From Bryobacteraceae bacterium (GTDB lineage: Bacteria > Acidobacteriota > Terriglobia > Bryobacterales > Bryobacteraceae): a stretch of 40,978 nucleotides of DNA. The stretch lies in assembly GCA_030041035.1 (NCBI GenBank), contig JASHOO010000055.1, forward strand, positions 1-40,978, written 5' to 3'. Both the position numbers and the translations under genes were made by a program. How positions within the stretch are numbered: position 1 is the first letter of the stretch; every line of letters starts with the position of its first letter. Below are positions 1 through 40,978 of this stretch, in pieces. Below the pieces are notes generated by a model. It was not told where the DNA came from, searched no databases, and worked only from the letters and a program-made list of their open reading frames with translations.

Positions 1-288
1 GAGCTGCTGGCGGTCGGGGGAATCGACGCGGTGATGGTCGGCCCTGCCGACCTTTCCATTTCGCTCGGCGTTCCGGGCGACTTTCAGCATCCCAAAATGG
101 TGGAGGCTATGGAGAAAGTGCGCGACAGCTGCGTCAAGCGGAGCATTGCACCGGGCACCCAAACGCGCAACACAGCCCTGGCGAAATTCTGGAAAGAACG
201 CGGCATGATTTTCTTGGGTTGCAGCAGTGACACCGCCATGCTTTATGAGCGGGCGGTGGAGCTGATCTCGCAGATCGGAGGCCATTAG
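1..288 (+). CDS. HpcH/HpaI-family aldolase, C-terminal part (5' end outside window)
   Basis: The reading frame is open from base 1 to the TAG at 286-288, so only about the last 95 residues are present. They include GGIDAVMVGPADLSISLGV, the glycine-rich segment near the C-terminal end of the HpcH/HpaI (2-keto-3-deoxy sugar acid or 4-hydroxy-2-oxoacid) aldolase barrel, where VGPxDLxxSLG is characteristic. Family members are class II, metal-dependent aldolases that split 2-oxo-3-deoxy acids to pyruvate plus an aldehyde. The metal and arginine ligands lie upstream of the window, so substrate cannot be judged. The next gene starts 1 nt after the stop, so the two are probably co-transcribed. Confidence 0.85.
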   Translation, partial: ELLAVGGIDAVMVGPADLSISLGVPGDFQHPKMVEAMEKVRDSCVKRSIAPGTQTRNTALAKFWKERGMIFLGCSSDTAMLYERAVELISQIGGH

Positions 289-289
289 G

Positions 290-994
290 GTGACGACGCA
301 GTCGCCCCAACAGCCCCGTCGAGAGAGTCTGTTGGGCCAAGGCGCCCTGCCCTACACAGCGCCATTTGGCATTTTTCTGGTTTTCCTGGCCGCGCGCTCA
401 TGGCTGCCGTTTCCCGCCGAGTGGGTCCAGGCGTTCCAGTTCGGGATCGTCTTGCTGGTGCTGATCACGCTTTCGCGCCATGCGATGCGCGGGCGAATGG
501 CCCATCCGGTGGGCAGCGTTGTGCTGGGCGTGGCGGTATTTTGCATTTGGGTCGGGCCGGATCTGCTGTGGCCTGCATACCGCCACAACTGGCTTTTCGA
601 AAACCGCCTCGTGGGGGCTGCCGCGAGCTCGCTCGCTCCGCGCCTCAGGACCAACGTGATGTTCCTGGTTTTTCGCGTGCTGGTCAGCGTGATCAACGTG
701 CCGGCTCTGGAAGAATTGTTCTGGCGCGGGTGGATGATGCGCTGGCTGATCTCTACTAATTTTCGCGAGGTGCCGCTGGGCTCGTACACGGCGCGGTCGT
801 TCTGGCTCGTCGCGATTCTCTTCGCCACCGAGCACGGGCCGTTCTGGGATGTGGGGCTCATCGCTGGAATTCTTTATAACTGGTGGATGGTCCGCACGCG
901 CAGTCTAAGCGATTGCATGACAGCTCATGCGGTGACCAATGCGTGCCTGGCCTGGTACGTTCTGACACGCAACCAGTGGCAGTATTGGCTATAA
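290..994 (+). CDS. CPBP (CAAX/bacteriocin-processing) family intramembrane protease
   Basis: This is a 234-aa polytopic membrane protein. It carries the three CPBP (Abi/CAAX protease) motifs: EELFWRGW with the Glu pair at 141-142 and Arg146, then ATEHGPFW with Glu181-His182, then TAHAVTN with His213 and Asn217. These form the glutamate-type active site of the Rce1-like intramembrane proteases. The start is GTG at 290, 1 nt after the aldolase stop, with GGAG at about 277-280 as ribosome site. The layout resembles the subgroup called CAAX prenyl protease-related that occurs in exosortase/PEP-CTERM bacteria; no exosortase is visible here. The substrate is unknown. Confidence 0.85.
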   Translation: MTTQSPQQPRRESLLGQGALPYTAPFGIFLVFLAARSWLPFPAEWVQAFQFGIVLLVLITLSRHAMRGRMAHPVGSVVLGVAVFCIWVGPDLLWPAYRHNWLFENRLVGAAASSLAPRLRTNVMFLVFRVLVSVINVPALEELFWRGWMMRWLISTNFREVPLGSYTARSFWLVAILFATEHGPFWDVGLIAGILYNWWMVRTRSLSDCMTAHAVTNACLAWYVLTRNQWQYWL

Positions 995-1060
995 GCAATA
1001 GATTTTTGGGTACCGTGAAGCATCGCCCAGACTAATTCGTCCGGAAACGCATCTCTGTAA

Positions 1061-1088
1061 TTGACAGGCCATTTCCTTCTCCTGTCAA
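1061..1088. repeat. 8-bp perfect inverted repeat (TTGACAGG/CCTGTCAA)
   Basis: TTGACAGG at 1061-1068 and CCTGTCAA at 1081-1088 are exact reverse complements around a 12-nt loop. There is no following T-run, so it does not look like an intrinsic terminator. It could be an operator or an mRNA hairpin between the protease and permease genes. TTGACA alone is a consensus -35, but no -10 stands 16-18 nt downstream. Confidence 0.45.
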
Positions 1089-1176
1089 CGACCGGACTTC
1101 GGACCGCGGCGGTGTCGGGACCCCGCGGTCTTCCGGCCTTCCCTCCCGCGACCATGAGCTATCATAAAGCACATTC

Positions 1177-1230
1177 ATGAATCGCACGGACCTGCTCAAG
1201 CCGGGCGTGCCGCCGGCGGAGCGCATCTGA
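1177..1230 (+). other. 17-codon ORF before the permease: displaced N-terminus or leader peptide
   Basis: ATG at 1177 opens MNRTDLLKPGVPPAERI and stops at TGA 1228-1230. In the next frame, without interruption from 1158, the permease reads LTGTPAPTALRRDLGLRDLV into the assigned GTG at 1284. RDLGLRDLVLFNIA is normal N-terminal sequence for an APC permease and should be translated. The simplest reading is that 1177 is the real start and one indel around 1200-1230 separates it from the body. A regulatory leader peptide is the alternative. Confidence 0.45.
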
Positions 1231-1283
1231 CGGGCACACCGGCTCCCACGGCGCTGCGGCGTGACCTGGGGCTGCGGGATCTC

Positions 1284-2543
1284 GTGCTGTTCAACATCGC
1301 GGCGGTTGTAGGGATTCGCTGGCTGGCCGCGGCTGCGCACACCGGACCGGGGTCCGTCACACTCTGGCTGCTGGCTGCCGGCCTGTTCTTCGTTCCTTCG
1401 GCACTCACCGTGTCCGCGCTCTCGCGCCGCTTTCCGCAGGAAGGCGGAATTTACGTCTGGACGCGCCAGGCGTTCGGAGACTGGCACGGATTCCTGTGCG
1501 GTTGGTGCTACTGGGTAAGCAACCTATTCTACTTTCCCGGTCTGCTGCTGGCCGGCGTCGGCATGGCGGCAAGCGCACTCGGCTTTGCTGAAAATCGGAT
1601 CGCGATCGTCGCGATTTCGCTCGTGGTGCTCTGGATCGCCTCCATCACCAACATCTACGGGCTGGGCATCGGCAAGTGGACGGGCAATATCGGCGCGCTT
1701 TCCACCTGCCTCACAGGCGTACTGTTGATCGCGCTGGGCGCCATCGTGTGGCGCCACAGCGGCTCAGCCACGCCCATGCGCATCCTACCCGAATGGAACC
1801 TCGACCGGCTCAACTTCTGGTCGCAGATCGCGTTCGCGTTCGGTGGGCTCGAACTGGCCGCGATTATGGGCGGCGAAATCCGCAATCCGCAAAAGACCAT
1901 CCCCCGTGCGGCATGGATGGCAGGCCTCGCCATCGCCGCATTCTACATCGCCGGCACGGTGGCGATCCTGGTGCTGCTGCCACCCTACCGCGTGAGCATT
2001 GTCACCGGAATTGTGCAGGCGGCGGATGTGGCCGGCACAAGGCTGGGAATTCAGTGGCCGCCCGCTGCCATCGCGGCAGCAGTCTGCGTGGGTGTGACGG
2101 GACAGCTCGCGGTGTGGATCGCCGGAACCGCGCGCCTGCCTTTCGTCATCGGCATTGATCATTACCTGCCGCCGGTTTTCACCCGGTTGCACCCGCGTTG
2201 GGGGACGCCGCACCTTTCGATTCTGATCTTGACCGGGGCCTGCACGGTATTCGTCATCCTGATGCAGGCGGGCGAGAACCTGCGCATCGGCTACCAGTTG
2301 CTGGTGGACATGACGGTGATCCTGTACTTCGTTCCGTTCCTCTATTTGTTCGGTGCCGCCTGGAGATGCGGCGAACGGCTGAGTGCCGCAGCCGGGCTGC
2401 TGGTAACGCTGCTGGCCCTGGCACTCTCGTTCGCGCCGCCGCCGGACGTTTCTTCGATTCTGGTGTTTGAAGGGAAACTGGCTGGTGGGTTTGTGGTGCT
2501 GGCAATTGGGGCGAGGCTTTGTTTTCAGAGATATAGGTCTTAG
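1284..2543 (+). CDS. APC-superfamily amino acid/polyamine permease (5' end uncertain)
   Basis: The 419-residue frame has about 12 hydrophobic segments. It shows APC hallmarks: a first helix with AAVVGIRWLAAAAHTGPGS, then FPQEGGIYVWTRQAFGDWHGF, and the helix 6 area FAFGGLELAAIMGGEIRNPQ, matching the F(A)FxGxE…xExxNP pattern. It should exchange or import amino acids or related amines with protons. The assigned GTG at 1284 cuts off conserved residues that are readable in frame back to about 1227. The true start may be a non-ATG codon or the frame-shifted ATG at 1177. The next promoter begins directly after its TAG stop. Confidence 0.85.
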   Translation: MLFNIAAVVGIRWLAAAAHTGPGSVTLWLLAAGLFFVPSALTVSALSRRFPQEGGIYVWTRQAFGDWHGFLCGWCYWVSNLFYFPGLLLAGVGMAASALGFAENRIAIVAISLVVLWIASITNIYGLGIGKWTGNIGALSTCLTGVLLIALGAIVWRHSGSATPMRILPEWNLDRLNFWSQIAFAFGGLELAAIMGGEIRNPQKTIPRAAWMAGLAIAAFYIAGTVAILVLLPPYRVSIVTGIVQAADVAGTRLGIQWPPAAIAAAVCVGVTGQLAVWIAGTARLPFVIGIDHYLPPVFTRLHPRWGTPHLSILILTGACTVFVILMQAGENLRIGYQLLVDMTVILYFVPFLYLFGAAWRCGERLSAAAGLLVTLLALALSFAPPPDVSSILVFEGKLAGGFVVLAIGARLCFQRYRS

Positions 2544-2551
2544 TTGCATTA

Positions 2552-2609
2552 ATGCATTTTTATGCATGATAATTTGTTGACATGCATGCATTTCTGGGGC
2601 ATAATGCAT
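2552..2609. repeat. Cluster of five ATGCAT palindromes, probable operator
   Basis: ATGCAT occurs at 2552-2557, 2562-2567, 2582-2587, 2586-2591 (overlapping) and 2604-2609, with a TTGCAT half-match at 2545-2550. Five copies of a 6-bp palindrome in 58 bp of GC-rich DNA is far above chance. They straddle the -35, spacer and -10 of the promoter at 2577-2605. That is the layout of an autoregulated operator bound by a dimeric repressor, as in toxin-antitoxin operons. Which protein binds is inference. Confidence 0.7.
2577..2605 (+). promoter_or_regulatory. Near-consensus sigma-70 promoter of the PIN unit
   Basis: TTGACA (2577-2582), a 17-nt spacer and CATAAT (2600-2605) make an 11/12 match to the housekeeping promoter consensus. 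Transcription would begin near 2612, about 19 nt before the ATG at 2631. It has the best promoter match I found in the window, and it is overlaid by the ATGCAT cluster, suggesting a strong, repressed promoter. Confidence 0.75.
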
Positions 2610-2630
2610 TGCAGAGGGCCTGGAGTCAAA

Positions 2631-3068
2631 ATGTCGAACGCGAATCCGGAGATCCTTTCGGAATCTGACAAGGTGCGGCACTACGTTGAGGTTCATTACC
2701 TGGAGCCCGCCAGGAAACGCGGCGACCGCGCTGTTACGGTTGTGGCTGGGGATATTCACCGTGCTCTTGGCCTGGTCAATCGTGTTCCGCTGGTGTGTAG
2801 TTCACTCAAGTTACGGCGTTTTCACGAAGCCAACCACGTGGTTTTGAGCGATGTGAGTGGGCCACGGTCCAAGCTCAGTACGACCGCACGCTTCACGTTC
2901 ACCTTCGTTCCAGGAGATGCTCGCCAGACTGAGAAACCAAGAAATCCATTCTGGGATCTCCGGGGGATTGCGAAAGGCCTGTTTGAGAAGCCCGGAGACT
3001 GGGAAGCCTCCATTAGAAAAGATCGCGAGGAGATGACTGAAGCCTGCGACAAGCTGTGGCGCCGGTGA
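2631..3068 (+). CDS. Conserved protein of unknown function upstream of PIN toxin (candidate antitoxin)
   Basis: This 145-aa soluble protein has no signal peptide. I chose the ATG at 2631, which has GGAG at 2622-2625; the earlier in-frame start at 2562 lies upstream of the promoter. The core is GDIHRALGLVNRVPLVCSSL (residues 40-59), followed by a GPRSKLSTTARFTFTF strand-like segment (78-92) and a charged, helical C-terminus. From memory, a GDIHxxLGLxNRxPxVCSxL block recurs in small uncharacterised bacterial proteins, sometimes near restriction genes; I cannot name the family. It overlaps the PIN gene by 4 nt (GTGA), so the two are translated together, which suggests antitoxin or partner. It resembles no VapB fold I recognise (no AbrB, MetJ/CopG or Phd signature). 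Confidence 0.65.
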   Translation: MSNANPEILSESDKVRHYVEVHYLEPARKRGDRAVTVVAGDIHRALGLVNRVPLVCSSLKLRRFHEANHVVLSDVSGPRSKLSTTARFTFTFVPGDARQTEKPRNPFWDLRGIAKGLFEKPGDWEASIRKDREEMTEACDKLWRR

Positions 3069-3490
3069 GCCGGATTTACTGGGACAGCATGCTCTTCGTG
3101 TATTGGTTCGAGGAGCACCCTGCCTACATAGAGCGAATGCAGCATATTCTCACCCGAATGGAGCTGCGAAACGATACGCTCTGCACCAGCTCTTTTGCAG
3201 TGGGCGAGGTGTTAGTCGGTCCTTATAAGAGGGGAGCGCCTGACGCGGCCGGCCGTATTCGAGAGACGCTCCGCCCTCCGTTTGCCGAAGTGCTTCCCTT
3301 CACCAACGATGCCGCGGATCACTACGCGCGGATTCGGGCCGAGCTGGATGTTTCGTCTAGTGACGCAATTCACTTAGCGTGTGCGGCGCATGCCGGAGTC
3401 GACCTTTTCCTAACGAATGACCGGAAATTGGTGGGCAAGATCGTTCCCGGCATTCAATTCATCGCGGGACTCGACTCCGACATCCTTTAG
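3065..3490 (+). CDS. PIN-domain ribonuclease, VapC-like
   Basis: The product is about 141 aa, the usual VapC size. Acidic PIN residues are in place, numbered from GTG 3065: Asp7 in RIYWDSM, Glu48 in AVGEVLVG, Asp100 in SSSDAIHLACA and Asp119 in LFLTNDRKL. These bind Mg2+ or Mn2+ for single-strand RNA cleavage. GTG at 3065 gives the GTGA overlap with the upstream stop and a canonical start, MSRIYWD; GTG at 3056 is a possible alternative. VapC toxins usually cut tRNA or rRNA and are held inactive by the protein encoded just upstream. A truncated relative lies at 18584-18835. Confidence 0.85.
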   Translation: MSRIYWDSMLFVYWFEEHPAYIERMQHILTRMELRNDTLCTSSFAVGEVLVGPYKRGAPDAAGRIRETLRPPFAEVLPFTNDAADHYARIRAELDVSSSDAIHLACAAHAGVDLFLTNDRKLVGKIVPGIQFIAGLDSDIL

Positions 3491-3532
3491 CCCGAATGTT
3501 AAAGTGATAGAAGACTCCGCAGTTCCGCTTCA

Positions 3533-5479
<1,947 letters not shown>

Positions 5480-5505
5480 AAAATCGTTTTGGCTTGGGGA
5501 GCGCG

Positions 5506-5733
5506 CTATTCCTGCGCCGGCATCTGTTGTTCGATGTCGTGCCACGCGCTGATCTTGAGCCGGCGGCAGACCCAGCAAAGCTGCTCAGAAGCGCCCTCTG
5601 TGACTTCGGCGCCACACACCGTGCACTTCAGGACGCTCTTGGCCTTGTCGGGGGAAATCGACCGTTTGGCCTGCTCCAGAATCTCAGGCGCAACGATTGG
5701 TTCGACTGGCTTGATTGCCGGCTTACGTCTCAT
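5506..5733 (-). CDS. Small zinc-ribbon protein, 75 aa
   Basis: Four cysteines in two CxxC knuckles (Cys37/40 in KCTVC and Cys53/56 in LCWVC) make a likely structural zinc site. The N-terminus is basic and proline-rich. No enzyme domain is present. The ATG at 5733 has an AGGAT-like site about 6-11 nt upstream. It lies on the same strand as, and 66 nt downstream of, another tiny zinc-ribbon gene, and converges on the ABC-F gene. Function is unknown; such proteins often bind nucleic acid or act as regulatory subunits. Confidence 0.65.
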   Translation of the reverse strand: MRRKPAIKPVEPIVAPEILEQAKRSISPDKAKSVLKCTVCGAEVTEGASEQLCWVCRRLKISAWHDIEQQMPAQE

Positions 5734-5774
5734 AAAACATCCTACTATCGCAGAAAAATGCGCCAGTTACAATA

Positions 5775-5796
5775 CGGTACTTACCTGCAAGTACCG
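5775..5796. repeat. 8-bp inverted repeat between the two zinc-ribbon genes
   Basis: CGGTACTT (5775-5782) and AAGTACCG (5789-5796) are perfect reverse complements with a 6-nt loop. They lie 3 nt past the stop of the upstream zinc-ribbon gene. No T-run follows on the minus strand, so it is not a standard terminator. An operator for the 5506-5733 gene or an mRNA processing hairpin is possible. Confidence 0.5.
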
Positions 5797-5799
5797 CAA

Positions 5800-5985
5800 T
5801 TACGCCGCTTCCAACACCTGGAGAACGGCCGCCACATCCAGCGTGGCCGAGCAACGCCCGCACTTCTGTCCAGGCACTACCCGCACGGTTTTACCGACTT
5901 GTTCCACGTCGGCATCCACGGTGTGGGTGCAGATCGGGCAATGAACCTGCCCTTTGAACCGTTGCCTCGTAATGGCTTTCACCAT
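5800..5985 (-). CDS. Small zinc-ribbon protein, 61 aa
   Basis: Cys16/Cys19 (HCPICT) and Cys42/Cys45 (KCGRCS) give a CxxC-CxxC zinc ribbon. The start is strongly supported: AGGAGG at 5994-5999 sits 8 nt before the ATG. Both knuckles and the short hydrophobic tail (VAAVLQVLEAA) suggest a compact single-domain protein. It is probably co-transcribed with the 75-aa zinc-ribbon gene. Function is not recognisable. Confidence 0.6.
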   Translation of the reverse strand: MVKAITRQRFKGQVHCPICTHTVDADVEQVGKTVRVVPGQKCGRCSATLDVAAVLQVLEAA

Positions 5986-6083
5986 TGCCTTCGCCTCCTC
6001 ACTTCACCAGACGCAAAGCTTATAGCAAAGGTTGTGCCAAGTTTCGTAATTTTTCTCAGCCCCCCTCAACTGCGGGTGCCGTT

Positions 6084-7322
6084 TTACACCGAGTAGGTCC
6101 GGCCGCGATGGGCCCCGATCAAAATCTGGAACAACCGGTGGCCGACCAACTCGTGGAGGCTCAACAACTCGCGGTGAGCCGCGGTTACCGCCTCGGCATC
6201 CCGCACATCCACCGGCTCGCCGCCCGCCTTCAGCGCGTCCGTAGCATCTTTGATGATCGGATCGGCCAAAACGTCGCCGGCCATTTCCCATAAAGTGATG
6301 AAACGGTCCACGGCTGTCGGAAAGCTGACGGCAAAAACACCACTGTTGCTGGTGGTGCGGGGAGGTTTGTAGTCCAGATTGAACGGGCCGTTATAGTTAT
6401 GGCTGCGCAGTAGGACCAGCACGTTCAGCCAGTCCAGAGGATTCACCAGGCCCACGGCGATGTCTACGTCGTGCTTGAGACGGTAACCGTCGTTAATGTC
6501 GAAATGCCATAACTTGCCGGCCAGAAGGGCCCGCGCCAGGGCAGCTCGCGGCGCGCCACCCCACATCAGCTCGTGCAGATACTCCGGGTTCAGGCCAACC
6601 ATTTCCGGGTGTGTGAGCACGCCGGAAAAAATGAACGCCAGCATGGCGTCGCTGGTGGGCAGCAGGATCTCCGCCTGCGGCTCGAAAGGCTTGGCTTCCA
6701 GGCAATGCTTCAAAGTGGGACGGTGCTTCTTCTTGGCGACGGCGATATCGTGCTCGCAGGCGGCGTTCAGCGCACCGGCGTACCATTTCAGCGTTTCGGT
6801 CTCCTCCACGGCGCCCTGGGTATAGTAGCCGAGCGACCCCGGCCAGTAGACGGCGAACTGCGCTCCCAGCTCGTGGCCGACCTCCACCGTGTTTTTGACC
6901 CGGAACGCCGCGTACTCGCGGACTTGAGGTGATTCGGCGGCTGGGCTGGCCGCCCAAACGGCGTGGAAAAACGTCTCCGTCGTCACCATGGAGCACTTGA
7001 GCCCGTGCTTCTTGAGGCTCTTACCGATGCGGTCCACAATCGACCCCTGCTCGTCCTTGCCCAAGGCCTCCGTTGGGATCACATCGGTGTCGTGGGTAGT
7101 CCAGTACCCGATGCCGATCTTGGCGTACTCGCGGATTACGTCTTCGAAGCCCACCGGCTGACGCGTAGGCGCATGAAACAGGGCCTGGCCCTGGTAGGCC
7201 GCGGCCCATTGCGGGCCGGATATGTAGTACTTTCGCCGGGTTTCGGGGCTGTAGGCGCCGCCGCAGGCCTTCATCAACCGGCTGACCAAAGCTTGCTGCT
7301 TGCTGCTGGGAACGGGCTTCAT
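6084..7322 (-). CDS. Xylose isomerase-family sugar isomerase (XylA-like, altered active-site loop)
   Basis: This 412-aa TIM-barrel protein aligns well with actinobacterial-type xylose isomerases, which interconvert aldose and ketose using two divalent metals. Recognisable blocks are WTTHDTDVIP (catalytic His and Asp), CLEAKPFEP (metal Glu and Lys), LNPEYLHELMWG (Glu, His), HFDIND, KHDVDI and DYKPPRT (metal Asp residues). All expected metal ligands are therefore present. The normally invariant WGGREG loop reads WPGSLG, and IEPKP reads LEAKP, so the substrate may not be xylose. GGAG stands just before ATG 7322. It follows the beta-propeller gene after 53 nt, probably in one transcript. Confidence 0.8.
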   Translation of the reverse strand: MKPVPSSKQQALVSRLMKACGGAYSPETRRKYYISGPQWAAAYQGQALFHAPTRQPVGFEDVIREYAKIGIGYWTTHDTDVIPTEALGKDEQGSIVDRIGKSLKKHGLKCSMVTTETFFHAVWAASPAAESPQVREYAAFRVKNTVEVGHELGAQFAVYWPGSLGYYTQGAVEETETLKWYAGALNAACEHDIAVAKKKHRPTLKHCLEAKPFEPQAEILLPTSDAMLAFIFSGVLTHPEMVGLNPEYLHELMWGGAPRAALARALLAGKLWHFDINDGYRLKHDVDIAVGLVNPLDWLNVLVLLRSHNYNGPFNLDYKPPRTTSNSGVFAVSFPTAVDRFITLWEMAGDVLADPIIKDATDALKAGGEPVDVRDAEAVTAAHRELLSLHELVGHRLFQILIGAHRGRTYSV

Positions 7323-7375
7323 GGAATCTCCGCAGCAGACATCATATCAGCGCCGGTGCCGGGTGTAAGAGCTGT

Positions 7376-8389
7376 TCAATGCACCGGCACATTCACAACC
7401 AGCACCCGCTTGGGGCCTTTGCCGACCTTCAGCCGCGTCAGTTCGCGCCGCGTGCGAGTGTCGATAATCGAGCAGTCATTCGAATCGCTGTTACTCACCG
7501 CGCAGTATTTTCCATCCGGTGAAAAACTGATCCAGTTGGGGCATTTCCCGACGTGAATCATGGGCGAGGTCTTCTTGCTGCTCAGTTCATAGACGTAAAC
7601 TCCACTATCGGCAAGGCTGGTGATCCAGAGCTCGCGGCCATCCGGAGTGAGCGCCAGGCCATGCGTGGGAGTGTTCACCTCCAAGGGACAATCCAGCGGC
7701 GGCGCCGGCGGCAGTTCCACTTTTTCAATCACCTTACGGGAGGCAATGTCGGCGATGACGAATCCGTGCAGATTGGTCAGCGCGGTATAGAGCCACTTTT
7801 CGTCCGGCGAGACCGAATAGGGCCGTGGAATGCCGCCGACCGGTATTTTCGCCGAGTACTCCATCGTCTTTAAATCAATCCTGTCGATTTCATCGCCCCC
7901 CATGGAAGACACGTACATGTCGTGGTTGTTTCCGGCGTTGAAGCAGTTGTGCGGTTCCTTGACGGGAAGCACCTTGACGACTTTCTTCAGCTCGGTATCG
8001 ACGATATCCACGGAGTTTCCGTCGCGGATGGGCACTCCCACATAGCGGCCGTCGGGAGTGGCGGCGCACTCGTTGGGTCTGCCCTTGACGGGGATGGTCT
8101 CGAGGATTTTTCCTGTAACCGGGTCGATGGTTTTGAGGTTTTTCTCTGCCTCAATTGTGGTGAAGAGCCTGCGGCCATCGGCGGGCGCGCACAGGCCGTG
8201 AGGTTCGTTGCCGACTTTAAAGGTATCGACCAGCTTCAGGGTAGCTAAATCGATGACCGAGATATCATTCCCCAGGCTGTTGTCGACGTAGAGGAGCATG
8301 CGGGAAGCGCTGTCGGTCGATGCCGCGTGGGCGGCGGCCGCCGCCAGTAGTGCTATCGCCACGCGGGTGGATAGAAAGAAAGGTCGCAT
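7376..8389 (-). CDS. Secreted YVTN/YncE-type beta-propeller protein
   Basis: From ATG 8389 the product is 337 aa, with a signal peptide (basic MRPFFLSTR, then an Ala/Leu core ending AHAAS). Repeated units of about 40 residues, such as DISVIDLATLKLVDTFKVG, SVDIVDTELKKVVKVLPV and DCSIIDTRTRRELTRLKVG, are the YVTN-type blades of a seven-bladed propeller. Such periplasmic proteins bind ligands or partner proteins; no catalytic residues can be assigned. An in-frame GTG at 8407 is a longer but less likely start, since the signal peptide begins naturally at 8389. It precedes the isomerase gene on the same strand. Confidence 0.82.
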   Translation of the reverse strand: MRPFFLSTRVAIALLAAAAAHAASTDSASRMLLYVDNSLGNDISVIDLATLKLVDTFKVGNEPHGLCAPADGRRLFTTIEAEKNLKTIDPVTGKILETIPVKGRPNECAATPDGRYVGVPIRDGNSVDIVDTELKKVVKVLPVKEPHNCFNAGNNHDMYVSSMGGDEIDRIDLKTMEYSAKIPVGGIPRPYSVSPDEKWLYTALTNLHGFVIADIASRKVIEKVELPPAPPLDCPLEVNTPTHGLALTPDGRELWITSLADSGVYVYELSSKKTSPMIHVGKCPNWISFSPDGKYCAVSNSDSNDCSIIDTRTRRELTRLKVGKGPKRVLVVNVPVH

Positions 8390-8452
8390 GTTTTGGCCAG
8401 TGTACACCAGTTGCGAAGCCGCAGCCGGGACGCTATGGAGGGTCTCCTCAAC

Positions 8453-8482
8453 TTGACGCGGTTCTCAGCGGCTCCCTACAAT
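8453..8482 (+). promoter_or_regulatory. Promoter of tatA
   Basis: TTGACG (8453-8458), an 18-nt spacer and TACAAT (8477-8482) form a good housekeeping promoter. Transcription would start near 8489, just before the AGGAGG at 8493-8498 and ATG 8503, leaving a very short leader. Confidence 0.65.
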
Positions 8483-8502
8483 GAACTTGAGAAGGAGGCC
8501 GT

Positions 8503-8700
8503 ATGCGTTCCATTGGCTTTCCTGAACTGGTCGTCATTCTCGTGGTGTTCATGCTGCTTTTTGGCGGCAAGAAAATTCCCGAGATGGCGAAGGGTTTGGG
8601 CGAAGGCATCCGCAACTTCAAGACTGCCCTGAAAGACGAAGAGCAGAAGGGCGATAAACCGGCTGGAGAAGAGAAGGTCGGAGAAAAGAAGTCGGCGTAG
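8503..8700 (+). CDS. tatA: Twin-arginine translocase subunit TatA/TatE
   Basis: This 65-aa protein has the TatA plan: a short periplasmic N-terminus, one membrane helix ([19 protein letters not shown]), then an amphipathic helix ([19 protein letters not shown]) and a charged Lys/Glu tail. [17 protein letters not shown] is the signature. TatA oligomers form the protein-conducting part of the Tat pathway. AGGAGG lies 4 nt upstream of ATG 8503. There is no tatB or tatC nearby, so those genes must be elsewhere. A Tat substrate candidate is the oxidoreductase at 13263-14636. Confidence 0.93.
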
Positions 8701-8756
8701 GACTTCGATAAGCTGCCCGCACGTGGGGCGGATTCCTCTCGGCTTCAGAAGATCAA

Positions 8757-8794
8757 AAAAGAAAACCCCGCGAGGGATCGCGGGGTTTTCTTTT
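8757..8794. terminator. Bidirectional intrinsic terminator between tatA and HU gene
   Basis: A 16-bp perfect stem (8757-8772 with 8779-8794) has a GC core CCCCGCG/CGCGGGG, a 6-nt loop, and A-runs on the left and T-runs on the right, so it works as a Rho-independent terminator in both directions. It lies between the convergent tatA (+) and HU (-) genes. Confidence 0.93.
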
Positions 8795-8809
8795 ACGCGG
8801 AAACTTCCG

Positions 8810-9112
8810 TTACTTCTTCTTGGGCGGCACGATCGCGTCCTTCGCCGCCTTCGCCACGCGGAACTTCACCACTTTCTTGGCCGGAATCTTGATTGCCTCT
8901 CCCGTCGCCGGGTTGCGGCCCATCCGAGCCTTCCGGTCCACCCGAACCAGCCGACCCAATCCGGGCAGCACGAATACACCATTCTTCTTCACTTCAGAAA
9001 TCGCCAGGCTGCCAAGATGATCCAGCAACTGCCGGGCAGTTTTGTTCGGTACCTCCGTAGCTTCCGCCAGCGACCGGACCAACTGAGTCTGCGTCATTCG
9101 TTGATTGGCCAT
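8810..9112 (-). CDS. HU-family DNA-binding protein
   Basis: This 100-aa protein matches HU/IHF across its length: N-terminal helices (TQTQLVRSLAEATEVP), then FVLPGLGRLVRVDRKARMGRNPATGE, where GRNPATGE is the beta-arm motif, and a Lys-rich tail. HU bends and compacts DNA as a dimer. GAGGAGG precedes ATG 9112. A promoter can be placed at 9195-9223, giving a leader of about 75 nt. The tail AKDAIVPPKKK is short compared with mycobacterial-type extensions. It is not closely linked to replication genes, but recA genes lie directly upstream on the same strand. Confidence 0.93.
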   Translation of the reverse strand: MANQRMTQTQLVRSLAEATEVPNKTARQLLDHLGSLAISEVKKNGVFVLPGLGRLVRVDRKARMGRNPATGEAIKIPAKKVVKFRVAKAAKDAIVPPKKK

Positions 9113-9194
9113 TCAACCTCCTCAGATTTGAACTCACACATCGAACACGACCTGACTGGGGACGCGCACCCTTGCTATCCCACAAATCGTTTCA

Positions 9195-9223
9195 ATGATA
9201 CGGAAGGTGAAAGCCGAAGTAAA
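9195..9223 (-). promoter_or_regulatory. Probable promoter of the HU gene
   Basis: Read on the minus strand, TTTACT (9218-9223) and TATCAT (9195-9200) are separated by exactly 17 nt. Transcription would begin near 9188. It lies just downstream of the putative recA terminator, so HU is probably transcribed on its own. Confidence 0.5.
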
Positions 9224-9233
9224 GAGAAAACAC

Positions 9234-9255
9234 GCGAAAATGGCCTATTTTTCGC
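9234..9255. terminator. Probable terminator after the recA pair
   Basis: GCGAAAA (9234-9240) and TTTTCGC (9249-9255) form a 7-bp stem with an 8-nt loop. On the minus strand it is followed by GTGTTTTCTCTTT, and on the plus strand by TGTTTTTT. It is weak in GC but well placed 41 nt downstream of the second recA. Confidence 0.5.
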
Positions 9256-9295
9256 TGTTTTTTACGATGTGGTGCGTGAACGGGCGCGCTGCGCG

Positions 9296-10342
9296 CTATT
9301 TCTGGGGCGCCGAAGCGATGGCCGCCTTGGCCGATCCGTTTTCACCGGTGGCGAGCAAGCCCAGCATCGAGCGTAGCTCCGCGTCGATTTTCCCGCGCAC
9401 TTCCGGATTCTCGATGAGGAACTGCCGTGCGCTCTCCCGGCCCTGCCCGATACGCTGGCCTTTGTAACTAAACCACGAACCGCTCTTTTCGATGAGGTTG
9501 CGTGTAACACCCGTGTCCAGCAGGTCGCCCTCGCGCGATGTTCCCTGCCCGTACAGAATGTCGAACTCGGCTTCGCGAAACGGCGATGCCACCTTGTTTT
9601 TGACTACTTTTACCCGGGTCCGGTTGCCCACCACGTTATCGCCGTCCTTAATGGCGGCAATGCGGCGGATATCCAGCCGTACCGACGAATAGAATTTCAG
9701 CGCGCGGCCGCCGGTGGTGGTTTCGGGGTTGCCGAACATCACCCCGATCTTCTCCCGAACCTGATTGATGAAGATCAGGCAGGTGTTGGTCTTAGACACC
9801 GCTCCAGTGAGCTTGCGCAGCGCCTGCGACATCAGCCGCGCCTGCAAACCCATGTGGCTGTCCCCCATCTCGCCTTCCAGCTCCGCCTTGGGCACCAGCG
9901 CCGCCACCGAATCCACTACCACCACGTCGATGGCGCCCGAAGCCACCAGCGCGCCCGTGATCTCCAGCGCCTGCTCGCCGCAATCCGGTTGCGACACGAG
10001 CAGGTTATCCACGTCTACACCGAGCTTGCGTGCATAGGCCGGATCGAGGGCGTGCTCGGCGTCAATGAAAGCCGCACTTCCGCCCGCCCGTTGGGCCTCG
10101 GCGACCACTTGCAGCGCGATGGTCGTCTTGCCCGAGGATTCCGGACCGAACACCTCTACCACTCGCCCGCGCGGCACACCGCCCACCCCGAGCGCCGTAT
10201 CGATCGAAATCGATCCGGTCGAGATCACCGCAACCGGCACCACCGTTCCCGACCCCAGCCGGAGAATCGAGCCTTTGCCAAACTGCTTTTCCAATTGAAC
10301 CAGGGTCTGATCGATAATCTTACGGCGCTCTTTTTCTTCCAT
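9296..10342 (-). CDS. recA: RecA recombinase, second (downstream) copy
   Basis: This is a complete RecA of about 348 aa. Walker A is GPESSGKTT (66-74), with [11 protein letters not shown] (catalytic Glu), Walker [10 protein letters not shown], loop 1 around [19 protein letters not shown] and loop 2 [18 protein letters not shown]. All key ATPase and DNA-binding residues are intact, so it should be an active recombinase. ATG 10342 aligns with the start of the upstream copy; GTG 10363 would add seven residues. The C-terminus ends [12 protein letters not shown] and lacks the acidic tail that restrains E. coli RecA. It lies 47 nt after the first recA and probably shares its mRNA. Confidence 0.93.
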
Positions 10343-10389
10343 GCTCTGGAAGTGGAACGCCACGAACCATCTTCTCAGTCCAAAAAACC

Positions 10390-11484
10390 TTAGCGCCCTC
10401 GCGTGGCCGCACCGGCCGGAGCCTGCCGCGCCTGCGGCGGTTCGGCTTTTACGGGCGGAGCCGCTCCGCCGTTCACCGCCTGCTCAGGCTTGATCAGGCC
10501 CAGCGCCTTGCGCACGTCGGTTTCGAGCTGCTGGCGAATATCGGCATTGTCCTTGAGAAACTGCTTGGCGTTCTCGCGCCCCTGGCCGATCCGGTCCCCT
10601 TTGTAGCTGAACCACGAACCGCTCTTCTCCACCAGGTTCTGCGCGACGCCGATGTCCATCAAATCGCCCTCGCGCGAAATGCCCTCCCCGTAAATGATGT
10701 CGAACTCCGCTTCGCGGAACGGCGCCGCCAGCTTGTTCTTCACCACTTTGACCTTCGTCCGGTTGCCGACGACCGCTTCGCCGTCCTTGATGGCCGCGAT
10801 GCGCCGGATATCCACGCGCACCGAGGCATAGAACTTCAGCGCGCGCCCGCCTGTAGTGGTTTCCGGGTTGCCGAACATCACGCCGATTTTTTCGCGGATC
10901 TGGTTGATGAAGATCAGACACGTTTTCGATTTCGCAACCACGCCCGTGAGCTTGCGCAACGCCTGCGACATCAGCCGCGCCTGCACGCCCATGTGGCTGT
11001 CGCCCATTTCGCCATCGAGTTCCGCTTTGGGCACCAGCGCGGCCACCGAATCGACCACCAGGACATCAATGGAGCCGGACGCAATCAGCGCACCGGTGAT
11101 TTCCAGCGCCTGTTCGCCGTAGTCCGGCTGTGAGACGAGCAAGTTGTCCACGTCCACACCCAGCTTGCGCGCGTAGATGGGATCGAGGGCGTGCTCGACA
11201 TCGATGAATGCCGCCATGCCGCCCTTTTTCTGCGCCTCCGCCACCACTTGCAGCGCGATGGTCGTTTTGCCCGACGATTCCGGACCGTAGATCTCGCACA
11301 CGCGCCCGCGCGGGAAACCGCCGATGCCCAGCGCCGCATCGAGCGCGATCGAACCGCTCGAAATCACCGACACCGGCATGATGGCTTCCTTCGATCCCAG
11401 CCGCAGAATCGAGCCTTTGCCGAACTGCTTCTCAATTTGTCCGAGCGTCAGCTCCAAGGCGCGCGCGCGTTCTTTTTCTTCCAT
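10390..11484 (-). CDS. recA: RecA recombinase, first (upstream) copy
   Basis: This is a 364-aa RecA with Walker [10 protein letters not shown] (67-75), Walker [10 protein letters not shown], and intact loops 1 and 2. It reads [10 protein letters not shown] where most RecAs, including the neighbouring copy, have [10 protein letters not shown]; the catalytic Glu is kept. I chose ATG 11484, with CAGGAG 8 nt upstream; the longer frame to 11547 runs over the promoter region. The C-terminal extension is Pro/Ala/Gln-rich and basic (ending ATRGR) instead of acidic. By eye the two RecA proteins are roughly 75-80% identical, with the differences spread throughout. This suggests an old tandem duplication. 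Confidence 0.94.
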
Positions 11485-11526
11485 GAGGGAAACTCCTGTT
11501 TTCTTCGCGGGGGTGGTGAAACCAAA

Positions 11527-11548
11527 ATTATACCGTGCCTCGGGCACG
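11527..11548 (-). promoter_or_regulatory. recA promoter -10 with adjacent palindrome
   Basis: On the minus strand a perfect TATAAT lies at 11527-11532, putting the start of transcription near 11520 and giving a leader of about 36 nt to ATG 11484. Immediately upstream, CGTGCC (11534-11539) and GGCACG (11543-11548) form a 6-bp palindrome with a 3-nt centre in the -35/-10 spacer, where a repressor would act. No good -35 is visible. Whether this is the LexA site of the organism is unknown. Confidence 0.5.
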
Positions 11549-11582
11549 CGTGCCGCCGTCTGTCATAAGCTGATGAGTTCCG

Positions 11583-12641
11583 ATGCCCGATCCCGATATT
11601 CTCGTTCCCGCCGCTGATGTGACCGCGTTCGCCACGCGCCTGCTCGATGCGGTTGGCGTGCCGCCGACCAAGTCGCAGCTCGTGGCCGAGTCACTCGTTG
11701 CCGCCAATCTGCGCGGAGTCGATTCGCATGGCCTGCAATTGCTGCCCTACTACCTCGAACAAATCGAGTGGGGCGATATGGACGCCATCACCGACGGCCG
11801 CGTGATTTCGGAGATCGGCTCGTGCCTGCTCTACGATGGGCAGAACGGCATCGGCCAGGCAATTTCCGATATCTGCTGTGCGCACGCCATCCGCATCGCG
11901 GCGGCCTCGGGCTTGGGCATGGTGGTGGCGCGCGAGTCCAATCACTTCGGAGCGGCCGCGTTCTGGGCGCAAAAGATGGCGGACGCCGGATTAATCGGCA
12001 TCGTGATGTGCAACGCTTCAGCGCTCGTGCCGCCGTGGCAAGGCAAAGAGCCGCGCCTGGGAACCAATCCCATCTGCATGGCCGTTCCCGGCGGAGAGGA
12101 GCATCCCTGGCTGCTCGATATGGCCACCACTACCGTTGCGGCGGGCAAGATTTTCAAAGCCAAAATCAACGGCCAGCCGCAGATTCCCCCGAACTGGGCC
12201 ATGGATGCCGAAGGTGTTCCCACCACCGACACCGAGACCGCCCTTGCGGGCCTGCTGATGCCGCTCGGCGGCTATAAGGGCAGCGGCCTCGCCATGATGG
12301 CCGAGATCCTTTGCGCCGTGCTCAGCGGCGGCGCCATGAGCACTGAACTCGGCGGCATCCGCTTCCGCGGCAAGCCCGTGCGCGTCAGCCAGATGTTTTT
12401 GGCCATCGACATCGCGCGTTTTCTGCCGGTCGCCGAATTCCGCGCCCGCATGGACCGCCTGATCCGCATCATGAAGACCACGCCTCCGGCAAAAGGCTAC
12501 AGCGAGGTGCTCGTCGCCGGCGACCCCGAGTGGCGCATGGAACAGGAACGGCGCAAGAGCGGCATCCCCGTCGGGCCAGGGACGTGGAAGGCGCTGTGCG
12601 AGGCGGGGGAGAGGTTGGGAGTGAGGGCGCCGGTGCGATGA
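11583..12641 (+). CDS. Ldh_2-family (malate/L-lactate/ureidoglycolate-type) NAD(P) dehydrogenase
   Basis: This 352-aa protein belongs to the Rossmann-independent malate/L-lactate dehydrogenase family (YlbC/YiaK/AllD type). Features are the N-terminal helix with AANLRGVDSHGLQLLPYYL, the ESNHFGAAAFWAQ segment with the catalytic His, GTNPICMAVPG, and LLMPLGGYKGSGLAMMAE near the C-terminus. Members oxidise 2-hydroxy acids to 2-oxo acids with NAD(P)+. Substrate cannot be told from sequence. It is transcribed away from recA; no clear Shine-Dalgarno precedes ATG 11583. Confidence 0.9.
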   Translation: MPDPDILVPAADVTAFATRLLDAVGVPPTKSQLVAESLVAANLRGVDSHGLQLLPYYLEQIEWGDMDAITDGRVISEIGSCLLYDGQNGIGQAISDICCAHAIRIAAASGLGMVVARESNHFGAAAFWAQKMADAGLIGIVMCNASALVPPWQGKEPRLGTNPICMAVPGGEEHPWLLDMATTTVAAGKIFKAKINGQPQIPPNWAMDAEGVPTTDTETALAGLLMPLGGYKGSGLAMMAEILCAVLSGGAMSTELGGIRFRGKPVRVSQMFLAIDIARFLPVAEFRARMDRLIRIMKTTPPAKGYSEVLVAGDPEWRMEQERRKSGIPVGPGTWKALCEAGERLGVRAPVR

Positions 12642-12655
12642 GCGCCTGAAGCGTT

Positions 12656-12661
12656 TACAAT
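12656..12661 (+). promoter_or_regulatory. -10 box before the ExbD-like gene
   Basis: TACAAT at 12656-12661 is followed by GGGAG at 12669-12673 and the GTG start at 12684. No good -35 is visible. It suggests the small secreted protein has its own promoter just after the dehydrogenase gene. Confidence 0.4.
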
Positions 12662-12683
12662 TGCGCTAGGGAGTTCGATCCGG

Positions 12684-13145
12684 GTGCGGACGGGTATCGC
12701 CGGTTTGGCCGTGACCGCGCTTCTGGCCCTCAACGCCGCCGATCGGAATCCTTTTGACCGCGGAAGGATCCTTTCCGTTCGGATTGCCAAGACGAAACCC
12801 TGCTTTGGCGACGGGAATCGCGACATTATTGTGCAGGTGCTTTCGAGCGGTCGCGTACGAATCAGCGACCGAGAGGCGGTGGACCGCAGGTCGCTGGCGC
12901 GACGCTTGGCACAGATATTCGAGACCCGCGATTACCGGGTTGCTTACATGGTCGCTAAACCTGAGGTCTCCTGGGGCGAGGTCCTGGTCGTAATCCAGAT
13001 CGCCGCCACTCAGGTCGACTACGTGGCCATTCTTACGCCTGCGGTTTCCACAGATCTCGAGCGGCGAATGCGAAACGGCACGGATGTCTGCCTCGATCCG
13101 AATTTGCCATCTGACTACACCGGCCACTCTTCGCCCAGACACTGA
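12684..13145 (+). CDS. Secreted orphan ExbD/TolR-like periplasmic domain protein
   Basis: This 153-aa protein starts at GTG 12684 with GGGAG 10 nt upstream. The N-terminus (RTGIAGLAVTALLALNAAD) looks like a signal peptide. The rest resembles the periplasmic part of ExbD/TolR: a short strand with a glycine turn (IIVQVLSSGRVRISDREA), a helix, and the AYMVAKPEVSWGEVLVVIQ / VDYVAILTP pattern. Real ExbD/TolR proteins have a membrane helix with a conserved Asp that conducts protons with ExbB/TolQ; that Asp is absent, and no exbB is nearby. Two cysteines (KPCFG and DVCLD) could pair in the periplasm. Role unknown. Confidence 0.65.
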   Translation: MRTGIAGLAVTALLALNAADRNPFDRGRILSVRIAKTKPCFGDGNRDIIVQVLSSGRVRISDREAVDRRSLARRLAQIFETRDYRVAYMVAKPEVSWGEVLVVIQIAATQVDYVAILTPAVSTDLERRMRNGTDVCLDPNLPSDYTGHSSPRH

Positions 13146-13249
13146 TTCCCGAAACCCACGGATCCAGTCATTCATCCGGGAAGCTTGTTCAATCTGTTAC
13201 AAGTGTATTCCCAACGGCCGCCGCGGTTACTCCACCTGACCCCGGGGTG

Positions 13250-13255
13250 TAAACT
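13250..13255 (+). promoter_or_regulatory. -10-like TAAACT, 7 nt before the oxidoreductase start
   Basis: TAAACT ends 7 nt before ATG 13263, and there is no Shine-Dalgarno between them. This spacing is typical of leaderless transcripts, in which transcription begins at or next to the start codon. No strong -35 is visible. Confidence 0.35.
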
Positions 13256-13262
13256 GGCGGAC

Positions 13263-14636
13263 ATGGCAAATTCCGATCCCGTAAACCAGCCTGACCGCCG
13301 GCATTTCTTGAAGCTGGCCGGAACCGCGGCCGCACTCACGGCAAAATCCTACGCCAGAGTCCTCGGAGCGAACGATCGCATCCGCCTGGCGCAACTCGGA
13401 TGCGGCGGGCGTGGAGGCGGCCACATCCACATGGTGCATCTGGCGGCGAAGCAAACGCCGGTGGAAGTGGTTGCGGTGTGCGACATCTGGAGTGTCGCGC
13501 GTGAGCGCCGCGCCAAGCAGGTAACCGACCTGTTCGGCACGCAACCGGCCGTCTTCAAGTATTCCGAGGAGATGCTGGCGCGTCCGGATATCGACGGCGT
13601 CATGATCGCGACGGGCGATTTTCAGCACGCCAAGCTCTGCATCGACGTCGTCCAGGCCGGCAAGGACTGCTACGTCGAGAAGCCCTTTGCCAACGTCCTC
13701 GAAGAAGCCAAATCCGCGCGCAAAGTGGTGAAGGCGTCGAAGCAAGTCGTGCAGATGGGTACACAGCATCGTAGCCAGCCCTATCCGCTCGCTGTGCGCG
13801 ACATCATCCGCTCCGGCCGAATCGGCGACGTCGCGCACATCACGCAGGAGTGGAGCACGAATGAGCCCCGCTGGCGCTACATTCCCCGCTCCGACGACGG
13901 TAAGCATCCGACCCTATTAAAAGAAGAGGACACCGACTGGAAGCGCTGGCTTTTGGGGAAACCCTACCGGCCCTTCGATCCCCACGTCTACCTGGAATTC
14001 CGCCTCTACCGCGACTATTCCTCCGGCATCTTCGATCAGTGGCTGAGCCACGGAAGCGATCTGGTTCACCTCTGGACTGACGAAACGCATCCGGTGAGCG
14101 CGGTCGCAACAGGCGGCGTGCTGACCTGGAAAGACGGCCGCGAGAATCCCGACAACGCGACGGTTTCGCTCGTGTATCCGAAGGGCTTCCTTTACACCTA
14201 CACCACCAGTTTCTCCAACAGCTACCGCAGTCACGGCCGGATTTACGGGCGCGACGGCACCATCGAGAACTTCGGCGGCGAGGGTGCGTCTTTGTTCATG
14301 GTGACCCGGGAGGGCGGCCGGCACGAGGTGGATCCGGAATCCATGATGGGGCCGGTTTACAAAGCCGTTCCGGGAATGGGTCCGGAGATCGACAAGGCGG
14401 AGATCATCAAACTGCCGGATGCGCCGGCGCCGAATTCGATGGGTCCCAGCGATGACGACGTGGCTCACCTCATGAACTGGCTGAACGCCATGCGCTCACG
14501 AAACGAGCCCAACGCCACCGTCGACCACGGCTTCTCGCATGCCATTGTGTGCATCATGGCCGCGCAGTCCTATTGGTCGGGCAAGAAACTGTACTGGAAC
14601 CAGGCGACAGAGGAGATTGTGGATACGGCGGTGTGA
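13263..14636 (+). CDS. Tat-exported Gfo/Idh/MocA-family oxidoreductase
   Basis: This 457-aa protein has a twin-arginine-type signal, DRRHFLKLAG at residues 11-20 followed by an Ala-rich stretch. It then has a Rossmann fold (LGCGGRGGGH, about 46-55), CDIW, and CYVEKPFAN, the EKP motif of Gfo/Idh/MocA proteins. Exported members bind NAD(P) before Tat translocation and act on sugars, for example as glycosidases or oxidoreductases. Planctomycetes and acidobacteria carry many. The frame is open back to 13185, but ATG 13263 begins the signal peptide properly. Substrate is unknown. Confidence 0.88.
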   Translation: MANSDPVNQPDRRHFLKLAGTAAALTAKSYARVLGANDRIRLAQLGCGGRGGGHIHMVHLAAKQTPVEVVAVCDIWSVARERRAKQVTDLFGTQPAVFKYSEEMLARPDIDGVMIATGDFQHAKLCIDVVQAGKDCYVEKPFANVLEEAKSARKVVKASKQVVQMGTQHRSQPYPLAVRDIIRSGRIGDVAHITQEWSTNEPRWRYIPRSDDGKHPTLLKEEDTDWKRWLLGKPYRPFDPHVYLEFRLYRDYSSGIFDQWLSHGSDLVHLWTDETHPVSAVATGGVLTWKDGRENPDNATVSLVYPKGFLYTYTTSFSNSYRSHGRIYGRDGTIENFGGEGASLFMVTREGGRHEVDPESMMGPVYKAVPGMGPEIDKAEIIKLPDAPAPNSMGPSDDDVAHLMNWLNAMRSRNEPNATVDHGFSHAIVCIMAAQSYWSGKKLYWNQATEEIVDTAV

Positions 14637-14684
14637 AGGGGGCGTAGTGCTCGGAAGACGCACGCTCTTGGACGACCCCTACGC

Positions 14685-14690
14685 TAGAAT
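14685..14690 (+). promoter_or_regulatory. -10-like TAGAAT, 8 nt before xseB
   Basis: TAGAAT ends 8 nt before ATG 14699, with no ribosome site between. Transcription would begin almost on the start codon, so the five-gene operon may have a leaderless mRNA. No recognisable -35 is present. Confidence 0.4.
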
Positions 14691-14698
14691 ATCCCTTG

Positions 14699-14944
14699 AT
14701 GCCTGACGATCCCGCCACGCCTGCGGAAAGCTTCGAAGCTTCGCTCGACGAACTGGAAAAAGTCGTCAAGCAGCTCGAGGCCGGTGATCTGCCGCTCGAA
14801 CGCTCGCTCGAATTGTTCGAGAAGGGCATGGCGCTCAGTGAGGCCTGCCGCAAGCAGCTCGAAAATGCGGAAACCCGCGTCGAAATGCTCATCCGCAAAG
14901 ACGGCAAGGTCCAGCCCGAGCCGTTCCGCCCCGATAAAGCATGA
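14699..14944 (+). CDS. xseB: Exodeoxyribonuclease VII small subunit
   Basis: This 81-aa helical protein has the XseB signature: SFEASLDELEKVVKQLEAGD, then LPLERSLELFEKGMALSEACRKQL. XseB subunits bind XseA to form exonuclease VII, which degrades single-stranded DNA from both ends. xseA is not in the window. ATG 14699 is preferred over TTG 14696. It is the first gene of an operon in which each gene overlaps the next, here by ATGA with ispA. Confidence 0.95.
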   Translation: MPDDPATPAESFEASLDELEKVVKQLEAGDLPLERSLELFEKGMALSEACRKQLENAETRVEMLIRKDGKVQPEPFRPDKA

Positions 14945-15825
14945 GCTTCAGCGAGCACCTCGCGCGCCAGCAGCAGCTCATCGACCGCGAACTCGATCGA
15001 TTGGTTCCCGCCGAAAGCGTTCCGCCCGAAATGCTCCACCGCGCCATGCGCTACAGCTTGTTCGCGGGCGGCAAGCGCATCCGGCCGGTGCTGTGTCTCG
15101 AAGCCGCGTACGCCGTTTGTGAAGGCGTACCCGGCGTTGAGACCGCGGCCTGCTCGCTCGAATTCATCCACACCTATTCACTCATCCACGACGACCTGCC
15201 CGCGCTCGATAACGACGATTATCGCCGCGGCAAGCTGACCTCGCACAAAGTCTTCGGCGAGGCCATGGCCATTCTCACCGGCGACGCGCTGCTCACCCTC
15301 GCGTTCGAAACGCTCTCGAAGATGGATGGCGTGCCGGACGATCGCAAAACCCGCGCGATCGCGGAACTGGCCACGGCCGCTGGAACAGTCGGCGGCATGA
15401 TCGGCGGCCAGGTGGCCGATCTCGAAGGCGAAGGCAAGCCGCCCAACGCGCAGTTGCTCGAATCCATCCATCGCGCCAAAACCGGTGCACTGCTTCGCGC
15501 GAGCGTACGCATGGGCGCCATCTATGCGGGCGCGGACGCGCGTCAGCTCGAGGCCATTTCCCGTTTCGGCGAGCATATCGGCCTTGCGTTCCAGATCGTC
15601 GATGACATTCTCGATGTCGAGGAATCGAGCGAAGCCCTCGGCAAGACCGCCGGCAAGGACGCGCAGCAGCATAAGATCACCTTCCCCGCCGTCTACGGCC
15701 TCGAAGAGTCTCACCGCATGGCCGAGCGCGAGCGCCAGTGCGCCCACCAGGCCGTCGGAATATTCGGCGCGCGCGCCCACCGCCTGCGTGAGCTGGCCGA
15801 TCTGATCGTGCAGCGCAAGTCATGA
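14941..15825 (+). CDS. ispA: Farnesyl/geranyl(geranyl) diphosphate synthase
   Basis: This 294-aa short-chain trans-prenyltransferase condenses isopentenyl diphosphate with an allylic diphosphate for quinones, carotenoids and undecaprenyl-P. The first Asp-rich motif is HDDLPALDND (Asp84, Asp85, Asp90), and the second is FQIVDDILD. The substrate-binding GGKRIRP block is at 43-49. Residues before the first motif (HTYSLIHDD) suit a C15-C20 product, but length cannot be fixed by eye. It overlaps xseB and tlyA by 4 nt each. dxs, often between ispA and tlyA in other bacteria, is absent here. Confidence 0.93.
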   Translation: MSFSEHLARQQQLIDRELDRLVPAESVPPEMLHRAMRYSLFAGGKRIRPVLCLEAAYAVCEGVPGVETAACSLEFIHTYSLIHDDLPALDNDDYRRGKLTSHKVFGEAMAILTGDALLTLAFETLSKMDGVPDDRKTRAIAELATAAGTVGGMIGGQVADLEGEGKPPNAQLLESIHRAKTGALLRASVRMGAIYAGADARQLEAISRFGEHIGLAFQIVDDILDVEESSEALGKTAGKDAQQHKITFPAVYGLEESHRMAERERQCAHQAVGIFGARAHRLRELADLIVQRKS

Positions 15826-16544
15826 GACAGCGGCTCGATCGTCTGCTGGTCGAGCGCGGTCTGGCCGATTCCCGCGAAAAGGCGCAGGCGCTCATCATGG
15901 CGGGCGACGTTTCGGTCGACGGCCAGAAAGCGCTCAAGCCCGGACACGCTGTCGATGCTGCAAGCCCTATCGAAATCGCGGGCAAACCGCCTTACGTCGG
16001 CCGCGGCGGCCTCAAGCTCGCGGCCGCACTGGCGCATTTCCAGATCGGCGTCACGAGGTCGATCTGCCTCGATATCGGCTCCTCCACCGGCGGATTCACG
16101 GACTGCCTGTTGCAGCATGGCGCCGCTCGCGTGCACGCGGTCGACGTCGGCTCGGGCCAGCTCGATTGGAAACTGCGCAGCGATGCGCGCGTCGTGGTCC
16201 ATGAAGGCATCAACGCGCGCCATCTGCGCTTCGAAGACATAGGCGAACCGGTGGACCTCGCCACGCTGGATGTCAGCTTCATCTCCGTCACCCTGATTCT
16301 GCCGGCTGCCGTGCCCCTTTTGCGCTCCGACGGCCGGATGGTTATACTCGTCAAACCGCAGTTCGAAGTGGGGAAAGGACACGTGGGAAAAGGTGGCATC
16401 GTGCGCAATCCGCAACTGCACCGCGAGGCCTGCGTGCGCGTCGAAGACGCCGTGAAGAACCTAGGTTTCGAGGCGGCCCTCATGGAAAGCCCGATCCTCG
16501 GCGCTGAGGGGAACAAGGAATTCCTGCTTTATGCCCGACATTAA
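15822..16544 (+). CDS. tlyA: TlyA-family rRNA 2'-O-methyltransferase
   Basis: This 240-aa protein has an N-terminal S4 RNA-binding domain (RLDRLLVERGLADSREKAQ, residues 4-22, then GDVSVDGQ). An FtsJ-like SAM-dependent methyltransferase domain follows, with motif I LDIGSSTGGFTDCLLQHGA and a VKPQFEVGK block. TlyA methylates 2'-OH groups of 16S and/or 23S rRNA cytidines, which affects capreomycin sensitivity in mycobacteria. The older name hemolysin A is misleading. It overlaps nadK by 14 nt. Confidence 0.93.
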   Translation: MRQRLDRLLVERGLADSREKAQALIMAGDVSVDGQKALKPGHAVDAASPIEIAGKPPYVGRGGLKLAAALAHFQIGVTRSICLDIGSSTGGFTDCLLQHGAARVHAVDVGSGQLDWKLRSDARVVVHEGINARHLRFEDIGEPVDLATLDVSFISVTLILPAAVPLLRSDGRMVILVKPQFEVGKGHVGKGGIVRNPQLHREACVRVEDAVKNLGFEAALMESPILGAEGNKEFLLYARH

Positions 16545-17391
16545 AACCGTCGGCATCGTTTCGAAACCCGATGTGCCGGCGGCGGCCGAACTGGTGCCGA
16601 AACTGATGGCCTGGCTGCAAGAGCGCGGCATCACCATCCGCTATGACGCGGAAACGGCCGCCTATTCGGGACTGACCGGCTTCGTGCCGCGAGCCGAGCT
16701 CGCCGAACGCGCCGACCTCGTCATCGTGCTGGGTGGTGACGGCACGTTGCTCTCCGCGGCACGCGCCATTGCGGGCCGCGACATTCCACTGTTCCCGGTA
16801 AACCTGGGCGGCCTGGGTTTCCTCACGGCGATCACCATCGACTCGCTGTTCCCCGATCTGGAGCGCGCCTTCCGCGGTGAGCATCGCATCGGCAAGCGCA
16901 AGCTGCTGCATTGCCAACTCGTCCGCGACGGCAATGTTGTGGGCGAGTACGAAGCGCTCAACGACGTCGTGATCACCAAATCCGCGATCGCGCGCATGAT
17001 CGATCTGGATGCTCACGTAGACCAGATGTTCGTGTGCCGCTACAAAGCCGACGGCCTCATCGTGGCTACCCCTACAGGCTCGACCGCCTACTCGCTCTCC
17101 GCCGGCGGCCCCATCATCTTCCCTTCCGTCGGTTGCCTCTGCCTGACGCCCATTTGTCCGCACATGCTCACCAACCGTCCGGTGATCGTGCCCGAGACCA
17201 GCATCATCCGCATCACCTGCCTGGCGGAAGGCCAATCGTTTCTGACCATCGACGGGCAAGTCGGCGAGCCCCTCCAGCACAATGACCAGGTCATCTGCCG
17301 CAGCTCCGCGCACACCCTGCTGCTGGTCCGGCCGCCGAACATGCTCTTCTTCGACGTGCTGCGTCAGAAGCTCAAATGGGGAGAACGGTGA
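16531..17391 (+). CDS. nadK: NAD kinase
   Basis: This 286-aa protein phosphorylates NAD to NADP. It has the diagnostic LGGDGTLLSAAR (Gly-Gly-Asp catalytic motif, near residues 67-78), PVNLGGLGFLT, ALNDVVITKS and GSTAYSLSAGGPI segments. The start lies 14 nt inside tlyA, in the same operon. There is no extra regulatory domain. Confidence 0.95.
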   Translation: MPDIKTVGIVSKPDVPAAAELVPKLMAWLQERGITIRYDAETAAYSGLTGFVPRAELAERADLVIVLGGDGTLLSAARAIAGRDIPLFPVNLGGLGFLTAITIDSLFPDLERAFRGEHRIGKRKLLHCQLVRDGNVVGEYEALNDVVITKSAIARMIDLDAHVDQMFVCRYKADGLIVATPTGSTAYSLSAGGPIIFPSVGCLCLTPICPHMLTNRPVIVPETSIIRITCLAEGQSFLTIDGQVGEPLQHNDQVICRSSAHTLLLVRPPNMLFFDVLRQKLKWGER

Positions 17392-18587
17392 AGCGGATCT
17401 CGCTCACCGCCTGGATCTTCATCGGCATGGCGGCGGGAATCGCGATCGGCATCGCGGCCCCTGGGTTTGCCGTTCATCTTTCACCCGTCAGCAACATCTT
17501 CCTGCGGCTCATCCGCTCCATCATCGCCCCGCTGATCTTCGGAACGTTGGTCTATGGAATCGCGGGTTCGGGCGACCTGAAGCGCATGGGCCGCATCGGA
17601 CTCAAAGCCATCGTCTACTTCGAAGCCGTCACCACGGTTGCGCTGTTCCTCGGGCTCGCGGCCGTGAACCTGGTGCAACCGGGAGCCGGCATGAAGCTCG
17701 CGCCTGTCGAGGAGACAGGCATTCCGCAGGTTCATCCCAGCGCCGCATCCACCATCGAGCACGTCTTTCCCTCGAGTGTCATCGACGCCATGGCCCGCGG
17801 CGACGTCCTCGAAATCGTGGTCTTCTCGTTTCTGTTTGGCGCTGCGTGCGCGGCTGTCGGCATCAAGGCGAAGCCGGTCGTCGCTTTCTGCGAGTCGCTC
17901 GCGCAGGTCATGTTCCGATACACCAACTATGTGATGTACCTGGCGCCATTGGGTGTCGCCGCGGCCATCGCGGTCACCGTGGCCGGCAAGGGCTGGTCGG
18001 TGCTGTTGGGCCTGGGCAAGCTGGTGCTGACGATGTATGCCGCCCAGGCGGTGTTTGTCACACTCGTGCTCGGATCGATCGTGATGCTGTTCCGGATTCC
18101 CGCGGGCGCCTTCTATCGCGCCGTGCGCGAGCCGTTTCTTCTGGCCTTCTCGACCGCTTCGAGCGAAGCCGCGCTGCCGGTGGCTCTCGAGAATATGGAA
18201 CAGTTCGGCGTTCCGCCGCACATCGTGGCGTTTGTGCTGCCCACCGGCTACAGCTTCAACGCCGACGGATCAACGCTCTACCTCTCGCTGGCCTCGGTCT
18301 TCGTCGCGCAGGCCGCGGGCGTTCACCTCGCGCTGGGCCAGCAGCTCCTCATGATGCTGACCCTCATGCTGACCACCAAAGGCGTGGCCGGTGTGCCGCG
18401 CGCTGCGCTGGTGATCCTGGCCGCCGCGCTTTCCAGTTTTCACCTGCCCATGGAAGGTGTCGCGGTGCTGCTGGGCGTGGACGCCATCCTGGATATGGCA
18501 CGCACTTCAGTCAATGTGCTGGGCAATTGCCTCGCGTCCGCCGTCGTCGCCAGGTGGGAAGGCGTGGACTTCGCGCCAGCCCCCTAG
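17388..18587 (+). CDS. Dicarboxylate/glutamate:cation symporter (DAACS family)
   Basis: This roughly 400-aa transporter has the repeated hydrophobic architecture of GltP/DctA/Glt(Ph) proteins. Diagnostic parts are the HP1 serine-rich loop STASSEAALPVALE, the helix 7 segment FVLPTGYSFNADGSTLYL (NxxD/GxxxY cation site), and the HP2/TM8 region GVAGVPRAAL. It imports C4-dicarboxylates, glutamate or aspartate with H+ or Na+. GTG 17388 gives a GTGA overlap with nadK and has GGGGAG 4 nt upstream; ATG 17376 is an alternative. Its TAG shares CTAG (18584-18587) with the PIN remnant on the other strand. Confidence 0.9.
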   Translation: MKRISLTAWIFIGMAAGIAIGIAAPGFAVHLSPVSNIFLRLIRSIIAPLIFGTLVYGIAGSGDLKRMGRIGLKAIVYFEAVTTVALFLGLAAVNLVQPGAGMKLAPVEETGIPQVHPSAASTIEHVFPSSVIDAMARGDVLEIVVFSFLFGAACAAVGIKAKPVVAFCESLAQVMFRYTNYVMYLAPLGVAAAIAVTVAGKGWSVLLGLGKLVLTMYAAQAVFVTLVLGSIVMLFRIPAGAFYRAVREPFLLAFSTASSEAALPVALENMEQFGVPPHIVAFVLPTGYSFNADGSTLYLSLASVFVAQAAGVHLALGQQLLMMLTLMLTTKGVAGVPRAALVILAAALSSFHLPMEGVAVLLGVDAILDMARTSVNVLGNCLASAVVARWEGVDFAPAP

Positions 18588-18835
18588 ATCGGCGCCCGCG
18601 CCAGGCTGGTGATGAAATGGATGCCCGGAATGTTCTTGCGGCTGAGCCGGTCGTCATTGGTAATGAACAGATCCACGCCCGCCGAAGCCGTGCAAGCGAG
18701 CTGGATGGCATCGGGCGAGCGAATCGTCTTATCGCGGCGAATGCGCGCGTAGTGTCCGGCTAGCACTTCACCGATCACCAGAGTACTGGTTGCCAGGCTG
18801 TCGCCCCGCTCGATCATTCTCAAACGGAGCACCAA
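18584..18835 (-). pseudogene. Decayed VapC-like PIN-domain gene
   Basis: The 83-residue frame matches the C-terminal half of the PIN protein at 3065-3490, for example SPDAIQLACTASAGVDLFITNDDRL and PGIHFITSL. Two parts are missing. The N-terminal section with the first catalytic Asp (YWD) is absent. A block of about 33 residues is deleted in frame, joining IGEVLAG directly to HYARIR, which lie 33 residues apart in the intact protein. No ATG or ribosome site is present; the frame begins at a TTG. No antitoxin gene is upstream. It is most likely an inactive remnant. Confidence 0.75.
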
Positions 18836-18892
18836 TGTTTACAAACCAAACATCAAGAGAGGATGTAAGCCCGAGAGCCTTTCCGTCCGCGC

Positions 18893-19903
18893 TTATGCCG
18901 GAACCGGCACTTCCAGCTTGGCGAACCAGGGCTTGGCGGATCTGATGGCGTCATTAACGGCGTTGATGTTCTTCACTCCGTCGTTGGCCAGCCAGTCTTC
19001 AAGCGCCTTGGCACCCTGCTTGGCGTAGATGGGAATGCCTTCTTTCCAGGTGGCGCGGCCGCAAAGCACGCCGGAGAAATCGGTGCCCGCCTCCGCCGCC
19101 ATGTGCAGCGATTCGGTAAACTGCGCATTGCTCACGCCGGCGCTCAAGTAGATGAACGGTTTCGAAGCCACGGCCGCGGCCTTCCGGAAATGATCCAGGG
19201 CTTCGCTGCGCGAATACACCTTGGTACCTTTGAACACGCTCGACCCCTCCACGAACTCGGCGTTGATAGGCACTTCCACCTTGAGCACGTCCACGAAGTA
19301 TTGCGGCTTGGAGAATTCCTGCATGCTTTTGGTGACGATTTCCGGCTTGCGCCTGGCGTATTCCGGACCTTTTTCGTCGCCGCCCTGGGGATCGTAGCCC
19401 ACGAACTCGAGGAAGAAGGGGATGTCGTAAGTCTTGCACTCGGCGCCGATGCGCTCGATGAAGGCGTGCTTGATGTCGTTGACTTTCGTGTCCTCGAAGG
19501 GGGTGTAATAGATGAGGATCTTGACCGCGTCTGCGCCCCAATCGACGATGCGTTTCACCGAAACGTGCGGCAACAGGTCCGGCAGACGGCCGGGCTGGGT
19601 GTTGTCGTAGCCGCTGGCTTCATAGGCCAGCAGCAGTCCTGCATTCTTGGCCCTCGCCTTGGCGGCCGGCAGCCCCCACTCGGGATCGAGTAGAATGCCG
19701 CTCGCGTGCGGCGTCAGCACCTTGCTGACCGCGACCTTGAACTCGCTCATCATCTCGTCGGTAACCTGTTTCTTGTCGATGCCGCGAGCGGCCGCAAGCG
19801 ATTTCTGCAAGCTCCCGCGCTGGTCCATGGCGGCTGCGGCAATCACCCCGGCTTTGTTCGCGAGCGCCTTCATGCGCCGCGTCTTACCTTCTGACAGTCT
19901 CAT
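18893..19903 (-). CDS. lacD: Tagatose 1,6-bisphosphate aldolase (LacD family)
   Basis: This 336-aa class I aldolase has LacD features: AAAMDQRGSL near the N-terminus, then GILLDPEWG, WGADAVKILIYYTP, PFFLEFVGYD, and DVLKVEVPIN containing the expected Schiff-base Lys, with SAGV and FSGVLCGRATWK at the C-terminal side. The family splits tagatose-1,6-bisphosphate to glyceraldehyde-3-phosphate and dihydroxyacetone phosphate, and often accepts fructose-1,6-bisphosphate. AGGAG stands just before ATG 19903. The start lies 20 nt inside ribF. No lac or gat genes are nearby, so a broader sugar-bisphosphate role is possible. Confidence 0.88.
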   Translation of the reverse strand: MRLSEGKTRRMKALANKAGVIAAAAMDQRGSLQKSLAAARGIDKKQVTDEMMSEFKVAVSKVLTPHASGILLDPEWGLPAAKARAKNAGLLLAYEASGYDNTQPGRLPDLLPHVSVKRIVDWGADAVKILIYYTPFEDTKVNDIKHAFIERIGAECKTYDIPFFLEFVGYDPQGGDEKGPEYARRKPEIVTKSMQEFSKPQYFVDVLKVEVPINAEFVEGSSVFKGTKVYSRSEALDHFRKAAAVASKPFIYLSAGVSNAQFTESLHMAAEAGTDFSGVLCGRATWKEGIPIYAKQGAKALEDWLANDGVKNINAVNDAIRSAKPWFAKLEVPVPA

Positions 19904-20897
19904 TTGCGTCTCCTTTTACGTATTCCAGAACTGGTTGCCGCGTCCAAAGATCCAACCGGCGAAAATAGGCCCGGGCGCGGGTGACATCTTTCCATATCTG
20001 TGCTTTGAGAGCCTCGGGACTCTCGAACTTCCGCTCGTCGCGCAGCCGCCGGAGAAACTCCACCCGAATCGAACGCGGCGTCTCACCTTCCAGCGGGTCG
20101 AGCAAAAACGTTTCGATCGACAGTCCGCCGCCGGCGTTGAACGTCGGCCGGTAGCCGACGTTAGTGACCGAGTGCCAGCTCCGGCCGCCGTCAAGATCGA
20201 TGGTGCGCGTCACGTAGACGCCCACCTTGGGCAAAAGCTCAGAGCGTGGCGCCAGATTGAGGGTGGGCACGGTTTTTCGCGATCCTACGCCGCGGCCCGC
20301 CACCACGTCGCCCTCGAGCGCAAACGGCCGCCCCAGAAAGCGTCCGGCCCGCGCGACATCGCCCGCTTCCACCAGTTGGCGCAGCCCGCTCGACGAAATC
20401 CGCATGCCCCGGCAGGAAACTGCGGGCACGACCTCGGTCTGAAATCCGAGCCGCTCGCCCAATGCTTTCAGCAGATGGGTATCTCCGGCCTTCTTGTTTC
20501 CGAAGCGGAAGTTCTCTCCCACCACCACGGCGCGCGCGCCAAGCCGGTTCACCAGGATCTGGCGGACGAATTCTTCGGCCGTCAGGCGCGCCACCTCAGC
20601 GGTGAACGGCAGAATGAGCACCTGCCGGATTCCTTCCTCACGCATCAAAGCCGCACGCTCGTCCAGCGTGGTCATGAGGCGCGGCACACGCTCCGGCGCC
20701 ACCACCCGCGCCGGATGCGGATCAAAGGTCAAAACGGATGGCTTCCATTGGTTTTGTCCGGCGATTTCGCACACGCAACGCAGGATTTGCCGGTGCCCGG
20801 TGTGCACACCATCGAAGTTGCCGATGGTGACGGCCGACGGAGCGAAGTCGCGCGGCACTTCGTCCAGGCTGCGAAACAGGCGAAACGGCGCCGGCAT
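19884..20897 (-). CDS. ribF: Bifunctional riboflavin kinase/FAD synthetase
   Basis: This 337-aa protein makes FMN and then FAD. The N-terminal adenylyltransferase domain shows TIGNFDGVHTGHRQ (24-37, HxGH nucleotide motif) and GENFRFGNKKAG. The C-terminal flavokinase domain shows GRGVGSRKTVPTLNL and later YRPTFNAGGG. It begins directly after the stop of the MBL gene with no spacer and ends 20 nt inside lacD. Confidence 0.95.
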   Translation of the reverse strand: MPAPFRLFRSLDEVPRDFAPSAVTIGNFDGVHTGHRQILRCVCEIAGQNQWKPSVLTFDPHPARVVAPERVPRLMTTLDERAALMREEGIRQVLILPFTAEVARLTAEEFVRQILVNRLGARAVVVGENFRFGNKKAGDTHLLKALGERLGFQTEVVPAVSCRGMRISSSGLRQLVEAGDVARAGRFLGRPFALEGDVVAGRGVGSRKTVPTLNLAPRSELLPKVGVYVTRTIDLDGGRSWHSVTNVGYRPTFNAGGGLSIETFLLDPLEGETPRSIRVEFLRRLRDERKFESPEALKAQIWKDVTRARAYFRRLDLWTRQPVLEYVKGDANETVRR

Positions 20898-21686
20898 TTA
20901 ATCGCCCCCCACCGTAATCTCCAGCCCGTCATAGGCCAGCCGGATGTGCGCGGGCAGCGTGTCCTCGGTTGCCTGATGCGGCAGGTCGTGGCAGATGTGC
21001 GTGAAAAATGCGCGGCGCGGCTGAAGCTGCTCGACCGTATGCAAGGAGTGCTCGACGGTCGAGTGCGTGGGGTGTGGCCGGTGGCGCAGCGCATCCAAAA
21101 ACAGCACGTCCAGCCCGCGCAATTGCTCCATCGACTCCGGGGGAATCTCGCTGTGATCGGTCAAATATGCCGCGCGCCCGAAGCGGAATCCATAAATCGG
21201 ATAGCGGCCGTGCAGCAGCGGTACCGGCCGGAACTCCTGGCCGAACAGATCGAAACCCTCTCCGTTTAGAGTGTGAATTTCCACATGCGGCACCGACGAT
21301 GGCTGCTCGCCGCCGTTAAAAATGTACTGAAACACGCGCTGAATGGCGCCCAGCGTCTCGGGCGAAGCAAAAATCGGAATGCGCGCCTGCTGCCTGAAAT
21401 TGAAGGGGCGCACATCGTCGAGCCCCATGATGTGGTCGGCGTGCGAGTGCGTAAACAGCACCGCGTCCAGCCGGTTCAACCGGGCGCGCAAAACCTGGGT
21501 GCGAAAGTCCGGGGTGGTGTCGATCACTACGTTGTGGCCGTTGTATTGCACCAACACCGAAGGGCGCAGGCGGTTATCGCGCGGATCGGTCGACCGGCAA
21601 ACCGCGCAATCGCATCCCGGCGTGGGAACACCCACGCTGGTGCCTGACCCGAGCACGGTAATCTTCACTGGGCCTGCCACGCCCAT
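20898..21686 (-). CDS. PhnP-like metallo-beta-lactamase-fold phosphodiesterase
   Basis: This 262-aa protein has the MBL motif HSHADH (80-85), VIDTTPDFR before it and LTDHSEIP later, the usual dinuclear metal site. GCDCAVC (Cys25, 27, 30) near the N-terminus is the extra zinc site typical of PhnP, the phosphoribosyl 1,2-cyclic phosphate phosphodiesterase of phosphonate degradation. No C-P lyase genes are here, and the broader family is widespread with unclear substrate. It directly adjoins DUF1844 and ribF without gaps. Confidence 0.85.
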   Translation of the reverse strand: MGVAGPVKITVLGSGTSVGVPTPGCDCAVCRSTDPRDNRLRPSVLVQYNGHNVVIDTTPDFRTQVLRARLNRLDAVLFTHSHADHIMGLDDVRPFNFRQQARIPIFASPETLGAIQRVFQYIFNGGEQPSSVPHVEIHTLNGEGFDLFGQEFRPVPLLHGRYPIYGFRFGRAAYLTDHSEIPPESMEQLRGLDVLFLDALRHRPHPTHSTVEHSLHTVEQLQPRRAFFTHICHDLPHQATEDTLPAHIRLAYDGLEITVGGD

Positions 21687-22019
21687 TCAGCTTTTCTTGC
21701 TTTCTTCGAGAGCCTGCACAAAACGGAAGCGCAATTCGGTGAGCGAATTCTCCAGCAGCCGCTGCTCTTCCATGGTGAGATTCCCCTTGGTCTTCTCCTG
21801 GAGCACGCCCAAAAGATCGATGCTGTGCCGGGCCAGGTCTAGATCCGGCTTCGGCCTCTCATTTTCCGGGCCGAAGTGGATCAGGCCCAACTGCAGCTCG
21901 GCTTGCGTGCGGATGGAGAGCGCCAGAAACTCAAACGAGGCGGGCGGCACCGGGATATGCTGCTCCGGTTCTGCCGCGGACGACTCCTCACCCGATGCGG
22001 GATTTTCTGCTTCACTCAT
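21687..22019 (-). CDS. DUF1844 domain protein
   Basis: This 110-aa protein starts at ATG 22019; the TTG at 22040 is a less likely earlier start. An acidic, disordered N-terminus (AENPASGEESSAAEPE) precedes a helical domain with FEFLALSIRTQAELQLGLI, LDLARHSIDLLGVLQEKTKGNLT, and EEQRLLENSLTELRFRFV. These are the blocks of DUF1844, small proteins of unknown function found in acidobacteria, deltaproteobacteria and relatives. It heads the operon that continues with the PhnP-like enzyme, ribF and lacD. Confidence 0.8.
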   Translation of the reverse strand: MSEAENPASGEESSAAEPEQHIPVPPASFEFLALSIRTQAELQLGLIHFGPENERPKPDLDLARHSIDLLGVLQEKTKGNLTMEEQRLLENSLTELRFRFVQALEESKKS

Positions 22020-22151
22020 CTCGACCCTATATTTTATCAAGATGGTGCGGCCCGCAAACCACGCGGTACCCCCGGGGTCACAAGTGTTCGGAAATGGGAA
22101 TGGGTTTGTTTTTGCAAATCTTGTGGTTGGGGCTCAAATGGTTCCGGCACA

Positions 22152-22181
22152 TTGAGATGCAGTTTCTCACTCACCTATATA
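22152..22181 (+). promoter_or_regulatory. Promoter of the mazG operon
   Basis: TTGAGA (22152-22157), an 18-nt spacer and TATATA (22176-22181) form a plausible housekeeping promoter. Transcription would begin near 22188, before the mazG start at 22240 (or GTG 22207). Confidence 0.55.
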
Positions 22182-22239
22182 GCATGGCGGTGAACAGTGG
22201 GCCCCTGTGTTAAATTTGAAGATTACTCCCCCAATTGCG

Positions 22240-23031
22240 ATGTCCGCTCCCGCAGCCGGTGAAAAATTCCAGCAGCTTGTCGATCTGATGGCGCGCCTGC
22301 GCGCGCCGGGCGGCTGTCCGTGGGATCGCGAGCAGAACTTCGACACCATCAAGCCGTTCCTGCTCGAAGAAACCTACGAAGTATTGAACGCTATTGACGC
22401 GCGCAACTGGCCGGAGCTGGCCGATGAACTCGGCGATCTGGTGCTCCAGGCGGTTTTCTTCTCCCAGATGGCCGCCGAAGAAAACCTGTTCCGCATCGAG
22501 GACGCGCTCGACGCCATCAACCAGAAGCTGATCCGCCGCCATCCACACGTTTTCGGAGACGAGACCGCGAAAACCGAAGGTGACGTGCGCAAGCGCTGGA
22601 GCGAAATCAAAGACGAAGAAAAGCGCAAGAAAGGCAACTCCGATGGCACGCTGCTCGGTTCGGTGCCGCGCTCGCTGCCCGCGCTGGTCGAAGCCCAGCA
22701 GATCGCTTCGCGCGCCGCGCAGACCGGCTTCGATTGGGAAAATGCCGGCCAGGTGATCGACAAGCTGCATGAAGAATTGCGCGAATTCGAAGAGGCGCGC
22801 ACGGGCGGAGACCGCGAGCAACTGGAAGACGAATTGGGCGACATGCTGTTCGTGCTGGTGAATCTGGCGCGCTTCGTGAAAGTAGATCCCGAACAGGCAC
22901 TGCGCAGGACCAACGCCAAGTTCCGGCGGCGGTTCGGTTATGTGGAGCACAAACTCGCCGAGCGCGGGAAGACCACGCGCGAAAGTTCCATCGACGAAAT
23001 GGAAGCGCTGTGGCAGGAGTCCAAGAAGTGA
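22240..23031 (+). CDS. mazG: MazG nucleoside triphosphate pyrophosphohydrolase
   Basis: This roughly 263-aa two-domain MazG hydrolyses NTPs to NMP and PPi, possibly removing damaged nucleotides. The N-terminal domain has LRAPGGCPWDREQ and LLEETYEVLNAIDARNWPELADELGDLVLQ, giving the EExxE...ExxD metal site. A second, similar site is in LHEELREFEEARTGGDREQLEDELGDMLF. ATG 22240 begins the usual MazG N-terminus; the GTG at 22207 is an alternative. It is first of six genes that overlap one another, here by GTGA. Confidence 0.93.
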   Translation: MSAPAAGEKFQQLVDLMARLRAPGGCPWDREQNFDTIKPFLLEETYEVLNAIDARNWPELADELGDLVLQAVFFSQMAAEENLFRIEDALDAINQKLIRRHPHVFGDETAKTEGDVRKRWSEIKDEEKRKKGNSDGTLLGSVPRSLPALVEAQQIASRAAQTGFDWENAGQVIDKLHEELREFEEARTGGDREQLEDELGDMLFVLVNLARFVKVDPEQALRRTNAKFRRRFGYVEHKLAERGKTTRESSIDEMEALWQESKK

Positions 23032-23777
23032 GTGGATCGCCCGGACCGGTCAGCGTCCGCGCGCTCACGACGCCATCCGAGTTCGCCGACGCCGTGCGGT
23101 TGCAGAAGGAGATCTGGGGGTTCAATGATATCGAGCTGCTTCCCGTGCGCCTTTTCATCGTGGCCACCAAAGTCGGCGGCCAGGCTTTTGGCGCTTACGA
23201 CGGCAACCGCATGGTCGGCTTCTGCCTCGCCATTCCCGGACTGAAGGCGGGAGGCAAATCGTACCTGCACAGCCACATGCTGGGGGTCACACCGGAATAT
23301 CGCGACCAGGGCATCGGCCGGCAGCTCAAACTGAAACAGCGGGAGGACGCACTTGCCCGCGGCGTGCAGCTCGTCGAGTGGACATTTGATCCGCTCGAAG
23401 TCAAGAACGCCTACTTCAACATTGAGCGGCTGGGCGCTATTGTGCGCCGTTACGTGCGCAACCAGTACGGCACCACCACAAGCCATCTCCACGGCGGTTT
23501 GCCCACCGACCGCTGTGTGGCCGAATGGTGGATCGCGAGCCCGCGCGTGAAGGCGATTCTCAACGGCGGCCCCCCGGTCGAACGTCCGGAAACGGTGGAG
23601 CGCATTTCCGTGCCCGCAGCCATCTCCGGGATGCGCCACGAAGACCCCAAGCACGCACGCCAGATGCAGCAGGAAATCAGCGCCCACTTCGAGGAGTACT
23701 TTGCCCGCGGCCTCACCGTGGTGGGCGTGGAGAAATCGCCCGAAGCGATTGCCTATCAGCTCGGACGGTGGGAATGA
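23028..23777 (+). CDS. GNAT acetyltransferase-fold protein, COG3375-type (candidate D-amino acid N-succinyltransferase)
   Basis: This 249-aa protein has the GNAT acyl-CoA binding loop in MLGVTPEYRDQGIGRQLKLKQRE, where RDQGIG is the pyrophosphate motif. It is larger than most GNATs, with a C-terminal extension. This subtype is commonly found beside menC-like genes. In Geobacillus kaustophilus the equivalent protein is a succinyl-CoA:D-amino acid N-succinyltransferase feeding N-succinylamino acid racemase. The same role is inferred here from its overlap with the next gene. GTG 23028 gives a GTGA overlap with mazG. Confidence 0.8.
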   Translation: MSGSPGPVSVRALTTPSEFADAVRLQKEIWGFNDIELLPVRLFIVATKVGGQAFGAYDGNRMVGFCLAIPGLKAGGKSYLHSHMLGVTPEYRDQGIGRQLKLKQREDALARGVQLVEWTFDPLEVKNAYFNIERLGAIVRRYVRNQYGTTTSHLHGGLPTDRCVAEWWIASPRVKAILNGGPPVERPETVERISVPAAISGMRHEDPKHARQMQQEISAHFEEYFARGLTVVGVEKSPEAIAYQLGRWE

Positions 23778-24883
23778 AAATCGAAAAAGTGATTGTGCGG
23801 CAGATCCGCATGCCGCTGGTACATTTCTTTGAGACCAGTTTCGGCCGCACCCTGGAGCGCGACATCGTCCTGGTAGAAGCCGCGGGCGAAGGTGCATCCG
23901 GCTGGGGCGAGGTCACGGCCGGCGAAAACCCGTTTTACAACGAGGAATGGACCGAATCCGCATGGCTGATTCTCCGCGATTACGCCATCCCTCGCATTCT
24001 CGGAAAGAATCTCTCGAGCGCCGAAGACGTCGCACCGCTCACGGAGCACATTCGCGGTCACCGCATGGCGCGCGGGGGCCTGGAAGCGGCCATCTGGGAC
24101 CTGGAAGCGCGCCTGAACAACCGGCCGCTCTGGCACCAGATCGGCGGCGGCGCACGGCGGGAAATCCCCTGCGGTGTCTCGATTGGCATTCAGGATTCGG
24201 TTCCTCAGCTTCTCGAAAAAATCGAGCGCGAACTCGCCGCCGGTTATCAGCGCATCAAAATGAAGATCAAGCCGGGCTGGGATGTGGACGTGGTCCGCCA
24301 GGTGCGCGAGCGTTTCCCTTCTATTAAGCTCATGGCCGACGCCAATTCCGCCTACACGCTGAAGGATGCCGAGCATCTGAAGCGCCTCGACGCGTTCTAC
24401 CTCATGATGATCGAGCAGCCGCTGGCGCACGACGATATCATCGACCACGCCGTGCTGCAATCGAAACTCGAAACCCCCATTTGTCTGGATGAGTGCATCC
24501 GCTCGGCGCATCACGCCGGGCAGGCCATCCGGCTGCGCGCCTGCGGCATCATCAACATCAAGCTGGGCCGCGTCGGCGGCTTTCGCGAGGCCCGGCGCGT
24601 GCACGACGTGGCCCAGGCGGCGGGCATTCCCGTGTGGTGCGGAGGGATGCTGGAAGCGGGCATCGGCCGCGCCCACAATATTGCGCTTTCCACCTTGCCC
24701 AATTTCATATTGCCGGGCGACGTCTCGGCGAGCCGCCGCTATTGGAAGCGCGACATCATCTGTCCGGCGGTGGAAACCACTCCGCGCGGCACCATCGAAA
24801 TTCGCGATGATCCCGGTTTCGGCTACGCGATCGATCACGATTTTCTGCGCGAGGTTACCGTGCGCGAGGTGTCTGCCGGTTGA
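23774..24883 (+). CDS. menC: o-Succinylbenzoate synthase / N-succinylamino acid racemase, enolase superfamily
   Basis: This 369-aa protein belongs to the muconate lactonising branch of the enolase superfamily. It has the catalytic KMKIK (KxK), the metal ligands in MADANSAY (Asp), MIEQPL (Glu) and CLDECIR (Asp), the opposite acid/base Lys in IINIKLGRVGG, and WCGGMLEAGIGRA. In this subgroup OSBS and NSAR activities occur in one enzyme. OSBS makes o-succinylbenzoate for menaquinone; NSAR racemises N-succinyl amino acids. The overlapping GNAT gene favours NSAR, and no other men gene is in the window. ATG 23774 overlaps the previous stop (ATGA). Confidence 0.85.
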   Translation: MKIEKVIVRQIRMPLVHFFETSFGRTLERDIVLVEAAGEGASGWGEVTAGENPFYNEEWTESAWLILRDYAIPRILGKNLSSAEDVAPLTEHIRGHRMARGGLEAAIWDLEARLNNRPLWHQIGGGARREIPCGVSIGIQDSVPQLLEKIERELAAGYQRIKMKIKPGWDVDVVRQVRERFPSIKLMADANSAYTLKDAEHLKRLDAFYLMMIEQPLAHDDIIDHAVLQSKLETPICLDECIRSAHHAGQAIRLRACGIINIKLGRVGGFREARRVHDVAQAAGIPVWCGGMLEAGIGRAHNIALSTLPNFILPGDVSASRRYWKRDIICPAVETTPRGTIEIRDDPGFGYAIDHDFLREVTVREVSAG

Positions 24884-25773
24884 ACGGGCCTTTCGTTCTC
24901 TACACCCTGATCTCGCTGATGCTGCTGTTGTGGTCGGCGAATTTCATCATCGGCAAGATCGCCTTGCGCGAGTTTCCGCCGCTGCTGCTGGGCGCGCTGC
25001 GCATTGGGATCGCCGGCGTTTTTCTTGCGCCCATCTACTGGCAGAATGTTCGCGCGGCGGGGAAGCGCTGGTGGCCGGGCGGGAACGTGCCTCTGCTGGC
25101 CTTTGTGGCCGTTTGCAACGTGGCCAATCAGCTTCTGTTTGTCTTCGGATTGAGCCGCACGAGTCCCGCGCACTCCGCGTGGGTGATTGGCGCCTCGCCG
25201 ATTTTTGTTCTGCTCATTGCGGCCAGGATTGGGCTGGAGCGGATCACTACACACAAAATCGTCGGCATGGCCGTGGCTCTCGGGGGCGTGGTCTATCTTG
25301 CCCGGCAAGCGGCGCACCCTTCCGCGGGCGCACCCCTGACCGAGGCCACGACCGCCGGTGACGCCATCACCTTCGCCGCGGGCGTACTGTTCGCACTATT
25401 TGCCGTTTATGCCAAGAAGGCCGCTGAAAGCTACAACACGGTGGTGGTGAACGGATTCGCTTTCATGGGTGGGGCCGCGATACTCACGCCGATTATCGCC
25501 TGGCAGGCGACGACATTTTCTTTCGCGCACATCAGCCCCGTGGGGTGGGGCAGCCTGATGTACATGGCCATTTTCCCATCGGCGGTCTGCTACCTGATTT
25601 ATTTTCATGCCATCGCGCGTATTTCCGCGTCGCGCGTAGCGGCGTTCGTCTATCTCGAGCCGGTGGTAGCCACGCTCATGGCCGTTGCCTTTTTGGGCGA
25701 GCGTATCACCCTGCCGCTTGCCGCGAGCGGCACCGTCATTTTGAGCGGCGTATACCTCACGGAGCGCGGCTGA
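24880..25773 (+). CDS. EamA/DMT-family transporter
   Basis: This 297-aa protein has ten hydrophobic segments in two EamA repeats. The first begins LLLWSANFIIGKIALREFPPLL. The second half contains FAAGVLFALFAVYAKKAAE and ends in the FVYLEPVVATLMAVAFLGE block typical of the family. DMT proteins usually export amino acids or other metabolites. The start is TTG 24880, overlapping the menC stop by 4 nt. It may export a product of the neighbouring racemase, but that is inference. Confidence 0.88.
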   Translation: MNGPFVLYTLISLMLLLWSANFIIGKIALREFPPLLLGALRIGIAGVFLAPIYWQNVRAAGKRWWPGGNVPLLAFVAVCNVANQLLFVFGLSRTSPAHSAWVIGASPIFVLLIAARIGLERITTHKIVGMAVALGGVVYLARQAAHPSAGAPLTEATTAGDAITFAAGVLFALFAVYAKKAAESYNTVVVNGFAFMGGAAILTPIIAWQATTFSFAHISPVGWGSLMYMAIFPSAVCYLIYFHAIARISASRVAAFVYLEPVVATLMAVAFLGERITLPLAASGTVILSGVYLTERG

Positions 25774-27080
25774 TGCTTTCCTTCCGCACACTGCTCCGTC
25801 ACAACTCCAACTACCGCTATATGTGGAGCGGCCAGGTGGTGAGCGAGATCGGCGACCATTTCAATAACATCTCGGTTTTCAGCCTGGCGCTGGCCCACAC
25901 CGCCCACACTAAGTACGGCGGGCTGGTGGTGAGCGGGGTGATGCTGTCGCGCGCCATTCCCGCCATGTTCGCCGGCCCGATTGCCGGCGTGATTCTCGAT
26001 CGCCTGAACCGGAAACACGTCATGGTGGCGAGCGACCTGGTCCGCGCCGTCCTCGCCCTCGGCTTCATCCTTTCCATACACCGCAGCGACAACTGGATGC
26101 TCTACCTGTTCAGTGCGCTGCTGATGTTTGCGTCGCCGTTTTTCACCAGCGGCCGTTCTTCCATTCTGCCCACCATCACCACGCGCGAAGAACTGCACAC
26201 CGCCAACTCGCTCACCCAGACCACGCAGTGGACCACCATCACCATCGGCACCTTCGCCGCGGGCGCCAGCGTCATGCAGTTCGGCTACGAATGGGCGTTC
26301 GTTCTGAACTCGCTTTCGTTTCTGTTTTCCGCGGCATGCATCTCGCGGTTGCATGTCGCCGGCAACGCCTTCCAGCCGCGCAAAGCGGCGCTCACCGAAG
26401 CCGAGGTCGTCCGCCCCTGGCACGAATACAAAGAAGGTCTGCGCTATATGCGCAGCAACCCGCTGATCTTCGGCATCGCATTGATCGGCGTGGGATGGGC
26501 CACGGGAGGCGGCGCCGCGCAGATTCTATTCAGCCTTTTCGGCGAAGTCGTGTTCAACCGCGGCCCGGCGGGAATCGGCGAAGTCTGGGGATGCGCCGGG
26601 ATGGGCCTGCTGATCGGCGGCGCTTTCGCCTATTGGCTGGGCTATCACATCGGCTTTCGCGGCTACAAACTCACCATTTCGATTTGCTACATTCTTCACG
26701 GCGCGACTTACATCATCTTCAGCCAGATGCAGAACTTTTTTCTGGCGCTGGTCTTCATCGCGCTTTCGCGGGCGGCGGTCGCTGTCAGTTCTGTGTTAAA
26801 TATGTCACAGTTGCTAAAGCGCGTCTCCAACGAGTACCGCGGGCGCGTGTTCTCGACCATGGAATCGATGCAGTGGTCGGTGATGATGCTTTCCATGACA
26901 GCGGCAGGGATCGCGTCGCAATACTACAGTCCTCGGCTGATCGGCGCCATTGCCGGCGCGCTGAGTTCGACCACAGCCTTCTTCTGGGCCTGGGCCAACT
27001 TTACCGGACGACTGCCGGAGCCGCCCGTCGAAGGCGTGGAGCGTGAAGAGGTGGAAGTGCATGGCGAGCCCACCATCTAG
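25773..27080 (+). CDS. Major facilitator superfamily transporter (MFS_3/EntS-like)
   Basis: From ATG 25773 the product is 435 aa, with about 12 membrane segments. The N-terminus YRYMWSGQVVSEIGDHFNNISVF and the loop 2-3 motif GPIAGVILDRLNRKHVMVASD are typical of the MFS_3 (EntS/macrolide-efflux-like) group of proton-driven exporters. The start overlaps the EamA stop by 1 nt (TGATG), which supports translation coupling. Substrate is unknown. Confidence 0.88.
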   Translation: MLSFRTLLRHNSNYRYMWSGQVVSEIGDHFNNISVFSLALAHTAHTKYGGLVVSGVMLSRAIPAMFAGPIAGVILDRLNRKHVMVASDLVRAVLALGFILSIHRSDNWMLYLFSALLMFASPFFTSGRSSILPTITTREELHTANSLTQTTQWTTITIGTFAAGASVMQFGYEWAFVLNSLSFLFSAACISRLHVAGNAFQPRKAALTEAEVVRPWHEYKEGLRYMRSNPLIFGIALIGVGWATGGGAAQILFSLFGEVVFNRGPAGIGEVWGCAGMGLLIGGAFAYWLGYHIGFRGYKLTISICYILHGATYIIFSQMQNFFLALVFIALSRAAVAVSSVLNMSQLLKRVSNEYRGRVFSTMESMQWSVMMLSMTAAGIASQYYSPRLIGAIAGALSSTTAFFWAWANFTGRLPEPPVEGVEREEVEVHGEPTI

Positions 27081-27792
27081 CCTCTCCGGGAAAGTCATTC
27101 TGGTAACCGGTGCGGCCAAGCGCATCGGACGCGGCATCGCGCTTTACCTGGCTCGCGAAGGCGCGCGGGTTGCGATTCACTACGGCTCATCCGAAGCGGA
27201 AGCTCGAAAAACAGCCCAGGAGTGCGGTAACGCGCCGCTGTTCCGCGCCAATCTCGAAAGCGTTGCCGAAATTGCCCGGATGTTTGAGGAATTGGAGGGC
27301 CACTTCGGCCGTCTGGATGGCCTGGTGAACAACGCTGCGCGCTTTACCACCATCGATCCGCTCGAGATCACCGAAGCCGATTGGGATTTTATCCACTCGG
27401 TGAATTTGAAGGCTGTTTTTTTCTGCTGCCAGCAGGGAGCCCACCTGATGAAAAAATCCGGCGGCGGCCGCATCGTGAATATCAGCTCACTCGGCGGTAT
27501 CCGTCCCTGGGCCGACCACGCGCATTACTGCGCCTCGAAGGCCGGCGTCATCATGCTGACGCGAGCGCTGGCGAAGGCTTTCGCTCCCGAAATTTCGGTG
27601 AATTCGGTGGCCCCCGGCGTGATCCCGTTCGGCCCGCTCGATCCGGAAGCCGAATCCATGGTCCGTGCCACCCCTGCGCGCCGCCCCGGAACCGCGGAAG
27701 AGATCGCCGAAGCTGTTGCCTATTTTCTCGCCGCCTCGAACTTCATCACCGGCCAAGTGCTGGCCGTGGATGGCGGCCTTAGCCAGCGTTAG
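27061..27792 (+). CDS. Short-chain dehydrogenase/reductase, pteridine reductase-like
   Basis: This 243-aa classical SDR has the cofactor motif VTGAAKRIGRGIA (15-27), NNAARF, the catalytic Ser in NISSLGG and Tyr/Lys in HYCASKAGV, with the C-terminal GQVLAVDGG. The Ala-Lys-Arg after TGA in place of the usual Gly-rich turn is the TGxxxRxG pattern of NADPH-dependent pteridine reductases (PTR1/FolM-like), suggesting NADPH use. ATG 27061 lies 20 nt inside the MFS gene. It ends the operon and overlaps the convergent sugar transferase by 14 nt. Confidence 0.87.
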   Translation: MASPPSSLSGKVILVTGAAKRIGRGIALYLAREGARVAIHYGSSEAEARKTAQECGNAPLFRANLESVAEIARMFEELEGHFGRLDGLVNNAARFTTIDPLEITEADWDFIHSVNLKAVFFCCQQGAHLMKKSGGGRIVNISSLGGIRPWADHAHYCASKAGVIMLTRALAKAFAPEISVNSVAPGVIPFGPLDPEAESMVRATPARRPGTAEEIAEAVAYFLAASNFITGQVLAVDGGLSQR

Positions 27793-28435
27793 GCGAGTTG
27801 AATGCCCGCCGAAGCTCAATGGTGACGGTTCGGGCCAGGATGGCAAAGTACAGGACCGGCCCGCGGCGTCCGGCGTATTCCAGGTCGGCGAGGAGGCGCC
27901 GGCGGATGCTGGTGTCTCCCCTCCAGCCAAGGACTTGCGCCAGACCCGTCAGCCCCGGCCGCACGACGTGCCGCTGCGGATATTCCGAAAGTGCGCGGCT
28001 GAATCTCCGGGCGTGCACAGGCATTTCGGGCCGCGGTCCGACCAGCGACATCTCCCCCTTGAGCACGTTCCATAGCTGCGGCAGCTCATCGATGTCGAAG
28101 CGGCGCAACCACTTACCGTAGCGCGTGCGCGGCGGGTAGCCGGCGTTGCTCCAGTCCGAGGGGCCGGGCTCGAAATCCGCCGGTGTGGTCCGTATCTTAT
28201 AGAGGATAAATGGCTCTCCACCTTGTCCCAGACGCACATGGCGGAACAGAACCGGGCCGCGATCCACTAGGCGCTTGATCACCATGGCGGTCCCGAGCAG
28301 CGCGGCCCAAACGGGCAACGTTAGTAGAATCAACGTGATGTCCCAGACGCGCTGGATCGCGTCCCAGGTCTGGAACGGGCGCACACGAGGAGCGCAGATG
28401 ACGAGAGCTTCCAGTGGTGCGGTCTGACCGGCCAT
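27779..28435 (-). CDS. Bacterial sugar transferase (undecaprenyl-phosphate glycosyl-1-P transferase type)
   Basis: This 218-aa protein has one N-terminal membrane segment (ITLILLTLPVWAALLGTAM) and the C-terminal WbaP/PglC catalytic domain. Recognisable parts are LGQGGEPFILYKIRT, FDIDELPQLWNVLKGEMSLVGPRPEMP with the catalytic Asp-Glu, and VRPGLTGLAQVLG. It transfers sugar-1-phosphate to the lipid carrier, the first step of exopolysaccharide or O-antigen repeat synthesis. The usual KFRSM block reads KIRTT here. It is a stand-alone core enzyme, and no other polysaccharide gene is adjacent. Confidence 0.9.
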   Translation of the reverse strand: MAGQTAPLEALVICAPRVRPFQTWDAIQRVWDITLILLTLPVWAALLGTAMVIKRLVDRGPVLFRHVRLGQGGEPFILYKIRTTPADFEPGPSDWSNAGYPPRTRYGKWLRRFDIDELPQLWNVLKGEMSLVGPRPEMPVHARRFSRALSEYPQRHVVRPGLTGLAQVLGWRGDTSIRRRLLADLEYAGRRGPVLYFAILARTVTIELRRAFNSPNAG

Positions 28436-28592
28436 AACGCTGTCCTACCCAATCTCCCTAAGGGGAATCTTCGCATGCAAGGCCCGGAATCGCTAAGCGG
28501 TTGTTACGTGAAAAGGCTGAATTTACAACTTGTTGCGGGTGAGCGAAAACCTGTGACCGCTAAATCCTTGCGCATGTAGGAGCAAATGTAGT

Positions 28593-28617
28593 ATTCTCGA
28601 TCGACAAAGTAGAGAAT
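28593..28617. repeat. 6-bp inverted repeat just before the porin start
   Basis: ATTCTC (28593-28598) and GAGAAT (28612-28617) pair across a 13-nt loop. The hairpin would end 5 nt before ATG 28623 and could limit ribosome access. The match is short and may be chance. Confidence 0.3.
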
Positions 28618-28622
28618 CAACA

Positions 28623-30047
28623 ATGGTCCGAACACGTTTTCTAATCCTGACGATCTCAGCGTTCCTCCTGGGTCGTGGCCCGCTTTGGGCGCAATACGAC
28701 AAAGTAGCGGCGCTCGGGTCCGATTCCGCGCTCACGCCGATCGGAGGGCCGGCGTCGTCGCCGCCGATTTCCACCGACCCGTATGACCTGCCGGACCTCC
28801 GGCCAACGGGCATGCTGAACGACCAATTGCCGCAGTGGCTGCAGTTTGGTCTGGACGAGCGTTTTCGCGTGGAGGGTTCTACCGGCACCGGGTTCAAACC
28901 GAACGCGGCCACCTCGTATCTGCTCAACCGGTTCCGTTTCGGGATGATCGTGCAGCCGGTGAACTGGTTCAAGGTGGTGGCGCAGGTGCAGGATGCGCGG
29001 TCGTTTCTGCAGTCGCCGCCACTGGGGCCGCCGAACAATGTGCGATGGGATTTGAAGCTCGCCTATGCGGAGATCGGCGATGCGGAGAAGAATCCGGTGT
29101 GGGTCACGGCGGGACGGCAGTTGCTCGATTACAACAACACCATTATCGCCAACTCGGAATGGCGCAATCAGGCGCGTTCATACGACGCGGTGGTCACCAA
29201 CTTTCACGTGGACCGCTTTCGTGCGGCGGTGTTCGCGGCTTCGGTGGTGGTGCCGGAGTTGGAAGGCATCACGCATCACCAGGAGGGGAACAACATTTAC
29301 GGCGCGTACGGCTGGATTACGCGAGTGCTGCCGAAGTCGTCGATCGAGCCGTTCGGACTGTGGCGGGTGGCACCGAGCTTCGCGGTGGAGGATACCGGCC
29401 TGAAGTCGGGCCACCTGGACGAGAAGGCGGGTGGGTTCCGCATCCGGGGGACGGATCTGCGGAATTTCGATTACCGCTATGAGCTGGTGGAAGAGCGCGG
29501 GTTGGTGGGCCGGGACGACATCCAGGCTTGGGGCACGACGATGGGGGCTGGTTACACGCTGACTTGGCTCGGTTGGAAGCCGCGGTTCTTCACAGGGTAT
29601 GACTACGCCTCGGGTGACAAGAGTCCGGACCCCGGCGTGCACAGCACCTTCGACACGATGTATCCGACGGCGCATGACCGGTTCGGGATTGCGGACTTGT
29701 TTGGATGGCAGAACATCGTGGCGTGGCGCGCGGGAGGGACTCTGAATCCGCATCGACGGTTGTCGTTCACGGCGCAGTATCTGGATTTCTGGCTGGCGAG
29801 CGCTACGGATGCGGCGTACAACACGTCAGGCGGAGTGATTCTGCGCGATCCCACGGGAAGGTCCGGAACGCACCTCGGTAATGAAGTGGATTCGTACGCC
29901 TGGTATGAGATCAACCGTCAGGTGCACGTGGGCGCGGGCTTCGGGTATCTGCTGCCGGGTGAGTTCATCAACAAATTGAGCAAGGGCGCGGCGTATACCT
30001 ACCCGTACTTTGTCATTGAGATGTTCGACGGCAAGCGCGTGCACTAG
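28623..30047 (+). CDS. AlgE-type (alginate export-like) outer-membrane beta-barrel protein
   Basis: This 474-aa protein has a signal peptide (MVRTRFLILTISAFLLG...LWAQ) and many alternating aromatic/polar strands ending in an aromatic-rich C-terminus. Parts such as FGLDERFRVE, LLNRFRFGMIVQPV, LKLAYAEIG and VTAGRQLLDYNNTIIANSEWRNQARSYDAV match the alginate-export porin family: an arginine-rich barrel, with the GRQ...W segment. In many bacteria such porins carry sugars or acids, and the name does not prove alginate export. It is the only gene between the sugar transferase and the sensor kinase. Confidence 0.85.
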   Translation: MVRTRFLILTISAFLLGRGPLWAQYDKVAALGSDSALTPIGGPASSPPISTDPYDLPDLRPTGMLNDQLPQWLQFGLDERFRVEGSTGTGFKPNAATSYLLNRFRFGMIVQPVNWFKVVAQVQDARSFLQSPPLGPPNNVRWDLKLAYAEIGDAEKNPVWVTAGRQLLDYNNTIIANSEWRNQARSYDAVVTNFHVDRFRAAVFAASVVVPELEGITHHQEGNNIYGAYGWITRVLPKSSIEPFGLWRVAPSFAVEDTGLKSGHLDEKAGGFRIRGTDLRNFDYRYELVEERGLVGRDDIQAWGTTMGAGYTLTWLGWKPRFFTGYDYASGDKSPDPGVHSTFDTMYPTAHDRFGIADLFGWQNIVAWRAGGTLNPHRRLSFTAQYLDFWLASATDAAYNTSGGVILRDPTGRSGTHLGNEVDSYAWYEINRQVHVGAGFGYLLPGEFINKLSKGAAYTYPYFVIEMFDGKRVH

Positions 30048-30222
30048 GGAGTAATCTGCGCGAAACCCTAATGTAGCAGCGGCCAACGTCCGATCAAGCA
30101 GAAGGAGGCCGACTGCACTGCCGGACGTTTGCATTCCATCGACAAGCCCAGGTGCGGCCGATCGGGCCGGCCATTGCTCCCCCGAATCCCTCGACTGTCA
30201 ACTCGCCACCCATTTTGCGTGT

Positions 30223-32124
30223 TTGACCAACGCGACGGGAGATGCCGTGTGGGATCGGGATCTGGAGACGGGCGAATTCTGGTGCAACGAAAGCGCCCGC
30301 GTGCTGTTCGGACTGGCTTTCGAGGAATTGGCCGCCAGGGTGGAATGGTGGGCGGACAGAATTCACCCCGAGGATGTGGACCGCTACCGCAGCGCGGTCA
30401 ATGCCCTGGTGGAAGGAGAGGCATCCTCGTGGTCCATCGAGGTGCGTTTCCGGCTGGCCGATGGTACCTGGAGGACGGTTCTCAGCCGCGGATATCCACT
30501 GCGCAAGAGCGGCCGAAGGGTGACGCGTTTCATGGGCATCATTACCGACCTGACGCGGCAAAGAGCGGCGGAGCACGAACGCGATCAGATTTTCACTCTT
30601 TCGCTCGATCCGATGTGCACGGGCACGGCGCAGAGCCGGTTTCTCCGCGTCAACCGGGCTTTCGAAGCGGCATTCGGCTACAGCCAGGCGGAACTCGAGC
30701 AGCTGAACTTCGTGGAGATTGTTCATCCCGACGATCGCGACAGGGCCTTTGCGGAACTGCAAAAGCGGATGACCGGCTGGCAGACGCCCGAAGTCGAACT
30801 CCGTTTCCGGTGTAAAGACGGCTCCTACAAGCATTTCCTGTGGAGCGCTGCGTCGGACGGACCGGACGGCATGGTCTACGTCGTGGGCAAGGACATTACT
30901 CTCCGCAAGGAGGCTGCCGAGGAACTCCAGCGGGCTAAAGAGGCCGCCGACGCCGCCAACCTGGCTAAGAGTTCTTTCCTGGCCAACATGAGCCATGAAA
31001 TTCGCACACCGATGAACGGCGTGATGGGCATGATCGACCTCGCTTTGGATACTGCCGCGGGGCCAGAGCAGCGGGAATATCTGCAAATGGCGAAGGACTC
31101 GGCGGAGAATCTCCTGCGCGTGATCAACGATATCCTCGATTTCTCGAAGATTGAGGCGTGCAAGCTCGGACTGGAGAGCACGGCCTTTGCCATTCGTGAC
31201 TTAATGGATCAGGCAACAAAACCGCTGAAGGTCAGGGCGGAGAAGAAGGGGCTGGAGTTTCACCTGATCACGGATGCGCGTGTGCCTGACGAGTTGCAAG
31301 GCGATGCCGTCCGTCTGCGACAGGTTGTCGTGAACCTGATCGACAACGCCATCAAGTTTACCGACGCGGGCAGCATCGAAGTCCGGGTTGCTATGCAGGA
31401 GGGCGATGGGAATAGCGTGCTGGTCCGGTTCACCGTCAGGGACACGGGAATCGGCATCCCGACCGACAAGCTTGGCGTCATATGCGAACCGTTCGTACAG
31501 GCCGACAGTTCGACGACCCGTCAGTATGGCGGGACCGGCCTCGGTTTGGCGATTTCGCGCCAACTGGCCGGGCTGATGGGAGGCCAACTGATTGTGGAAA
31601 GCCAACCCGGCGAGGGCAGCTCGTTCACGTTCACCGCGCGTTTCCAAATGGCAGCGGGCAAGACCCAGGTGCCGGAGGCGACTGATGGCGACGGGTGTGG
31701 AACGGCAGAGCCGGGGCGCCGGCTGCGAATTCTGTTAGCGGAGGACAACCTGATCAACCGGAAGGTCGTGGTCAAAATGCTCACGAACCACGGTCATGAG
31801 GTGGTGTGTGTAGAAGACGGCCGCGCCGCGGTGGAGGCCTGCCGGAAGTCGCGATTCGACCTGGTCCTGATGGACCTGCAAATGCCGGAGATGGATGGCC
31901 TGGCGGCGACGGAGGCGATCCGCGCCTGGGAAGCCCCCCTGCACACGCACGTGCCGATCATCGCTCTCACTGCGCACGCGCTCGAAGGCGACGCGCAGCG
32001 CTGCCTGGCGGCAGGGATGGACGGTCATATTCCCAAACCCATGCGGCAAAAAGACCTGCTTCGGGCGATCGCCCAAGCCGCCAAAACGGATTCCGGAGAC
32101 GACGCGGCAAGCCTGCGATCTTGA
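30223..32124 (+). CDS. PAS-PAS hybrid histidine kinase with receiver domain
   Basis: This 633-aa soluble sensor has two PAS domains (about 1-115 and 116-232). The first begins ATGDAVWDRDLETGEFW. A coiled-coil linker leads to HisKA with SFLANMSHEIRTPMNGVMGM (phospho-His258), then the ATPase domain with VVNLIDNAIKFTD, DTGIGIP and GTGLGLAIS, and a receiver with Asp551 in LVLMDLQMPEMDG and acidic Glu507-Asp508. The only start is a TTG at 30223, with no upstream ATG or GTG in frame and no good ribosome site. PAS begins immediately, so the real start may be elsewhere. Signal and output partner are unknown. Confidence 0.88.
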   Translation: MTNATGDAVWDRDLETGEFWCNESARVLFGLAFEELAARVEWWADRIHPEDVDRYRSAVNALVEGEASSWSIEVRFRLADGTWRTVLSRGYPLRKSGRRVTRFMGIITDLTRQRAAEHERDQIFTLSLDPMCTGTAQSRFLRVNRAFEAAFGYSQAELEQLNFVEIVHPDDRDRAFAELQKRMTGWQTPEVELRFRCKDGSYKHFLWSAASDGPDGMVYVVGKDITLRKEAAEELQRAKEAADAANLAKSSFLANMSHEIRTPMNGVMGMIDLALDTAAGPEQREYLQMAKDSAENLLRVINDILDFSKIEACKLGLESTAFAIRDLMDQATKPLKVRAEKKGLEFHLITDARVPDELQGDAVRLRQVVVNLIDNAIKFTDAGSIEVRVAMQEGDGNSVLVRFTVRDTGIGIPTDKLGVICEPFVQADSSTTRQYGGTGLGLAISRQLAGLMGGQLIVESQPGEGSSFTFTARFQMAAGKTQVPEATDGDGCGTAEPGRRLRILLAEDNLINRKVVVKMLTNHGHEVVCVEDGRAAVEACRKSRFDLVLMDLQMPEMDGLAATEAIRAWEAPLHTHVPIIALTAHALEGDAQRCLAAGMDGHIPKPMRQKDLLRAIAQAAKTDSGDDAASLRS

Positions 32125-32255
32125 GCTGGGGGCTCACGGGGGCCGTAGCTTGATTGGCGGGCGCCGGTTGCGGATGGGCTTCGCAGCGTGGGACGTTCAG
32201 AAGTTCCATTCGACCCAGCCGGACCGGCGGGATTCCATTTGAGCCAAAATCAGGT

Positions 32256-33383
32256 ATGGCCAACCGGTGGCGAAGCTTTTGGCACCGCATCAGCGATGGC
32301 GTCGAAATCCAGCAGCTCTGGGCACAATTTCGGGCCGAGGCGCGCGCCAGCTACCAACTGTACTCGGCGGAGGTTGTCTGGTCGCGGCACGAAGGAGAAT
32401 CGGGCAGGAAGAGAATCCGGCGGGTGATACGAGGGTTGTTCTGGGCGATGATGACGAAGCTGTCGCCTGCGCGCCGGGTTCTGTTCCTCATCGCGCTGCT
32501 GCTTCTTGTGTTCCCAAGCTTCAACCTGGTATTGGGGACGACCACCATTGAAACGCCGGACATGTCGCTCATCGGCGGGCTGGCGCTGCTGGTGCTGTTC
32601 GCTCTGGAGCTGGCGGACCGCGTGATGATGAAGCGCGACCTGGAAATCGCCCGCGAGATACAAAGCTGGTTGATGCCGTCTGCGCCGCCGGAGGTTCGCG
32701 GCGTGGATATGGCCTTTGCTACGCGGCCGGCGAACACGGTTGCCGGCGACTATTACGATGCCTTCCTGCGCGCGGCTGCGCAGCCGGCTGATGCCGCGGA
32801 CCGCGGGGAGTGTCTGCTGTTGGTAGTGGCAGACGTGGCCGGCAAGAGTGTTCCTGCGGCGCTGTTGATGGCGACGCTGCAAGCCAGTCTGCGCACGCTG
32901 GCGGCGCTACCGGTTCCTCTGCTGGATGTGGTGGGACGCTTGAACCGGTATGTCTGCAATCAGAATCCCTGCCGCCACCGCTTCACCACTGGTTTTTTAG
33001 CCGAGTTCGAGCCCGCCACCGGACATCTTCAATATGTCAACGCGGGGCACAACTGGCCGCTGCTGCGGCGCACCTCCGGCGAGATCGAGCGGCTGGGAAG
33101 CGGGGGCGTGCCGCTGGGAATCATGCCGGACGCCCGCTATGAGTGCGGCGACGCGAGTGTGGCCACCGGAGACCTGCTAGTGATCTTCACCGACGGCCTC
33201 ATCGAAGCTGAGAACGAAAGGGAGGAAGAGTACGGCGAATCCAGAATGCTGGGAGTCATCGACAGGAGCTGCGGACGAAGCGCCGCCGAGATACTCAAAG
33301 ACCTGATGGCATCGGTGGATGCGTTTGTCGGCGCAGCGCGGCAGCACGACGACATCACCTGCCTGGTGCTGCGCGCCGCGTGA
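32256..33383 (+). CDS. Membrane SpoIIE/RsbU-type PP2C serine phosphatase
   Basis: From ATG 32256 the product is 375 aa. Two membrane helices (VLFLIALLLLVFPSFNLVL and SLIGGLALLVLFALEL) precede a short coiled segment, KRDLEIAREIQSWLMP, and a SpoIIE/PP2C domain with NTVAGDYYDAF, LVVADVAGKSVPAALLM, NAGHNWPLL, LVIFTDGLIEAENE and QHDDITCLVL. These Asp residues bind the Mn2+ or Mg2+ pair. Such RsbU-like enzymes dephosphorylate anti-anti-sigma factors. No partner anti-sigma gene is adjacent; the hybrid kinase is directly upstream. The longer frame back to 32154 uses TTG. Confidence 0.88.
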   Translation: MANRWRSFWHRISDGVEIQQLWAQFRAEARASYQLYSAEVVWSRHEGESGRKRIRRVIRGLFWAMMTKLSPARRVLFLIALLLLVFPSFNLVLGTTTIETPDMSLIGGLALLVLFALELADRVMMKRDLEIAREIQSWLMPSAPPEVRGVDMAFATRPANTVAGDYYDAFLRAAAQPADAADRGECLLLVVADVAGKSVPAALLMATLQASLRTLAALPVPLLDVVGRLNRYVCNQNPCRHRFTTGFLAEFEPATGHLQYVNAGHNWPLLRRTSGEIERLGSGGVPLGIMPDARYECGDASVATGDLLVIFTDGLIEAENEREEEYGESRMLGVIDRSCGRSAAEILKDLMASVDAFVGAARQHDDITCLVLRAA

Positions 33384-33399
33384 GCTGACGGCGGTTCGG

Positions 33400-34680
33400 C
33401 TATGTGCCTTCGCCCCAACTGGAGAGGTAGTGCTCCTGCTCGACGGTCAGGCGATCGATTTTGACGCCCATGGATTCGAGCTTCATCTTGGCGACCTGCT
33501 TGTCGAGCGCTTCGGGCACCGAGTAAACGCGCTTTTCGAGCGTGGCATGATTCTTCACCATGTACTCGGCGGAGAGCGCCTGGTTGGCAAAGCTCATGTC
33601 CATGACCGAAGCGGGATGGCCTTCGGCGGCGGCGAGGTTGATCAAGCGGCCTTCGCCCAGAACGTAGACGCGGCGGCCGTCGCGCAGCGCAAACTCCTCG
33701 ATGAATTCGCGGGTTTGCCGGCGAGAAGAAGCCATCTTGCCCAGGGCTTCGAGATCGATTTCGACGTTGAAGTGGCCCGAGTTGGCGAGGATGGCGCCGT
33801 TTTTGAGCTTGTCAAAGTGATCGCGGCCGATGACGTGCTTATTGCCGGTGACGGTAACGAAGACATCGCCGATGGCCGCGGCCTCCGGCATGGACATCAC
33901 GCGGTAGCCATCCATGAGAGCTTCGAGGGCCTTGGTGGGATCGACTTCGGTGACGATGACACTGGCGCCGAGGCCGCGGGCGCGCATAGCCACGCCGCGT
34001 CCGCACCATCCGTAGCCGGCCACCACGACGTTGAGCCCGGCGAGCAGCACGTTGGTCGAGCGGATAATGCCGTCGATGGTGCTTTGACCGGTGCCGTAGC
34101 GGTTGTCGAACAGGTGCTTGGTGTAGGCGTCGTTCACGGCCACGATGGGATAGCGCAGCACGCCCTCCTTGGCCATGGCGCGGAGGCGAATGACGCCGGT
34201 AGTGGTCTCTTCGGTGCCGCCGAGGACTTCAGCCAGCAGCTCCTGCCGCTTGGTGTGGAGCATGTGGACCAGGTCGGCGCCGTCATCCATGGTCAGATGC
34301 GGCTTGTGGTCGGCGGCTGCGGTGATGTGGGAATAGTAGACATCGTTATTTTCGCCCTTGATGGCGTAGACGGGGATGCCGTAGTCACGCACCAGGGTGG
34401 CGGCGACGTCATCCTGTGTCGAGAGCGGGTTGGAAGCGCAGAGGACTACCAAGGCGCCGCCGTCCTTGAGGGTGATCATGAGGTTGGCGGTTTCGGTGGT
34501 AACGTGCAGGCAGGCGGAGACGCGCAGCCCGGCGAGCGGCTGGGTTTTGATGAACTGCTTGCGAATGGTTTGCAGCACGGGCATGGACTGAAACGCCCAT
34601 TCGGTGCGGCGCTTGCCCATGTCGGCGAGCGCCAGGTCTTTCACGTCGCAGGAAATTTGTGTTTGCGTATTTGCGGGCAT
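33400..34680 (-). CDS. ahcY: Adenosylhomocysteinase
   Basis: This is a 426-aa protein starting at ATG 34680, with AAAGGA upstream. It hydrolyses S-adenosylhomocysteine to adenosine and homocysteine with bound NAD. Blocks are [45 protein letters not shown]-binding [24 protein letters not shown] and [10 protein letters not shown]. It lacks the 40-residue insertion of many bacterial enzymes, giving the shorter archaeal/Thermotoga-like length. metK is just upstream on the same strand, so SAM synthesis and SAH removal may be expressed together. It converges on the phosphatase gene after 16 nt. Confidence 0.95.
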
Positions 34681-34696
34681 GGAATCCTTTAAATCA

Positions 34697-34764
34697 GGCA
34701 GGCGTTGCGGCCTGCCGGTCATCGGAATAATAACGAAACAAAATGGACAGGACGAACGCCTGCC
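34697..34764. repeat. Pair of REP-like palindromic units in opposite orientation
   Basis: GGCAGGCGTTGCGGCCTGCC at 34697-34716 and the reverse complement of 34745-34764, GGCAGGCGTTCGTCCTGTCC, share the same 10-nt head and a similar tail. Each is itself an imperfect hairpin. Two inverted units around an AT-rich spacer of about 28 nt resemble REPIN/BIME elements. They fill the metK-ahcY intergenic space and could affect mRNA stability. Confidence 0.5.
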
Positions 34765-34773
34765 CTAACCAAG

Positions 34774-35934
34774 TTAACGCACCAGAGCTTCCGCCACAGG
34801 CGCTTCCTGGCGCAACTGCGTTACTTTGTCGGTTGCCTCCCAGGTGAAACTATCTTCGGTCCGGCCGAAATGGCCGTAAGCCGCAGTCCGGCGATAGATG
34901 GGGCGCCGCAGGCGCAAATGATCGATGATGCCTTTGGGGGTGAGCGGGAAGTGCGCGCGAATGAGCCCCGTCATCTTTTCTTCCGGTATGGCGCCGGTGC
35001 CGAACGCATTCACCATCACGGAAACCGGCTCGGCCACGCCGATGGCATACGCCAGTTGCACTTCGCAGCGGCTGGCCAGGCCCGCGGCCACCAGGTTTTT
35101 GGCGATGTAGCGGGCCATGTAGCAAGCCGATCGGTCCACCTTCGTAGGATCCTTTCCCGAGAATGCGCCGCCGCCGTGGCGGCCCATGCCGCCGTAGGTA
35201 TCGACAATAATTTTGCGTCCAGTGAGGCCGGTATCGCCGTGCGGGCCGCCGACGACGAATCGTCCGGTGGGATTGATATGGTACTTGGTGGCGGAGTCCA
35301 CCATGCCGGCCGGAATCACAGCGTCGATGATGTGCTTTTTCACTTCGGCGCGGAGGGTTTCGGTGGAAACGTCATCCGAATGCTGGGTGGAGATTACAAC
35401 GGCATCGATGCGCTTGGGCTTTCCGGCCACGTACTCCACGCTGACCTGCGATTTGCCGTCAGGCCGCAGAAAATCCAGGATGTTCGCGCGCCGGGCTTCA
35501 GACAGCCGGCGGGTGAGCTTGTGGGCCAGCATGATGGGCAGCGGCATCAATTCCGGGGTCTCATCGCAGGCGAAGCCGAACATGAGGCCCTGATCGCCCG
35601 CGCCGCCGGGGTCGACGCCCATGGCGATATCGGGCGACTGGCCCTGAATGGCATTCAATACGCCGCAGGTCTTGCAGTCGAAGCCGAAGTTGGCGTCGAC
35701 GTAGCCCACTTCCTGGATGGTCTGGCGCGCCACTTTGGGGACATCGACGTAACAGGTGGTGGTGATCTCACCCGCCACCACACAAATGCCGGTAGTGACG
35801 AGGACCTCGCAAGCCACACGTCCGTAGGGGTCCTGTTCGAGGACCGCATCCAGTACCGCGTCGGAAATCTGGTCCGCGATCTTGTCGGGGTGCCCTTCGG
35901 TGACAGACTCGGACGTAAATAGGTGTCGTTGCAT
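34774..35934 (-). CDS. metK: S-adenosylmethionine synthetase
   Basis: This 386-aa enzyme makes SAM from methionine and ATP. It has [15 protein letters not shown] (12-26), [12 protein letters not shown], the [16 protein letters not shown] loop, [23 protein letters not shown] and [16 protein letters not shown], all invariant motifs. AGGAGG lies upstream of ATG 35934. The 110 nt upstream of it show no SAM riboswitch I can recognise. It is followed by ahcY. Confidence 0.97.
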
Positions 35935-36044
35935 TGCTCTAACGCCCTCCTGGGGTTCTCTTACGGTGCGAACGTGCGCTTGGCAGCTCTATGTGCTTGT
36001 GGCGTAAATGATTAAGTTTAGCGGGTGAATTGCCGCTCCGTCAA

Positions 36045-36992
36045 TCAGGCTAGTACCGGATGGTACTGGAGGAAGTCATCGACTTCGCGCCGGAGCGGGG
36101 CCGAAGTTTGCGCGCCTGGGCGGGTAACGGAGATGGCGGCGGCGGCGTTGGCGAAGCGAAGGCTATATTCCAGGGCGGCGCCCTCGGCCAGCGCGACGGC
36201 GAACGCGGCATTGAACGTATCCCCGGCGGCGGTGGTATCGCGAACCTCGACTGCAAAGCCGGGAACATGAGCCTGCCAGGCGCCTGAATCGGCGTAACAG
36301 CCCTGCTCACCCAGCTTGACGATGACTGTTTTTGGGCCGCGGCGCCGCAAGGCCTGGGCCATTTCAGCCGCCTGGGTGGGGGAAACGCGCGCGGGCGGCC
36401 TGTCAAGCAGGCGCAGCGCCTCGGTCTCGTTCGGAGTCAGGATATCCACCTGTTGGAGCAGGGCATCCGGTAGCGGTTGGGCGGGAGCGGGATCGAGGAG
36501 GGTGGTCAGCCCTTCCTGACGCGCGAGGGCGAGCGCGGCGGCGACGGTATCGAGTGGCGTCTCGAGTTGAAACAGGGCCAGCCGGGCGCCGCGGAGCAGG
36601 GGGCGCATCGCTTCCACGTCGGCCGCCGCGAGTTCGTGGTTTGCGCCCGATGCCACAACGATGGAGTTCTGCCCGTTGCGATCGACCGCGATGAGTGCCA
36701 CGCCGGTGGCTGCGGATTTGGACGCGTGCACGGCCGCGACATCCACACCCGCGGCCGACAGGCTGGCCTTCAAATGATCGGCGAAAATGTCATAGCCCAC
36801 GCGTCCTACCATGCGGACCGTAACCGAATTGCCGCCCAGCCGGGCTGCGGCCACCGCCTGATTGGCGCCCTTGCCGCCGGGGATCATCTGAAAATTACGG
36901 CCGAGCACGGTTTCGCCCGGAGCCGGCAGGTGCTCGACTGACACCACGAAATCCATGTTGAGGCTGCCCACGACGACGATCGCTGGCTTCAT
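36045..36992 (-). CDS. rbsK: Ribokinase (PfkB family)
   Basis: This 315-aa protein phosphorylates ribose to ribose-5-phosphate. It begins VVVGSLNMDFVVSVEHLPAPGET, with the PfkB motif 1 GGKGANQAVAAARLGGN. It ends with motif 2 DTTAAGDTFNAAFAVALAEG, where the Asp is the catalytic base. NPNETEAL-like DILTPNETEALRLL is present. No ribose transporter is adjacent, so it may recycle ribose from nucleosides, including adenosine made by ahcY nearby. Confidence 0.92.
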   Translation of the reverse strand: MKPAIVVVGSLNMDFVVSVEHLPAPGETVLGRNFQMIPGGKGANQAVAAARLGGNSVTVRMVGRVGYDIFADHLKASLSAAGVDVAAVHASKSAATGVALIAVDRNGQNSIVVASGANHELAAADVEAMRPLLRGARLALFQLETPLDTVAAALALARQEGLTTLLDPAPAQPLPDALLQQVDILTPNETEALRLLDRPPARVSPTQAAEMAQALRRRGPKTVIVKLGEQGCYADSGAWQAHVPGFAVEVRDTTAAGDTFNAAFAVALAEGAALEYSLRFANAAAAISVTRPGAQTSAPLRREVDDFLQYHPVLA

Positions 36993-37005
36993 ATCGCCTT
37001 ATCGG

Positions 37006-37062
37006 GTAGGGCATGCCCGACCCCTACGGACCACGGTGCAAACCGTTGTAGGGCTAGGCCCG
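37006..37062. repeat. Two GTAGGGC...GCCCG repeats upstream of rbsK
   Basis: GTAGGGCATGCCCG (37006-37019) and GTAGGGCTAGGCCCG (37048-37062) are near-identical direct repeats, each containing a palindromic core. Between them ACGGT and ACCGT (37033-37046) form a 5-bp hairpin. The stretch lies between DUF507 and rbsK and may be a REP-like intergenic element. Confidence 0.4.
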
Positions 37063-37083
37063 GCCGCGCCAGCCAGGCAGTGT

Positions 37084-37671
37084 TCATCGCGTGAGATCGA
37101 TGCCGAGCTTTTTCAGCTCTTCGGCGTAGTAGCGCTTGTGCAGCAGATCCCACTCCTCGCTGCCTTCAGGGATTTCACGCTTCTGCGATCTGATTTTGTC
37201 GCGGGCCAGGCGGTCGACCTTCTCTTCGGCCGATAGCAATTCGGTCATGGCGCGCACGATCTCCAGGCGCACCTCGTTGGGATCGTTCTTCACCCGTAGC
37301 TCGTGCGATTTGCGCAGCGCGGCCACGATCTTGTGCGACATATCGGTAATCTTGTCGCGTGAGAGCTTCATCTGGTCGCCGGTATCGCGCCCCGACGCAC
37401 GGATCACTTTGCGCTGCGCCACCAGGGTGTTCTTGATTTTGCGGAACATTTCCTGGTAGCTGACGCCCTGCTGCCGCATATAGTCGGCGTACTGGCCGAG
37501 GATGTCCCGAACCTCTTCATTGAGCCGGTCCTCGATGGTCAGCTCTTCAGTAATGACGCGGTCGAAGATATCCACCGCCGCCTGCGGATTCGGCGCCTCG
37601 ATGATCTGAGGAGTGAGCTTGCGAACGATCTGGCGAGACAAATAGCTGACAAATTCTCGGGCGAGAAGCAT
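37084..37671 (-). CDS. DUF507 family protein
   Basis: This 195-aa protein is highly charged and predominantly helical. It starts MLLAREFVSYLSRQIVRKL, the DUF507 N-terminus, and a related helical block recurs later (KITDMSHKIVAALRKSHEL), suggesting two tandem halves. DUF507 members occur in acidobacteria, Aquificae and deltaproteobacteria. Function is unknown. AAAAAGG immediately precedes ATG 37671. Confidence 0.8.
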   Translation of the reverse strand: MLLAREFVSYLSRQIVRKLTPQIIEAPNPQAAVDIFDRVITEELTIEDRLNEEVRDILGQYADYMRQQGVSYQEMFRKIKNTLVAQRKVIRASGRDTGDQMKLSRDKITDMSHKIVAALRKSHELRVKNDPNEVRLEIVRAMTELLSAEEKVDRLARDKIRSQKREIPEGSEEWDLLHKRYYAEELKKLGIDLTR

Positions 37672-37829
37672 CCTTTTTGTGTTCAGGGAGCCAAAATCAA
37701 GGGCTTCAGGTAGTGTAACAAAGCGGAGGAGAGCGGTTCAAATGAGCCGGCACCGCCTGAATGGCGCAGGCAGCGAAACCTGATCGTGCTTATACAGGTA
37801 CACAGGGGCAGTGCCGCAAAATGCGCGTG

Positions 37830-38690
37830 CTAGTGCGAGGCTTTGTTCGCCGCCGGAGCAGCGGCTTTCGCCGGCTGAGCCGCTGGCGGCGCAGCTTTTA
37901 CTGCATTGTTTGGAGCGCCCGCAGGCTTCGCCCCGTTCCCTGAATCCGTTCCGCCCTTCTTCACCAGATACTGAATGATCAAGGAAACGCGGCGGTTTGC
38001 GGGGTTGGTGGGATCGTTGGGCATGCGCAGGCGCTGGTCGGCAAATCCGCGAACCTGGGTCACCTGGTCGGGGCGCATCCCATTCCCCTGCATGAGCCGG
38101 CGCGCGGAATTGGCGCGATCGGCCGACAGTTCCCAGTTGGTGTAGGAAGCCTCACCCGGGTAGGGCTTGGCGTCAGTGTGGCCTTCGATCAAAACCGTAT
38201 TGGGCAAGCGGCCGATCTCTTCGGCAAGCCGCGCCAACAGCTCCTCACCGCGCTCACTGGGGTGCGCGTTCCCGCTCTCGAAGAACATGCCCTTCTCCGT
38301 TTCGATCAGTTCCACACGCAGCCCTTCACTGGTGATGGTCAGCTCGACGTTGTTTTTCATCTGGTCGAACTTGGGAATCGTTTTCATGGCCTGCTCCAGC
38401 TTCTGCTTGAGCTGGTTCATGTCGTCTTTGGTGAGGGTGAGGCTTTCTCCGATACCGCCCATGGTGCTGCCCATCATCTTGCCGCTGCCGGTGGGATCCT
38501 GAAAGTAACTGCCGACCGCCTTCTTGATTTTCTCGCTACTGCTCAGCAGCCATAGCACGATGAACAGCGCCATCATGGCCGTGACGAAGTCGGCGTAAGC
38601 CACCTTCCACGCTCCGCCGTGATGCGCTGCGTGCGACGCTTTCTTCTTAATGATGATGATGGGCGCTTCGGAGCCTTCCGATACCGGCAT
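37830..38690 (-). CDS. motB: Flagellar/stator protein MotB
   Basis: This 286-aa protein has a short cytoplasmic N-terminus, one membrane helix with the proton-accepting Asp34 in GAWKVAYADFVTAMMALFIV, then a periplasmic plug-linker and an OmpA-like peptidoglycan-binding domain (VLIEGHTDAKPYPGEASYTN, LSADRANSARRLM). The C-terminal tail is Ala/Pro/Lys-rich. MotB pairs with MotA to form the ion-driven stator. It lies 5 nt after motA. The AYAD motif suggests H+ use. Confidence 0.94.
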   Translation of the reverse strand: MPVSEGSEAPIIIIKKKASHAAHHGGAWKVAYADFVTAMMALFIVLWLLSSSEKIKKAVGSYFQDPTGSGKMMGSTMGGIGESLTLTKDDMNQLKQKLEQAMKTIPKFDQMKNNVELTITSEGLRVELIETEKGMFFESGNAHPSERGEELLARLAEEIGRLPNTVLIEGHTDAKPYPGEASYTNWELSADRANSARRLMQGNGMRPDQVTQVRGFADQRLRMPNDPTNPANRRVSLIIQYLVKKGGTDSGNGAKPAGAPNNAVKAAPPAAQPAKAAAPAANKASH

Positions 38691-38695
38691 GGCGA

Positions 38696-39583
38696 TTACG
38701 CGGCCTCTTCCGCGGCCGGCGCCTTCTCTCCAGCGCGGCCTTTGCAGTAATCCTCCATCTCTTTGAACGTGGGCCGGACTTCGGAAGGAATGGTGCGGCG
38801 CGCAAACTCAACCGCCAGCATGGGCGCCGCGCCGCGCACGAACGAGGCAATCCCGACGCGCAGGAAGTGATAATAGTGTGACTCAGCTTCATTGGCCTTC
38901 GACATGCTGGAGGCCATGGGTCCCAGGAACCCGTAGCACATCAGAATGCCGAGGAAGGTCCCGACCAGCGCCGCCGCGACCTTATGCCCCACTTCTTCCG
39001 GCGGCCCGCCGATCGCTCCCATGGTGATGACCACTCCCAGCACGGCCGCCACGATGCCCAGCCCCGGCAAGGAATCCGCCACCGTCGTTAATGCGCTTAC
39101 CGGCTCGTTGGCGCCGGCATGATGGACTTCCATGTCCAGCTCCATCATTTGATCCAGCTCGAAAGGACTGACGCCGCCGCTGACGAACATGCGCAGCGTG
39201 TCGCAGACGAAGTACAAGGCGTGGTGGTTTTTGATGAACTTCGGATATTTTGAGAACAATTCGCTCTTCGAGGGATCTTCAATATCCGCCTCGAGCTTGA
39301 CCGCCCCGTTCTTGCGCGCGTACTGAAACAGCTCGTTGAGCAGCTTCAGATGTTCCAGATAGAAGGCCTTGGAAAATCCGCTGGGCGTGAAAACGGATAT
39401 AAATCCCTTGCCGATGCGGATGATAGTCGGAAGCGGGTTGCCGATCAACACGGTGCCGATGGCCGCGCCGCCGATGATGATGAGCTCGGCCGGCTGCAAC
39501 AACACGAGCAGGTTCCCGTGTTCCATTAGGTAACCGCCCACGACGGCTCCGAGAACCACCAGAATGCCTATGATTGCGAACAT
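38696..39583 (-). CDS. motA: Flagellar motor stator protein MotA
   Basis: This 295-aa protein, from ATG 39583, has the E. coli-like full-length MotA plan: two N-terminal membrane helices (MFAIIGILVVLGAVVGGYL; LLQPAELIIIGGAAIGTVLIG), a large cytoplasmic domain with charged residues that touch the rotor, then two helices with DSLPGLGIVAAVLGVVITMG containing the conserved Pro. The longer frame to 39679 begins in noncoding sequence. No other flagellar gene is in the window. Confidence 0.94.
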   Translation of the reverse strand: MFAIIGILVVLGAVVGGYLMEHGNLLVLLQPAELIIIGGAAIGTVLIGNPLPTIIRIGKGFISVFTPSGFSKAFYLEHLKLLNELFQYARKNGAVKLEADIEDPSKSELFSKYPKFIKNHHALYFVCDTLRMFVSGGVSPFELDQMMELDMEVHHAGANEPVSALTTVADSLPGLGIVAAVLGVVITMGAIGGPPEEVGHKVAAALVGTFLGILMCYGFLGPMASSMSKANEAESHYYHFLRVGIASFVRGAAPMLAVEFARRTIPSEVRPTFKEMEDYCKGRAGEKAPAAEEAA

Positions 39584-39744
39584 GATTAGCTCAAAAGCCC
39601 TTGCAGGCGGGTCAGCACACCGATAACCTGGGGCATTAACCCCTGAAAAAATTGTATGGGCCTGGAGCGAGGCTGGCAATACATCGAAAGTTAAGTGTCT
39701 GGGTGACGGGTTGATAGTACAGGCCGTTCCGATTCCCGAGCCAC

Positions 39745-39750
39745 TAAAAT
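39745..39750 (+). promoter_or_regulatory. -10-like TAAAAT, 6 nt before the radical SAM gene
   Basis: TAAAAT ends 6 nt before GTG 39757; GGAAGG follows but abuts the start codon, too close to serve as a normal ribosome site. The spacing suggests a leaderless or near-leaderless transcript. Confidence 0.35.
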
Positions 39751-39756
39751 GGAAGG

Positions 39757-40620
39757 GTGCCGTTTCGGGTCTGCCACGCCGAAGCCCGTGGAATTCTATC
39801 CGCCACGTCGGGCTTCATCGCCCAGGCGGGTTTCACGCATTCGCTCTCTCCGGCACGCAACTGTACTTTTGGCTGTACCTATTGTTACGTTCCCACCATG
39901 GGCATCTACGGAGGGTTGAGGCGGGAGGACTGGCAGCATTGGGGCGGATTCACCACTTTCAAATCCAACGCCGCCGCGCTGCTGCGCAAGTCCTTGCGGC
40001 CGGACCAGATCATCTATTGCTCGCCGCTGGTCGATCCCTATCAACCGGCCGAGGCCGACGAGTGCATGATGCCGCGCCTGCTCGACGCCGTAATTGCGCA
40101 TCCGCCGAGCGTGTTTGTCCTCCAGACACGCGGCCCGCTGATCCTGCGCGATCTGGCCCGCCTCGAAGCCCTGGCCCGGCGTACGCTGCTGCGCGTCAGT
40201 TTTTCCATCACCACGAATCGCGAAGCTATTCGGCGGCTCTATGAACCGTTGTGCGCCCCCATCGCCCAGCGCGTTGCAGTGGTGCGCCGGCTGCGCGAGG
40301 CCGGCATAGCGGTCTATGCCACGCTCGCGCCATTGCTGCCCTGCGATCCGGAAGCGCTCATCGAGATGGCGCTCGATTCGACCGATCGCGACATTATCGC
40401 CGACCCCTTTCACGTCCGGGCGGTCAAAAGCTCCGGCGCGACCACACGCCACGCGGCACAGCGTATCAGCGAAAGGCGAGGCTACGCGAGCTGGCACGAG
40501 CCGGCATTTCAAACCCAGATCCTGGAAATGATGCACAGTCACGCCGCACGCGCCGGACGCCGCTTTGGCACGGGCCCGCGCGCGTTCGGATGGCTGGCGG
40601 AGACAGAATCATGCATATGA
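39757..40620 (+). CDS. SplB-like radical SAM protein (COG1533 type)
   Basis: This 287-aa protein has a radical SAM cluster motif CTFGCTYCY (Cys36, Cys40, Cys43), preceded by THSLSPARN. The rest of the TIM-barrel-like domain has YCSPLVDPYQPAEA and VLQTRGPLILRDL, as in SplB/Rv2578c-type proteins. These use a 4Fe-4S cluster and SAM to form a 5'-deoxyadenosyl radical. Whether it repairs spore-type photoproducts is doubtful; the organism is not expected to sporulate and the C-terminal half is short. It ends inside the ALDH start region (10-nt overlap). Confidence 0.82.
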   Translation: MPFRVCHAEARGILSATSGFIAQAGFTHSLSPARNCTFGCTYCYVPTMGIYGGLRREDWQHWGGFTTFKSNAAALLRKSLRPDQIIYCSPLVDPYQPAEADECMMPRLLDAVIAHPPSVFVLQTRGPLILRDLARLEALARRTLLRVSFSITTNREAIRRLYEPLCAPIAQRVAVVRRLREAGIAVYATLAPLLPCDPEALIEMALDSTDRDIIADPFHVRAVKSSGATTRHAAQRISERRGYASWHEPAFQTQILEMMHSHAARAGRRFGTGPRAFGWLAETESCI

Positions 40621-40978
40621 CCGAAACCGAGATCAACAGAATCGCCGAGGTGCTCGAAGTATTGGAGATCGAGCCGCTCAACTCGGGCGCGTGCGGCGGC
40701 GAATGGCTCGCCGCGCTCTCGGGAGGCGAAATCGAATCCCTCAATCCTTCGGACGGCTCGGCGATCGCCAAGATCCAGCTCGCCGGGCCGCGCGAGTTCG
40801 ATCAGGTGGTGCGGCAGGCGGTGGCCGCGTTTCACTCGTGGCGCATGATTCCGGCGCCCAAGCGCGGCGAGATCGTCCGCGACATCGGTAATGAGCTGCG
40901 GCGCTTCCAAGCCGAACTGGGCGCGCTGGTCTCGATCGAAATGGGTAAGATTCTCGCCGAAGGCCAGGGCGAAGTGCA
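40611..40978 (+). CDS. Aldehyde dehydrogenase, ALDH7-type, N-terminal part (3' end outside window)
   Basis: The first 122 residues are visible, starting at ATG 40611 with GGAG 8 nt upstream; ATG 40617 is possible. The sequence ESLNPSDGSAIAKIQLAG, WRMIPAPKRGEIVRDIGNEL and LVSIEMGKILAEGQGEV matches the N-terminus of the ALDH7 family (alpha-aminoadipic semialdehyde / L-piperideine-6-carboxylate dehydrogenase), NAD-dependent enzymes of lysine catabolism. The catalytic Cys and Glu lie beyond the window. It overlaps the radical SAM gene. Confidence 0.85.
   Translation, partial: MHMTETEINRIAEVLEVLEIEPLNSGACGGEWLAALSGGEIESLNPSDGSAIAKIQLAGPREFDQVVRQAVAAFHSWRMIPAPKRGEIVRDIGNELRRFQAELGALVSIEMGKILAEGQGEV

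Follow-up and report, generated by a model that had tools for sequence, protein, structure and literature searches.

A candidate autoregulated VapC-like toxin-antitoxin operon in Acidobacteriota with a predicted winged-helix antitoxin and an array of short promoter words

The 40,978-nucleotide stretch of DNA analysed here (the window) carries, close to its left end, a promoter studded with short repeated words, followed by two small overlapping genes. With a probability of roughly 80%, as judged from sequence comparison and structure prediction, this unit is a type II toxin-antitoxin operon that regulates itself, in which a VapC-like toxin is paired with a winged-helix antitoxin that reads the words in its own promoter. 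On the antitoxin side, the best reading of the structural models is a winged-helix family so far undescribed, and not one of the catalogued VapB types. An autoregulated operon of this kind had been put forward as a candidate in a first-pass annotation, and it now has comparative support from a conserved gene pair, a predicted winged helix-turn-helix and repeat arrays over the homologous promoters.

The operator-like array spans positions 2544–2611, starting directly 3′ of the stop codon of an amino-acid permease gene (1284–2543), and contains 12 GCAT/ATGC words, the first at 2546 and another at 2599, five ATGCAT palindromes being among them. A direct search of the sequence places the starts of these palindromes at 2552, 2562, 2582, 2586 and 2604, which amounts to five copies in 58 bp with start-to-start spacings of 10, 20, 4 and 18 bp. 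Taken as blocks, the ATGCAT copies are centred at 2554.5, 2564.5, 2586.5 and 2606.5 and so lie 10, 22 and 20 bp apart. The array overlies a sigma-70-like promoter on the forward strand (2577–2605), with a TTGACA box at 2577–2582 and a CATAAT box at 2600–2605 that together match 11 of 12 consensus positions, and the 17-nt spacer between them contains ATGCATGCAT. Direct reading of the sequence thus confirms what the first-pass annotation had claimed of the five palindromes, their spacing and the promoter beneath them. The window as a whole holds seven ATGCAT copies, compared with 11 expected from dinucleotide shuffles. Among 200,000 random sequences matched to the base composition of the region, at least three copies occurred with a frequency of 1e-5 and at least four never. 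Moreover, a trio of ATGCATs separated by gaps no longer than 30 bp was found at no other site of the 6.85-Mb genome, and a reversed control pattern likewise gave none.

The first gene of the pair, gene A (2631–3068, forward strand), encodes a 145-residue candidate antitoxin and repressor. Its ATG at 2631 was preferred as the start codon because a GGAG, the likely ribosome-binding site, lies at 2622–2625 on the same strand; a longer in-frame start at 2562 falls within the array and was ruled out by the starts of homologues. Gene A has no match in Pfam, NCBIfam or PADLOC, which rules out a known antitoxin of those collections, and a sequence search of the PDB gave no significant match. When 63 homologues were scanned singly, a few weak family matches were returned (E > 0.01), each common to at most three members, and none of the 63 matched the catalogued VapB families (RHH, AbrB, Phd) in Pfam or NCBIfam. 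A search of open-licence papers found no description of this antitoxin family.

An AlphaFold2 model of gene A, built with 63 sequences, consists of a winged helix-turn-helix that a flexible linker joins to a pair of C-terminal helices. The winged-helix ‘reader’ domain (residues 11–92; forward strand, 2661–2906) is modelled with a pLDDT above 90 nearly throughout and has a putative recognition helix at residues 52–60. With Foldseek alone, no match reached E < 0.001. Structural comparison returned many winged-helix proteins, the closest being the DNA-binding domain of the CtsR repressor (3h0d; Z 7.7, rmsd 2.8, 72 residues aligned), a likeness for which no sequence relation is shown and which, at a Z below 8, may reflect just the common winged helix-turn-helix arrangement. 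The C-terminal tail (residues 104–145; forward strand, 2940–3065) is the likely toxin-binding part. Indeed, the only two residues of gene A that are fully invariant among the 63 homologues, G112 and R132, are both in the tail, and at three loci short tail-only proteins that have no reader domain sit directly before PIN genes. From the invariant tail residues, the predicted fold and these tail-only partners, the architecture of gene A fits a neutralising tail joined to a separable DNA-binding domain. The tail-only proteins are located at L025:1498–1707, L136:1623–1823 and L137:1305–1610, and no obvious array was found at these loci. Orphan antitoxin tails with no adjoining PIN gene were also seen, at L024:1459–1683, L133:1561–1686, L134:1486–1692 and L135:1517–1735.

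The second gene (3065–3490, forward strand) encodes a 141-residue PIN-domain protein (PF01850, E 8e-16). A GTG start at 3065, which gives a GTGA overlap with gene A, is better than a GTG at 3056. In the numbering that follows from this start, all 30 sequences of an alignment have the acidic residues D7, E48, D100 and D119, so that the two overlapping genes and the four PIN acidic residues of the second, as first annotated, both hold. The AlphaFold model of the protein has a pLDDT of 96.5 and its best matches are VapC toxins, the top one being VapBC2 of Rickettsia felis (Z 16.4, rmsd 2.2, 126 residues aligned). The protein therefore has both the PIN fold and the four conserved acidic residues of a VapC; with the NCBIfam equivalog for the tRNA(fMet)-specific VapC endonuclease it scores 24.8 bits against a cut-off of 140. 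The fold and the conserved catalytic residues suggest that it is a VapC-like ribonuclease toxin.

The first gene A profile was too divergent for a scan of genome contigs, and a PIN alignment was used instead. With one genome per species this yielded 80 loci, nearly all from Acidobacteriota and most of them metagenome-assembled. Gene A lies directly upstream of the PIN gene in 75 of the 80, with a 4-nt overlap in 65. In the remaining five, gene A is split in two frames (L088), only the tail is present (L109 and L115), or the PIN gene has no partner (two loci, one of them at a contig edge). These are adjacent, co-oriented and usually overlapping small genes that are kept as a pair, as is typical of type II toxin-antitoxin systems. 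The distribution of gene A is patchy. A single-sequence search found it in 8 of 101 near relatives; a profile search of 399 genomes from the class found it in 50, where some matches cover only part of the gene. One genome of the same genus has the pair at the same place, between the permease and ABC-F genes that flank it in the window; another has a different gene after the permease and no gene A. No match to gene A was found in phage records and no relative of the PIN protein in viral contigs, while plasmids gave only partial, McrB-like matches to gene A and distant cyanobacterial PIN proteins.

Repeat arrays are a recurrent feature of the homologous promoters. Repeated 5-mers in the 90 bp before gene A reached p ≤ 0.05 against shuffles at 35 of 96 loci, compared with 9 of 136 control upstream regions taken from the same contigs. 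A single 5-mer was present at least four times in 29/88 gene A promoters versus 4/136 controls, and at least six times in 5/88 versus 0/136; the promoter of the window has 11 copies. In the shuffle test about two thirds of gene A loci had no significant repeat, which is partly attributable to the automatic choice of start codons and promoters. In the largest clade the words peak between −60 and −20 from the start of gene A, the expected place of a promoter, and in the window and several other loci they lie between TTGAC and the −10 box. ATGCAT itself occurs in the 100 bp before gene A at 18 of 88 loci and is 22-fold denser there than elsewhere in the same loci (29.5 versus 1.3 per 10 kb). The expectation that homologous pairs would be preceded by ATGCAT arrays is thus borne out as regards the arrays and not as regards the word, since other subfamilies differ: judged by these promoters, ATGCAT is the word of this locus and not a family-wide operator.

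The words differ by antitoxin subfamily, the main ones being ATGC/TAGCA, AGACAG and ATGTATG; one or two loci have AGAATTCTA or GGTA instead. When reader clades were cut at a fixed distance from the reader-domain alignment alone, TAGCA (two or more copies) was found at 21/50 loci of the largest clade versus 0/38 others, AGACAG at 6/17 loci of another clade versus 0/71 others, and ATGTA at 6/11 loci of a third versus 8/77 others; the P values of these associations take account neither of the non-independence of loci nor of the choice of the best words among many. Individual loci are instructive. L060 and L061 have toxins that are 89% identical, tails that are 79% identical and readers that are only 51% identical, and their promoter words are ATGCATGC and AGAATTCTA, respectively; L061 and L071, with readers 74% identical, have the AGAATTCTA word in common. 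Similarly, L130 resembles most of its reader group in the reader (61–71% identity) and in carrying the AATGTATGTATG word, while the toxins are 39–45% identical. Among discordant pairs of loci, promoters with the same reader and different toxins were more alike than those with the same toxin and different readers (k = 5 and 6, permutation p = 0.001). The partial correlations with promoter similarity were r 0.128 for the toxin and 0.072 for the reader. Overall, the promoter word appears to follow the DNA-binding domain of the antitoxin more than the toxin. As the reader adjoins the promoter, recombination could carry the two jointly by linkage, and the association of word and reader may partly reflect shared descent; linkage does not account for the repetition of a word within a promoter. 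The reader subgroup to which the locus in the window belongs comprises four loci, the other members of which have little ATGC. At L049, the 60 bp before the gene A homologue contain GGTAGGTAAGGTAGGTAGGTAAGG where close reader relatives have AATGTATG, and this locus is a candidate for a recent change of specificity.

In the mechanism proposed for the operon, the conserved tail of gene A, which in some relatives is the whole partner, would bind and block the PIN toxin, and the N-terminal winged helix would bind the GCAT/ATGC words of the promoter, as suggested by the array itself and by the parallel changes in array and reader. Several A or A-PIN units, placed next to one another at roughly one- and two-turn spacing, would then cover the −35 box, the spacer and the −10 box and repress the operon, and loss of A would release both toxin and promoter. 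The concerted change of reader and promoter word among relatives points to a private operator code for each locus. Much of this resembles the VapBC systems of Shigella (PMC3384007), Neisseria (FitAB) and Rickettsia (VapBC2), which share a PIN toxin with four acidic residues and the VapC fold, an upstream and overlapping antitoxin gene, operator sites over the −35 and −10 boxes, and an antitoxin made of an N-terminal DNA-binding part and a C-terminal tail. In classical VapBC this tail wraps around VapC (PMC3384007). Two features set the present system apart from VapBC: the antitoxin, for which a winged helix is predicted, matches none of the VapB families (RHH, AbrB), and the operator, made up of short arrayed words, varies between loci. 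The modular antitoxins of NetFlax, as far as passages of that study describe them, are also comparable, for DNA-binding and neutralising modules recombine and PIN toxins are found with diverse antitoxins (PMC10440598). The gene A family may be among its unnamed nodes; operator words do not appear in those passages.

The reader domain has other homes. On Klebsiella and Caulobacter plasmids, McrB-like proteins with an McrC partner have, immediately N-terminal to their AAA part, a stretch of about 85 residues that matches the reader with 36% identity by tblastn (E 1e-9 to 2e-9; 80 residues in the profile alignment). The McrB-like proteins of type IV restriction thus carry a homologue of the gene A reader as their N-terminal domain, which by this homology would also read DNA. 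The domain precedes the AAA domain of McrB-like proteins at L009:3689–3931 and L010:5016–5258, where no Pfam model covers it, and no obvious repeat arrays were found upstream of two McrB-like genes. At L015:1501–1749 it is fused to the C-terminus of a protein that resembles Swt1-HEPN (a weak Pfam match below the cut-off), possibly another toxin or defence context. It also forms the C-terminus of an unclassified 367-residue protein (L023:655–1758). A stand-alone reader at L022:1471–1770 adjoins an ORF with a DGQHR motif (1805–3244), which we take to be DndB-like.

These relatives lend some weight to the view that gene A and the PIN protein form a defence nuclease, and not an addiction or stress toxin-antitoxin system: A would search incoming DNA for short words or modified bases, as the McrB domain may do, and would recruit the PIN nuclease or set it free, the promoter array serving only for self-control. 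In favour of it, the reader also occurs in AAA proteins of the McrB type partnered by McrC and in the Swt1-HEPN-like protein. This reading is nevertheless unlikely. Unlike in McrBC, gene A stands alone with a PIN partner: neither an AAA GTPase nor an McrC nuclease is encoded beside it, and its neighbours are the permease, PIN and ABC-F genes. In addition, the PIN model matches VapC toxins best, tail-only partners persist where the reader is absent, and PADLOC gave no match.

Somewhat less probable still is that A does no more than neutralise the toxin, and that the array is bound by a different regulator or by the PIN protein. A toxin that binds DNA has a precedent, as in H. influenzae VapBC-1 the DNA-binding activity resides in the toxin and not the antitoxin, according to a review (PMC4803016), and the partial correlation of the promoter words with the PIN protein is not zero. 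The predicted winged helix of A, the different words of near-identical toxins where readers differ, and the tail-only partners with no obvious array all argue the other way. Finally, restriction systems use 6-bp palindromes like ATGCAT, and the cluster might mark a methylation or restriction site or have arisen by chance in an AT-rich intergenic region, but this is very improbable. ATGCAT is not avoided elsewhere (62 observed versus 56 expected in 461 kb), which rules out restriction or methylation avoidance; the random-sequence simulation and the genome-wide search rule out chance and base composition; and homologous promoters repeat other words, which are often non-palindromic.

If the reading as an autoregulated toxin-antitoxin operon is true, gene A would represent a new antitoxin family for VapC-like toxins, absent from Pfam and NCBIfam and found mainly in Acidobacteriota. 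It would also provide a natural series of dozens of loci where the operator varies along with the DNA-binding domain while the toxin is often nearly constant, and this co-variation makes the specificity of a small winged helix directly testable. Because the word changes with the antitoxin in relatives, the probable target of an antitoxin can be guessed from its genome, and because the reader is also part of restriction proteins of the McrB type, the promoter words give an initial idea of what those proteins may recognise. A broader view, which we hold tentatively and at a little short of even odds, is that gene A belongs to an undescribed, fast-diversifying family of short-word DNA readers common to toxin-antitoxin operons and McrB-like systems. 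Each toxin-antitoxin promoter would then spell the word of its reader, and the protein-to-DNA code of the whole family, restriction members included, could be read from genomes.
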